IMG/VR virus record: IMGVR_UViG_3300006917_000039 | Coordinates: 1-49,942 of that record | Direction: 5' to 3' (one strand) | DNA length: 49,942 nt | Origin: a virus | Shown here: positions 1 to 49,942 of the stretch, piece by piece | Layout: the number at the start of each line of letters is the position of its first letter | Position numbering within the stretch: position 1 is the stretch's first letter | Position numbers and translations under genes: made by a program | Notes under the pieces: generated by a model | Told to the model about the DNA's origin: nothing | The model's input: only the letters and a program-made list of their open reading frames with translations | Database searches by the model: none

Positions 1-1124
1 GTTACAAATTCCGCTACTGCAATATCTGTCGTTGAGATGGTGTTGGTAACAATTGAGGTCTGGGTGCCACTATTTGGAAGAAGAATCAAACTTCCTTGAG
101 GAGCAGTAAATGGGACAGTTTGAGTAACGCTTGCGCTGTCCAAGTAGAAAACGGTTCCTGACGAAATGCCGTTGATTCCCTGAGGACCAGTTGGACCAGT
201 TGGACCGGTTGGACCTGTAGGACCTACAGCCTGTGTATTTTCCCAGAGGCTTGTCGTTGAGTTATATACAAGCGCATCACCATCTGTAAGCGTTCCAGCG
301 TTGATTGCAACATTATGCAGTTCGTCAAGTTCGTAGCCATTCTGTGTGGCCACGTAAACAATTCCATTGTTGGTTGCTCGAACTACTACGCCAATAAAAA
401 CCAAATGTTCTGGTGCTGATGGCTTAGTTGTAGTGAACGCACCATTTTCGCCAAGCCACAGAACATCCCCCTCGGAGTAACCAGTGGATAGGTCAATACC
501 ATCAACATAACCGCGAGTAATAACCGGTCCATTTTCGGACGCTAGGATGTTTGCCCCAACGAGGCCAATGGTTTTGGAAGATGTGGTGTCAGAATCATTA
601 TCTGCACGCTTAACTGATGCATGGTCACCAGTTGCTCCAAATAAATAAACAACAGTTCCGGTGGTTAGGGTTGTGGCTTCGGCATTACGAACATAGGTAA
701 CTACTGATGAATACCCATTAACCCAGTTGGTGCCGTTATACGCAAGCGTCTGAAACTCTGCTGGGTCAGTAATAACAACATCTGTAAGGTCGTCAAGTTC
801 GGCAACAACGCTTGCTGCAGATGGTGCGAATTTCGTTCCATTGAACTGAAGCACCTGACCGGACGCTGCCCCAGTCGTATCAACCTCAATACCGTCAATA
901 AAAAGCGTAGGTGCCTTGAAGGTGTCATCCGTTTTAAGGACATTTGCAGCGTCGCGATAAAGGTTCGTGTCGGCGGAAACCGAACCGTCACCCCAAGAGA
1001 TATTTCCGCCAGCGTCAATAGTGAGGCGAGGCTGGGCGTCGTCTTTGACGCCAATATCAACGGCAGAGTCGGCTGCGGTTGCGAAGAACCGTGCCTTAAT
1101 AAGTGAGAATATTTTGAAAGCCAT
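1..1124 (-). CDS. Tail fibre-like protein with collagen-like repeat (partial, C-terminus beyond window)
   Basis: The frame is open from an ATG at 1124 to the window edge (374 codons), so the C-terminus is missing. A short GAGG precedes the ATG by about 4 nt. The N-terminus starts MAFKIFSLIKARFF and is followed by beta-rich Asp/Gly/Thr sequence of the kind found in phage fibres, including a 'GQVLQFNGTKFAPS' element. Near 180-235 lies a collagen-like tract of GPT triplets ending GPQG, a common trimerising shaft in phage fibres. It sits 47 nt downstream of another fibre gene in the same leftward operon, which supports an adsorption role at the distal tail. The exact receptor-binding part is not in the window. 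Confidence 0.8.
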   Translation of the reverse strand, partial: MAFKIFSLIKARFFATAADSAVDIGVKDDAQPRLTIDAGGNISWGDGSVSADTNLYRDAANVLKTDDTFKAPTLFIDGIEVDTTGAASGQVLQFNGTKFAPSAASVVAELDDLTDVVITDPAEFQTLAYNGTNWVNGYSSVVTYVRNAEATTLTTGTVVYLFGATGDHASVKRADNDSDTTSSKTIGLVGANILASENGPVITRGYVDGIDLSTGYSEGDVLWLGENGAFTTTKPSAPEHLVFIGVVVRATNNGIVYVATQNGYELDELHNVAINAGTLTDGDALVYNSTTSLWENTQAVGPTGPTGPTGPTGPQGINGISSGTVFYLDSASVTQTVPFTAPQGSLILLPNSGTQTSIVTNTISTTDIAVAEFV

Positions 1125-1171
1125 TGAGCCTCAACTCGTTGGTTTTGTTTCCAGCCCCTCAAGGCTGGATA

Positions 1172-2509
1172 TTAGCCAGTAATTACTACTCGGTAGGAGT
1201 TACTGGAGGGGGCTGATGAGAAAGTGACTGTTACCGTGTTTGTCGTAGTCCGGAGCGTGTCGGCAATGACGGTGTCGTAGGTCGCGGCATCGTAGACCTG
1301 AACGGTGACATCACGGGTTCCAAAATTATGCGTAATTACATAACTGGTATTAGAACCATCGCCAATAGTCTTAGAGGCAACGCGAGCAAGGACCGGAGTT
1401 CCTGTATCAAAACCTGCGGTTGTATCAGCAAGATTTGTACGGGCGTTGGCAGCCGTAGAAGCACCAGTACCACCATCGGCAACAGCGACATCGGTGCCGT
1501 TCCAAGTGCCGGTGGTAATCGTACCAAGGGTTGTAATGCTTGACTGTCCAACATATGTTGAAGCGATGTCAATACTGTCGGCATTGACTGTGATGCGGTC
1601 GGCTGTGCCAACAGCGTCAATGGTGTTTCCGCTCTTGGTGAGACCATTACCGGCAATGCTCTGACCAGCGGCTGAGAACTGGACGAAACTGAGGTTCGTC
1701 GTTCCAAGAACGATGGCTCCGTCAGTTGTGAGAACCCAGCCTGAGTCCGCCCACGCAGTTCCCTGCTCAACGAAGACGAAAGTGCCAGGAGTAAGTTCCG
1801 TGGCCGTATCGGCATCCGTAGCACGGGTTAGCACCCATGGGTTTCCAGCATCGCCAACCGCTGTAACGGTGTAAATACCATTGTAGGGGGCATTCGCCGA
1901 TGTCTCGTTCTTGACGAGGATTCGGATTCCAACATCTGCTGGGTCGGACAGCGTGGCGCTATCAATCGTCAGACCACCATTAGCACTGGCAGTAAGAACG
2001 CCAGAACTGTGTGTAAAGGTGGGTAGGGCGGCATTTGTAGCCAACCGAACAGATTGCTTGACGTCAAGACCGGACCGAGCGGCGTCAACATACGCCTTGT
2101 TGGCGGCATCTAGGTCAGCAGATGGGGCAGTGACCTGAAGTCGACCGCTAGCATCACGCTTAGCAAGGGTGCTATTGGTATTTGACGAGGTTGCGGCATT
2201 AAGGTCACTATAGAAAGTTGACGAAAGAAGACCAGCGTTCGAGCCATCAGCCAAATTCGGCGTAATCGTGATTGCGCCACCAGATTCCCCAATCGTCAGG
2301 GCGGAAGCGTAAGTCCCCGACGACGCGACGCTCTTGACCAGCACCTTCCAAGCCGTGCCGTCATAAAACTTGATGCAATCAAGGTCGGTACGGTAGATAA
2401 GCCGACCCTCAAAGAGGTTCGATTCAGGGTCAGCGCCAACTGCCTCAAAACGACCGTTGAGGAGTTGATTATTATTTAGGTCAAGATTTGTTACAAACTT
2501 TGTTGCCAT
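1172..2509 (-). CDS. Tail fibre / receptor-binding structural protein, 445 aa
   Basis: The N-terminus (MATKFVTNLDLNNNQLLNG) and an early 'GRLIYRTDLDCIKFYDGTAWKVL' element are typical of phage fibre proteins. The middle holds the shaft-like 'DLDAANKAYVDA' and 'VADGGTGASTAANARTNL' elements that recur in caudovirus tail fibres. The last ~65 residues ('TSYVITHNFGTRDVTVQVYD' ... 'YRVVITG') form a small beta domain that is also found, diverged, at the end of the next upstream gene (2523-3014). It lies in the leftward late operon between two other fibre-like genes, at the distal end of the baseplate cluster. I infer assembly on the baseplate and contact with the host surface. Confidence 0.8.
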   Translation of the reverse strand: MATKFVTNLDLNNNQLLNGRFEAVGADPESNLFEGRLIYRTDLDCIKFYDGTAWKVLVKSVASSGTYASALTIGESGGAITITPNLADGSNAGLLSSTFYSDLNAATSSNTNSTLAKRDASGRLQVTAPSADLDAANKAYVDAARSGLDVKQSVRLATNAALPTFTHSSGVLTASANGGLTIDSATLSDPADVGIRILVKNETSANAPYNGIYTVTAVGDAGNPWVLTRATDADTATELTPGTFVFVEQGTAWADSGWVLTTDGAIVLGTTNLSFVQFSAAGQSIAGNGLTKSGNTIDAVGTADRITVNADSIDIASTYVGQSSITTLGTITTGTWNGTDVAVADGGTGASTAANARTNLADTTAGFDTGTPVLARVASKTIGDGSNTSYVITHNFGTRDVTVQVYDAATYDTVIADTLRTTTNTVTVTFSSAPSSNSYRVVITG

Positions 2510-2522
2510 CTTTGCCTATTCC

Positions 2523-3014
2523 TTAGGTCAAATACGCATAGCCTGAAAAAGGTGCAGTGAACTCCACTACAACTTGAGACGTGCTTACATATGATACTTC
2601 ACCGATAACTACGGTAGATGCAGAATCAACGACCATTACAGATGGGTAGCCACCAAGCGTATGATTAATTGTCCAAGTTGACGAGGGACTTCCTTGGGTA
2701 TGGACATGACGGAGAGTCTGTCCGGGGATATAGAAAGGCGTGGGGGGCCAGCCTGACTCGGTCTTTGGACCCCAGAACTCGTTCGTGTCAAGGTCAATGT
2801 AATAATCGCCGACACGTCCAATGCCTGCTGTCGGAGCGCCACTACCCGAGATAAATCCGTAGCCTCGCTGACCCTGAGCGCCAACCATTGAGACAAAGAC
2901 ATCTGTCGTCGCCTCGTCAACGGTAACTAGGTTTCGAAGTTGGTCGGGGGCATTTTCAATGTTTACTTGCGTTACTTCTTGGACGACTGAAACATTGATA
3001 TTCGGCTCGGTCAC
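2523..3014 (-). CDS. Small tail fibre-associated protein with shared C-terminal beta domain, 163 aa
   Basis: The start ATG overlaps the stop of the upstream gene by 4 nt (3011-3014), so translation is probably coupled. It carries a short collagen-like 'GAQGQRGYG' stretch followed by 'GDYYIDLDTNEFWGPK', a motif frequent in phage and fibre proteins. The C-terminal ~60 residues ('TWTINHTLGGYPSVMVVDS' ... 'FSGYAYLT') resemble the C-terminal domain of the neighbouring 445-aa fibre. It is probably a short fibre or fibre-attachment protein. The family is not recognised with certainty. Confidence 0.7.
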   Translation of the reverse strand: MTEPNINVSVVQEVTQVNIENAPDQLRNLVTVDEATTDVFVSMVGAQGQRGYGFISGSGAPTAGIGRVGDYYIDLDTNEFWGPKTESGWPPTPFYIPGQTLRHVHTQGSPSSTWTINHTLGGYPSVMVVDSASTVVIGEVSYVSTSQVVVEFTAPFSGYAYLT

Positions 3015-3358
3015 CGCGTAACCTCCGGTTCAAGCCGGATTCTGCCCTTGAGGACGCGGAACACGCGTCCCTCGTCATCAATCACCTCAAGGTCATAAAC
3101 GCCCTCGGTTTCAATACCCTCTGTATCTTCGGAAAGAATGAGGAGGGTAACTTCTCCAGAATCGCCACCAAGGCTAATTCGTCCATTTTCGGTAGTGAGT
3201 TCAATGACGACTGTTTCAGAGTCAATTTCAGACCTAATTTGCATTCGAGCGGTGTAGTCAGTCAAGTCATAGGCAGAGCCATCAGGGTTAGTAATAGTTA
3301 CCAAGCGTTCAAAATGCGCACCTTGGTCTATGGTGAAATTATAGTTACCGGCGAGCAC
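3011..3358 (-). CDS. Small tail/baseplate-associated protein, 115 aa (GTG start chosen)
   Basis: The frame extends upstream to an ATG at 3376, but no ribosome-binding site precedes that codon. GGAGGT inside those first codons sits about 5 nt before a GTG at 3358, giving the start MLAGNYNFTIDQG. That N-terminus matches a common type of short phage protein ('xFTIDQGAxFxxxxxxxxPDGxxxDLTxYTARMQIR') encoded beside tail-fibre genes. The protein is acidic and beta-rich, with 'LTDYTARMQIRS' near residue 40 and an Arg-rich end. Its role is unknown; baseplate or fibre-adaptor is the likeliest from context. Confidence 0.72.
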   Translation of the reverse strand: MLAGNYNFTIDQGAHFERLVTITNPDGSAYDLTDYTARMQIRSEIDSETVVIELTTENGRISLGGDSGEVTLLILSEDTEGIETEGVYDLEVIDDEGRVFRVLKGRIRLEPEVTR

Positions 3359-3430
3359 CGCTACCTCCAATGACATTTACCAGATTAAGTGTACTCTTCA
3401 GCGCGTTTACACAGGGCTTACAGAAGCAAA

Positions 3431-3457
3431 CGGAGCGGTCAGGAGGAAACCGCTCCG
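3431..3457 (-). terminator. Rho-independent terminator-like hairpin downstream of the holin-like gene
   Basis: A perfect 9-bp stem (CGGAGCGGT / ACCGCTCCG) with a 9-nt loop. Read leftward it is followed by a T-rich run (TTTGCTTCT). It lies about 25 nt past the stop of the holin-like gene and before the small tail gene, so it could end or attenuate the leftward baseplate transcript. In the minus-strand RNA the loop reads UUCCUCCUG. Confidence 0.6.
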
Positions 3458-3481
3458 TCTGCTCTCCTTGTCGGGAGGAAC

Positions 3482-3694
3482 TCAGCGCTTTTTGGGCTTA
3501 ACAGTCTTTGCGTCAAAAATGCTTGCGATTTCGGGGTCGCCAATCTTCGTTGAAAGCCAAGCAAAGACAGCAGAAAGAATTGGCAGGCTTAGGGAGATGA
3601 CTTGCTCGTCCAGCCCAGCCTTCCAGCCGAGGTACACCAGAAGTCCAAGCAGGCTTCCTTTAAGAGTCTGGTCACTGACCTGCATGCCCTTCAT
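3482..3694 (-). CDS. Holin-like small membrane protein, 70 aa
   Basis: Two hydrophobic segments are visible, roughly residues 11-25 ('LKGSLLGLLVYLGW') and 33-49 ('VISLSLPILSAVFAWLS'), with a short charged turn (KAGLDEQ) between them and a basic tail (KTVKPKKR). Size, two-helix topology and charged C-terminus fit phage holins, but no endolysin gene is visible nearby. The start overlaps the stop of the upstream gene by 4 nt (ATGA). Alternative: another small membrane protein of a late operon. The call is from topology only. Confidence 0.5.
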   Translation of the reverse strand: MKGMQVSDQTLKGSLLGLLVYLGWKAGLDEQVISLSLPILSAVFAWLSTKIGDPEIASIFDAKTVKPKKR

Positions 3695-3948
3695 TGGTTA
3701 TCCTCCGGTTCATCATCGTCAAAATCAGAAACGAACTCACCGAGTTCACGAGTCATCATGATTTCCTTGGCGCAATCAAGCATTCCTGTGCCAAGCCACG
3801 TAGTCATGCCTTCTGATGTGCCCATGTGAAGGTCACGTGAGTCGTTGTCAACAATTTCAGCGATAATTATCCAATTGGTAATCATCTGCTGGGGAAAGGC
3901 TTCGGCTATCAGACCTTCAAGGTCGCGCTCGTCACCCGGTTTTGACAT
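3691..3948 (-). CDS. Hypothetical acidic protein, 85 aa
   Basis: It reads MSKPGDERDLEGLIAEAFPQ and ends in a strongly acidic tail (FDDDEPEDNQ). No recognised family. It overlaps the holin-like gene by 4 nt and follows the tail-protein-I-like gene by 28 nt, so it belongs to the same leftward operon. The coupled arrangement suggests a partner of the holin-like protein, but nothing in the sequence shows this directly. Confidence 0.6.
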   Translation of the reverse strand: MSKPGDERDLEGLIAEAFPQQMITNWIIIAEIVDNDSRDLHMGTSEGMTTWLGTGMLDCAKEIMMTRELGEFVSDFDDDEPEDNQ

Positions 3949-3976
3949 GCTTTAATTCTACCACTATGTGGTTTAC

Positions 3977-5428
3977 TCAGAGACTTGCTACACATTCATG
4001 AGTAATTGTGAAACCAAGTGGGCGACAGGGCTGAACTGCGCGATAAATATTCTCGCTCTGAGCGCCAGTTACTCCACCAATTGTTTCCGAAGTTAGTGTC
4101 TGAATAGTAATAAGCCACGGATTACTGAATGGGTCGGTGACATAATTAATTGTTTTAGTGCCCGTAAGGCTAGGAGTAATAGCGTCAAGGATTGCTTGTT
4201 TTGAACCAGCATTCAATCCTGTTCGTGCGGTTGTAATAAGGTCACGGCGACCGGGGATGAAGTTGGCATCAGAAGTATCGTAAGCCTCAATCTCAATCCA
4301 CTCTTCGTCGACATAAGTAATAGTTCCAGACGATTCTGATGCAGATGCCTCATCGTCGTCCCATGTCAATGTGTTTGTTCCTGTATTCACAGACACCAAA
4401 ATGTATTGACCATTGAATGCGGTAGTCCCAGTAACCGTTATTGTTTGACCGGCGCTTACCTCAGTTGGCGATGCCGATACAACTGCTGTTGTAGTTCCAC
4501 TTGACCGACTAATACTGGTAATTGTGTAACTGACATCGGCAGTATCATCAACTTCAAGCATGATGTCCTGCCAGTTAGTGGGCAAGTTTTTCCATGGAGT
4601 CGTGCCGCTTGGAGTCGTCTCAAGACGGACACCAACAAACTGAGCGAGCCACGGAAGATAATCTGGTTCGGCTACTTCTGGATTTACAAGAGTACTTTTT
4701 GTTGTATCGTCATTTGCATCATAGCCATCTTCAATATCAACATACCGAAAATTTAGCGACTGCTGAAATGCGTTGTCAGCGTAGGCAAGCCCAACATCCA
4801 TAAGACGCGCTAGCGGGAACGAAGGCGCCGTTTGCTCAGCATCTATTTCTGGCAGAATCGGTGGCATGTAGACAAGACATTCACGAACGAAGTCATTATC
4901 TGTAAAGCCAAAGGTATTCGTCAATACTGGGTGCGCCATATGAAAGTGGTCCAGACCGCCGTAGGTCCGGATTTCAATGGTTGAAGTAAAATACAACGAT
5001 GTCGTCTGAGAAATAACGCGGATTTCCGGACCCCTAACGAGTTGCCACTTCAAACCGGGCATTTTGAACCATGCTGATGTCTCGGAGTTACCGAGGTCAT
5101 CTTCGATGGTGATGCGTACCTCAAGATTTGAGGGTGCGTAGAAGAACGCAAAAAATGTCAGCGCATCAGTTGCGTAAGTCTGGGTTATCTCTTTTGCTTC
5201 ATGCGTCAAACTGATAGTCGCATATGTCGCCGGTGGAGTGGGCGCAGACAATGGAGCGATTCTCAGGACGTTATAAGAATCCTTGAAGCGGAACAGTTTT
5301 TCCGCAGCAACACTCGCGCCAGTTGAAGACCATGAGCCATAGGTTTCAACAAACTGCCACTCATCGTCGGCAAGGAACTGAGCATAATTTCCTGTCAGAA
5401 GGGTATTTGCCTCGGTGCTTGTGCTCAT
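3977..5428 (-). CDS. Baseplate tail protein (P2 gpI-like position), 483 aa
   Basis: It follows directly after the baseplate J gene (stop and start overlap as TAATG), which is the gpJ-gpI order of P2-like contractile tails. The region 'FPLARLMDVGLAYADNAF' and 'PDYLPWLAQFVGVRLE' (about residues 205-275) resembles the conserved part of tail protein I, and 'IPGRRDLITTARTGLNAGSKQAILDAI' follows an inserted Ig-like/Thr-Ser-rich beta stretch (about 295-375, 'VSAGQTITVTGT'). I infer a role joining baseplate to fibres. It is longer than P2 gpI (about 180 aa), mostly because of an N-terminal beta domain and the insert. Confidence 0.72.
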   Translation of the reverse strand: MSTSTEANTLLTGNYAQFLADDEWQFVETYGSWSSTGASVAAEKLFRFKDSYNVLRIAPLSAPTPPATYATISLTHEAKEITQTYATDALTFFAFFYAPSNLEVRITIEDDLGNSETSAWFKMPGLKWQLVRGPEIRVISQTTSLYFTSTIEIRTYGGLDHFHMAHPVLTNTFGFTDNDFVRECLVYMPPILPEIDAEQTAPSFPLARLMDVGLAYADNAFQQSLNFRYVDIEDGYDANDDTTKSTLVNPEVAEPDYLPWLAQFVGVRLETTPSGTTPWKNLPTNWQDIMLEVDDTADVSYTITSISRSSGTTTAVVSASPTEVSAGQTITVTGTTAFNGQYILVSVNTGTNTLTWDDDEASASESSGTITYVDEEWIEIEAYDTSDANFIPGRRDLITTARTGLNAGSKQAILDAITPSLTGTKTINYVTDPFSNPWLITIQTLTSETIGGVTGAQSENIYRAVQPCRPLGFTITHECVASL

Positions 5429-6960
5429 TAGACGCTCGTTACGGTGACTGAGGCGCTAGGAAGCGTTCCCTTGAAGTTGAAGTTCACGTCGCCATTGCCA
5501 TCAACAGTTGCTACAACTGTATTTGATGAGGTAAGCGTGAGACCGTCTACATATTCAACGCCCTCAATTTGTGAGACTTGTGAAATAAGGGCATTTTTTC
5601 GAATCATTGTCGTGAATGGATACTCTGATGCGCTTAGATAGTTTGTCAGATAGTCGTCAACTGCTGTTCGAACATCAAGGTCTGCATAACCAGCACGAAC
5701 GGCGATTTGAACATCAACTGTTACTGGGGCGTCGACAATGTCCGCAATATAAACAGTTAGTCCGGCAATTGTCCGGTCTCGAATGTCGTCAGCAATAGTT
5801 GCCTTATCTTCAGCCGAAAGACTTGCTCCTGTTGAACTTGAAAGAAATACTGTTACACAGCCCTGTGCATCGGGTTCGGTATAACTCAATTGCTCAAGGA
5901 ACTCAACCTTTGGTGAGTATGTTGGGTATGTGATGGTAGATGTTTCGGTTGAACCGACAGTTCTGCTATAGGCAAGGTATGGAGCAGCGCTTGAGCGGTT
6001 AGTAATACCGCTTACTGACTTGCTACCCTCATACGCAGTTGGCTTGGAGGTGTCAAAGACACGGATAGCCGCTACGGTACTTGCCGATGCGGAGAATGGC
6101 GTATTGTCACGAGCGACGAACACCTCTTCAGCGCCAGTTTCCGTGTAATTGAATGTCGTGAAATAATCGGTACCACCCGTAGTTGTCGGCACGCACGAGG
6201 CATTCAGGAGTGATGTGCCACCATCCCAAGCAAGGTTCGTAATGAGGAACTGCTGGAGTTTTGTGAGGTCATAAGTCGCCACTCGGTATGCGTCGGCATA
6301 GGTAGTCAACAAATAATCAGTAACTTGCGATGCCGTAGCAAGCGTCCTGCTGAGACTTCCGAGATATGTTGATGCTCGTCGGAAAAAATCCTCGTCAGTT
6401 TCGGATTCCGTTCCCTGCGTGAATGAGCCATCAAATGTCGCTGTAAAGAGAGTGGCAATCGGTGTAAGAATATTCATTGATGCGCCGTCTGAGATGACTG
6501 GCTTAATTCCTGCCTCAATAGCCGCAACTTGAACGGGGTCAGAGGTTGACTCTCCTTCGGCAATTACAACTGTCTCTGTCGTTTCATAGACATGGACAAC
6601 GATGCCCTCGTCGGTTGCTTCGCTAAAACTCACCTGAGTCCCCGAGGGGATTGTTAGACCAGCGGTATCAATTGTTGTAAAGACTACACTTCCAGAAGCA
6701 AAGGTTGCTTCATCTCGGAAGAATCCCATAAGACGAAGCAGCCCCTCCATCAGTCCATTGGGAAGACGATTAACTGCACCATTTACAAGACCAGAAACGT
6801 ATGACATTGCTTCGAGCATGGCATCTTCAACCGTGCCGACTCGTGGGTCAAATTCCGGCAGAGCCACAAGGGCGTAGTCACGAGCGAGCGTATAGACGTC
6901 GACCGGCTGTAGGTCATTGATAGTCAGGTCAATATATTCCGAGAAATCCGGAGACGTCAT
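5428..6960 (-). CDS. Baseplate wedge protein, baseplate J family, 510 aa
   Basis: The N-terminal 'LARDYALVALPEFDPRVGTVEDAMLE' and the following 'MEGLLRLMGFFRDEATFASG' are recognisable features of the baseplate J/gp47 family, and 'PSGTQVSF' near residue 125 starts the usual beta domain. Residues around 195-215 ('ETDEDFFRRASTYLGSLSR') correspond to the conserved DE-rich helix. The C-terminal part ('VDDYLTNYLSASEYPF', 'ISQVSQIEGVEYV') is also typical. It acts in the contractile baseplate ring with the gp25-like protein immediately upstream. RBS AAGGAC lies before the ATG. Confidence 0.9.
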   Translation of the reverse strand: MTSPDFSEYIDLTINDLQPVDVYTLARDYALVALPEFDPRVGTVEDAMLEAMSYVSGLVNGAVNRLPNGLMEGLLRLMGFFRDEATFASGSVVFTTIDTAGLTIPSGTQVSFSEATDEGIVVHVYETTETVVIAEGESTSDPVQVAAIEAGIKPVISDGASMNILTPIATLFTATFDGSFTQGTESETDEDFFRRASTYLGSLSRTLATASQVTDYLLTTYADAYRVATYDLTKLQQFLITNLAWDGGTSLLNASCVPTTTGGTDYFTTFNYTETGAEEVFVARDNTPFSASASTVAAIRVFDTSKPTAYEGSKSVSGITNRSSAAPYLAYSRTVGSTETSTITYPTYSPKVEFLEQLSYTEPDAQGCVTVFLSSSTGASLSAEDKATIADDIRDRTIAGLTVYIADIVDAPVTVDVQIAVRAGYADLDVRTAVDDYLTNYLSASEYPFTTMIRKNALISQVSQIEGVEYVDGLTLTSSNTVVATVDGNGDVNFNFKGTLPSASVTVTSV

Positions 6961-6961
6961 T

Positions 6962-7258
6962 TTAAGTCCTTTGGCTGAAGGCTATGTCTATTCTAGACTC
7001 TCCGTTGTCCTCAATGGTAATCTCAGCGTTTTCAACAATTATTTCTGGGATAAATCCACCAACACTGAGAGCAAGGTCGCGAATCAGCGATTCAGAAAAT
7101 GTGGGGTCGGTGACGCCGTACTGAGGGTTGAGCGGAAGGTCCGCTGGCTGAATTTGAACAACAAGAGCCAACAGGTGCGAATAATACTCGTCTGTTCCGT
7201 CAATGAACTTCTCAACCCCGCCATTGGCAAAGCGAATCGGAAATTTGAAGGTGTCCAC
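6962..7258 (-). CDS. Baseplate wedge protein, gp25/gpW-like, 98 aa
   Basis: Length (98 aa) and the pattern 'KFPIRFANGG' ... 'LLALVVQIQPADLPLNPQYGVTDPTF' ... 'IPEIIVENAEITIED' match the gp25-like/P2 gpW lysozyme-related baseplate family, in which a short protein sits beside baseplate J. It lies 1 nt before the baseplate J gene and 27 nt after the spike-like OB-fold gene, the usual hub-spike-wedge-J order. It should form part of the inner baseplate wedge. Confidence 0.85.
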   Translation of the reverse strand: MDTFKFPIRFANGGVEKFIDGTDEYYSHLLALVVQIQPADLPLNPQYGVTDPTFSESLIRDLALSVGGFIPEIIVENAEITIEDNGESRIDIAFSQRT

Positions 7259-7285
7259 GCCTCTATTTTGCCACTATTTGCCGAG

Positions 7286-7597
7286 TTACAGGACTCGTCC
7301 AAGAACGACAATTTCTGACCGTTCATTATTAAGAAAGGCGCAGATAACACGGTCGCCAACATTCGGTACTGTATTAGTTACCGTCACCGAGGTCAGATAT
7401 CCGCTAGATGAAGTCGTTGTAACCGATGCTCGGTTGGCAACAACGAGGCATGGTCCGAACGCAAAGCCAGGACTGACGAGAGGTAGTTCTACGAATACCT
7501 GAGTGCCGGAAACCTGCCTGACGATACCCAGATATAGTCCGCCTGGCTCAAGTGGCGTACCAGCGGTTTTTGAGGGAACTGTGACGTTTTCGCTCAT
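7286..7597 (-). CDS. Baseplate spike/hub OB-fold protein (gpV/gp5-like N-domain), 103 aa
   Basis: Short beta-rich protein with 'LYLGIVRQVSGTQVFVELP' near residue 20 and 'VGDRVICAFLNNERSEIVVLGRVL' at the end. This is the pattern of the OB-fold of phage baseplate assembly protein V and gp5-like spikes ('G.V........V.V.vP....GdrV.v......p.vlG'). No beta-helical spike tip follows, so the needle itself would be supplied by another protein. It overlaps the hub gene by 4 nt (7594-7597). Confidence 0.75.
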   Translation of the reverse strand: MSENVTVPSKTAGTPLEPGGLYLGIVRQVSGTQVFVELPLVSPGFAFGPCLVVANRASVTTTSSSGYLTSVTVTNTVPNVGDRVICAFLNNERSEIVVLGRVL

Positions 7598-9378
7598 CGC
7601 TTCCTAATCGTGTAGGGCGCTGAAAGTTTAATAGAAGAGAAACCGCCCCCAGAGATATACGGCCACGACGCGTAAAGAGCATTATATTTGAACTGAGAAG
7701 CGGGGTCTCTATAAATACTATAATAGGTATTCATCTTTTTGGCTTTATTGGCAATGTCAGGAATATTATAGATTTGCAGCGCATTAGCGATAATGTCCTG
7801 ATTAATCCTCGAATAACGAGGACCGTCAATGTCAGAGGGGGCATCCCGCCTCAATGCCTGTCCAATGGCAACGATTGCCTCAACTGGAAGGTTCACCTTA
7901 GGCAGAGAACTAGGTGGCGTTTCTTGTTTTGGAATGGGGATTGAGCCTGAACTCAATTGGTCGGCACTTGTTTTCGTTGTCGACTTAACGCCCGGTGTAG
8001 TTGACGAATAATCAGCGCCAGTCTTTGACGACTGAGAGGTTTTGGTCGGCACTGGAGTAGACGTCTGGGCGCCAAACCGTTTGATGAAATTCGCTTCTTC
8101 TCGGGCTGACTCTGAGGTTGTCAACCCACCAGACACTCCAAATCGCGTTGATGGTATGCCGAGAACATATGAGAATACGATATCTCTTGTCAATTTTGCA
8201 TAGCCGGTAATGCGGGTATCCTTATTAATAGAAGCAATGACCTGCTCGGCTGTTCTTCGATTAAGGAGTCCTAAAATTGCCTCGTAGACAACGCGCTTGA
8301 TTTTCTCGCCTGGACCCCTAAACCGCTGACGACGCAAGACTTCTTCAGCATACTTCATTGCTGCTGTTGGGCTAAGAGCAACAGGAATTTTGATGTTCGG
8401 CACGCCCGGTGGCGGGTTCGTCGATGTGCTCGGCTGGGTATTTGCTCCCGGTGTCTGCTTTGTTCCGTTTGTTGAAATCTTTTCCTTCGTTGGGTCAACG
8501 GGGACACGGAACTGAACTTGTACGGGTTCTGCACTACCTTCTCGAAACGAGACATCCGTGATGATGTAAAACGCTTCAAAATCTGGAATACCGGCGAGAT
8601 AGATGGTCTGACCGGGACGTAGTTTGATTCCGTTCGCTCTATCTACAAGGATTGACCCTTCGGCGGCTTTGATATCGTCGTCTGACCGCCGAACACGAGG
8701 CTGGTCCAGAAGGACATACTTATCCTTGGCGCTAGGAAATAGGTCGGTATTCGGTTCTGGATAGACAAACGGGATGAACTTAAAGTCTCCATAGGCAAAG
8801 TTAGGGTCACCCCATTTACCCAAAAGAAACTTCTCTGAACAAAAGAACAGCGTTCCCTCTGTTTCGAAGCAAATGAACTTCTGCTCTCCAGCAAGACTCT
8901 GAAGCACGGTCCATACAGAGTCATCAGAATCCTTGCCCTTACCCTTGACGATAGACTGCTTCTTAGTTGTCCGTTCACCGACGAAGTTAAGCGCAAATCT
9001 CTTTGCCATTGCCTGAGCAAAGTCATATCCGGTCATCCCACGATATGCCTCTGGCTTTTTATCTCGCTTCATTAACTGAACTGCTTTTGACCGACATTCA
9101 AGCGAATACAGGGGGTGAATAGACTCGCCGCGCGATGTTTCAACCGCAGCGATTTCAAACCACATATCCCTATAGAAAATATCTCTACGAATCTGGAAGT
9201 AGTTTGCCTTAGCGAATGCAAAGTTTGGGTCAACAACGCTTACTGCTACTTGTGATGAACCGCTGAGCGTCAGTGACACGCTCATTTCTGTAATGGATTG
9301 CGTTATGTCACGAGACGCAAGAGTTCCAAGGTCACCCAGTTTAAAGAGCGCCTCATTTATATCGTCAAAATAAGCCAT
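7594..9378 (-). CDS. Baseplate hub protein (gp27/gpD-like) with long C-terminal extension, 594 aa
   Basis: The first ~300 residues have hub character: 'SITEMSVSLTLSGSSQVAVSVVD', 'YFQIRRDIFYRDMWFEIAAVE' and 'LRPGQTIYLAGIPDFEAFYIITDVSF' resemble late-control-protein-D/gp27-type hubs. Residues ~305-325 are a Thr/Pro/Ser linker. The remaining ~270 residues contain two related helical segments ('VALSPTAAMKYAEEVLRRQRFRG' near 330 and 'NLPVEAIVAIGQALRRDAP' near 495) separated by a second Ser/Thr linker, so the extension looks like a duplicated helical module. Its job is unknown; enzymatic motifs are not obvious. Confidence 0.75.
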   Translation of the reverse strand: MAYFDDINEALFKLGDLGTLASRDITQSITEMSVSLTLSGSSQVAVSVVDPNFAFAKANYFQIRRDIFYRDMWFEIAAVETSRGESIHPLYSLECRSKAVQLMKRDKKPEAYRGMTGYDFAQAMAKRFALNFVGERTTKKQSIVKGKGKDSDDSVWTVLQSLAGEQKFICFETEGTLFFCSEKFLLGKWGDPNFAYGDFKFIPFVYPEPNTDLFPSAKDKYVLLDQPRVRRSDDDIKAAEGSILVDRANGIKLRPGQTIYLAGIPDFEAFYIITDVSFREGSAEPVQVQFRVPVDPTKEKISTNGTKQTPGANTQPSTSTNPPPGVPNIKIPVALSPTAAMKYAEEVLRRQRFRGPGEKIKRVVYEAILGLLNRRTAEQVIASINKDTRITGYAKLTRDIVFSYVLGIPSTRFGVSGGLTTSESAREEANFIKRFGAQTSTPVPTKTSQSSKTGADYSSTTPGVKSTTKTSADQLSSGSIPIPKQETPPSSLPKVNLPVEAIVAIGQALRRDAPSDIDGPRYSRINQDIIANALQIYNIPDIANKAKKMNTYYSIYRDPASQFKYNALYASWPYISGGGFSSIKLSAPYTIRKR

Positions 9379-9380
9379 GG

Positions 9381-10178
9381 CTATGTTCGCGTATCAGTAA
9401 TGATAATTTGACGTACTTGCGAGATAGTCAAGTAGTCCTCTTCTTTATTCCCAGATGATTTCTTAGGCGTAACGGGCAATGCCTCGCTATAAGTAATCAC
9501 TGGTAGTTCAGCAATTTTGGCAACAGGATTCATGTTCTCAACAAGTGTAAGATTAGCCTCAGCAACTGTTACCTGATTATCCGCATTACGCCGTATTGAA
9601 GCAAAGTTCAGGTCAATGATTGACCACATGAGACGTGGACTGGAGGAGTCAGTCGCTGACCCAAGTTGGTTGCTTACCTGCTTATCCATATTCGTGAAAT
9701 AAACAGGGAGAGCGCTATTCGCCATTTTGAATAGGAACTCCATATCGTCATCAATTGCGGTGAATAGACCGTCCTGCGGTACAGCAAGCGTAATTTTTAG
9801 AGCAATCTGGCGAGCCTTAAATCGGTTGAAGGCAATAATTGGCGTCTTGCCGGGACGCTGAATTTCACTCAGTTCTGGTCCAATATTTGAGTACTGAAGT
9901 TGTTGGGGTGTAAACGGGAAATAAAATGACATTTGCTGTTGCGTAGCATCTGCCGTTTTGATGGTATGCATGCCCGCTTGGGCAGGAGCCTTAATAGGCG
10001 AGGTATTGGCTGAACGAGCGGCTAGTCGTGTTGCAGTGCCCGAGCGATTACGAGTCCTCGGTTTAACAACAATCTTACGCAGGTCACTAATAAGACCGCT
10101 TGGCTTAGTTGAACCACCGCTTTTCTTCTGCTTCTTTTTCTTTTCTGCGCGTTCCTTAGCGGGAGTCTTCTTTCCCAT
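9381..10178 (-). CDS. Tail tube initiator/baseplate hub-cap-like protein, 265 aa
   Basis: The N-terminal 45 residues are extremely Lys/Arg-rich (KKKKQKKSGGSTK). The core contains 'FYFPFTPQQLQYSNIGPELSEIQRPGKTPII', a signature of tail proteins lying between tape measure and hub in contractile phages (gp53/gpX/LysM-type position), then 'MEFLFKMANSALPVYFTN'. It lies 2 nt before the hub gene and 3 nt after the tape measure stop. I infer an adaptor between tail tube and hub. The strongly basic N-terminus is unusual for this position. Confidence 0.68.
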   Translation of the reverse strand: MGKKTPAKERAEKKKKQKKSGGSTKPSGLISDLRKIVVKPRTRNRSGTATRLAARSANTSPIKAPAQAGMHTIKTADATQQQMSFYFPFTPQQLQYSNIGPELSEIQRPGKTPIIAFNRFKARQIALKITLAVPQDGLFTAIDDDMEFLFKMANSALPVYFTNMDKQVSNQLGSATDSSSPRLMWSIIDLNFASIRRNADNQVTVAEANLTLVENMNPVAKIAELPVITYSEALPVTPKKSSGNKEEDYLTISQVRQIIITDTRT

Positions 10179-10181
10179 GGC

Positions 10182-13100
10182 TTACCTCCGCTCCGACCAA
10201 GATGCCTGAGCCGCTTCAATGCGAGCCATCACCTCGTTTGCTAGCGCCTGAACATCCATACCCTGTGAAGCATTGACAGTTACGTTGATGCTGTTGTTAT
10301 TTGTTGTTGCCGTCGGCGTAGAGATTGTTCCACCCATATAGGGCGTTGCCGTATCTCCAATTGCACTATCCATGCCGGGTACAACATGGAGGTGACGCTG
10401 AGCGCCCGTTCCATGGAACTCGGCGTAACCGCCGCCAGCACGAACGCCCACCTGATACAGACCGAGGTTCTGCCCAACGAGGTCGTATGCCCGACCCGCA
10501 GCATGGTCAGAGTTCATGGAGCCGAGGTTGAAGCCTCGAACACCAGAGGTGATACTACGACGCCCAGCAATACCGCCATTAATTCGGTTGTGGACATTCA
10601 TCATATTGACGAAGTTTCGGCGGGGGGTTGATGTGTCACCCTTGTCGTCAAAAAATCCGACGGCACTAGCAAACTTGTCAACGGCTACTGCAAATACGTC
10701 GTTTACTGCGGTCTTGAACCCCGTTGCAGCGTCAGACATGGTTTTGCTTGTCGTCTGCTGAAGATTCAATTTATCCCCAAGGGGACCAAGAACATTAGTG
10801 AGTTGGTCACCAACTATCTTATTAAAATCTGCCCCTGCGCCCACATAACCACCGGGCATTGTGAGGAATCCTCCCTGAGACGTCTGTTGGAGGATTTGAC
10901 CAAACTTAGTTGGGTCATTCTGTGCCATTTTAATAAGTTCAGCAGTCAAACTTTCCTTGCTCATGCCGATATCAAGGTTCAGTTTTGCTGCTTCAGCAAT
11001 GATATTTTCGGCAGTTAATCCGGCTGCGCCAGCGCCAAGTTGTCCCATGGCGCCACCAAACATTGCGGCTCCGCCTCCACCAAAGAAGACATCTGCTAGT
11101 CCGTAAAGGTCGCCCTTTTTCCCTCCCTGCATGACCGAGAACTGCCCACCGGGACGCGCGGCTGTCCCATATTCACGTTGCATATTGAGGTAAGCCTGAA
11201 TCGGGTCGCCACCAGCCATTAGGAGACTTTGCTGAAAAATATCCTCAAAGAATGCAGCGCGGTCTTCGTCCGTTACGGTGTTAGCACGTCCCTTCTCTCC
11301 AAATGCGCGCCCAGCGGCAGCGTAGATATCCGGTGCTTGAACGAGTTCAAGAGTCTGGCGAATACTGGATGTAGCCGACGCATAAATATCCGTCATTGCG
11401 TACTTGAAATCATCGCCAAAGCGGGCGGTAGCAATACCTGTCGCAGCAAGAATGTCTGACAGCGTTAGCATGCTATTTCCGAGGTCAACCTCGGCTGTAT
11501 TTGCTAGATTTTGAACCTCTTCAGTAGTGAGACCAGAAATTCGTTCCAAATCTTTGAATCTAGATATCATTAATGTTGTGGAATCAATGACATTCTTATT
11601 TTGTTCGTAAAACTTCTTATTTGCCTCTTTAAGTGCAGTCCCTGACTTCACTTGGTCATTAGCCATATTTCTGGCTTCTTTGCCAAAGTCATTCAGAAGT
11701 TGACGCGCCGAATCAACATCATTATTAGCAAGCGCCTCTTCCATTACGCCTACATAGTTATCAACAAATTGTCCAGCAGCCTTTTTTGCTTGCTTTTTAA
11801 ACTTCCCATCCTGCATCCATCCTGCGACTCCGCCAATAAGCGCACCAGCAATCGCGCCAATAATGACTGAAGTGCCTAGTGTCGGAGCAGCAAGAAGTGC
11901 GCCCACGCCCGCTCCTGTTGCCGCGCCAACGGCTGCGCCCGTAGCACCGGCAGCGCCAACAGTTGCTGCCCTGTTGCCTCCAGTTGCACGGTATGTAGCA
12001 CTTCCAACCATGTTTCCTGCTGTGTATGCGCCAACGGCACCAGCCGTCGCAAGGGCAGCCGGTCCGGCATATGCGCCGAGCATGGGTATTCCTCCAGCAC
12101 CGCCAATCGCCTTTGTTGCCCCATACCCAATAATTGCGCCGGTAGCAATATCGCCACCAGTCTCAACCACTGAGCCACGATTATTCGTTAGAGCCTGAGT
12201 GCCAAGAGCGCCTATTGCTGTCAATCCGAGAGGACTGGTCGCTACCCCGTACATCTTTTTCATGCCGGGTCCGATGAACGACCCTCCCTTCGCCATTCGT
12301 CCCATTCCGCCCATCAGTAGCGGTAAACCCATGTATCCAGCAAGACCGCCCAAAGGTCCCAATTTGCTTAGACCACTAATGATTCCGCTGACGATGTTTA
12401 GAACCAGAGTAAGGGCATCGGCAATTTTTGTAATAGCCGGAAGGGCAGCGAAGAAAGCGTCCCTAAATGCGCGTGACAACTCAAAAATAGCGTCTATGAG
12501 CCGAACAATTGAATCGCCCCACTTATCAAGGTTGCCTTCATTTTTTTGTACTTGAACAGCAAACTGCTCAAAGTTTTTCTTCAGCCCGCCCCCAATAGCC
12601 TTGAGAATTTTCCCGAAAAACCGATTAATTATCTTGCTTGATTCACTGAGTCCACGGAGATAGGCATTAAACCGCTCAAATCCAGAAACAAGCCCATCCC
12701 AGAATCCCTTTAACTTTCCGAAGAAATTCTGTGTTGCTGGGACATACTCCCTCATCAACTTCACGAGGAATTGCGCTATTTTGTCAATTCCGTTAACTAC
12801 TTTCCCCAATAGTCCACCATTAGCAAAGTCAGATAGTAATGGCGAGATTTGCGTGAATGTGCGTATAACTATCGTGCGTATTTTTTCAAAAGCAACTTGA
12901 ACTGGCGTAATGAATCGTGCACCAAGGTCTGATGCTTCTGTCTGCATTTGTTGCATGAACGCTTTAAATTGCCCAATCAGCGTTCCTTGCATAGCGGCAA
13001 ATGTTCCGCCTATCCCCGCCTTCTTAGCCATATCACCACCAGAAAATGCTTTAAGCACTTCTTGAGCAGATGCTTTTCCACCCCGTGACACCTCTTTAAA

Positions 13101-13871
13101 AGCCTTTTCAAACTCAGGACCTAGTTGCTTCGCGGCTTCAGCGACCCCTGCGCCTCCGACACCTCCTTTCTGAATCAGAGAAACAAGGGTTGCTACAGAA
13201 GTAACACCTTTTTCAATGTCACCAGTGGCTGCTGCAAAGTCCATCAATCCAGCAATCGCGCTGGTTGTACCACCGGTCACCCGTGCATTCTTCGATGCTG
13301 CTGCAAACGCTGAATTTAGACTCTTCATACTGAGTCCGGCTAGACGGGCATCAGCGGACATCGTGCGTAGGGCAATAGCCGCCCCCTGAAATCCTCCATA
13401 GCGACCCGCCTGCTGGGCAGCGATATATTGCTTCTGCGCAGCAGCAACCGTTGCTAGCGCAATACCAGCGACTGCTGCGGCTTTCGCCAGGCCCGACATG
13501 ACTACTTGGTATGACTTAACTAAGAATCGTCCGGTTGCCAGCAAGCCATTAACCGACGACAGGGCAACGGCTAGCGCAGCAGTTTCAATTGCAGAACCAA
13601 TCATCGCGAACTTGAGACCAGTTTTAAGAATCTTGGAGAGCGCTCCTGCCTCTCTGCCAGTTTTCTTTAATTTGCTGGAGGTGCTATCCGACTCTCTGCC
13701 GAGGCGTTTTTGGCTCTCAGAGGTCTTATCAATATCACCGCTTAATCCATTAAATGTGTCATCACATTTGCTTGCCTGAGCGCAGAGGGCAGCAAGTTTG
13801 CGCTGGACGCGGTCAATCGCAGAGGTATCGGCTTTGACATCTATTTTAATTACGACGCGTTCGTCAGCCAT
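10182..13871 (-). CDS. Tape measure protein with C-terminal M15-like peptidase motif, 1229 aa
   Basis: Length, coiled N-terminus ('VQRKLAALCAQASK'), hydrophobic stretches and position after the tail chaperone identify the tape measure. Residues ~585-685 form a long Gly/Ala-rich hydrophobic zone that could insert in membrane. Near the C-terminus S1121-D-H1123-A-A-G1126-R-A1128-Y-D1130 matches the SxHxxGxAxD zinc motif of M15 peptidases, followed by E1151 and H1160-L-H1162. So the tail-tip end probably carries a peptidoglycan-cleaving domain. If tail length follows the usual ~0.15 nm per residue, the tail would be at most ~180 nm. RBS AGAGG lies 6 nt before the ATG. Confidence 0.9.
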   Translation of the reverse strand: MADERVVIKIDVKADTSAIDRVQRKLAALCAQASKCDDTFNGLSGDIDKTSESQKRLGRESDSTSSKLKKTGREAGALSKILKTGLKFAMIGSAIETAALAVALSSVNGLLATGRFLVKSYQVVMSGLAKAAAVAGIALATVAAAQKQYIAAQQAGRYGGFQGAAIALRTMSADARLAGLSMKSLNSAFAAASKNARVTGGTTSAIAGLMDFAAATGDIEKGVTSVATLVSLIQKGGVGGAGVAEAAKQLGPEFEKAFKEVSRGGKASAQEVLKAFSGGDMAKKAGIGGTFAAMQGTLIGQFKAFMQQMQTEASDLGARFITPVQVAFEKIRTIVIRTFTQISPLLSDFANGGLLGKVVNGIDKIAQFLVKLMREYVPATQNFFGKLKGFWDGLVSGFERFNAYLRGLSESSKIINRFFGKILKAIGGGLKKNFEQFAVQVQKNEGNLDKWGDSIVRLIDAIFELSRAFRDAFFAALPAITKIADALTLVLNIVSGIISGLSKLGPLGGLAGYMGLPLLMGGMGRMAKGGSFIGPGMKKMYGVATSPLGLTAIGALGTQALTNNRGSVVETGGDIATGAIIGYGATKAIGGAGGIPMLGAYAGPAALATAGAVGAYTAGNMVGSATYRATGGNRAATVGAAGATGAAVGAATGAGVGALLAAPTLGTSVIIGAIAGALIGGVAGWMQDGKFKKQAKKAAGQFVDNYVGVMEEALANNDVDSARQLLNDFGKEARNMANDQVKSGTALKEANKKFYEQNKNVIDSTTLMISRFKDLERISGLTTEEVQNLANTAEVDLGNSMLTLSDILAATGIATARFGDDFKYAMTDIYASATSSIRQTLELVQAPDIYAAAGRAFGEKGRANTVTDEDRAAFFEDIFQQSLLMAGGDPIQAYLNMQREYGTAARPGGQFSVMQGGKKGDLYGLADVFFGGGGAAMFGGAMGQLGAGAAGLTAENIIAEAAKLNLDIGMSKESLTAELIKMAQNDPTKFGQILQQTSQGGFLTMPGGYVGAGADFNKIVGDQLTNVLGPLGDKLNLQQTTSKTMSDAATGFKTAVNDVFAVAVDKFASAVGFFDDKGDTSTPRRNFVNMMNVHNRINGGIAGRRSITSGVRGFNLGSMNSDHAAGRAYDLVGQNLGLYQVGVRAGGGYAEFHGTGAQRHLHVVPGMDSAIGDTATPYMGGTISTPTATTNNNSINVTVNASQGMDVQALANEVMARIEAAQASWSERR

Positions 13872-13900
13872 GTCAAGCCTCTGCTAGATGGACAAGAGCG

Positions 13901-14598
13901 TTATTTTTGCTGTGCTTTCATTTTACGCTCTTGTTCGGCGCGGTCAGCCTCAATAATCTTTGCGCACGCGTATCTGATTAACCATTCTTCTTCAGAACAG
14001 TCAAGTAATTTGATGGGGTCAGTTCCCCATAGTTCGCCCAGACGGGCGGCTGTCTGGATGCGTCCGTCGGACTGAAGTTCTTCTAGGACGCCTTCGTAGG
14101 GTCCACGGTTTCAACCGTGTCCGAGTATCCAGCGGCTTCAAGAACAGCAAGCGCAGCGCTTTCCACATGCGGGTCAATGCCGAAGAAAGCGCGCACACAG
14201 TCAGGAATCGGGCGAGTCGTGTCAGTCATCTGAAGGATTGCATCAGAGGCAAAAGTCAAGCCAATTCCATCCTCATTGACCACCTGTTCGTTATTAACGA
14301 AGATTCCGGTGCATGTATGCCCAATAACGGCACAGGCGAACTTGGTGGCATCTAGACCGTTCTTGGTGTCTTCTCCGGCATTCTTTCGCCATGCACGCAA
14401 CTGATGCTGGGTGATATTGGGAGAAACCTGAATTGTCACACCCGGACGCTCGGGGATTTCAATAAAAACAGGCTCGCGCTCAACCTTCTTGGAAAGCACG
14501 GCTTTCAACTGGTCAAGCACCGAGGGGGCTTTTTCGTCCTTGATGCCTGCCTTCTTGGGGGCAGGTTCAGACGGGGTTTCAAACATGGAGTCGCTCAT
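13901..14598 (-). CDS. Tail assembly chaperone, frameshifted long product (gpGT-like)
   Basis: An open frame without any usable start codon overlaps the end of the short chaperone gene and lies in its -1 frame. It can be entered only between about 14110 (after an in-frame TGA) and 14083 (stop of the zero frame). It adds roughly 65 residues, beginning YEGVLEELQSDGRIQ and ending ADRAEQERKMKAQQK, with 'LGELWGTDPIKLLDCSEEEW' inside: the usual character of tail-chaperone extensions. It ends 29 nt before the tape measure start, exactly where gpGT-type products end. No canonical XXXYYYZ heptamer is present; the best slip candidate is GAC-CCT-ACG at 14103-14095, where a Pro tRNA could move from CCU to CCC. 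Confidence 0.75.
14083..14598 (-). CDS. Tail assembly chaperone, short product (gpG-like), 171 aa
   Basis: It lies between the tail tube and tape measure genes, the invariant position of tail assembly chaperones. It begins MSDSMFETPSEPAPKK; a GTG three codons upstream (14607) is an alternative start and neither has a strong ribosome-binding site. The core 'SVLDQLKAVLSKKV' and 'VSPNITQHQLRAWRKNAGED' resembles gpG-type proteins of actinophages. A small fraction of ribosomes is expected to shift into the downstream -1 frame. The products would coat the tape measure during tube assembly and are absent from the virion. Confidence 0.82.
   Translation of the reverse strand: MSDSMFETPSEPAPKKAGIKDEKAPSVLDQLKAVLSKKVEREPVFIEIPERPGVTIQVSPNITQHQLRAWRKNAGEDTKNGLDATKFACAVIGHTCTGIFVNNEQVVNEDGIGLTFASDAILQMTDTTRPIPDCVRAFFGIDPHVESAALAVLEAAGYSDTVETVDPTKAS
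14104..14119 (-). other. Hairpin at the chaperone frameshift window
   Basis: CACGGT / ACCGTG form a perfect 6-bp stem closed by a TGAA tetraloop, ending directly 5' of the GGACCCTAC stretch where the zero and -1 frames can exchange. The -1-frame TGA lies in the loop. A structure 5' rather than 3' of the slip site is unusual. A role in frameshifting is inference. Confidence 0.4.
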
Positions 14599-14619
14599 GA
14601 ACGGCACGCTAGCATGACA

Positions 14620-14645
14620 ATAGGGGCACCTAGCGGTACCCCTAT
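14620..14645 (-). terminator. Attenuator-like hairpin between tube and chaperone genes
   Basis: ATAGGGGcACC / GGTaCCCCTAT gives an 11-bp stem with one mismatch and a 4-nt loop, lying in the only gap between the tail tube gene (stop 14673) and the chaperone start. No good U-tract follows leftward, so it is more likely a partial terminator or mRNA-stabilising/processing hairpin. It would lower chaperone expression relative to the abundant tube and sheath, which fits their stoichiometry. Confidence 0.5.
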
Positions 14646-14672
14646 AGCCAATTTCTTAAGTTGTTTGAGGTA

Positions 14673-15131
14673 TTACTTAACGGACTGAATGCTGAAGGTA
14701 AGCGAGTAGGTTGCCGGAGCACCAGAAGCCGCGTCACCTTCCGGCTCAGTCACACCGACAAGGAGAGCCTTGGCGTAGGTGCGCTGGAGTTCCGGAACAG
14801 CCACATTGCAGTTCAACTCATCGACCTGAATGTCGTAGTACGCACGACCGACCATCTGACGAATCGCTCCAAGGAACGAGGCATCAATATCGGGGGCGTA
14901 GTGACGGGTCAGGGTGATGTCGCCGATTTCAGCAGGAGCGCAGAGAACCTCGGGGAACAACTTTCCACCGATGTAAATCTTTTCCACCGAAGCGGTGATT
15001 TCGCCACCAGTCACCTGAGCAAAGTACGCCAGACCCATGTCGGTTCCCACCGTCGGGGGCGTCTCAGCATTGCCCTCAGCCGAAGGCTTGATGGAGGCGA
15101 CAATCTGACGCTGTGCAATTTTACCGGTCAT
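14673..15131 (-). CDS. Major tail tube protein, 152 aa
   Basis: It follows the sheath gene by 12 nt with a strong AAGGAG before the ATG. Size (152 aa) and beta-rich sequence with 'TGGEITASVEKIYIGGK' and 'PAEIGDITLTRHYAPDID' are those of contractile-tail tube proteins ('EI.dittt......d' element). Codons are more GC-rich than in neighbouring minor genes, as expected for an abundant structural protein. Together with the sheath it makes the inner tube through which DNA passes. Confidence 0.88.
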   Translation of the reverse strand: MTGKIAQRQIVASIKPSAEGNAETPPTVGTDMGLAYFAQVTGGEITASVEKIYIGGKLFPEVLCAPAEIGDITLTRHYAPDIDASFLGAIRQMVGRAYYDIQVDELNCNVAVPELQRTYAKALLVGVTEPEGDAASGAPATYSLTFSIQSVK

Positions 15132-15143
15132 TACTACTCCTTA

Positions 15144-16604
15144 TCAGACGACTGATGCGGTGAGATTCGACTTGGTGACATCGACCTGAATCTGGTCACC
15201 AATTGCGGACACTCGCACGCCGACCTTGGCCTTCACGAGACCTCCAGCCAACTGCGAGACGGGGTTGATGGCGTCGTTCACGACAACGGAGTAGCCGTAG
15301 TCAATCCGCTTGCCATTGGCATCAAACGCTTCGTACAGACCGCCAGCGATTCGCACCGGCTCCAGCATCGCAATGAGGCGACCCTTGACCTGCGTGAAGA
15401 GGGCGTTGCGTCCGTCAATCGGCGAGAAGACGAGGTCTTCCAACTGAGCCTGCGCCTGAACGGTGATGTAGTTCAGCATCTCACGGCTGTTGAGGAATCG
15501 GAAGTTATCCTCATCCGACGACAGCGAGCGAGCGCCGTACACACGAACAGCGTTGTTGAAGATTCGCAGAGCGTTACACCGAGACTCATCAAGGGTATTG
15601 CCAATCGCTCGGGTAACCGTCTGCGCCAGACCGGTGATGAAGTTCGATTCCGAAACCGCACCAGCATACGCAGACCAAGGTCCAATGCGATTGAAGGCAA
15701 GCGACCGCTTAGCGGCGACATAGCCCTCTGGCGAAATGGTCAGCGAAGTGCCATCCTCAAGGTTCATCGTCACCCACGGGAAGAACAATCCGCCGTACTC
15801 CGCATAATCAACCGAGGCGAGGTATTCCGAGTGGTCGCCCGCGTCAGTCTCGTCAAAGTCGCTAGGCGTCGAAAGGATTGCCATGCGATGGTTTGCGTAG
15901 CAGTGGGCAAGAACAGCCTCATGCGTTGCCTCAACATTGCCCGCAGTCACGAATCCCGGAAGCGAAATAGCACCCGCACCAAGTTCGTAGCCGAATGCGT
16001 CCATCGCATCAAGCCAATCTTGGTCAACGATGGACGCGCGGTTGTCATCACCGGCGCTGAACGAAGCGGGCGACGACACGACAGCGATAGTTCCGGTTCC
16101 AGCGGTAGCGGTGATGTACTTGCCAGCAAGTGCCGACGAGTTAATCTTGTTCGCCATCTGGGCAACCGAGGTGCACTCGCCGGTCTTATAAACAAATTCA
16201 CCGTTGAGGTACAACTTGAGAACATGACCCGAGCCAAGCGTCGTCACGGTTACCGAGAGGTTGGACGACCAACTGCCCGGACCAGCGGCGACGAGCGTAA
16301 TTGCCGTACCAGCGGCGTCGTTATCAAGAACCTTGACGCCAGCAGTAGCAGATGCTCCAACGACTCGCGAAACATAGACCTCAGCGCCACCCTCCTCGAA
16401 GAAGGTCTGCACCTGCTCGTACACATCGCCATACGAGGTGTAATCGCCAAAGACAGACTCATAGTCAGCGATGCTGGTGACTTTCTTGGGGTCAGCAGCC
16501 GGACCACGTTCGGTGAGACCAACAACAAACCATGTCGCCGTGGGCGAAACATTCGTAGTTGACGGTCCGGTGCGAACAGATGTATTTACGACAATACCGG
16601 GCAT
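15144..16604 (-). CDS. Tail sheath protein, 486 aa
   Basis: The N-terminus MPGIVVNTSVRTGPS and 'FVVGLTERGPAADPKKVTSIADYESVFGDY' is a classic tail sheath start, and the C-terminal 'RNALFTQVKGRLIAMLEPVRIAGGLYEAF' plus 'INPVSQLAGGLVKAKVGVRV' match the conserved sheath domain. GGAGGAAGG lies 5-10 nt before the ATG and a TATAAT box 50 nt upstream. This gene is the direct proof of a contractile tail. Codon use is visibly GC-richer than in nearby minor genes. Confidence 0.95.
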   Translation of the reverse strand: MPGIVVNTSVRTGPSTTNVSPTATWFVVGLTERGPAADPKKVTSIADYESVFGDYTSYGDVYEQVQTFFEEGGAEVYVSRVVGASATAGVKVLDNDAAGTAITLVAAGPGSWSSNLSVTVTTLGSGHVLKLYLNGEFVYKTGECTSVAQMANKINSSALAGKYITATAGTGTIAVVSSPASFSAGDDNRASIVDQDWLDAMDAFGYELGAGAISLPGFVTAGNVEATHEAVLAHCYANHRMAILSTPSDFDETDAGDHSEYLASVDYAEYGGLFFPWVTMNLEDGTSLTISPEGYVAAKRSLAFNRIGPWSAYAGAVSESNFITGLAQTVTRAIGNTLDESRCNALRIFNNAVRVYGARSLSSDEDNFRFLNSREMLNYITVQAQAQLEDLVFSPIDGRNALFTQVKGRLIAMLEPVRIAGGLYEAFDANGKRIDYGYSVVVNDAINPVSQLAGGLVKAKVGVRVSAIGDQIQVDVTKSNLTASVV

Positions 16605-16653
16605 TTGCCTTCCTCCGGAGTAGAAGCGATTCGCTCAGTTCATTACTTTCAAG

Positions 16654-16659
16654 ATTATA
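16654..16659 (-). promoter_or_regulatory. -10 box (TATAAT) upstream of the sheath gene
   Basis: A perfect TATAAT on the minus strand 50 nt upstream of the sheath ATG, in the longest gap of the leftward tail operon. The -35 side is poor (TTACAA 20 nt upstream). It could start a dedicated high-level transcript for sheath, tube and downstream tail genes. Confidence 0.5.
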
Positions 16660-16727
16660 CCGTGTTTATACGCCTAATCTTGTAAGCCGTTACTGAACTC
16701 GCTAACTATTGTGACTGAATGCTACTT

Positions 16728-16749
16728 AGTTCTAGTGGAACAGTTCTAG
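16728..16749 (-). repeat. Short direct repeat CTAGAACT x2 upstream of the sheath promoter
   Basis: Two copies of the 8-mer (AGTTCTAG on plus) at 16728-16735 and 16742-16749, 14 bp apart start to start, overlapping the stop codon of the upstream neck gene. The spacing of about 1.3 helical turns could suit a regulator, but two short copies may be chance. Confidence 0.3.
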
Positions 16750-17345
16750 ATATCGTCGGCATCTTCGTCAATTGCTACGCGAAGCACTTCTACCTCATAG
16801 GTAGATGTATCAGACAGAGGCTTGACTCGTGAAACTTCATTGACGGTCAACGTATATGCGATATAGGCGCCAGCCATAACTCTTTCGCCCTTAATGAGGG
16901 TTAGGTCTGAGTATTCCTCACGGATTGACGACTCGTCAATAAATACCTCAAGGTTATCCTCATCGCCACATCGGTTAAGACTTGGCGCGTCAAGAAATGC
17001 TGACCGAAGCACAGTTACGAGCCTGTCCCTCTTGATGGTGCACAACTCGGCGTTGTCATCTTTTACCCAGACATAGGTACGCATGGCGTAATCAACGCGA
17101 AACTGAGGGTCAAAAAGATGAGTGTAATCAGAACGAGTCAAACCATTCATTGAAATCGCTGCGGTAATCAATGTCGGCCAATGGTCAATCGCAATAGGCT
17201 CGTGGACCATATACTTCAGGGGTTCCGGAAGTTCCTCGTCGTCAAGATTCCACTCATTACGGTAGGTAATCAGGCGCGACGGAAGGTCGCTCTCTAGATA
17301 ACTATTGACAAAGTATTTTGCCTTATGAGCACCTTGCATTGTCAT
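16746..17345 (-). CDS. Neck/tail terminator-type protein, 199 aa
   Basis: It lies between the virion-morphogenesis-type gene and the sheath gene, the usual place for the tail terminator or tail completion protein. It has no motif I can name: mixed alpha/beta with 'YVWVKDDNAELCTIKRDRLVTVLRSAFLDAP' and an acidic end (DEDADDI). The ATG overlaps the stop of the preceding gene by 4 nt. Function is inferred from order only. Confidence 0.6.
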   Translation of the reverse strand: MTMQGAHKAKYFVNSYLESDLPSRLITYRNEWNLDDEELPEPLKYMVHEPIAIDHWPTLITAAISMNGLTRSDYTHLFDPQFRVDYAMRTYVWVKDDNAELCTIKRDRLVTVLRSAFLDAPSLNRCGDEDNLEVFIDESSIREEYSDLTLIKGERVMAGAYIAYTLTVNEVSRVKPLSDTSTYEVEVLRVAIDEDADDI

Positions 17346-17776
17346 GGGACCCTCGCATTCGCCACATAGGAAGCCGCTTTTTCAGCCAAATCTCTAGCGA
17401 ATCCTCTCGGCTCAAAGACTATCTTTCTTTTTGGCATTTTAGTGGTTCCATATTGATGGAACTTTGCATATTCAACGCTTGTTCCAAATTGCGCATTTGT
17501 ATTGTCAATATTGTTTGGCGGACCAAATAGACTCAACAAAGAATCCATTAATTTGCCAGTCCTAATCATGAGAGGCCACGGATAGGGGCGAGTTCTTGGT
17601 TCCCACTTACTTCCGGTGGGTAAGCCTCCAGCCCCAAAGTTTTCAGCATTTGCCCTCTGGAGTTCTAGGCGCGCATACCAAAACAGCGGTTTAAAGTTGG
17701 TTGCGCGTAACTTCATTCCCTCAAGGCGCCGAATGACGTCATCGGCGTCGCAATCAATATCTATTTTTACTTTCAC
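17342..17776 (-). CDS. Tail completion / virion morphogenesis protein (Mu gpG / HK97 gp10-like), 144 aa
   Basis: The C-terminal pattern 'FGTSVEYAKFHQYGTTKMPKRKIVFEPRG' is the hallmark 'YAxFHQxGtxxMPxRxfl' of phage virion morphogenesis/tail completion proteins. The N-terminus is a short helix pair ('DADDVIRRLEGMKLRATNFKPLF'). It overlaps both neighbours by 4 nt, so the three neck genes are translationally coupled. It should act where head and tail join. Confidence 0.82.
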   Translation of the reverse strand: MKVKIDIDCDADDVIRRLEGMKLRATNFKPLFWYARLELQRANAENFGAGGLPTGSKWEPRTRPYPWPLMIRTGKLMDSLLSLFGPPNNIDNTNAQFGTSVEYAKFHQYGTTKMPKRKIVFEPRGFARDLAEKAASYVANARVP

Positions 17777-18402
17777 GCCACCCGAACCCTACGCCAACGA
17801 CGAACCGAGGCAAGTTCCTCAGGTGTAAATCCGGTTGTGAGCGGTGCGGTATTCCTTGTCTCCAAGTCCTTAATTCCAACGACATCGTCGTGCATATTCT
17901 GCATTTCCCTTGATGCCGCTCGCAGAATCATCAACTTAAAGTGCTTAATTTGTTCACCATCAAGACCGGCATCATAGACGACCTCAATATTGTCATTAGC
18001 AAAAGTTCTGTAGACATCTATGCCGTATCTCCGCACAATGTAATCAGTGCCATCGACCAATACTTCGGGAACGCTTCCGGGCGTCGGCGCAGTCACAGTT
18101 ACTGATGCGACCGAGACAACGGGCGAGTTGCGGACATACACCGTGTAGGGGGGCTGAAGATACGTCTGGACTCGCTGGTCCGTTCCAAGAGAGGTGTCAT
18201 AAAAGAATGATGATGTGGGAAGTCCAACATTGGACGATTCAACCCTATAGTTCTCAGTGAAAGTACCTACTTCAACTGGTCTACGCAGGTAGGACTCAAG
18301 TTCGCTCTGGAGACCCTCAAGGATATATCCAGCAGCATGATTCTGGCGCGGGGATAACTTGACATCCATGTAGCGCTCAATTTCGGTGATATTGACGAGC
18401 AT
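17773..18402 (-). CDS. Head-tail connector (gp6/head completion-like), 209 aa
   Basis: The ATG at 18402 is chosen because AGGAAAGG lies 8 nt upstream; the frame extends six codons further to a GTG inside that site. 'YILEGLQSELESYLRRPVE' near residue 25 and 'VYDAGLDGEQIKHFKLMILRAASREMQ' near 150 are typical of the connector family (SPP1 gp15/HK97 gp6): a helical N-terminus, a beta arm ('PYTVYVRNSPVVSVASVTV') and a helical C-terminus. It begins the neck operon. Confidence 0.75.
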   Translation of the reverse strand: MLVNITEIERYMDVKLSPRQNHAAGYILEGLQSELESYLRRPVEVGTFTENYRVESSNVGLPTSSFFYDTSLGTDQRVQTYLQPPYTVYVRNSPVVSVASVTVTAPTPGSVPEVLVDGTDYIVRRYGIDVYRTFANDNIEVVYDAGLDGEQIKHFKLMILRAASREMQNMHDDVVGIKDLETRNTAPLTTGFTPEELASVRRWRRVRVA

Positions 18403-18458
18403 AAATGCGCCTTTCCTCACCGATAGTTTACTATCAGAAGTGTTCTCCTAAGAGAAGG

Positions 18459-19532
18459 CTATAGATAGGATGAAATAACCTCATCCCATCTTTTAGCCAT
18501 TACTGACACATCCAGTTCTTTGACCTGCTTCCGGATTCGCGCCGCCTCAGGTGTTCGCGCTGTGTAATCCTTAAGTTCCATAAGATGGTCAATCCACTCA
18601 TCCTTGGTAGATGCGAGCCTCCCGATTCCATACTGGTCATGAAGTCGTCGATATTCACCAACGTCAGACATCACTACCGGAATCCCCGCAGACGCATATT
18701 CAATAGCCTTAATCCATGACTTAGCGTGGTTAAAGGGGATATCATTGAGTGGCGCTACGCCAATATCAAATTCAAATGAAAGTCGGGCATAGTCCTTAGG
18801 GTGGAACATTGGACTGAGAGTGACACCCTCTCGCCGCACCCCAACTTTGTCGGCAAAATGAACCGCCCCATTAACATGCCCAGAGTGATGAAGCCTCCAC
18901 GGTCCAGCACCGAGCACCCCATCAAGAAGTTCTAAGTCGCCAGAGCGGTGCGAAGTAGACCCCACCCAGCCAACCTTTGCCCTGCGTGAACGGTGATACC
19001 GGACTCGAAAGTCAATCATTGTTACGCAGTTCTCAATAATATCAACGCGCTGACAGTCAAATTCCTGTTCAAATTTGTTCTTGAGGAATGGCGTACTAAC
19101 CGTTACGCCGTCAGATGCTTCAATAATTTTTTTGTAGTGGTCAATATTCTCGTCTTTATTGAAGTCAGGGTGTGTCAACTTGTATGCGTGGTTGTCTTCG
19201 TGAAGACCCCAGTACCAGTCGTCAATATCATTGATGATGACCTGACCATATTTATGCCTATCGTCAAGTTTCTCAACAAGATTCTTGAACATCAGTCGCT
19301 GTAAAATAATGACTTTACAGTCATAGTGCGCTTTTTTGTTCCAATCTAGAATTCCAAAACCCTTGGTCGGACTATGAACAAGCAGACCAGAGACGGTCAC
19401 ATACTTCATATGACGACGGTTTTGTTGAAGGCGTACCCAATTTGCGCCTCCAGGAACCGGATGACCAGCATTGTCAACCATAGAGCGCGACCAATCGGTC
19501 GACGCAATACCAATTTTCAAGACTCTTCCCAT
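18459..19532 (-). CDS. GT-B glycosyltransferase, 357 aa
   Basis: The C-terminal half has the GT4-like nucleotide-sugar signature: 'VGWVGSTSHRSGDLELLDG', then 'FDIGVAPLNDIPFNHAKSW' followed by 'KAIEYASAGIPVVMSDVGEY', ending with a helical 'VKELDVSVMAKRWDEVISSYL'. The first half has 'IINDIDDWYWGL' and 'IEASDGVTVSTPFLKNKF'. It sits between the neck genes and the ParB cassette. Possible targets are a virion protein, phage DNA or a host surface glycan; the sequence does not say which. Confidence 0.82.
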   Translation of the reverse strand: MGRVLKIGIASTDWSRSMVDNAGHPVPGGANWVRLQQNRRHMKYVTVSGLLVHSPTKGFGILDWNKKAHYDCKVIILQRLMFKNLVEKLDDRHKYGQVIINDIDDWYWGLHEDNHAYKLTHPDFNKDENIDHYKKIIEASDGVTVSTPFLKNKFEQEFDCQRVDIIENCVTMIDFRVRYHRSRRAKVGWVGSTSHRSGDLELLDGVLGAGPWRLHHSGHVNGAVHFADKVGVRREGVTLSPMFHPKDYARLSFEFDIGVAPLNDIPFNHAKSWIKAIEYASAGIPVVMSDVGEYRRLHDQYGIGRLASTKDEWIDHLMELKDYTARTPEAARIRKQVKELDVSVMAKRWDEVISSYL

Positions 19533-19583
19533 TAGTAGCCCCTTAGTGAGCGCTTAGCGCCCAACAATAGCAGAAGGTTTTGA

Positions 19584-19772
19584 TTAAGCGAGGCGCCCTC
19601 GGCGGAATCGGTCCGGAAGGAGGTCTCGTCCTGCTCCCTCGGGGTTCCCTGCGCCTCCCAGACGACGGTTCATGCCACGAAGGACAAATGCCAGAGCGCG
19701 ACGCCACCACGCCGGACGGCGACCTTCTCTAACACCAGGTTCAATGTCGGGGTTGACTGTGGGAACGGGCAT
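19584..19772 (-). CDS. Small Arg-rich hypothetical protein, 62 aa
   Basis: MPVPTVNPDIEPGVREGRR followed by 'PAWWRRALAFVLRGMNRRL' and a basic tail; 14 or so arginines in 62 residues. GGAG lies 5 nt before the ATG, which supports it as real. A short amphipathic helix with Trp could touch membrane. Unknown function; GC content is higher than its neighbours. Confidence 0.5.
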   Translation of the reverse strand: MPVPTVNPDIEPGVREGRRPAWWRRALAFVLRGMNRRLGGAGNPEGAGRDLLPDRFRRGRLA

Positions 19773-19824
19773 ACGTACTCCAATCCTCCAACCAACTTTA
19801 CCATAGACCTATCTCTGGTAAATA

Positions 19825-20412
19825 TCATCCGTCGCTATTGGGCGGACGCTCAATTGACATCGCCTTATCCACAGTTCCTGCCGGAGCCTCCACTGGGACC
19901 CAAGCCGCCGAGTACTTATGCTCGCCAATTTTTTTGTCTTTGAGCATTGTTCCGTCAACCATTAGGTCCATTTCATCGGCTGACATTCCTAGTGCCCTCT
20001 TGATATCCGGTTCACCATACTTGCGAGACCGCAGGAGCGACTGAACAATACGAGAAAGTTTCCTCGCTACGACATTTCCTCTTCCTCGGTTCAGCCGAGC
20101 ATGGAGGAGCATTGCCTCAATGTCGTCACAGTCCACCATAATGACAGGAACTCGTCCACCTGTTGCCTTGGAGAGTTTGCTTAGATTTGAGGCAACTTCA
20201 TATCGATAGTTGCCATCAATTACGACACCTGTCTGAGCCTGAACTACGAGAGGCTGGAGCCACCCATAATCTTCAAGCGACCGAGCAAGGATTTCTAAAT
20301 CTGGCTTTAGTAGATAGGTCGTGCGCCATGGGGCGAGCCGAAGAGAATTCGGGTCCACCCATTGCATTTCCCCATTGCCAATCATTTGATGTTTTCCTCT
20401 TAATAGTTTCAT
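19825..20412 (-). CDS. ParB/Sulfiredoxin-fold nuclease-like protein (IbrB-like), 195 aa
   Basis: The pattern 'WVDPNSLRLAPWRTTYLL' ... 'LEDYGWLQPLVVQAQTGVVIDGNYRYEVA' is the ParB N-terminal fold (phage ParB-like and IbrB-like proteins), with 'DGNYRYEVA' near residue 66 in the place of the usual 'GxHRxxA'. The next ~90 residues are helical ('IKRALGMSADEMDLMVDGTML') and could be an HTH-type domain. The start overlaps the stop of the PAPS-reductase-like gene by 1 nt, so the two form one unit, as in ibrAB. Confidence 0.75.
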   Translation of the reverse strand: MKLLRGKHQMIGNGEMQWVDPNSLRLAPWRTTYLLKPDLEILARSLEDYGWLQPLVVQAQTGVVIDGNYRYEVASNLSKLSKATGGRVPVIMVDCDDIEAMLLHARLNRGRGNVVARKLSRIVQSLLRSRKYGEPDIKRALGMSADEMDLMVDGTMLKDKKIGEHKYSAAWVPVEAPAGTVDKAMSIERPPNSDG

Positions 20413-21575
20413 TATCGTGAATCATCCTGATAGTCAAGGGCGTCTAGTTCAGCCATTTCTTGCGCTTCGGCTAAACGCATTGTATGTGCTTTTGTTTTTG
20501 GTCCGACTGGTGTTACCGAACTGATGTTGAACTCATTTAGCAACAGATTACGAATAAGCCAACTTACTGGGTAGGAGTATGGGTCAAGTTTGTGCTTTTT
20601 ACGAAATTCTGCTGAAAATGCTAATGCTCTCTGGCGAAGACCCGGAGTCAACATATTTTCGTTGATGCAGTATTCAACGCCCTTCCACCCACGTGATGAG
20701 TACATCTCAATCATCAGTTCAATATCAAACTCTGACCAAAGTCGTCTCTGAGCATCAATATGAGGGAAGCACTCCACAAGCCGGTCATAAAACTCTGGCT
20801 CCGTATTGACCACATCTTTAATGCGCCGGATAGCCACAGAATGAAGCGGAATGCCAACGCGTGTGTTGGCGCCAGCGACCGCGGCATGGTCATAGTACTC
20901 GCAATAATTTGCCCCATGCTCCTCGGATATGAACTTAAGAACATCATTCGTTGTCCAGTCATAAATGACTTTCGCAAACCGTAAAGGTATTGACTTCTTC
21001 ATTTTGAAGGGAACATTGATGTAGTTCTCATGGAGTTTCTGAACGCATGCGCGATAGCGAATCATTGACTCATTCGCCCTAACTCCGGTCAGGAATGCGA
21101 CTCGTCCGGTTTTTCCCTGCATTGTGTAGTAGTCAATTGACTCTGGAAGGACTTGGTCTCGTGTCAAGCCAAAGTGCTCAGCGGTAATTGCCCATTCTGG
21201 AATTGGGCGATACAAACGACCTTCTCGCTCACGCTTTGCGGACCACAGCAAACAGAACTCTCGCCGACCTAGAACCCAGACTTCTTGACCCATTGGCATG
21301 CAGTACCACTCCATGTCAACCCAGTCATATTGTCGAACCTCTTCAATGTATTTAAGAACCAGAGGCGACACCATTTCTTCGTCTCGGAAAATGACTTTTA
21401 CCGGTCCAAGACCTCGCTCTTCATGAATCTCCTTGGCGAGGTAAAGCACTGCTGTGCTGTCTTTTCCACCCGAAAACTGAACACAAACGGTGTCAAAGGT
21501 GTCGTACACATGACGTATCCGTTCACGCGCCGCTTCAACACAGTTGATGTCTAGAAACATTCGTTGTCTTGTCAT
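20412..21575 (-). CDS. PAPS reductase-like PP-loop ATPase/sulfotransferase (IbrA-like), 387 aa
   Basis: Residues 35-40 are SGGKDS, the PP-loop motif that binds ATP/PAPS in adenylyl-transfer enzymes. 'FLTGVRANESMIR' near residue 170 is the second conserved element of the phosphoadenosine phosphosulfate reductase fold. The length and the helical C-terminal extension ('WKGVEYCINENMLTPGLRQR') match the phage/prophage COG3969-type proteins that accompany ParB-like partners, rather than assimilatory CysH (no C-terminal ECGLH-type motif). Substrate unknown. It lies between two ParB-like genes. Confidence 0.82.
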   Translation of the reverse strand: MTRQRMFLDINCVEAARERIRHVYDTFDTVCVQFSGGKDSTAVLYLAKEIHEERGLGPVKVIFRDEEMVSPLVLKYIEEVRQYDWVDMEWYCMPMGQEVWVLGRREFCLLWSAKREREGRLYRPIPEWAITAEHFGLTRDQVLPESIDYYTMQGKTGRVAFLTGVRANESMIRYRACVQKLHENYINVPFKMKKSIPLRFAKVIYDWTTNDVLKFISEEHGANYCEYYDHAAVAGANTRVGIPLHSVAIRRIKDVVNTEPEFYDRLVECFPHIDAQRRLWSEFDIELMIEMYSSRGWKGVEYCINENMLTPGLRQRALAFSAEFRKKHKLDPYSYPVSWLIRNLLLNEFNISSVTPVGPKTKAHTMRLAEAQEMAELDALDYQDDSR

Positions 21576-21577
21576 CG

Positions 21578-22354
21578 TCAGTAGTCCGCGTGTGAGTCAA
21601 TAAAATTAATGAGTTTCTCGGCAAACGTGTCTCCATCAATTGCTGGGTCAGAACGAAGCCAGCGCATGAACGAGTACCACTTTGTCTGCTGTTCAACATT
21701 GTCAAAGACAAGGCTGTATTGGACGACAGCGTTCTTTACACCAGACGCCCCAATCAATGTACTTCCGGTCGTCGCTACCTTGCGGTTGTCAACATCCTGT
21801 GCTGGAACAATTCGCCCACCATCTTCAGTCTCCTGAACGGCGATTGCAGGTGGCTCTTCTGTAATCGGATTAATGATTACTGGAGCCACATAGCCTGGTT
21901 CGGAGTCTTGAGCAATCTCAATACGACGCGCCTGCTCACTGATGGACGCCATCTCAAACATATCCCAGCCCATCCCGTCAAGCAGGTCGCTGTAGTTGGT
22001 GCTAACTTCCTGAAGAAGAGCATTAAGGGCAGATGCTTCGGTGTATCCAAGTTCATTTGTTCTGTTATCTGCTAGAGCAAATGCCACTGCTCGGGAATCG
22101 TCAGCATCAAACTTTACGGCAGCAATATGTGTCCAGCCGAGTTTTTTAGCGGCTTGGAGTTGATGATTTCCAGCGATAACGGTTGCTGTTCCATCATCAT
22201 TTGGGCGAACGACGATGGGCTTAAGTTGACCGAACTCACGGTATGACGCAAGGATTGCCTCAACATTTCCTCGCCGTGGGTTGTTCTCTAGTGGAACCAG
22301 TGTTGATACTTCAACTAAAAGGTCTTTGAGTGACTCGTCTACTTGATGTCTCAT
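21578..22354 (-). CDS. Second ParB-like protein, 258 aa
   Basis: 'VSTLVPLENNPRRGNVEAIL', 'EFGQLKPIVVRPNDDGTATVIAGNHQLQAAKKLG' and 'VAFALADNRTNELGYTE' are textbook ParB nuclease-domain elements (residues ~15-110). The C-terminal 150 residues ('AVVQYSLVFDNVEQQTKWYSFMRWLR') are the extension usually found on phage ParB-like proteins linked to DNA methylases. Only 2 nt separate it from the PAPS-reductase-like gene and its start overlaps the preceding gene by 4 nt. Confidence 0.85.
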   Translation of the reverse strand: MRHQVDESLKDLLVEVSTLVPLENNPRRGNVEAILASYREFGQLKPIVVRPNDDGTATVIAGNHQLQAAKKLGWTHIAAVKFDADDSRAVAFALADNRTNELGYTEASALNALLQEVSTNYSDLLDGMGWDMFEMASISEQARRIEIAQDSEPGYVAPVIINPITEEPPAIAVQETEDGGRIVPAQDVDNRKVATTGSTLIGASGVKNAVVQYSLVFDNVEQQTKWYSFMRWLRSDPAIDGDTFAEKLINFIDSHADY

Positions 22355-22695
22355 TGCATCACCTGCGCTCTCACGTTTGCAGCCAGCGTCCGTAGGGCAT
22401 CGATTGATGTCCTGAGGGAGTGGAGTTTTTCTCTCTTAGCCTTGACGAGCGCCTCGCTGATTTTGTACTGATGCGTTAGGTCCTCAAGTTTGTAGTCTGC
22501 CCATGCCTCACGCTCTTTAATGGAGCCTTTAGCGCCAAGGTATTCTTTCGCCCAAGTGGACTTATAATTTGCTTCTTTTACTGAGGAGTCAACAGCGAGT
22601 GTCTCAAACGCTTCTGTTTCCTGTTCCAGCAGGTCAGTAAGACGCATGATTTCCTCTTCAACTTCGACCTGACTTATTGGGCGACTTCTAGTCAT
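22351..22695 (-). CDS. Coiled-coil hypothetical protein, 114 aa
   Basis: Almost wholly helical with heptad-like spacing ('VEEEIMRLTDLLEQETEAFE', then 'EALVKAKREKLHSLRTSIDAL'). The central 'YKSTWAKEYLGAKGSIKEREAW' resembles small coiled-coil proteins often encoded in phage recombination clusters, but I cannot name a family. Its ATG overlaps the stop of the preceding gene (ATGACTAG). Confidence 0.65.
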   Translation of the reverse strand: MTRSRPISQVEVEEEIMRLTDLLEQETEAFETLAVDSSVKEANYKSTWAKEYLGAKGSIKEREAWADYKLEDLTHQYKISEALVKAKREKLHSLRTSIDALRTLAANVRAQVMQ

Positions 22696-23071
22696 TGTCT
22701 GCCTTTGCTTGTCTCATAATTTGGTTCCACTGATATGACCGGTGACGTTTTTCTGCTTCACTTAATTCGGCATGTACGATGCTCGCCTTATCCTCGCCCC
22801 AAGCGTCAACGAGAGCACTATGACTTCCATAGCGAGCAACTAATTGAATGAGGTTATAGTCCTCATGAAAACGCTCAAGTTCAATATCCAGTTCATCAAT
22901 CATTTTCATCGCTGAGGCATATTGGGATTTCCAGTGGTCGCGCTCAGCGCGCAACCGTCTAATTTCAGCAGATGCCTGACATTGGAGGCATTCTCCGCAG
23001 TAGTACGCCCCCATGACTGCGCAGTTGGCATCTAGTTCGGCTATCAGGTAGAGGTTCGGGCCGTCACTCAC
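22688..23071 (-). CDS. Small protein with Cys cluster and coiled coil, 127 aa (GTG start)
   Basis: The frame is open to 23206, but that part overlaps the preceding gene. A GTG at 23071 within the GTGAGTGA overlap with that gene's stop gives MSDGPNLYLIAELD and is preferred. 'YYCGECLQC' near residue 24 may bind a metal, followed by a helix 'AEIRRLRAERDHWKSQYASAM'. A related 'EIxRLRAE' helix occurs in the gene just upstream. Unknown function. Confidence 0.6.
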   Translation of the reverse strand: MSDGPNLYLIAELDANCAVMGAYYCGECLQCQASAEIRRLRAERDHWKSQYASAMKMIDELDIELERFHEDYNLIQLVARYGSHSALVDAWGEDKASIVHAELSEAEKRHRSYQWNQIMRQAKADND

Positions 23072-23282
23072 CACGCACCGCCTTTGTTCTCGCACGGAAA
23101 TAAAACCGGAACGCCTCAAACTTCGGGTCGGACTCTGCAAAGAGTTCTGCCGACCCCATCCAAAGATTGACTTCGGCCCGCAGTCGTTCAATCTCGTCGG
23201 CGGCATCCAGCATGAGTCTCGCTAAATCAGCGTCATTCAATGGCTTGAAATCTAATAGTCGTGTCACGATGTCGTCATTCAT
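23064..23282 (-). CDS. Small phage protein with 'EIERLRAE' helix, 72 aa
   Basis: The ATG at 23282 is chosen because GGAG lies 6 nt before it; an ATG four codons upstream would use that site as coding sequence. The start 'MNDDIVTRLLDF' and 'LMLDAADEIERLRAEV' is a very common short phage/actinophage protein type of unknown function. It overlaps the end of the RuvC-like gene by 8 nt. Confidence 0.65.
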   Translation of the reverse strand: MNDDIVTRLLDFKPLNDADLARLMLDAADEIERLRAEVNLWMGSAELFAESDPKFEAFRFYFRARTKAVRGE

Positions 23283-23811
23283 TAGTATCTCCATAGTTCT
23301 TAATAAGTGACCAGTCTATCTTGTCTAGGGCATCAAGGTTTGCTTTGGGCCAGTCGTAACGCTGGTTGCCCACAATGCATCTGCCCATCTCTTCTAGAAT
23401 CCATGCATCAGCCTCATCGTCGGCGCTTTTACCGGACCAAATAATTCCTGTTCTTGCTGAGAGCGCAGAAATAACCTCATTCTTTGATGCATTTCCGCGT
23501 CCAGTTGCAAACTTTGCTCGGCAGGTGGGTGGAACTTCTATGAACGGAATGCCCAACCGATGAAGGGTCAGCCTTACGACGCCACCGAGTTCTCCAATTG
23601 CGTGAGCCTGTGAATGACGACTTGCAAATGAATAGCCTTCTATAATGACAACTGTGTCATTTGGTAATGTTGTAACTAAATTATGAAGTTGTTGACTAAT
23701 GTCATCTAGGCGCTCTACTCCCTTGAATTTAGATGAAATCGCTCCACTCTTGCCACATCCGCTGTAGCCGGTGCTTGTCAAGGAGAGGTCAAGACCAAGA
23801 ATTGATTTCAT
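23275..23811 (-). CDS. RuvC-like Holliday junction resolvase, 178 aa
   Basis: RNase H-fold nuclease: 'ILGLDLSLTSTG' with D8, 'VVIIEGYSF' with E59, and 'SADDEADAW' with D131/D132 and D135 supply the acidic metal-binding residues of the RuvC family. Basic K100 and K110 are near the third strand. Length (178 aa) equals bacterial RuvC. It would cut branched replication or recombination intermediates before packaging, consistent with the Rad52-like gene in the same operon. Confidence 0.88.
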   Translation of the reverse strand: MKSILGLDLSLTSTGYSGCGKSGAISSKFKGVERLDDISQQLHNLVTTLPNDTVVIIEGYSFASRHSQAHAIGELGGVVRLTLHRLGIPFIEVPPTCRAKFATGRGNASKNEVISALSARTGIIWSGKSADDEADAWILEEMGRCIVGNQRYDWPKANLDALDKIDWSLIKNYGDTNE

Positions 23812-23820
23812 GACTGAGCC

Positions 23821-24159
23821 TTAGTCTTCTTCCCAGCCGTGAATAGAGAGTCCAAGGTCAAATGCCAACTGCGGTTCATTTCCAATACGCCGATGGCACT
23901 CACGGCATACTGCCAATAGATTGCTCTCGTCAAGAATTGAACCCATCTGGCTCCGACGCTTCAACTCGTGGATGTCCTGACTTGGACGTCGAATATAAAC
24001 AACTACCTTGTCGTGCTTAGCAAAGACAGGGCATGCTTCGCACCATGGACGCTCTTTAAGCAGGCGCTTTACAAGCGGTATGCGCTCTTTATAGACTTCC
24101 TGACGCTTGGCTGACCTCTTTGCGAGGGGCGTGCGTTTCATCGGCTTTCCGCGTTTCAC
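23821..24159 (-). CDS. HNH endonuclease, 112 aa
   Basis: A Lys/Arg-rich N-terminus (KRTPLAKRSAKRQ) precedes C40-E-A-C43, 'DIHELKRRS' with H64, N80 and 'CRECHRR' (C85, C88, H89), the treble-clef HNH motif with two structural Cys pairs. It lies in the recombination block between RuvC-like and a hypothetical gene. In phages such proteins either assist terminase or nick DNA; being far from a small terminase gene it could serve either role. Confidence 0.85.
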   Translation of the reverse strand: MKRGKPMKRTPLAKRSAKRQEVYKERIPLVKRLLKERPWCEACPVFAKHDKVVVYIRRPSQDIHELKRRSQMGSILDESNLLAVCRECHRRIGNEPQLAFDLGLSIHGWEED

Positions 24160-24171
24160 GGACTAACCGTA

Positions 24172-24681
24172 TCACTCAAGAATGTCCTCAGCCTTAATCT
24201 TGCTGAAAGCCCAAACACCATCAAGAGCATTCCAGAGCGCTAAATCGATAGGAGTAGGCTCAATATCAAACTCTTCAATCATTGACTTATGCTTTTTGAT
24301 AGCATTCTCGTAAAGAACCGCATTTTTAAGTGGGTCGGCTTCTGGCAACGAACCAGTTGTAATCATCTGCTCAACTTCATCAAGTCGACGCTCTACATGG
24401 AACTTAAAACGCTCAATCTTTGAACGCCTCTGTTCGTAATCAGCGATTGCCGTAGCAAGCAAACGAGTGCCGTCTGGACCCAATCGCCCATACCGCTCTT
24501 TGTCCGCATCTTGGTCCTCGCTAATATTGTCAAGTTGCACTTGAAGAGTCTCAATAAGGGCAATCAACGCTCTCCGCCACTTATCCCAGTTTTCCTTCTG
24601 GAGCAAAATCTCTCGCTGACTGCGAGAAACCTTGTTCTTTACTTCTTCTGCTACAAGACGTGCAAATGAATCGTCATTCAT
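24172..24681 (-). CDS. Helical hypothetical protein, 169 aa
   Basis: Mostly charged helices ('VKNKVSRSQREILLQKENWDKW', 'YEQRRSKIERFKFHVERRLDEVEQM'). No recognised family. GAGG precedes the ATG by 5 nt. It lies between the nuclease and HNH genes of the recombination block, 7 nt after the former, so a role in DNA metabolism is plausible but not shown. Confidence 0.65.
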   Translation of the reverse strand: MNDDSFARLVAEEVKNKVSRSQREILLQKENWDKWRRALIALIETLQVQLDNISEDQDADKERYGRLGPDGTRLLATAIADYEQRRSKIERFKFHVERRLDEVEQMITTGSLPEADPLKNAVLYENAIKKHKSMIEEFDIEPTPIDLALWNALDGVWAFSKIKAEDILE

Positions 24682-24688
24682 AATTCCT

Positions 24689-25441
24689 CTATCTCACCCA
24701 CGCAGGGCACATTTTCTTGAAGTGGCAAAAATTACACAAGCCACTTTGTTTGGCTGGGAAGTTCTCTTCTTCGCAATAAATGTCAATTTGCTTCTTAGTA
24801 GAGACGATTGTTTCTACTGTTGCTTCAATACTTTCCTGCGTTACATCGCGCGAAAGCACCTTAGGTGCCACCAAATACATTAGCGAAACCCGAGACGCTG
24901 AGCCAACACCGAGCGCATCTACCATTGCGGCATAAATGAAAAGTTGCTGGAACTTGTCATCCATATATTTTGGACTGGGGACTTTGCCGGTTTTATAGTC
25001 TGAAATGAGCAATGTATTGTCGTCAAGAACTTCAAATCGGTCAATGAAACCCTTGACTGTTACACCTTCAATCTGACCATTAACTTCGTACTCAATACCA
25101 GCAGGACAGGTTTCGATGGGGTCCTCAATTTTGTAGAGGTTCTCTACACACCACCACGCTTTCCAGCGGAAATCATGCTTATTAAGAGAAAGTGATTCCA
25201 CCTTCGCTTCATAAGTTTCTTCCCAATGCGACCGTGCCAACGCCCTTGCTACAGGCATGGTTCTTTGGTCGATAGAAAGGTTGTAGAGCGATTCCAAGAT
25301 GTCATGCACAAAGTTACCGAGCAGTGTATGAACAGTCGGAGGCTCCATCAGCCCGTCAATCTTGCTGAACTTAAACTTCAGCGGACATTGCTGGAATGTA
25401 TTGATGGATGAAGGGGAAAGATGAGGGGGCGCTGTGAGCAT
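24689..25441 (-). CDS. PD-(D/E)XK exonuclease with Fe-S cluster motif (Cas4/RecB-like), 250 aa
   Basis: 'LSPSSINTFQQCPLKFKF' is the classic start of Cas4/RecB-like nucleases (C19). Conserved H46 ('GNFVHDILE'), D134 ('GFIDRFEV') and D148-Y-K150 ('ISDYKTGK') form the catalytic core; C236, C239 and C245 close a likely 4Fe-4S cluster with C19. It would resect DNA ends for the annealing protein encoded immediately upstream (stop and start overlap as TAATG). Partner of the Rad52-like protein in a recombination pair. Confidence 0.88.
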   Translation of the reverse strand: MLTAPPHLSPSSINTFQQCPLKFKFSKIDGLMEPPTVHTLLGNFVHDILESLYNLSIDQRTMPVARALARSHWEETYEAKVESLSLNKHDFRWKAWWCVENLYKIEDPIETCPAGIEYEVNGQIEGVTVKGFIDRFEVLDDNTLLISDYKTGKVPSPKYMDDKFQQLFIYAAMVDALGVGSASRVSLMYLVAPKVLSRDVTQESIEATVETIVSTKKQIDIYCEEENFPAKQSGLCNFCHFKKMCPAWVR

Positions 25442-26145
25442 TACTCCCCCTCTGCTTCTTCTCCATCAACCTGAGCCTGAACGACACCATTGAACTGGAG
25501 GCGCAGGGCTTCAACAGTCAAGACCTCAAGTTCTTTTTCGGTGAACTCCGAAGGCTTCGGAACCGGTCGCCCATCGCTGTAGGAATTCCAATATTCACGA
25601 AGGCTGGCGACCTGCTCATCTGTCAGCAATGCCCTAACTTCAATGAAACGGTCATACTTATCCTTGAGGCTCACGGACATCGGAGCAGGGGCGGGCGCAA
25701 CAGGTGCGTGCATTGCCTCGTCCACCTCAATTGCTTCAGCGTCACGAGCAAGATAAAGACCAACGCCGAAATGCTGACATGCCTTTTTCATGGCATCAGA
25801 TACGGCTCCCTTGAACTCATCGCCAAGGTCAACGATGTCACCATTCTTAGTTCGCTTGACGCGCACGCCACCGAATCCATCGTGGCTTGAGTAATGCCAG
25901 TCTGAGTTCTTCCCCTCATGGGAGACGGAAACTCGCACATGAGCAACAACCCAGTCATTATCAATGGCGTCGCGTCCGCATGACAAAACCTGATGCGTCC
26001 AGCCGGTCGGTCCAAAGATTCGATTCATCCGGTTGATAATTTCCGAAACCGGAAGGTATGTCAGTCGTGTGCCACTCTTCTGAACTGTTCGCTCCATCTC
26101 CTCCGGAAATGGTTCGGACAGACGGTCATACATATTGTCATTCAT
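25441..26145 (-). CDS. Rad52/22-like single-strand annealing protein, 234 aa
   Basis: Residues 1-140 carry the Rad52 fold signature: 'YLPVSEIINRMNRIFGPTGWTHQV', 'VVAHVRVSV', then 'DEFKGAVSDAMKKACQHFGVGLYL' with the conserved A..DA.K.A...FG.gLYL helix. The C-terminal part after an Ala/Pro linker (APVAPAPAP) is acidic and ends EEAEGE, as in other ssDNA-interacting phage proteins. AGGAAGG precedes the ATG. Confidence 0.88.
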   Translation of the reverse strand: MNDNMYDRLSEPFPEEMERTVQKSGTRLTYLPVSEIINRMNRIFGPTGWTHQVLSCGRDAIDNDWVVAHVRVSVSHEGKNSDWHYSSHDGFGGVRVKRTKNGDIVDLGDEFKGAVSDAMKKACQHFGVGLYLARDAEAIEVDEAMHAPVAPAPAPMSVSLKDKYDRFIEVRALLTDEQVASLREYWNSYSDGRPVPKPSEFTEKELEVLTVEALRLQFNGVVQAQVDGEEAEGE

Positions 26146-26660
26146 TAATTTGCCTTCCTAATAGAGAGTGATGGTTTGGAATCGCCTGCCTCGCAGAAGT
26201 CATCAGCATTAATGCCGATTTCGTTGAGCGCAGTTACTCGCCAGTACGAGGGCTGGACAAAATCCAGCAACTTCGTAATCATTTCGGACGAACTCATTAC
26301 TCGCTCACCAGTATCCATATCGATAGCGAGATTTTCAATACGGGAAGCAACAACGGACGCTAAGTCCTTATGCTTCCAGCCCTTGCGGTCTTTTGACCAT
26401 TTCTTTTCAATGGTTTCACCACTATTCAGGGTAACCAGTTCCGTCTCCGTCATCTTGTCCATCAGGTGCTTGACTTGGTCGTCGTAGAGCACCGCAATTT
26501 GAGTCTTCAAATTGGATAGCCGAACCAGCAGTTCGCATTCGTCATCAACGGAGTTGTCCGCATTCGTTCTATGGGCATTCATTCGCTCATCAAGAACGAG
26601 AATTGCCTGTTGAAACTCGTCCACGGCTGTGCGCCATGACAAGACAGCATTTTCAGTCAT
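26145..26660 (-). CDS. Hypothetical protein linked to recombination genes, 171 aa
   Basis: The start at 26660 (MTENAVLSWRTAVDEF) is chosen because TAGGAG lies 6 nt upstream; the open frame runs further but overlaps that site. Helical, with 'LVTLNSGETIEKKWSKDRKGWKHKDLASVV' in the middle, a pattern I associate with proteins encoded next to Rad52-like genes in actinophages. Its stop abuts the Rad52-like start. Unknown role. Confidence 0.65.
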   Translation of the reverse strand: MTENAVLSWRTAVDEFQQAILVLDERMNAHRTNADNSVDDECELLVRLSNLKTQIAVLYDDQVKHLMDKMTETELVTLNSGETIEKKWSKDRKGWKHKDLASVVASRIENLAIDMDTGERVMSSSEMITKLLDFVQPSYWRVTALNEIGINADDFCEAGDSKPSLSIRKAN

Positions 26661-26691
26661 TTTCACTCCTAGCAAATTTCGTAGTTGGTAT

Positions 26692-27996
26692 TCAGAGGAT
26701 TATAGACGCTCTCCGTCTTTGAGGCAACCCTAACCCTGTCAAATGTGTGAACGCTCCGACGGCAGAGTCAACTTGGTCGTCATGGTCGCATGCTTCGGGA
26801 AAAGAAGCAAATTCGTCAAGCCACTCCGTTAACCATGACCCACGAACGACTCTGACATTACCGTTGGCTACGGCAGCGGCAAATGGGCGAGCACGTGTAA
26901 TTTTGTCTCCCGTTGACCGGATGCCAATGAAGTCATAACCCGGCAGCACATACCTCGCATACTGGTCTACGAGGGCTTTTCCACTAGAGCCTGGTTCCTG
27001 CTCCATTCGAATCGCAACCGACGGTCCGTCCTCATAGGCAGTCTGCGCAATGAGTTGTTCAACTTTCTCGCCCTTTACCCGAGCCTTCTTGACATCAAGA
27101 ATGTAACTTACACCCCCATCTAATAGGACAAGTGTTCCTACTGTCCAGTCAGGATTCGGGTTGGAATGTGATGGCTCAGTTGCCGCAAGGTCCCAAAACC
27201 TGACTGCTCTAGCATTGGAAGCGATTTGGGGGACCTCGTGCGGGTCAATAATTATGAAGTTTTCCCGCTCAAAGAGGCTTCCGAGGCTGGTACTGAACCA
27301 GTCTCCCTCCTCAAGACGACGCCTCTCAACAGGGTCAAGGGCTTGAAGCGCCTGCCGGTATGACTCTGCGTCAATGCCGGGGTTGTCGTGGAGTTTAGAT
27401 GGAACGAATATCCGCCCTTGATTTTGCCCCTCAACGATAAAGCGTTGACGAACCCAGTTTGGGGCTGGGTTCGATGCGGCTCGCATTCGGAGGGGGACCT
27501 GCGCCAACGACCCTTTTGCGGGTCGGCGGAGACGGGAGAATAGGTACCGATAGTCAGATTCTCTAATTTCGGTCACCTCATCCATCCCGATGAACTGAAA
27601 TTCAGCGCCCTTATATCTGAGGTAGTCCTGCTGATTATTTAGGTAACCAAATGAGATTCTGGCTCCTGATGGGAACACGGCGGTGTAATTATTGGAGTTC
27701 CAGCGGACATCGTCATATTTAGCCATCCATGAGGTAAAGCGGTCCATGATGGCTCCGGGAAGCGCAAGGTCGGCGTAGGTGCGACGGAAAAGAATAGCCG
27801 AATACCCCGGCACGTCTACATACTGGAGTGCCGCCATGAGCAAGGCACTTGACTTGCCTCCACCGGCTGCTCCGCCAAAGAGTGCCTCAAGAGCATAAGT
27901 ACGGAGGAAGACCTTTTGAGTTATTGAAGGAACCTCAGGGCAGTACTCAGGTGTCTTCGGCTCTAGATACTTTAGAATCTTGTCCCAATCAGCCAT
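26692..27996 (-). CDS. Terminase large subunit, 434 aa
   Basis: Walker A G41-GAAGGGKSS with K48, Walker B 'FIGMDE' with D139-E140, and a C-terminal RNase H-like nuclease with D269 ('RFWDLA'), E332 ('RMEQEPGSSGK') and the 'HDDQVDS' motif (405-411). Complete and of ordinary length. AGGAAGG precedes the ATG. It packages DNA into the prohead through the portal, yet the portal gene is transcribed in the opposite direction just 240 bp away, and no small terminase gene is recognisable beside it. Confidence 0.95.
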   Translation of the reverse strand: MADWDKILKYLEPKTPEYCPEVPSITQKVFLRTYALEALFGGAAGGGKSSALLMAALQYVDVPGYSAILFRRTYADLALPGAIMDRFTSWMAKYDDVRWNSNNYTAVFPSGARISFGYLNNQQDYLRYKGAEFQFIGMDEVTEIRESDYRYLFSRLRRPAKGSLAQVPLRMRAASNPAPNWVRQRFIVEGQNQGRIFVPSKLHDNPGIDAESYRQALQALDPVERRRLEEGDWFSTSLGSLFERENFIIIDPHEVPQIASNARAVRFWDLAATEPSHSNPNPDWTVGTLVLLDGGVSYILDVKKARVKGEKVEQLIAQTAYEDGPSVAIRMEQEPGSSGKALVDQYARYVLPGYDFIGIRSTGDKITRARPFAAAVANGNVRVVRGSWLTEWLDEFASFPEACDHDDQVDSAVGAFTHLTGLGLPQRRRASIIL

Positions 27997-28054
27997 TGCG
28001 CCTTCCTAATCTCTAGTGCGATACATTAGTGTCAGCAGGCGCTTTGAGGTGAAC

Positions 28055-28234
28055 GTGAAAAAAATCTTTGCATTATCAAGAGTTCGTAACTGGCGTGCTC
28101 TAACCGCTAATTCCTTAATGTTTGCGTTTATACTATTGACAGGTGTTGGTGCTTACATGATTTTACCAGCCGCGGGCTTTATCGTGGCTGGAACTGCTTG
28201 CGGTCTCTTTGGCTACCTGTTGGGGTCTGAATAA
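28055..28234 (+). CDS. Small two-helix membrane protein, 59 aa (GTG start)
   Basis: GTG at 28055 is chosen because GAGGT lies 4-5 nt upstream; the frame opens further to 28016. After a basic N-terminus (MKKIFALSRVRNWRAL) there are two hydrophobic segments ('SLMFAFILLTGVGAYMIL' and 'AGFIVAGTACGLFGYLLG'). It is the first rightward gene, ending 2 nt before the portal ATG. It could be a holin/antiholin-type or superinfection protein; nothing decides this. Confidence 0.55.
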   Translation: MKKIFALSRVRNWRALTANSLMFAFILLTGVGAYMILPAAGFIVAGTACGLFGYLLGSE

Positions 28235-28236
28235 AT

Positions 28237-30552
28237 ATGGCTTGGAATTCACGAAATACGAAAAGCCTCGGCACCTCAATGGAGGGGAAGGCAGCGAACC
28301 TTGGACCCGGCTCGCCAATTGCCAATAATCCCGCCATCGCTGGAAAGGGTTATCGTGATTCGTGGGACATTGAGCGCGCTTATCGCGAAGGAATGCAGAA
28401 GGTTACTTGGGTTAACCGATGCATTGATGCCATCGCTGGCAACCAAGCGCGACTGCCCATCATTCTTCGCAAAGACAATGACCCCAATGGCGAAATTCTT
28501 ACCCGTAAGCACGAGATACTTGACCTACTAAATAGTCGTGCCAATCAGGGCGAAAACAGTTTTATCTTCCGCTATCGGATGTCTAGTCAACTTTTGATGA
28601 GCACCCGTGGCGTCTTTATTGAAAAGATTCGTGGGCGCTCCGGCAAACTCATTGCCCTAAACCTTCTCCCACCTCAGTTCACCTCACCAATTCCCGATGC
28701 GAAAAGGTTTGTTGCTGGCTACGAAGTTCAAATGCCCACTGGTGAGAAAGTCATTGTTCCGCCCGATGATGTTCTGTGGATTCGGCGACCCCACCCGATT
28801 GACCCCTACTTGTCTTTGACTCCAATGGAGTCAGCAGGAATTGCTATTGAGATTGAGAATCTCTCCAAACTCTATAACCGTAATTTCTTGCTTAATGATG
28901 GTCGTCCGGGTGGCTTGCTAGTTCTTCGCTCAGAGATTGATGATGATGATAAAGATGAACTCCGAAGTCGGTTCCGAGGAAACCTGAACCGCACGGGCGC
29001 TATTACGGTCATCTCATCCGATGATGGTGCTGACTACATCGATACATCGTCATCCCCTCGGGATGCAAGTTATGTAGAAATGCGCCAGTTGACGAAGGAA
29101 GAAATTCTGGCTGCCTTTGGCGTTCCGGAATCTGTTATTGGAAATGCGGCTGGCCGAACCTTTAATAACGCCGCTGAGGAACTTCGTGTTTTCTGGATGG
29201 AAACGATGATGCCTCACCTTGAGCAGATTGCTCGTGGTCTTGATGAACTTGATGACAAGTTTTATGTTGACTTCGAGACAGGTCAGATTCCCATTCTGAT
29301 TATCGCCAAGCAAGAGCGTGAGCGTTATTCGATGGATGAATTTCAGGCTGGTCTCATCAGCGTGAATGAATATCGCAAGGTCACGGGTCGCAAGACTGTT
29401 GAGTCAGAACTTGCTGACAGTCTCCTAGTTAGTCCGAATATGGCTCCTATTGCTAACACCGAAAAGCCGTTTGAGACCGGTCAGGTGCAACCGGTTGATA
29501 TGGGCGCAGCGCCTCCGGGCGGAGCACCTCCGGCAGGGGGAGAAATGGCTGGAGCACCTGTTCCTCCCGCTGAAGGACAGGCACAGCCTCCGGGTCTTCC
29601 GATGATTGGACAAGAAGCACAGACCGTTCCAGAAGAGCAGGTAACTGGTCCGGCAACTCCAGCCGGTGAGCCGGGTCCGACTGACCAGATTGCCCCCGGC
29701 GCATCGCCTGGTCCAGAAATTGAAGCAGTCGCCCCTCCGGCTCAAGGCGCTCCTGGTCAACTCTCAGCACGTCATGGTCGATTCGAGACCAAGATGGATA
29801 CCCAAGTTATTGACGAATGGGACATCAAAGCAGAGCAGACCTCAGAACGGTGGGCTGAAATCCTTGACCGCAACTTGGAGCGATTTTTCGAAAGACAACA
29901 ACGGGTTGTCCTAGAAAAGGCACTTGGAGCAAAAGCCAAGCGACTAATGAATAGTCGTGAACTCCGTACCGATGATGTGTTTGATGAGAACATCTGGAAT
30001 CGCCAACTTGCTGATGACTTAGCGCCCGTCTACTCGGCTATTGTCAATGATGCTGCTGAACTATCATTCAGCAAATCTGGCGAACCGAATGAACTAGATG
30101 AGGAAGAGTTCAAGAGGTATGTAGCGGAGCAGGTCGCCCGCACCCAGAAGGTCAATCAGACAACCAAGGAAGAAATTGCGGCTGCTCTCCTTGTGGCTAT
30201 GGCAATTGCCAACGAAGACGAGGAAGACCGGCTCAGTATTCTTCGTGCGGCTCTTGTAGCAATCTTTGCCAACTTGCTCGGCAAGCGTCGACGATTGATT
30301 GCGGAACACGAATCTCAGACTGCCTTCAATGCTGGCGTCTATATGGCGGGAAAGCAGTTACGGGTAACTAAAAAGACTTGGCTGACGAGGCGTGATTCGC
30401 GCGTCCGAAACGAACATCAGGTTCTTCACGGCAAGAGCGTCGGACTCGGCGAAGGATTTATGGCTGATGGTTCAGTGCTCCGATTCCCCGGAGACCCAAC
30501 AGCACCTCCGAACCTTACGATTAATTGTCGTTGCCGTCTGAAGTTCTCCTGA
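28237..30552 (+). CDS. Portal protein fused to MuF-like head morphogenesis domain, 771 aa
   Basis: Residues 1-~410 are an HK97-type portal: 'VTWVNRCIDAIAGNQARLP', 'HEILDLLNSRANQGE', 'DDVLWIRRPHP', 'SKLYNRNFLLNDGRPGGLL' and 'LAAFGVPESVIGNAAGRTFNNA'. A Pro/Gly/Gln-rich linker (~415-500) leads to a helical region and a MuF domain ending 'TKKTWLTRRDSRVRNEHQVL' ... 'RFPGDPTAPP' ... 'NCRCRL' (about 700-770), the F-protein signature. Portal and MuF are normally separate neighbouring genes. The fusion puts a MuF domain on each portal subunit. Confidence 0.92.
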   Translation: MAWNSRNTKSLGTSMEGKAANLGPGSPIANNPAIAGKGYRDSWDIERAYREGMQKVTWVNRCIDAIAGNQARLPIILRKDNDPNGEILTRKHEILDLLNSRANQGENSFIFRYRMSSQLLMSTRGVFIEKIRGRSGKLIALNLLPPQFTSPIPDAKRFVAGYEVQMPTGEKVIVPPDDVLWIRRPHPIDPYLSLTPMESAGIAIEIENLSKLYNRNFLLNDGRPGGLLVLRSEIDDDDKDELRSRFRGNLNRTGAITVISSDDGADYIDTSSSPRDASYVEMRQLTKEEILAAFGVPESVIGNAAGRTFNNAAEELRVFWMETMMPHLEQIARGLDELDDKFYVDFETGQIPILIIAKQERERYSMDEFQAGLISVNEYRKVTGRKTVESELADSLLVSPNMAPIANTEKPFETGQVQPVDMGAAPPGGAPPAGGEMAGAPVPPAEGQAQPPGLPMIGQEAQTVPEEQVTGPATPAGEPGPTDQIAPGASPGPEIEAVAPPAQGAPGQLSARHGRFETKMDTQVIDEWDIKAEQTSERWAEILDRNLERFFERQQRVVLEKALGAKAKRLMNSRELRTDDVFDENIWNRQLADDLAPVYSAIVNDAAELSFSKSGEPNELDEEEFKRYVAEQVARTQKVNQTTKEEIAAALLVAMAIANEDEEDRLSILRAALVAIFANLLGKRRRLIAEHESQTAFNAGVYMAGKQLRVTKKTWLTRRDSRVRNEHQVLHGKSVGLGEGFMADGSVLRFPGDPTAPPNLTINCRCRLKFS

Positions 30553-30564
30553 TTTACTGAAAAC

Positions 30565-30584
30565 ACCTATTTACTGAAATAGGT
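30565..30584 (+). other. Intergenic hairpin between portal and protease genes
   Basis: Perfect 8-bp stem ACCTATTT / AAATAGGT with an ACTG loop, 13 nt after the portal stop. No U-tract follows, so it is more likely an mRNA processing/stability element than a terminator. The rest of the 96-nt gap holds the GAGGTGG ribosome-binding site of the protease gene and an imperfect GCAAG/CTTGC inverted repeat. Confidence 0.45.
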
Positions 30585-30648
30585 ATTCGAACTTCCCCTA
30601 CAGCAAGCGAGACTGTCTTATGATTGTCTTGCTTACACGAGGTGGAAT

Positions 30649-32316
30649 ATGCCGGTTTCGGAGACTTTCAATTTCAAAGCGATGCCTGGTCAGGTTTCAA
30701 TTGACGAGGCTAAGGGCATTGTTGAGTGTTTTGTTGCAGGCGTCGGCAACAAGGACAGCGTTGGCGACATCGTGCTCTCTGGCGCATTTACTGAAAGCCT
30801 AAAGCGTCGAAAGCCTCGCGTTGTGTGGGGACATGACTGGAATCATCCAATTGGAAAGGTTCTAGAGATTTATGAGGTCCCTGCTAGCGACCCTCGTCTT
30901 CCGGCGAAAATGAAGAAGGCTGGAATCGGAGGACTTTTTGCTCGGGTTCAGTTCAACCTTCAGTCCGAAAAGGGACGCGAAGCGTTTGCCAATGTTTCAT
31001 TTTATGGCGAAGAGCAGGAGTGGAGTATTGGCTACAAGACGCTTGACGCTATTTATGATAACGCTCGTCAAGCAAACCTTCTTCGTGAAGTAGAACTATA
31101 TGAAGTTAGCCCTGTATTGCATGGCGCTAATCAATTGACTGGTACGATTTCAATCAAGGCTGCTTCTACTGAGGAGCCGATGGACTCCTTCAAGAAGTCC
31201 AAGTGGCCGATGTTTGACCGTGAGTTTGCAGAGCGAATTAAGAGGGATTACCCACAGATTTGGGCGGCAGGCGGAAATATCAAGGGAAACGACCAGTACC
31301 GAATCCTCACGCAAATTGCGGAGGCGGGCGGAGTCGCAAAAAGCCAAGCACAGACCAACGCGCTCGAATTGCGCGAAGCATGGGTGGCAAGGCACGCGGG
31401 CGACTTCAGGCTCCCCGGCGTCATCGCTCAAATCAAGTGGCTCGCGATTGGGAGCAGGGGCGAGGACTACATGAAGAATGTTGTCCGGGAAGCCATGAAG
31501 AAGCAGGACTCCAAGATGAAGGAAAAGACCTTCATAATGGAGGCATCCTACGACATGGACGAGAAGTGCTGGAACAATCAGGAGGGCGAGAAGCCCGAAA
31601 TGATGCGGGAACTAGCAAACGCGATTGGGATGCGATTCGGCGGTCCGGTTCGTATACGCCACGTGGAACCCAATTTGGTGGTTTTCGACCACATGATGAA
31701 TGGCAAGCCCCAGACGATGAGAGTGGGTTGGCATTCTGAGGGTGGTGACTTCATGTTTGGTAAGCCCATCGGCGTTACCCCTCGCACCATTTATCTTCCC
31801 GAAGAAGATGGCGATGAAGAGGAACAGAAAACTCCTACTCAGAACATGTTTGATAGGCAGTACGAGGATTCTGAGGCTCCCGAGTTCGTAAAGCCAAAGA
31901 CTGGTTGCGGCTGTGGTTGCGGTGGGGCAGGTAAATCCCTTGATGATGTCGTTGACGACGTCAAATCATTCGTGGATACGCATGGCAAGGCTGGACGCGT
32001 TATTAACGCAAGCAATCTTGAAAAGTTGAGTCAGGCAATGCAGTTGCTTCAGGAAGTGATTGCTGCTGGCGGTCGTTCCGAGATTGAGATGAAAGAAAAG
32101 ACTGCAAACATCTCTGCAAATCTTGAGGACCTTTTTGAGGTGAAGCAATTGCTTGACCCCGTCTTTGAGTTCCACGGTCTTAGTGCAACAGCCAATGAGC
32201 ACGGAATTGAAATCAAGGGCGTTGTTTCGGACGACGCTATTAGCGCAATCAATACGGCTCTCAGCGTTGGAAATTATGACGCCGAGTTGCTTACCGAAGA
32301 TGGTTATTCCGCCTAA
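30649..32316 (+). CDS. HK97-type prohead protease (S78) with long C-terminal extension, 555 aa
   Basis: The serine protease occupies residues ~1-175: 'DIVLSGAFTESL', catalytic H62 ('VVWGHDW'), S126 ('EQEWSIGY') and acidic 'EVELYEVSPVLHGAN' (E149/E152). Then come a phage-specific helical domain ('MFDREFAERIKRDYPQIWAAGG' ... 'VIAQIKWLAIGSRG', ~188-285), a mixed region and a Cys-Gly cluster (GCGCGCGG, near 425), followed by a helical/beta tail. Simple S78 proteases are ~200 aa, so two thirds is extra. Part of the extension may act as scaffold and be removed on maturation (inference). Confidence 0.88.
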   Translation: MPVSETFNFKAMPGQVSIDEAKGIVECFVAGVGNKDSVGDIVLSGAFTESLKRRKPRVVWGHDWNHPIGKVLEIYEVPASDPRLPAKMKKAGIGGLFARVQFNLQSEKGREAFANVSFYGEEQEWSIGYKTLDAIYDNARQANLLREVELYEVSPVLHGANQLTGTISIKAASTEEPMDSFKKSKWPMFDREFAERIKRDYPQIWAAGGNIKGNDQYRILTQIAEAGGVAKSQAQTNALELREAWVARHAGDFRLPGVIAQIKWLAIGSRGEDYMKNVVREAMKKQDSKMKEKTFIMEASYDMDEKCWNNQEGEKPEMMRELANAIGMRFGGPVRIRHVEPNLVVFDHMMNGKPQTMRVGWHSEGGDFMFGKPIGVTPRTIYLPEEDGDEEEQKTPTQNMFDRQYEDSEAPEFVKPKTGCGCGCGGAGKSLDDVVDDVKSFVDTHGKAGRVINASNLEKLSQAMQLLQEVIAAGGRSEIEMKEKTANISANLEDLFEVKQLLDPVFEFHGLSATANEHGIEIKGVVSDDAISAINTALSVGNYDAELLTEDGYSA

Positions 32317-32337
32317 GGTAAGTAGCAGGAAAGTAAC

Positions 32338-33999
32338 ATGGACACTGAGAAATCTTTAGTGAAAATCACAAATAAGTATCACTGCATGGTGACTGGCAAA
32401 AGCCAAATGACTCCGTGTGAGGGATGCTCCAATCCAAAAGGCTGTCTCTCACGAGCCATGCAATATAAGGAGAACGAAGAAATGGACGAAATCAACGAGA
32501 AGGCAATCGTGAAGATTGATGCCGATGGTGGTGTCGTCAAGTGCGCTAAGGGTCTCGGCTCTGGTGAGTGTGGCTATAAGGCTGGCGCGAAGGTTTGTGG
32601 TGCTTGTGGCGCTATGGCTGTCATGCAAAAGAATGACAGCGAGGGTGAGGACCTTGAGGAAAAGGGTGGCATGAAGAAGCCTATGGCTGAGGAAATGATG
32701 AACGAGGAAGAAAACCCCGAAGAAGAGATGATGGACGAAGAGTCCGACAAGACTTGGATGATGAAGCCGACGAAGCGTTCACGTGGTCGTGCTATGTCGT
32801 CGATGGGCATGAAGTCTGCCGACTTTGATGACGATGCTTATATCTGTCAGTTGGAGCGTAAGGCTTACCCCGGTTCGTCGGACATCTGCGAGAACTGCCC
32901 CGGTGGTTGTCGCAATGAGTCAGGCATGCCCGGACTCGTTGATGTTGAAGGCGTTGCTCTTGACATCCTCGGCGGAAAGGTTCTGGATTCCGGGTACTCG
33001 TTCACGACTGACCTTTTCGTTGTTCAGGTTGAAGCCAAGGATGGCAAGACTTGGGAAATGATTTCCGATGGTCAGTCTGGTGAAATGCTTCAACTTCAGC
33101 GAATTTCAGCCGCTGAGGCAGGAATTGAGAGCAAGTCCCTTGAGGACGATGAGTTTGAAGAGGGCGCCTACGATGTCATCACTGCGACGGATGCAGTTGA
33201 CATTGCTTTGAAGTCCCTTGAGACCGAACTTGGTCTTACCGGCGATGTTGTCCGAATTGACTCTGACATTCTTGATGACGATGATGTCTATGTCGTAGAG
33301 GTCAATGGGTCTGACGGAATGTCTTACGATGTTTTCGTCGGACTTGATGGCAACTATGCTGGTTACCAGCCTTACACTCAGGATGAAGTTGAGGAGATTG
33401 AGGCAGAGGCGGCTGAGATTGCTCTGAAGCGTGCCTACAGCGAAGAGTCGCGAATGACGCTTGCCGAAAGCGGAATGGCTATGCCTGATGGCTCGTATCC
33501 GATTAAGGATGTTGCCGACCTTCGCAACGCAATCCGTGCGTATGGTCGCGCCAAGGACAAGCCTGCCACGAAGAAGCACATCATGAAGCGCGCAGAGGCT
33601 CTTGGGGCTTCGGACCTTATTCCCGCCAACTGGATGGATGAGGGCAAGTCGCTTGACGATGAGGTTGAGGTTAAGCGTGACTACTCAGAGGACCAGCGTA
33701 TGGCGATGGCTAAGGCTGGCGAAGCCATGGAAGACGGTTCGTTCCCCATCAAGGATAAGAACGACCTCATGAATGCCATTCAGTCGCTGGGTCGTGCAAA
33801 GGACACGGAAGCCGCAAAGGCACACATCATCAAGCGTGCGATGGACCTTGGCGCCGAAGACATGATTCCGGTCAACTGGGTTCCCAAGAAGGTTCAGACA
33901 CAGTTTGCCGCCGAGAAGAGTGACGACATTCAGTTCCTGAAGAGTTTGATGGAGTTTGAAATTCTCGCCCAAGAAGTAGACATCGACAAGACACTCTGA
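32338..33999 (+). CDS. Modular head-region protein: Cys clusters, PepSY-like and duplicated module, 553 aa
   Basis: Three Cys groups can be seen: C16/C27/C30/C36, C69/C78/C87/C90 and C170/C184/C187/C191. Between the second and third is a Met/Glu-rich acidic stretch (~100-138). Two PepSY-like alpha/beta units follow ('VALDILGGKVLDSGY...VVQVEAKDGK', ~200-250; 'VDIALKSLETELG...VYVVEVNGSDG', ~285-345). Residues 367-432 and 448-514 are tandem copies of a module 'YSExxRMxxAxxGxAMxDGSxPIKD' ... 'LGAxDxIPxNW' known from actinophage head proteins. It lies between protease and capsid genes. Scaffold or minor head protein is the likeliest role. Confidence 0.7.
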   Translation: MDTEKSLVKITNKYHCMVTGKSQMTPCEGCSNPKGCLSRAMQYKENEEMDEINEKAIVKIDADGGVVKCAKGLGSGECGYKAGAKVCGACGAMAVMQKNDSEGEDLEEKGGMKKPMAEEMMNEEENPEEEMMDEESDKTWMMKPTKRSRGRAMSSMGMKSADFDDDAYICQLERKAYPGSSDICENCPGGCRNESGMPGLVDVEGVALDILGGKVLDSGYSFTTDLFVVQVEAKDGKTWEMISDGQSGEMLQLQRISAAEAGIESKSLEDDEFEEGAYDVITATDAVDIALKSLETELGLTGDVVRIDSDILDDDDVYVVEVNGSDGMSYDVFVGLDGNYAGYQPYTQDEVEEIEAEAAEIALKRAYSEESRMTLAESGMAMPDGSYPIKDVADLRNAIRAYGRAKDKPATKKHIMKRAEALGASDLIPANWMDEGKSLDDEVEVKRDYSEDQRMAMAKAGEAMEDGSFPIKDKNDLMNAIQSLGRAKDTEAAKAHIIKRAMDLGAEDMIPVNWVPKKVQTQFAAEKSDDIQFLKSLMEFEILAQEVDIDKTL

Positions 34000-34015
34000 C
34001 ATTTAGGAGTTAGCC

Positions 34016-34699
34016 ATGGGTTTCAACTTTTCAGAAATCACAGGCGTTAGCGTAAAGGCTCCGGTTCCTCCGGATGCAATTCCGCAGGAGCGCATTACTG
34101 GTGATGTCCTTCGTGGATACGGTCCTCGTCGTGGCAACCTTGAGCGTCTTCTTCGTTATTGGCGCCCCATTATGCGCCGTGAGGGCGGATTCCGTCGTTG
34201 TCGTGTAATCCTCGCTAATCACCCTGAGTTGTACCCGTTGAACAATATCTGTGCGTGGCTCCATCACGAAACAACCGGTCTTTGGCCGAATGAGGGTTGC
34301 CATCACCCCGGCATGAAGAACTGTCGTCGCAAACTTCGTGGTGTTGTCCGAGGCTCGCTCATCAGTGATTCTGAATTTGCTCAGCGCCTTTCACGCCTTC
34401 GTGGCGCAGCAAACGCTGGCAAGGGCATGGACATGATGTGGGACTCTGAGAACGATAACTGGGACAACGAGGACGGCATGAATATGCCCGACCAACGTCC
34501 GATGGCAATTGTTGTAACTGAAGACGACCTTCAGCATGCAATCGGGGTCCTTCGTGACTTCCTTGTCATGGAGCCGAAGTTCGTTAACTTCCTCAATGAT
34601 GACAATAACTGGGACCATGAGGGTGAAGACGAAGATGGCAAGATGATGACGCACCAGCGGATGTATGGAGAAAAAGATTCTGACTGTGGCTGTGGGTGA
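34016..34699 (+). CDS. Head-region protein with Cys/His-rich core and CGCG tail, 227 aa
   Basis: Core motif 'NLERLLRYWRPIMRREGGFRRC' (41-62) then 'YPLNNICAWLHHETTGLWPNEG' (73-94), with C62, C79, H83, H84, C95, H96, H97 and C103, which could bind zinc. A similar arrangement (Tyr-Trp, then C..L(H)...TG.WPG) occurs in many actinophage capsid-associated proteins. The C-terminal half is acidic (Asp/Asn/Glu-rich) and the protein ends DCGCG. AGGAG precedes the ATG. Function unknown. Confidence 0.65.
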   Translation: MGFNFSEITGVSVKAPVPPDAIPQERITGDVLRGYGPRRGNLERLLRYWRPIMRREGGFRRCRVILANHPELYPLNNICAWLHHETTGLWPNEGCHHPGMKNCRRKLRGVVRGSLISDSEFAQRLSRLRGAANAGKGMDMMWDSENDNWDNEDGMNMPDQRPMAIVVTEDDLQHAIGVLRDFLVMEPKFVNFLNDDNNWDHEGEDEDGKMMTHQRMYGEKDSDCGCG

Positions 34700-34704
34700 T
34701 TTAA

Positions 34705-36645
34705 TTGTCGGAGCCTATTCCGAATAAAAGAGAATGGGTAGAGCGACGCGCTGCTCAGTTCATTGCCGATAATCCTGACCTTAGTGAGAAGGTGGGACTT
34801 ATCTCATCCAGTACTGGCGCTGGTAGAGCCGCGCAGTCCGTTGGCTCCGCCATTTTACCGGGTGACCTAAGTGAGTTTCGTAGTCCTGTTCGGTCGCGCA
34901 TTTATTCGGCGCTGACGCCTGGTGGGGGAATGAGAAAGCCTCGTCTAGGGAAACCCAATGAGCGCGGATATCGCTGTCCTGAGGGATTTCAATTTGGTGG
35001 TCGATTCACTGACTCACAGTGGTCAACTTGTGGTCGACAACTGTTTGACCTTCCAAATTTGCTTCCGTCATTGATGCAACTCGCCAATGCGGCTATGAGA
35101 CCGCAGGGCGGTGGTCTGGGCTATTTGAAGCCTGATGTTAATCCTCTTCGTGGGGCGCCGGTTACGGGTGAGTCTCAAATTACTCGCCGAGCCGCTGATG
35201 TTCCCCGTGTTGGCGCAATGAGCAAGCGCAGTAGGGACAATGGGATTGCAACTGCCGTCCGTGCTCTGTCCGAAAATGCGAATGCTGATTTTATGATGAT
35301 TAGGCGCGACGGTTTTCCAATGCAACCTGTCGTTTCCCCCGCTGAACTTCGGAAAGTTCCTGATAACCGAAATATGGAGGATGCTGCATTCCTTCTTGCG
35401 CTGTCTAATAACACTGATTTTGGCAAGGACGAACTAGGTCTTCTTTCGAATACTGGCGTTACTTCTCTTGTCTATGTTCTGCCTAATGGTTCCGTTGTCC
35501 GGATGGATAGAACGCGCCCACTATCCGTCGGAGAGCGACGAAAACTGGGTAAGACCGTTAGTAGCGCCGAGTCAATTGACAATTCAAAAAATCCGTTGGC
35601 GCGCCTTGAGGCAGTAGTAGCCAACTCTGATGGTGCTATTTCTCTTGAAACGGATTTTGCTGGAATCAAGAACCCCGAGTCTCCGGTGCCATCAGGTCCA
35701 GATAAAGGCAAGCCTCGTTGGGCGCAGGAAGCATTCAAGGGTGGGAAGCGCAAGCCATCTACTCAAGTCCCCTCTGCGCCTATGCCCAAGGCACCTCAAC
35801 AGGGTGAGTCACGAGACATTTCAAATCTAGAAGGCGCAATTGAGCACATCAATAAGGGTGGAAATCTGTCAGAGATTGACCCCACTATATTGATGGAAGC
35901 AGTTCGGCGCTCTAAGGTTTATCGTCAGAAGAAACTTAATGCTCGCCAAACGCTGTTTACCAGAACAGACGGCGGTGTTGGCTTTACGGAAGTAACTGGC
36001 GGTCAAAAGTTTGAGCATTTGGGTGCTCATGCCTCTGGAGCCATTCAGGAACACCTCGGAATGGTTGCTCCCAAGGTTCGTCTCGTTGATTCTGGTGACT
36101 CTCGCCCATATCTTGTACAGGACAGTGCCTCACTGCTGAAAGATGGAAAGGTGCAGGTCGGTGGTCGCCTAGACGACGTCTCGGCGCAGGACCGGATGCG
36201 CCTTCTTGCTTCTGACTATCTCTTGGATGTTAGGGGTCGAAATCCATCATCTGTTTCACGCGTTACGAATGCTGATGGGACTCGTCTGGTATCAACCGTT
36301 AATGCTCCATCGGCTTTTGTTGGTCTTTCCGCTAATGAACTGGAAAAGCGACGAAATCTTGACTTTGGAGATTTTGCCTCTTCAGATGGCAAGGTTTTGG
36401 CAGATTCGCTTAGCAGGTCGCCTGAAGAGGTCAGGCAACAAGCCTTGGACATATTGGAGTCCCTTATCCAACGGGCACGTGCCTTCAAGTGGGATGATTA
36501 CATCAGCAAGTTAAAGGTTGACGGACAACTTTCTGATGCCGAAGAGCGTCATATGAAGATTGTTCAATCTTTGTTTACACAACGGCTAGAGCGCCTTGCT
36601 CAGTCACGAGAAATGCTCTCAACAGTCATAGGGATGAAGAAATGA
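34705..36645 (+). CDS. Head-region protein with QFGG motif and inactive kinase-like C-domain, 646 aa
   Basis: TTG start, 5 nt after the previous stop. 'RCPEGFQFGGRFTD' with C91 and C109 is shared with the next gene. The C-terminal ~260 residues parallel the kinase-like end of that protein: 'AIEHINKGGNLSEIDPTIL' matches 'AVKWLNDGNSIEDIPRDLW', then 'LLASDYLLDVRGRNPSSV' (near 500-517) matches the catalytic loop, and 'LDFGDFASSDG' matches 'MDLGDYQRAFWADG'. The DRHxxN catalytic residues are missing here (RGRNPS), so this copy looks like a pseudokinase. The middle is Pro/Lys-rich and disordered. Homology is judged by eye. Confidence 0.65.
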   Translation: MSEPIPNKREWVERRAAQFIADNPDLSEKVGLISSSTGAGRAAQSVGSAILPGDLSEFRSPVRSRIYSALTPGGGMRKPRLGKPNERGYRCPEGFQFGGRFTDSQWSTCGRQLFDLPNLLPSLMQLANAAMRPQGGGLGYLKPDVNPLRGAPVTGESQITRRAADVPRVGAMSKRSRDNGIATAVRALSENANADFMMIRRDGFPMQPVVSPAELRKVPDNRNMEDAAFLLALSNNTDFGKDELGLLSNTGVTSLVYVLPNGSVVRMDRTRPLSVGERRKLGKTVSSAESIDNSKNPLARLEAVVANSDGAISLETDFAGIKNPESPVPSGPDKGKPRWAQEAFKGGKRKPSTQVPSAPMPKAPQQGESRDISNLEGAIEHINKGGNLSEIDPTILMEAVRRSKVYRQKKLNARQTLFTRTDGGVGFTEVTGGQKFEHLGAHASGAIQEHLGMVAPKVRLVDSGDSRPYLVQDSASLLKDGKVQVGGRLDDVSAQDRMRLLASDYLLDVRGRNPSSVSRVTNADGTRLVSTVNAPSAFVGLSANELEKRRNLDFGDFASSDGKVLADSLSRSPEEVRQQALDILESLIQRARAFKWDDYISKLKVDGQLSDAEERHMKIVQSLFTQRLERLAQSREMLSTVIGMKK

Positions 36646-39600
36646 AGCGTCTACAGGTCGTTCGTGAATCTGAGTCGGATAGTGCGTATGCACTCGTTAT
36701 TTACGAGAATAATCAGGCTACGGCAATAGCCGTCACGGATGATGCTTCCGCTTGGGCGGAATGGGTTAATAGTTCATCCATGAATATGAAGCAACTGAAC
36801 GAGTCGTTGTCTCATGCTCTTTATACGGGTAATGCTCGCATCCTTACTGACGAAATTCTTACTCAAGCAAAGTCACTTTATGGCGACCACTTGCTAGCCG
36901 AAATTACGTCCAATGATTCTGAGCCGACGCATGAAGTCGTTGATGCTGTTGTTGGACATGGTCGTCTCTACCGCCCAACCGCAATCCGCTCCAAGTCAAT
37001 GCCTGCCGTTTCTTCGGCTCGTCTATCAACAATCTCATCTTCTAGCCGTCAAGCGGCTATTGAATACAAGGCTCTGTCATATCGGAGCGAAAGCACCTAT
37101 TCGCGTCTCAATTTTGAGATGAAGAAGGTCCGCGCAGTATGGGACCCCGACCTTGGACCATCGGGAGGATGGCGCTGTCCGTCCGGTAGCCAGTTTGGCG
37201 GATATATCACTGACCGTTTTGGGCGTGGTTGTGGCGGTGGAATTATCCGGCGTGTCGGACGCGCTTTGGTTAATGCTGGACGACGAATCGACAATATCGG
37301 CGAACAGCGTCAACTGCGACGCTTGAATCGCGCTGCTGAACGAGCACAGAAGCCCGGTGTTGGAGAGCGTGCTGGCGACGCCATTCGTCGTGGAGCAGGT
37401 CAGGCTGCTGTCGCTCTTGAACGTGGTGCCCAGCGTCTTGTTGGTGAGTACCAGCCACGTGACTATGTCCCTAATGTAGGCATGAGGCGCCAGCGTAGAG
37501 TTGGTGTTCCCAATGTTCCCGAAGGACGCAAACGGGAGATTGATGACCGGTTGCAGGCAATTTCGCGTGAACTAGATGATTTGGTAGATGAGACTCCGAC
37601 TCCGGCGGTTGAAAAGCGAATTGCTGAACTTATTCGTGAGAACCGTGCGCTTCGCCGTGAGCGCGATGGCGGACCGAATGGACGGGCAATTGTTCGTCCT
37701 GCTGGGCGCGGTCAGGGAGTAAATCGTCCGGTTCCCGCTCGCCCTGCGCTTCCTAATCGTGGGCAGAATCGCAATGTAAATCGCCCTGAGCGTCGTCAGG
37801 GCGCGCGCCCTGTCCGCAAGCCCGTGGCTGAGCGTCAGCGTGATGGCGTAATGGAACGAGCCGCTCGTGGTCTTGTGGGTGGTTATAATCCTGACGAATA
37901 TAAGCCTGGTGATAAGAAGCGAATCAAGAATCGCGAAAATCGCTATGCCAAGGTGAAGGATGAAGCACTCCTTCGTGCGCTAGATGTGAATCGACCGCGA
38001 CCATTACGCCCCGGTGAGGGACGCGATGTTGAGGCTCGTCGTCGGCAAGAGCGTCTTGAGATTCTTCAAGAAATGGTCAATCGCCGGATGGAGATTCCGG
38101 ACGCGTACAAGCGTGAGGTTCGTGTTTACAAGTTGAAGCCTCAGCGTAAGCAGCGTCGTGATGGTCTGAATCGTCAGGGACGGGCGGCTGTTGCTCTAGA
38201 GCGCGCCGCTCAGCGTGTTCTCGGAGGCGAGGAACGTCAACCGAGAAATATTCCGGTTGATGGTATTGACGCTCAAACGAGGCGTATCGCTAACGCCCGT
38301 AAAAACCGCCCAGCCAATATTTCAGATTCTGACTGGCAGCAATATAACGAATATCTTGACTCAATTCCGGATGGGAATCTCTTAATTCCTGGCGAAGCAC
38401 CGCAACTTGAACCCGTTCTCTCTTTTAATGCATGGAAGAAGAATGTGCAACCGAATCAGAGCGTGCCGAGGGTTCGTCCCAATCGCCCTAACGCTCCCCA
38501 GGCTCGTAAGCCAGTTCCTAAGCCCGTACCAAAAGCCCCTTCTGTCAAGAAGAATCTTGATGGCTTCTCTGACGATGAACTATTGAAGATTCTCAAGAAG
38601 CATAAGGAAAAGGACCCTGTCCCATTCGAGGTTGCGGACCTTTCCGATGAAGACCTCGCACGCCTGATGGACCTTTTAGATACAAATCAGACCATTTTTC
38701 TACGCAATAACCAAGGTCTTGAACCTCGGGATGGTTATCGACTGGTCTTTGAGGAGTTTAATCATCGCCAAGATAACGGTCTTTGGAAGACTCCGAAGAC
38801 TCCGAAGGCTCCAGTATCTGTTCGTGCCCGTAGTCGTTCGGCGCGAGTTCAACAAGCAGTCAGCACGCCGATTCGTCGTCCTCAACCCAAGCGCCAGCGC
38901 GGAAAAATGCTGGACGCTGCTCAACTTGATGCTGACCAGAACTTCCGCCTAAAGCGTCTTGTGATGGATGAAAAGGCTCGCCTTGATGCTGACTGGCGCA
39001 AGCGCCTCGGTCTCGGAGCCAATGAGCCGGTTACAAGTCGGGCAATTAAGGATTACATCAAGCAGCGCGAGAACAATAAGCCCGGTGCGTATATTGGCGT
39101 GCTTAAGGCTAATGCCAATGACTGGGACGTACTGAACGACCTTGAACAGCAAATTAATAGGCGTCCACCTCGTGCCGCACTCAACCCTGACCATATCGAC
39201 CTAATTAACAAGGTCGGACCCAAGCGTCGCCAGAAGTTTATTGATGGCGCTAATGCTTCAACCGCTGGTCGTATCAGGAGCAATCGTCCGACTCGTACTC
39301 CGAAGCCTCCGGTTTCGGATAGAAAACCGCGATTTACTCCCCCATCAAGTCAGTTCAACGCTCCTCCGCCTGGTATGAGTCCAAGCGAAGCGGTGAAACT
39401 CCGAAAGCACCCTGACTATATTTGGCGAGGGACTGTACGGAGTAATGCCCTCAAAAAATACCGTGATGGAACTGAAGAGTTTGTAGGCACTGGTTTATTC
39501 GATGTCTTTGATTGGCGTATTAATCAGCGAGAAGAGTTACAACGTGAAACTGTTCAAGTGCTTCAAACTGAAAAGTCAGAGGCGCGTCGCGCACAACTGC

Positions 39601-40925
39601 TGTATAGATACAATCAAGCAACCGATGAACTTGCCATATTGCGAGATGCGAAAAAGCGTCATTTAGCAATTCTTGACAAGAATCGGAGAGATGCCAATAA
39701 GGCTCCTTCTGCTCCAAAGGCACCGACACCGAAGCCAAACGCTCCGGCAAATCCTGAGCGTGTTGTCAAGCCCCAGCCTGACGCAAATACCCCTGAGGCG
39801 CAACCAGAATATGGCAACGCTCTAAATGTGCTCGTACCTGATACTCCTCGCAAGAGAGTGAAGCAGGTTCCAAAACTTGGTGAAGATGGAACACCAGATA
39901 ACCCCATGCCAGTTGTAAGGCCACGACCAAATTCTAAGATTAAAAACTCTCAGGATGCCGTGAAATGGCTTAACGATGGCAACTCCATTGAAGACATTCC
40001 CCGTGACCTGTGGTGGGCTGCCCTCGTGGGGCATGTTTCCCCTAATAATAAGGGCAAAAAGCAGTACATGGAAGTTGTGAAAAACGGCGGAATTATTGGT
40101 GACACTAAGATTTTTGTTGCACTTGATGCCAAGGGTCAGCCAACTGGAATGGGCTTTGTCCTTAAGCATGATAAGGATGACGACAGAAATAATGTCAACG
40201 CAGTTCTTAACTTCCAGTTAGCAAATGCCCTTGGAATTAATGTTGACGCTGCCGGATTTGATGGTCCTGCTCGTGGTCGAAATGGTGTTCCGGCAGCAAT
40301 TATTCCGTTTGCATGGAATCGCGCGCCTCAGGGACAAATCGTTGACCCTAAGGCTGCTGGGCTGAAAAACGGTGCTGGTTTTCCGAATTTCACGCCACAG
40401 CAGTTTGCAGGAGAGCCGGATAAGGCGCACCCTCAGCGACTCGCAGGTTTTTTGCTGAACTATATTCTTCAGGTTCCTGACCGACATGACCAAAACCACA
40501 TGGGCGCAATGGTTGGTGGGAAACCGATGGTTATTCCTATTGACCTTGACTGGGGCGCTAGGCGCGCACAAAGCCCTATGGATTTAGGTGACTATCAGAG
40601 GGCATTCTGGGCAGATGGGACACTTCTCAGGTCAATGAATAGCCATCTCAAAAAACTGCCACAAGCAGAGCGCGCCAAGCAAATTGATGACATCATGAAT
40701 GTTTATGATGGCATGATTGAGCGAGGGAGAGCAATTAAAGCCGGAGGGAGAGACGCATTCGTTAAGAATGCCATAGACAACCTTCCCGATTCGCAACTTC
40801 AGGTTTTTGGCGTAGCGGACGCTGTAAAGACACGCGCTGGGTCAGTATACGACCAACTTAGTTTGTCAATCGACAAACTAATTAACCAGCGAAACAAGTT
40901 TTTAGCGGGTCTAACGGCGGTATAG
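36642..40925 (+). CDS. Giant basic head-region protein with C-terminal kinase-like domain, 1427 aa
   Basis: ATG overlaps the preceding stop (ATGA). N-domain ~1-165; then 'RCPSGSQFGGYITD' (C179, C197); then ~800 residues that are Arg/Pro-rich and probably disordered or helical, with repeats of 'AAVALERxAQR' (near 265 and 510). From ~1110 a folded domain has K1175 ('GMGFVLKH'), a hinge-like 'AAIIPFAWN', D1280-R-H1282-D-Q-N1285 and 'IPIDLDWG' (D1301/D1303). These match the catalytic loop (DRHxxN) and metal-binding motif of PI3/4-kinase/HipA-like kinases. It could be a capsid-carried effector; substrate unknown. Confidence 0.7.
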   Translation: MKRLQVVRESESDSAYALVIYENNQATAIAVTDDASAWAEWVNSSSMNMKQLNESLSHALYTGNARILTDEILTQAKSLYGDHLLAEITSNDSEPTHEVVDAVVGHGRLYRPTAIRSKSMPAVSSARLSTISSSSRQAAIEYKALSYRSESTYSRLNFEMKKVRAVWDPDLGPSGGWRCPSGSQFGGYITDRFGRGCGGGIIRRVGRALVNAGRRIDNIGEQRQLRRLNRAAERAQKPGVGERAGDAIRRGAGQAAVALERGAQRLVGEYQPRDYVPNVGMRRQRRVGVPNVPEGRKREIDDRLQAISRELDDLVDETPTPAVEKRIAELIRENRALRRERDGGPNGRAIVRPAGRGQGVNRPVPARPALPNRGQNRNVNRPERRQGARPVRKPVAERQRDGVMERAARGLVGGYNPDEYKPGDKKRIKNRENRYAKVKDEALLRALDVNRPRPLRPGEGRDVEARRRQERLEILQEMVNRRMEIPDAYKREVRVYKLKPQRKQRRDGLNRQGRAAVALERAAQRVLGGEERQPRNIPVDGIDAQTRRIANARKNRPANISDSDWQQYNEYLDSIPDGNLLIPGEAPQLEPVLSFNAWKKNVQPNQSVPRVRPNRPNAPQARKPVPKPVPKAPSVKKNLDGFSDDELLKILKKHKEKDPVPFEVADLSDEDLARLMDLLDTNQTIFLRNNQGLEPRDGYRLVFEEFNHRQDNGLWKTPKTPKAPVSVRARSRSARVQQAVSTPIRRPQPKRQRGKMLDAAQLDADQNFRLKRLVMDEKARLDADWRKRLGLGANEPVTSRAIKDYIKQRENNKPGAYIGVLKANANDWDVLNDLEQQINRRPPRAALNPDHIDLINKVGPKRRQKFIDGANASTAGRIRSNRPTRTPKPPVSDRKPRFTPPSSQFNAPPPGMSPSEAVKLRKHPDYIWRGTVRSNALKKYRDGTEEFVGTGLFDVFDWRINQREELQRETVQVLQTEKSEARRAQLLYRYNQATDELAILRDAKKRHLAILDKNRRDANKAPSAPKAPTPKPNAPANPERVVKPQPDANTPEAQPEYGNALNVLVPDTPRKRVKQVPKLGEDGTPDNPMPVVRPRPNSKIKNSQDAVKWLNDGNSIEDIPRDLWWAALVGHVSPNNKGKKQYMEVVKNGGIIGDTKIFVALDAKGQPTGMGFVLKHDKDDDRNNVNAVLNFQLANALGINVDAAGFDGPARGRNGVPAAIIPFAWNRAPQGQIVDPKAAGLKNGAGFPNFTPQQFAGEPDKAHPQRLAGFLLNYILQVPDRHDQNHMGAMVGGKPMVIPIDLDWGARRAQSPMDLGDYQRAFWADGTLLRSMNSHLKKLPQAERAKQIDDIMNVYDGMIERGRAIKAGGRDAFVKNAIDNLPDSQLQVFGVADAVKTRAGSVYDQLSLSIDKLINQRNKFLAGLTAV

Positions 40926-40951
40926 TTTTCATATTTGCTGAGGAGAATTGA

Positions 40952-41386
40952 ATGAAGCAGTACATGGTTATTTACGGTCCGATTGGCATTAAAGCAGAAG
41001 ACGCTATTCCGGTATCAGTTATTGCGGATGGGCGCACAATCGAAGTTACAGGTCCCAAAGATGCTGTTGATTATTGGTCCAATATTCTAGGTTGTTCTGT
41101 TGCTATTGCTTCAACAATTAAAAATAACTCCGTGTCATTTGATAGATGGGCGTCATCAAATTCAATGGTAGATACTCTAGTATTTGACGACGAAGAATAT
41201 AATACTTACAGCGATAAGTTTAATGCTGTCAAGGGAATAACTCGCAGACTTCCAATTTTTGAAATTCAATTGGATAAAGATGGAACATACGGGGACTCGG
41301 ACCTTAAATCTTTCTACAAGAAAGTTCAATCTCGAATGGATGCTTTAGACGCTATTTATAATGCATCTCAGGGAAATAAAGAGTAA
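40952..41386 (+). CDS. Hypothetical protein, 144 aa
   Basis: GAGGAG lies 6 nt before the ATG. Mixed alpha/beta: 'KQYMVIYGPIGIKAEDAIPVS' then 'VTGPKDAVDYWSNILG' and a helical end 'LKSFYKKVQSRMDALDAIY'. The first ~60 residues resemble in layout the N-domain of the 1427-aa protein (both start MK with a strand, then a 'AxxYW/AxAEW' helix), but similarity is weak. AT-richer than its neighbours. Its stop overlaps the next ATG (TAATG). Unknown function. Confidence 0.62.
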   Translation: MKQYMVIYGPIGIKAEDAIPVSVIADGRTIEVTGPKDAVDYWSNILGCSVAIASTIKNNSVSFDRWASSNSMVDTLVFDDEEYNTYSDKFNAVKGITRRLPIFEIQLDKDGTYGDSDLKSFYKKVQSRMDALDAIYNASQGNKE

Positions 41387-43950
41387 TGGCGACAAAGCCT
41401 AAGTCAACCCGTGAGCAAGCGCTGACTATTGCTCGCTATATCGGTTGCTCTGGCGCGCATCAGGACGACAAGGGGAATTGGTTGCCTTGCGCCGACTCAG
41501 AAACTATGACTCGGATTTCTGAAGAGGCATATGGGAAAAAGAGCGAAGGGAAGAAGCGACGGCGCAAGCGGCGCCTCTGGGAAGCAGAGAATGGCTATGA
41601 GCCTCTTGGTGAGCGTGGGATTACCAGCATTGACACTCTTCCTTCTGGTGGTCTGGTGGCAGGAAAGTCAGTAATCATTGGACGCGCCCTTCCTCGGCGC
41701 GGTGACCCCGATGTCTACGACGACCCAAATACTGCCCGACTTCGAGCCACGGCGCTTGGGTGTATTGGTATCGCTCGGCGTGTTACACCTGATAATGAGC
41801 GAGTCTGGACCCCGTGCACGAATGTTTCGGATTACCGGCGCCGAACTGGTCAGTCTGTCCTTGGACAACGAGATGAGATTCGTAAATTTGCAGAGCGCCT
41901 CCACGAAGTAGGCGGGCGTGGTTATACAGAACGTCGCCTGCGACGACGAGGCAAGCAGATTCCTTTTAACGAGATGCTTCTCAAGGAGGCTAAGCGGTCC
42001 TTTAGAAAGGCGCGCAAGGACCGCCTTGCAGCGACGCCATCTCTGCCTAAAGAGCGAATTCGTGGTTCTCAGAGAAATCCATCCGGCTCCGCATCATCGA
42101 CTTCTAGTGCGTCCGACATTGTCATTGACCAATCCACTGAAACTGCTCTGACGAATAAGGTTCGTGAGCATAACGATGCAATGCGCAAGGCCAATAAGCC
42201 GTCGTGGTCATTGACGACTGTTGCAAAACTTAAGGCTGTGTACCGAAGAGGAGCCGGAGCATTTTCTGTTAGCCACCGACCCGGCATGACGCGTGGTCAG
42301 TGGGCAATGGGCAGAGTTAACGCCTTCCTCAAGATTCTTTCGTCAGGTAAACCGGCAAGTTCAAGGTATGTCGGAGATAATGACCTGTTGGCACGCGACC
42401 ACCCATGGCGAAAAGGCGCCACTTCTTTATCTGATGCGGTTACAACAAAGTCTGGACTACGCACCATTGGAGAAATGGGTCGGCAACGATTCGCAAATGT
42501 TGTCGGCCGAAACGGTGAGCCTGTAGATGGTGATGGTGACGGATTCAGAACGAATCCGGCTACAGGCGAGGACAATGTGCCTGCTGTTCCGAAAACTATC
42601 TTGGACCTGTTTGCGCGCCTGAAAGACCCTGATGGCGGTTTTACGTTCTCGCTTGCTGGTAAAACGGACGTTAAATCTGGCTGGGCAATTGCTCGCAACA
42701 AGAACGGCATCAAGATTCCGGCAAACCGTGTATTTGATAAGGACGGCAATGTTACCGAAGAGGGCATTGATTATCTAGAAGCATTCCTTGAAATGCATAA
42801 AGAGAAGTTCCTCGCTAAGAAAAAGAATGGCAAACAAGTTGCTTTGGGTGCTTGGCATAACCCAGAAGACGGCATCATTTACTTCGATGTTTCGGATGTG
42901 TATGACAAGAAAATAATGAACTTGGAGCAGGCTAAGGCTGAGGCACTTCGTCAAAATCAGATTTCTCTTGCTGACCTAGATGTAATTACAAGGGCTAAAG
43001 AAGACGGCAACTGGGACGGAGCCTTCTACCCAGGTGGTGGTACGGGTAATGAAACGGTTCCGAACGGAATTTTCAATCCTTATTTGCAACATGTTAGGGC
43101 ACAAAATAAGCCTGACGAGGTTAATGCTTATGTTCCAAATGCGGACCTTGTAGAACAGAACGTAGAACGCGAAGATTTAAATCAATGGATTAGAGCCTTA
43201 GATAATCCTAAATATGCTGAACGTCGAAAAAAGATTAGTGAGTTATTAAAAGAGGGATACACAGATATAGAAGTTGGAAAAAAACTTAAAGAAACTCAAC
43301 AGGGTTTTATTGCCGCAATCCGTATGGTTGAAAAAATTCCTCATCCGCACCAAGAAACGAATAAACTTCCTTTATATGCTGCTAGGCGTATTAATGCATT
43401 AAAGCGTGATGAAATACTTGCTTATGTGCAGTCTGAAATTGATAAAGGTAATAAGTTAGAGTCTTTTGTATCAATTGCGCAACGTTTTGATATGCAGGTT
43501 GACGTGGTGGCTAGTCTACTTAAAAGCAAGTTCCCCGATGCATTTCCTAAGCGAGTACTAAAACCTAAGCCAAAAATAGCCAAACGGCGTGAGTTGGCTA
43601 AATTTATTGCTGGTGCGCGCGTTACAGATGAAATGTATCTCGGCGTTCAAAATAACATGATTGCTCTTTACAAGAGAGGATGGAACTTGGAGGAAATTGC
43701 TGCCAAACTAAATATTCCGGTCTCAGATATTCGTAACATTCGGAATCACGCAAATATTCGCGGACGTTGGCCTCAGAGACGGCCAATAGGGGCACTATCT
43801 GTTCCAGAACGGGAACAAATTGCAAAAAATCTTTTAGAAGATGGAATGACAATTGAAGAGTTTAGGAAAACTAGGAAGAGCAGTGCCATTTCGCTAGACC
43901 GCCTGCGTGAACTCGAACGAGAAGTGCGAAAAGCAAAGGCTAAAGACTAA
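41386..43950 (+). CDS. Large modular head-region protein with C-terminal HTH-like units, 854 aa
   Basis: N-terminus 'ARYIGCSGAHQDDKGNWLPC' and a second 'TALGCIGIARRV' Cys repeat. Residues ~265-335 ('VYRRGAGAFSVSHRPGMTRGQWAMGRVNAF' ... 'DNDLLARDHPW') are a module known from actinophage head proteins. Residues ~425-560 ('SGWAIARNKNGIKIP', 'ALGAWHNPEDGIIYFDVSDVY', 'GGGTGNE') resemble a domain of phage/plasmid polyvalent proteins. From ~590 come several HTH-like units: 'ISELLKEGYTDIEVGKKLKE', 'MIALYKRGWNLEEIAAKLNIP' and 'AKNLLEDGMTIEEFRKTRK'. This last part is AT-rich. A DNA-binding injected protein is possible. Confidence 0.65.
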   Translation: MATKPKSTREQALTIARYIGCSGAHQDDKGNWLPCADSETMTRISEEAYGKKSEGKKRRRKRRLWEAENGYEPLGERGITSIDTLPSGGLVAGKSVIIGRALPRRGDPDVYDDPNTARLRATALGCIGIARRVTPDNERVWTPCTNVSDYRRRTGQSVLGQRDEIRKFAERLHEVGGRGYTERRLRRRGKQIPFNEMLLKEAKRSFRKARKDRLAATPSLPKERIRGSQRNPSGSASSTSSASDIVIDQSTETALTNKVREHNDAMRKANKPSWSLTTVAKLKAVYRRGAGAFSVSHRPGMTRGQWAMGRVNAFLKILSSGKPASSRYVGDNDLLARDHPWRKGATSLSDAVTTKSGLRTIGEMGRQRFANVVGRNGEPVDGDGDGFRTNPATGEDNVPAVPKTILDLFARLKDPDGGFTFSLAGKTDVKSGWAIARNKNGIKIPANRVFDKDGNVTEEGIDYLEAFLEMHKEKFLAKKKNGKQVALGAWHNPEDGIIYFDVSDVYDKKIMNLEQAKAEALRQNQISLADLDVITRAKEDGNWDGAFYPGGGTGNETVPNGIFNPYLQHVRAQNKPDEVNAYVPNADLVEQNVEREDLNQWIRALDNPKYAERRKKISELLKEGYTDIEVGKKLKETQQGFIAAIRMVEKIPHPHQETNKLPLYAARRINALKRDEILAYVQSEIDKGNKLESFVSIAQRFDMQVDVVASLLKSKFPDAFPKRVLKPKPKIAKRRELAKFIAGARVTDEMYLGVQNNMIALYKRGWNLEEIAAKLNIPVSDIRNIRNHANIRGRWPQRRPIGALSVPEREQIAKNLLEDGMTIEEFRKTRKSSAISLDRLRELEREVRKAKAKD

Positions 43951-43979
43951 ATTGTGTAAAGCCTTACATAATATTACTA

Positions 43980-44008
43980 TTGCAATTCTTTTATAACTGC
44001 TGTATCAT
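43980..44008 (+). promoter_or_regulatory. Sigma-70-like promoter upstream of small ORF and capsid gene
   Basis: TTGCAA (43980-43985), 17-nt spacer, TATCAT (44003-44008), just after the stop of the 854-aa gene. This is the best-spaced -35/-10 pair I see in the window and sits right before the GAGGAGG of the next small gene. It could give the capsid gene a separate strong transcript. Confidence 0.6.
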
Positions 44009-44026
44009 TGATAGCGAGGAGGAATG

Positions 44027-44191
44027 ATGAACGAGAAAAAGAATAAGAACACTTCAGTCGCTCAGATATCTATTGGCGAGGACTACTACAATATGGACCG
44101 CGCCGAACGACGCGCGTTCTTGCGCTCTATTCTTGAAGGCATGTCGCCGAATGAAGAGGTTCGGTCGCGAGCATCCAAAAAGAGCAGTTGA
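44027..44191 (+). CDS. Small basic protein, 54 aa
   Basis: Begins MNEKKNKNTSVAQIS and continues 'DRAERRAFLRSILEGMSPNEE' to a basic end (SRASKKSS). A strong GAGGAGG and a promoter lie directly upstream, so it is very probably expressed. Of the two adjacent ATGs (44024, 44027) the second is better spaced. It lies 175 nt before the major capsid gene. Unknown; a small regulator or head accessory protein is possible. Confidence 0.6.
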   Translation: MNEKKNKNTSVAQISIGEDYYNMDRAERRAFLRSILEGMSPNEEVRSRASKKSS

Positions 44192-44366
44192 ATAATTAAG
44201 TAATTGTTAGACGCTTCGTCACATAACTGACAAAAAGTGAAGTAGTTACACTACGGGTTTTATTTGGTCTGTTATCTTGAAACTAGACGCGGTAACTGGG
44301 TGCTTACCTGAGCCTTATCGGTCAGACAACCAACACCAAATCAACCCTCTCTACCAAGGAGTAGAA
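44192..44366 (+). other. Capsid gene leader, non-coding
   Basis: No ORF of note. It holds a weak hairpin GTAGT-TAC-ACTAC (44242-44254) followed by GGGTTTTATTT, which could be a poor terminator, then the capsid AAGGAG at 44356-44361. I see no convincing -35/-10 pair here, so the capsid gene may be read from the promoter at 43980-44008 with a long leader. Confidence 0.4.
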
Positions 44367-45674
44367 ATGTCAGTAGACGAAAGCCGCCTCTCCGAATTGC
44401 AGTCCGCACTTCGGGCAAAGATGGCAGACAACAAGGCTATTGCCGATTCGTTCAAGATTGAAGACGGTGTCGTTCAGGTCTCCACCGACCAGAAGACCGC
44501 CTTCGACAAGAACATGTCCGACATCAAGGAAATCAAGAGCCTCATCGACGGAATTGAGTCGATGCGCGATGTTGAGCGTTGGGAGCGTCAGCCCGCTTCG
44601 GACTCGGTTGCAGCCGCAGCCGCAGCCGCTTCTGGCTTCACCTCTGGTCGCTCGGCGAAGTCGCTCGGCGAGATGTTCTTGGAGTCGCCCGAGTTCAAGT
44701 CGCTGAACGGTGGTCGCAATGGCGCCAACATGCCGTCGCCCTTCGTGCACAACGGAAGCGTCGCCAACCTCGGAATGAATGTCAAGGACATCTACTCGGC
44801 ACTGCCCTCGGGCACGCCGGGTTCGTTCGGTAACGTTCAGCGTGACCCGATTGTGGTTCCGCCGATGCGTACCCGTCGCGTTCGTGACCTGTTCCCGACC
44901 CGCACCACGACTGCCGCTGTGATTGAGTACTTCCGAATGACCGGCTTCACGAACGCCGCTTCGACCGTCGCCGAGCGTGACGGTGGCTCGTTCGCCCAGA
45001 AGCCCCAGTCAGGATTCACCTTCCTCGGCGCTCAGGCTCCGGTCCGTACCCTCGCCCACTGGGAAGCCGCCCACCGGAACGTTCTCGCTGATGAGCCGCA
45101 GTTGCGCTCCATCATCGACAACGAACTGATGTACGGTCTCCGTCTTGCTGAAGACGACCAGATTCTCAACGGTGATGGCACTGGCGAGAACCTTGAGGGC
45201 GTGCTCCAGACCTCGGGCATCCAGACCTACGACTGGTCGGATGGCGAGACTGTTCCGGTTGCCGACACCAAGGCTGACGCACTTCGCCGTGCGGCTACCC
45301 TCTCGTTCCTTGCGTACTACGAGCCGACCGGCATCGTTATGCACCCGAACGACTGGGAAGACATCGAACTCACCAAGGACATCAACGGTCAGTACCTCGT
45401 TGCCGTCTCGGTGGCGCTCGGTGGCGAGCCGAAGTTGTGGCGTATCCCGGTCGTTGAGACTCCGGCAATCACCGAGGGCACTGCGCTCATCGGTGCGTTC
45501 GGAACCGGCGCCCAGTTGTACGACCGTGAGCAGGCGAGCATCCGAATCTCGGAACAGCATGCTGACTTCTTCGTGCGCAACGCCATCGTCATCTTGGCTG
45601 AGCAGCGCCTCGCCCTTGCGGTGAAGCGTCCGGAGGCGTTCGTGAAGGTCACGTTCGACATGGCTCCGAGTTGA
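44367..45674 (+). CDS. Major capsid protein, HK97 fold, 435 aa
   Basis: ATG at 44367 is chosen because AAGGAG lies 6 nt upstream; the open frame runs 30 codons further without a site. N-terminal ~75 residues are a charged helix ('LSELQSALRAKMADNKAIAD', 'MSDIKEIKSLIDGIESM'), the delta/scaffold domain cut by the protease. The rest is a classic phage capsid family: 'IVVPPMRTRRVRDLFPTRTT', 'NELMYGLRLAEDDQILNGDG', 'GIVMHPNDWEDIELTKD' and 'QASIRISEQHADFFVRNAI'. Codon use is clearly GC-richer than in adjacent genes, fitting very high expression. Confidence 0.95.
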   Translation: MSVDESRLSELQSALRAKMADNKAIADSFKIEDGVVQVSTDQKTAFDKNMSDIKEIKSLIDGIESMRDVERWERQPASDSVAAAAAAASGFTSGRSAKSLGEMFLESPEFKSLNGGRNGANMPSPFVHNGSVANLGMNVKDIYSALPSGTPGSFGNVQRDPIVVPPMRTRRVRDLFPTRTTTAAVIEYFRMTGFTNAASTVAERDGGSFAQKPQSGFTFLGAQAPVRTLAHWEAAHRNVLADEPQLRSIIDNELMYGLRLAEDDQILNGDGTGENLEGVLQTSGIQTYDWSDGETVPVADTKADALRRAATLSFLAYYEPTGIVMHPNDWEDIELTKDINGQYLVAVSVALGGEPKLWRIPVVETPAITEGTALIGAFGTGAQLYDREQASIRISEQHADFFVRNAIVILAEQRLALAVKRPEAFVKVTFDMAPS

Positions 45675-45697
45675 TTCAGTTCAACCTGAAGTGAGGG

Positions 45698-45727
45698 AAG
45701 CCCCCCGAAAGGGGGGCTTTTCCTTTT
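45698..45727 (+). terminator. Strong rho-independent terminator after the capsid gene
   Basis: Perfect 9-bp stem AAGCCCCCC / GGGGGGCTT closed by a stable GAAA tetraloop and followed by TTTTCCTTTTC. It lies 23 nt after the capsid stop and separates capsid expression from the adhesion cluster. Confidence 0.93.
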
Positions 45728-45747
45728 CTAGCGTGACAGTCTCGTTG

Positions 45748-45753
45748 TATAAT
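45748..45753 (+). promoter_or_regulatory. -10 box (TATAAT) of the adhesion-gene cluster
   Basis: A perfect TATAAT 24 nt before the next ATG and just after the capsid terminator. The -35 region at 17-nt spacing is TTTCTA, a weak match. Terminator followed by promoter shows the fibre genes are an independent transcription unit. Confidence 0.6.
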
Positions 45754-45777
45754 TGGTTCATCATCTGAGGAGTTGAA

Positions 45778-46629
45778 ATGACGGTCTCTCAAACAACGCG
45801 TCTTGCCCTCTACCGCTGGAGCGAAGACTCGGATTCATTTACTCGTTCACAAATGGACGATTCTCATGCGAATCTTGAAGCGCGTGTAGCACGGTTCATC
45901 TCTGGAACCGTTCTTCCCGCTGGCGCCGCTCAGTATGCGCGCACATTGTTTTATAAGACCGATACTCAGAAACTTTACTATTACAACGCTGAGGATAATA
46001 CCGGTTCTTGGGTTGAGGTTATTGCTGACCTTCTAAGCGTTAATACGGTTAATGCTAAGGGTGACATTCTCGTCGGTACTGCTGATAACACTGTCAGCGT
46101 CCGGTCTGTCGGCACGAACGACCAGATTTTAATGGCTGACTCGGCTCAGGCAACTGGTTTGAAGTGGACGAAGACTCTGCCGACTTTTACCCTCACTACG
46201 CCAACGATTACCCAGCCGACTATTACGACCCCACTCCTTTCGCACCCACGAGAGACTTGGACAATTACTGGAACAACGCCCACCGGTACTCTTGATATTG
46301 ACCTAGCAACGGATACCAACTGGTACTTCACGACGGCGGCTTCGGGTAACCCAACGCTTAACTTCCGAGGCAATAGTGGTACCTCTCTTGATTCATGGCT
46401 TCCAACTACATCGTCTGTAACTGTTGCCGTAGCAATCACTCAGGGGGCAACTGCTTACTACCCATCCACGATTAAAATTGACGGAACAACGGTAACGCCT
46501 AAGTGGCAAGGTGGCGTTGCTCCGACCGCTGGTAATGCAAATAGCATTGACCTATATATCTTTTCAATTGTAAAGGTTGATGGAACTCCGACCTATGCGG
46601 TCTTCGGGTCGCAGACAAGGTTTGCCTGA
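45778..46629 (+). CDS. Tail fibre/adhesion-associated protein, 283 aa
   Basis: TGAGGAG lies 6 nt before the ATG. The start 'TTRLALYRWSEDSDSFTRSQMDDSHANLEARVARF' followed by 'TLFYKTDTQKLYYYNAED' is typical of phage proteins that link tail to adhesin. The middle has Thr/Ile-rich repeats ('TFTLTTPTITQPTITTPLL') and the end is a beta-sandwich-like domain ('ITQGATAYYPSTIKIDGTTV', 'NSIDLYIFSIVKVDGTPTYA') seen in cyanophage and pelagiphage structural proteins. It is followed 2 nt later by the polyglycine adhesin. Confidence 0.72.
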   Translation: MTVSQTTRLALYRWSEDSDSFTRSQMDDSHANLEARVARFISGTVLPAGAAQYARTLFYKTDTQKLYYYNAEDNTGSWVEVIADLLSVNTVNAKGDILVGTADNTVSVRSVGTNDQILMADSAQATGLKWTKTLPTFTLTTPTITQPTITTPLLSHPRETWTITGTTPTGTLDIDLATDTNWYFTTAASGNPTLNFRGNSGTSLDSWLPTTSSVTVAVAITQGATAYYPSTIKIDGTTVTPKWQGGVAPTAGNANSIDLYIFSIVKVDGTPTYAVFGSQTRFA

Positions 46630-46631
46630 GT

Positions 46632-48227
46632 ATGCCCTTACTTGGGTCAGCGTCCTCGTCTCGCTGGGCTGGTTTTACTAGTGAGACGTCTATGTATGCC
46701 ACTGGTGGAGACTCAATCTACGAGTACTCGGAGGGTGGCTTTACCTATCGCGCCCATGTATTTCTCTCATCAGGGAACTTCGTCGTTACGCGCTCTACTC
46801 CTACTGCTCTTGTTGAGTTTCTCCTAGTTGCAGGAGGCGGAGGCGGCGGCTCAAACGGTGGCGGAGGTGGTGGAGGGGGCGCTCTTAGTGGGTCCTTCAA
46901 CAATATTGCAATTGGTAGTTATCCGATAGTGATTGGTGCCGGAGGCGCTGCTAATTCTAACGGCTCTAACTCAACTTTTTATGGTTATACGTCAATTGGT
47001 GGAGGGTGTGGTGGGACCCCATATAACCCAGTAACAGGCGAAGCAACTTCTGGGCAATCTGGAGGCTCCGGTGGCGGTGGTGGAGGCACAAACGCAAATA
47101 AGACTCCTGGTGCAGGCGGTGCTAGAACTACTGGACAGGGCGTCGCTGGCTCGTCCGGCCTCACTGATGGAACAATTGCCTTCTCGGGTGGTGGATGCGG
47201 AAAGTATGGGTGTAGTGGCGGAGAAATAACTGGCGACTATGGAACTGGTGGAAATGGTGGTGCCTATAATCTCGTTTCGTATTTAGGTGGAGTAATTCGT
47301 ACTGTCTCTAATGGGGGTCTTGGGTACAATAGAGGAACGCCCACTAACGGCACCGCTAATACAGGTAACGGCGGCGGTTATGGACAAAGTGGCGGTTCAG
47401 GAATTGCCATCATTCGCTATCAAATCACTGGTCAGCCGAATCCTGCCCTATCTCCCGTCGCTTCTGCCGACCAAGTTGCCTATACAACTCCAGGTACGTA
47501 CTCGTGGACTTGTCCAACTGGAGTAACAAGCGTTTGTGTCGTCGCTGTTGGTGGAGGCGGAGGCGGACGTTCTACTGGCGGTTCTGGAGGTTCTGGTGGC
47601 GGAGGTGGAGGTCTCGGCTGGAAGAATAATATTTCTGTTACTCCCGGCCAGACGTATACAGTTGTCGTAGGCAGTGGTGGAACTGGTGGTAGTTCACCGG
47701 ACCCTGGTGGGACTTCGTACTTCATTTCGACCGCTACTGTTCGGGGGTTTGGTGGCAGCGCTGGTTCAACTGCTGACGTGAGTGGCGGTTCCTATACTGG
47801 CGATGGTGGTGGCGCAGGTGGAATTGGCACTTACTATTCAACTGGTTCTGGCGGTGGTGGTGGCGGTGCGGGTGGTTATACCGGCAACGGTGGCAATGGT
47901 TATGGAACTAACTACACTTCAGTTGCTGGGTCTGGTGGCGGAGGTGCCGGAGGTGCTTCAACCGGTGGCACCGTGGTCTCAGACGGTGGTGGTGGTGGCG
48001 TTGGCATTCTTGGCTCTGGTACAAGCGGTTCCAGTTATGGTCAGGGTGGCTCTGGTGGACAAAGCAGTAGCGAAGTGGGTCTCGGCAATGGAGGTCGCTA
48101 CGGTGGTGGTGGTTCTGGCAACGACACCTCATATTCGGCAGGTTCGCAGAATGGCGGCAATGGAGCCGTAAGAATCATCTGGGGCGATGGACGAGCATTC
48201 CCATCGACGGATACGACGGACGTATGA
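46632..48227 (+). CDS. Polyglycine-rich adhesin, 531 aa
   Basis: Two glycine-rich domains, each introduced by a hydrophobic strand: 'PTALVEFLLVAGGGGGGSN' (near residue 62) and 'CPTGVTSVCVVAVGGGGGG' (near 300), followed by long GGxGG / GGGGG runs separated by short variable Ser/Thr/Asn segments. Such polyglycine-rich proteins occur in phage tips, e.g. T4-like gp38-type adhesins where Gly runs form polyglycine-II helices and the variable loops touch the receptor. It is probably the host-range determinant of the rightward cluster. Two halves suggest an internal duplication. Confidence 0.75.
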   Translation: MPLLGSASSSRWAGFTSETSMYATGGDSIYEYSEGGFTYRAHVFLSSGNFVVTRSTPTALVEFLLVAGGGGGGSNGGGGGGGGALSGSFNNIAIGSYPIVIGAGGAANSNGSNSTFYGYTSIGGGCGGTPYNPVTGEATSGQSGGSGGGGGGTNANKTPGAGGARTTGQGVAGSSGLTDGTIAFSGGGCGKYGCSGGEITGDYGTGGNGGAYNLVSYLGGVIRTVSNGGLGYNRGTPTNGTANTGNGGGYGQSGGSGIAIIRYQITGQPNPALSPVASADQVAYTTPGTYSWTCPTGVTSVCVVAVGGGGGGRSTGGSGGSGGGGGGLGWKNNISVTPGQTYTVVVGSGGTGGSSPDPGGTSYFISTATVRGFGGSAGSTADVSGGSYTGDGGGAGGIGTYYSTGSGGGGGGAGGYTGNGGNGYGTNYTSVAGSGGGGAGGASTGGTVVSDGGGGGVGILGSGTSGSSYGQGGSGGQSSSEVGLGNGGRYGGGGSGNDTSYSAGSQNGGNGAVRIIWGDGRAFPSTDTTDV

Positions 48228-48234
48228 GATAGCC

Positions 48235-48666
48235 ATGGCACACTTTGCAAAAGTAAATTCGGAAAATACAGTTGAACAAGTTATTACAATTCCTGATTCT
48301 GAGGAATCTAACGGTCAGGCATTTATCAATAACTCATTAGGACTAGATGGTCGCTGGATTCAATGCTCCTATAATGAGTCCATTAGAGATGTATTTCCAA
48401 GTGCTGGATATCTTTATATTGAGTCGCTAGATATTTTTGTTGAACCAGCACCTAAGCCGTGGTTTATTTTGGACGATAACGGCTATTGGGTTTGTCCAAT
48501 TGGATTAACACCAGAAACGGGTGAGCCATTAACTGAAAGGCAGTGGCATTTTCTTGCTGTTGTATATGCTATTAAACCAACATTCCCCACTGATTTAGGT
48601 CCGTGGACCCCACGAAACGAGAAGCAATATGAAGAAGGGCTACAGAGAGCAAATCTCTCCAATTAA
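48235..48666 (+). CDS. Small structural/adhesion-linked protein, 143 aa
   Basis: ATG at 48235 (MAHFAKVNSENTVEQVITI) is chosen because this N-terminus is a common one in cyanophage and pelagiphage proteins encoded beside fibre genes; the frame extends 16 codons upstream into the adhesin gene without support. 'PSAGYLYIESLDIFVEPAPKPWFILDDNGYW' and 'YEEGLQRANLS' follow. AT-rich compared with the adhesin. Function unknown, probably a fibre accessory. Confidence 0.7.
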   Translation: MAHFAKVNSENTVEQVITIPDSEESNGQAFINNSLGLDGRWIQCSYNESIRDVFPSAGYLYIESLDIFVEPAPKPWFILDDNGYWVCPIGLTPETGEPLTERQWHFLAVVYAIKPTFPTDLGPWTPRNEKQYEEGLQRANLSN

Positions 48667-49018
48667 TTATTTCCCCGACGACCCCTCTAAGGAAGTTAAG
48701 CGGGTTACGTTTTTGAACGACACGGAGGATGTTGGTTTTCTTGACCTCTTCCTCACCGAAGACACTATGTACATCCTTTACCTTGAGGTTAAGGAGAAGT
48801 ATCGCGGGCAACGCTTTTTTGAATACATGCGCCCTGACAAGGAAGAGACTAAGGCGAAGTTCGTTCGTGAAAAGACTGTTTGGCTTAACATCAATCCGAC
48901 GATTGTTGAAAATGTCCCTGTTTACCTTGAATACAGACGCAAACTCGTCGCTGATGGCAAACTGCCTGCCTCAATGATTTATATGAATGGCTCCAAGTTC
49001 GGGATGGAGCAGACTTAG
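48629..49018 (+). CDS. Hypothetical protein, 129 aa
   Basis: MKKGYREQISPINYFPDD, then 'EVKRVTFLNDTEDVGFLDLFLTEDTMYILYLEV' and a charged helix 'RPDKEETKAKFVREKTVWL'. No recognised family. The start overlaps the previous gene by 38 nt; a later start is not obvious. It ends 51 nt before the secreted protein gene. Unknown function. Confidence 0.6.
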   Translation: MKKGYREQISPINYFPDDPSKEVKRVTFLNDTEDVGFLDLFLTEDTMYILYLEVKEKYRGQRFFEYMRPDKEETKAKFVREKTVWLNINPTIVENVPVYLEYRRKLVADGKLPASMIYMNGSKFGMEQT

Positions 49019-49030
49019 TTCATAGCCTTA

Positions 49031-49058
49031 TTGCCACTAGCCATTATTTGGATATTTT
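49031..49058 (+). promoter_or_regulatory. Possible promoter of the secreted PA14-type gene
   Basis: TTGCCA (49031-49036), 16-nt spacer, TATTTT (49053-49058), 11 nt before the GTG start. Matches are moderate and the leader would be very short, so it is uncertain. Confidence 0.35.
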
Positions 49059-49069
49059 ACAATTAGTAG

Positions 49070-49942
49070 GTGGCGTATAAACTTAGACGAGCAATATCCT
49101 TTCTTCCGCTTATATTGTTCTTCTTCATACTGCCCCTGAATCGGGCAACTGCCGAACCAGTTGACTATCTAGTTAACGGTTCATTTTCAGCCAATCAAGG
49201 GGGCTGGACCGGAGCAAATGGTGGAGCGTCATGCAATGCTGGTCAGCCATCACTTGGGGAATGGTATGCCGACAGTTTGGCGTTTTCTTACGAAATGGCG
49301 ACAGTTAGTCAAGACGTCGTCATTCCTAGTGCGGGAGTGGTCACTCTTTCATTTACTGGAATGCTGAGTGAGGGCGGTGGTCAATATTCAGCATCCCTTG
49401 AGGATGATGACGAAACAATCTCTACAGGGACGATAACCGAAGCAAGTTCGACCGAACACTCCCTCTCCATAACGACTCAATCCGATGACGAGACTGTAAC
49501 CGTCAGTTTCTCGGGTATTGATTCGCTCTGGTGGGCTGGATGTTATGGACCAGTAATCAGCGGTGCGTCTCTTGTTGCCGAAGAACCACCGCCGGTTGAA
49601 ACAACCACGACTACGACTGAGCCTCCTGCTCCAGAGGGCGGACTCGCTACCACTATCTATACGGTCACAAATATTCCCCCTACCATCTCAGACAGTGCGT
49701 ATCAGCAGTGCGGTGAAACTTGGTACGAGAATATTTATCAAACCTGGGATAGCCCTGAGTTGCATGTCGGAACCTGTGGGTGGGACCATTTCATGGCGCA
49801 CTATCAGGGATTTATCAATATTCCTGAGCACAACACCATTGAGTTCGTTGTCTATTCAGACGATGGAAGTCAAGTAGAGATTGACGGTCAAGCGCCATTT
49901 GGCTTGTGGACTGATAAGGGCTGTTCCCCCTCTTTCAGTGGA
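49070..49942 (+). CDS. Exported protein with Thr/Pro linker and PA14-like domain (partial)
   Basis: GTG start, frame open to the window end (291 codons), so the C-terminus is missing. Basic 'MAYKLRRAIS' then hydrophobic 'FLPLILFFFILPL' and 'ATAEP' make a clear signal peptide, cut probably after A28. Residues ~31-170 are a beta-sandwich-like domain ('LVNGSFSANQGGWTGANGGA', 'AGVVTLSFTGMLS'). Then a linker 'PPPVETTTTTTEPPAPEGG' (~172-190) and a PA14/GLEYA-like domain ('HFMAHYQGFINIPEH', 'FVVYSDDGSQVEIDG'). Exported, linker-bearing proteins of this type are host-like; in a phage it may modify or bind the cell surface. Confidence 0.75.
   Translation, partial: MAYKLRRAISFLPLILFFFILPLNRATAEPVDYLVNGSFSANQGGWTGANGGASCNAGQPSLGEWYADSLAFSYEMATVSQDVVIPSAGVVTLSFTGMLSEGGGQYSASLEDDDETISTGTITEASSTEHSLSITTQSDDETVTVSFSGIDSLWWAGCYGPVISGASLVAEEPPPVETTTTTTEPPAPEGGLATTIYTVTNIPPTISDSAYQQCGETWYENIYQTWDSPELHVGTCGWDHFMAHYQGFINIPEHNTIEFVVYSDDGSQVEIDGQAPFGLWTDKGCSPSFSG

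Follow-up and report, generated by a model that had tools for sequence, protein, structure and literature searches.

A phage-specific family of predicted exported, membrane-anchored PA14 lectin-type proteins encoded beside lysis genes

Introduction

Most of the phage proteins known to change the surface of an infected cell are small exclusion proteins from model phages. Among these, Llp of phage T5 prevents adsorption to infected cells and to lysed fragments (PMC9586334). A different group of surface proteins, the PA14 lectins, hold Ca2+ and sugar through two adjacent Asp residues in cis linkage and an Asn in a second loop (PMC8092209; PMC6218569). In ScFlo5A the Tyr that braces this motif is Y222, two residues before the Asn (PMC6218569, PMC8092209). 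A literature search returned nothing direct on phage PA14 surface proteins or on LPXTG proteins of freshwater actinophages.

Here we describe a viral gene whose product is best read as a phage-specific, Sec-exported, membrane-anchored lectin-type surface protein, with a topology in the cell that we infer from its sequence. What is new is a large phage-only family of export-ready, anchored predicted lectins and other ectodomains, encoded beside lysis genes of apparent aquatic-actinobacteria viruses.

Results

A PA14 gene runs off the end of a viral contig

The window, that is the whole stretch of 49,942 nucleotides analysed (positions 1 to 49,942 of IMG/VR record IMGVR_UViG_3300006917_000039), is a viral contig with portal, terminase, prohead protease, baseplate J and capsid genes. 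Its last open reading frame begins with GTG at 49070, directly after a stop codon, and is still open at the contig end (49942, + strand) after 291 codons. The missing 3' end was obtained from L002, an overlapping contig of the same virus that is 99.95% identical in DNA across the window's last 10,873 bases and extends 9.2 kb further; the whole protein from L002, P0002, has 592 aa. The features considered below are as follows.

44277-45674, + strand: major capsid protein of the same virus (Pfam Phage_capsid, E 1e-47; phrog_10); nearest isolates infect Actinomycetota
46632-48227, + strand: Gly-rich fibre-like protein, upstream of the PA14 gene (Gly_rich_2, E 2.7e-27; weak phrog_863, 'tail fiber assembly')
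49070-49942, + strand: 5' part of the PA14 surface-protein gene (291 of 592 codons), an open reading frame whose remainder is L002:10001-11779
49070-49153, + strand: predicted signal peptide, residues 1-28, VAYKLRRAISFLPLILFFFILPLNRATA (sequence; rule-based test)
49157-49579, + strand: N-terminal beta domain, about residues 30-170, present in few relatives (AF2 model, low confidence)
49580-49639, + strand: Pro/Thr linker, EEPPPVETTTTTTEPPAPEG (sequence)
49640-49942, + strand: first two thirds of the PA14 domain, residues 191-291, with its end near residue 338 in L002 (Pfam PA14, AF2, Foldseek)
49859-49864, + strand: Asp264-Asp265, the Asp-Asp of the predicted PA14 calcium/sugar site (invariant in 45 aligned relatives)

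P0002 comprises a signal peptide (1-28), a beta domain (about 30-170), the Pro/Thr linker and a PA14 domain (about 191-338), followed by a poly-Thr and Pro-Glu stalk (about 340-455) and a helical C-terminal domain (CTD). The protein ends with an Arg pair and a hydrophobic segment with a basic end (RRVVVAVTVTTSIMGATTGIGAGRRKN). By rule, the N-terminus is a Sec signal peptide, in which a basic n-region, a hydrophobic core and an A-T-A site (VAYKLRRAISFLPLILFFFILPLNRATA) precede the residues EP. The N-terminal beta domain is predicted as all-beta at low confidence (AF2 pLDDT 30-66), and a related domain occurs in the CTD proteins of L032-L034 and L038 (E 8e-28 to 1e-20). The reading frame and the architecture described in an initial annotation of the window are real, the signal peptide being called by rule and the Thr/Pro linker being visible in the sequence.

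Elsewhere in the window, just upstream of the capsid gene (41386-43950, + strand), an 854-aa protein matches DUF3721, DUF5824 and, weakly, a helix-turn-helix, which is an unusual combination. At 20412-22354 (- strand) a PAPS-reductase-like protein adjoins a protein with a ParB N-terminal domain.

The domain is a PA14 of the lectin type with a conserved predicted sugar site

Single family members score near or below the curated cut-off of Pfam PA14 (PF07691; gathering cut-off 24). A six-frame search of the genome gave 24.3 bits (E 1.1e-6), the window's truncated protein 21.9 bits (E 1.6e-4), just below the cut-off, and complete P0002 22.8 bits; the relative in L011 reaches 47.5 bits. Besides these marginal scores, the assignment draws on a profile of 45 relatives, which matches the PA14 structures RsgI3 6qe7 (E 7.6e-6) and 6qdi (E 1.8e-3), and on an AF2 model of the PA14 part, with pLDDT 90-98 across most of the domain. 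Foldseek searches with this model show that the top matches are PA14 structures (E 5e-10 to 1e-6), including RsgI3, the sugar-bound MpPA14 lectin and the yeast lectins Epa1, Flo5, Flo1 and Cea1, as well as further PA14 proteins, among them protective antigen. Together these results uphold the earlier proposal of a PA14-like domain and place it with the lectin type.

All 45 relatives compared share D-D-G, Y-E-N-G-G-G-T-C and four cysteines. The invariant D-D and Y-E-N are also numbered D237-D238 and Y280-E281-N282 in that comparison; the partner of Asp264-Asp265, Tyr307-Glu308-Asn309, falls past the window end, in L002. Matched by sequence reasoning rather than by superposition, the family's Tyr-x-Asn, its Asp-Asp (CBL1) and its Asn (CBL2) fit the PA14 lectin site, and we infer that the family proteins bind sugar in a Ca2+-dependent manner. 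The four conserved cysteines would likewise suit an extracytoplasmic protein.

Export and anchoring signals mark the whole family

We scored signal peptides and C-terminal anchors by simple home-made rules, taking as controls 475 other ORFs, each 200 aa or longer, from the same loci. The signal-peptide rule picked out 82/82 full-length relatives, against 9/475 control ORFs. Likewise, the anchor rule was satisfied by 70/82 relatives, and the two signals occurred together in 0/475 controls; the window virus's own protein passes both rules. At about 13-18 residues the hydrophobic segment near the C-terminus is short, and the anchor rule failed in 12/82 members. A search for an LPXTG motif in the PA14 proteins themselves found none. 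These frequencies agree with the earlier view that the architecture is that of an exported surface protein and not of a tail fibre assembled in the cytoplasm.

The family is viral and its anchor carries several ectodomains

Searches with related alignments as queries found PA14 relatives in 220 and 462 viral contigs and CTD relatives in at least 448, all of them counts of contigs, many near-identical. In a genome collection of 84,980 species of bacteria and archaea, 0/29 candidate stretches proved to be PA14 relatives and 1/74 a CTD relative, in scans that rely on conserved peptides of short length and might overlook distant relatives in hosts. The single CTD case, L177 (JAURLY010000091.1), is a phage contig misbinned in a gammaproteobacterial MAG, with a gene order as in L002. 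Its genes encode a CTD protein, a VanY-like lysin, a calcineurin-like protein, a proteasome-like protein and WhiB. On these counts we rejected a host origin of the gene. The initial annotation had regarded the poly-Thr linker as typical of host exported proteins and had proposed searching host genomes for close homologues; this part found no support, since the relatives are viral and all but missing from about 85,000 sequenced genomes. Among isolated phages, tblastn against 50,697 INPHARED records returned no close relative of the window protein, of its relative in L087 or of the neighbouring gene product P0004 described below. The nearest annotated viral entries are each named 'PA14 domain containing protein' and belong to uncultured Caudovirales phages.

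Among 73 full-length CTD proteins, 49 carry PA14 and 24 do not, and 70/73 have a signal peptide. The CTD is also joined to other beta-rich ectodomains (L032-L034, L038, L192-L246). In L033 the CTD protein contains the N-terminal domain of the window protein, followed by what look like beta-helix and fibronectin-type regions. Side observations on the CTD proteins with other ectodomains are a 983-aa protein bearing the window protein's N-terminal domain and a group of 330-380 aa that gives a PPC-like impression.

The gene lies among late and lysis genes of a virus whose host looks actinobacterial

WhiB, which is regarded as an actinophage marker (PMC10202952; PMC6802176), is encoded by the same virus in L002 (E 5.6e-15). 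The closest capsids, at about 50% identity, belong to Brevibacterium phage Cantare and to Gordonia phages. From these marker genes and capsid relatives the host looks actinobacterial, as had been suggested at the outset, and the literature on such phages points to a freshwater origin. In several of these viruses a gene for a proteasome-subunit-like protein lies just before WhiB (L002:18515-19132, Pfam E 2.2e-7; L011:16407-17018; L177:6380-7009).

The PA14 gene comes after the tail and fibre genes, among late and lysis genes. A VanY/M15-type lysin lies at most 2.5 kb away in 57/67 PA14+CTD loci with enough sequence. In L002 the PA14 gene and the gene after it share an overlapping stop/start (TGATG), and the same coordinate overlap is found in L011. 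This gene order suggests that the PA14 gene is expressed late, and the location speaks more for an activity during or following lysis than for early exclusion. The block on superinfection or change in attachment that the initial annotation had put forward is conjectural.

The neighbouring gene encodes a sortase-type protein with relatives on a probable second kind of anchor

P0004, the product of the gene next to the PA14 gene (L002:11779-13125), has a signal peptide, a Thr/Pro region and a C-terminal LPKTG followed by a hydrophobic segment and a basic tail. Its sorting signal scores 18.1 bits with NCBIfam TIGR01167, above the cut-off of 15.9; with Pfam PF00746 it reaches 16.1, below the cut-off of 20, and its relative in L033 reaches 27.1, above it. 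Similarity to NF038132 (E 6.5e-9) scores 35.7, far under the cut-off of 90. For the ectodomain, of roughly 275 aa, viral contigs yielded at least 115 relatives, many at 60-73% identity. The ectodomain model is of moderate confidence (pLDDT 69, pTM 0.73), its fold found no match in the PDB better than E 5.6e-3, and a CBM61 likeness of the model (TMt 0.61) is only a hint.

We examined 80 P0004-type loci (L005-L083 among the relatives), which are partly redundant and collapse into 26 clusters at 96% (9 LPXTG, 15 barrel). Fifteen of the 80 have an LPXTG end; another 60 were assigned to a barrel type by a C-terminal Phe or barrel motifs, a few of these 60 from partial sequence or by a loose end rule. 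WhiB, CTD or PA14 genes are present in 14/15 LPXTG loci vs 0/60 barrel-type loci. The photosystem genes follow the opposite pattern: psbA occurs in 14/65 and psbD in 11/65 non-LPXTG loci and neither in LPXTG or PA14 loci, indicating that at least part of the former are cyanophage-type viruses. In psbA-carrying contigs the ectodomain is about 65% identical, and the C-terminus is a probable outer-membrane barrel, judging from its ending and the marker genes; none of the profile hits points to a barrel. The cyanophage-type relative sits between C39-peptidase-like gene(s) and a holin-like gene. Repeated independent anchor swaps were considered and rejected, as the tree needs a single anchor change. 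One contig of 284 kb, L060, encodes psbA/psbD, a PstS-like protein, an OprB porin with an S-layer homology domain and a barrel-type P0004 relative. The finding of one ectodomain on two host-matched kinds of anchor is an unusually clear sign that its function is display on the host surface.

Discussion

Sequence and comparison support the architecture, the viral specificity, the gene order, the motif conservation and the actinobacterial host. The signal peptide, stalk, anchor, conserved sugar site and gene order make a late, host-anchored lectin the simplest reading. As the family counts hundreds of members, almost all of them viral, and has a membrane anchor of its own, the phages that encode it probably re-coat the host cell shortly before bursting it.

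We propose that the PA14 protein would be produced together with the LPXTG-anchored P0004 and the lysis enzymes. Its signal peptide would be cleaved, and the protein would remain in the host cytoplasmic membrane through the CTD, the hydrophobic segment and the basic tail, while on the Thr/Pro/Glu stalk the beta domain and the calcium-dependent PA14 domain would reach outward through the wall. By binding glycans on the surface of that same host, the lectin would most likely mask or sequester the receptor sugars to which sibling virions attach, and the infected cell and its debris would no longer trap progeny. Masking of receptor glycans by such a late, surface-anchored lectin is our preferred guess, held tentatively and rated somewhat short of probable. 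Counting against it, the best precedent, T5 Llp, is expressed early, whereas the PA14 gene lies among late genes.

A displayed lectin could instead act as a phage flocculin or adhesin, sticking the infected cell to uninfected neighbours or particles so that progeny are freed beside new hosts. We regard this as unlikely, though it is the strongest competitor. With its PA14 fold and a lectin carried on a stalk, the protein is like the yeast Flo/Epa adhesins and MpPA14 (PMC6218569, PMC8092209), and a single anchor domain with several different beta-rich ectodomains is what adhesin families have, but the inferred hosts are free-living plankton, for which aggregation is perhaps rare or costly. Neighbouring genes suggest a further role, as an accessory of the lysis module that would help to disrupt the envelope or regulate lysis; it might, for instance, hold the neighbouring lysin in place on wall glycans. 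The nearby lysin (57/67 loci) and the C39-peptidase-like and holin-like genes that flank the cyanophage-type version of P0004 are in its favour. Yet no catalytic domain was found in the protein, and ectodomains that vary widely on a constant anchor would be unusual for a mechanical lysis part, leaving this role distinctly unlikely.

Slightly more doubtful still is a virion component, in which the hydrophobic N-terminus would not be a working signal peptide and PA14 would belong to a glycan-binding tail fibre. The position of the gene after the tail and fibre genes agrees with this, and in other phages PA14 domains are indeed part of minor tail and structural proteins, which also counts against display on the host surface; against a virion role stand the signal peptide in 82/82 relatives, the C-terminal anchor in 70/82, conserved cysteines that suit an extracytoplasmic protein and the sortase signal borne by the next gene. 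That the protein forms a new coat which guards the infected cell against grazing protists or other threats to its surface is improbable, because a protein expressed late would have little time to be of benefit, even if the close similarity of the P0004 ectodomain in viruses of two host phyla fits a common outside threat.

Returning to a lectin anchored on the host surface, the family may be part of something broader. Aquatic phages could own a modular surface-display kit of interchangeable beta-rich ectodomains, the PA14 lectin and others, on virus-specific anchors, made with the lysis genes. At least one ectodomain (P0004) would have moved between phages of Actinomycetota and Cyanobacteria, with a sortase signal or an outer-membrane barrel at its C-terminus to suit the host envelope. 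We think this conceivable, at a little below an even chance. If true, remodelling of the host surface shortly before lysis would be routine for lytic phages. If the proteins are displayed as predicted, one can ask by experiment whether lytic phages give cells a new coat in order to control release, re-adsorption or aggregation.

Comparison with known systems

The predicted extracellular lectin shares with MpPA14 of the Marinomonas RTX adhesin and with yeast Flo5/Flo1/Epa1/Cea1 the beta-sandwich fold, the Asp-Asp and Asn site, a stalk and disulfide-type cysteines. It differs from them in being phage-encoded, in its low identity (about 10-22% in Foldseek) and in having a phage-specific anchor domain in place of GPI or RTX parts. 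By sequence profile and fold the closest solved structures are the PA14 pair of RsgI3-type anti-sigma factors (6qe7, 6qdi); RsgI3, an anti-sigma factor from bacteria, bears two such domains, whereas P0002 has one, on an export and anchor scaffold. Viral PA14 proteins of uncultured Caudovirales phages are already deposited in BFVD (for example A0A6J5SZ50 and A0A6J5KND8; 29-33% identical in structural alignment), where they are named by domain alone, with export, anchor family and gene context absent from the text searched. P0004 resembles LPXTG/NF038132 proteins in its signal peptide, Thr/Pro region, LPKTG, hydrophobic segment and basic tail, but is phage-encoded and has the same ectodomain with a barrel-type C-terminus in other phages. 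Like the superinfection-exclusion lipoproteins T5 Llp and Cor, P0002 would be a phage protein in the host envelope, proposed to act against useless adsorption to infected cells and debris. Unlike these small early lipoproteins, which jam a protein receptor, it is a large predicted lectin with a membrane anchor, encoded beside lysis genes.
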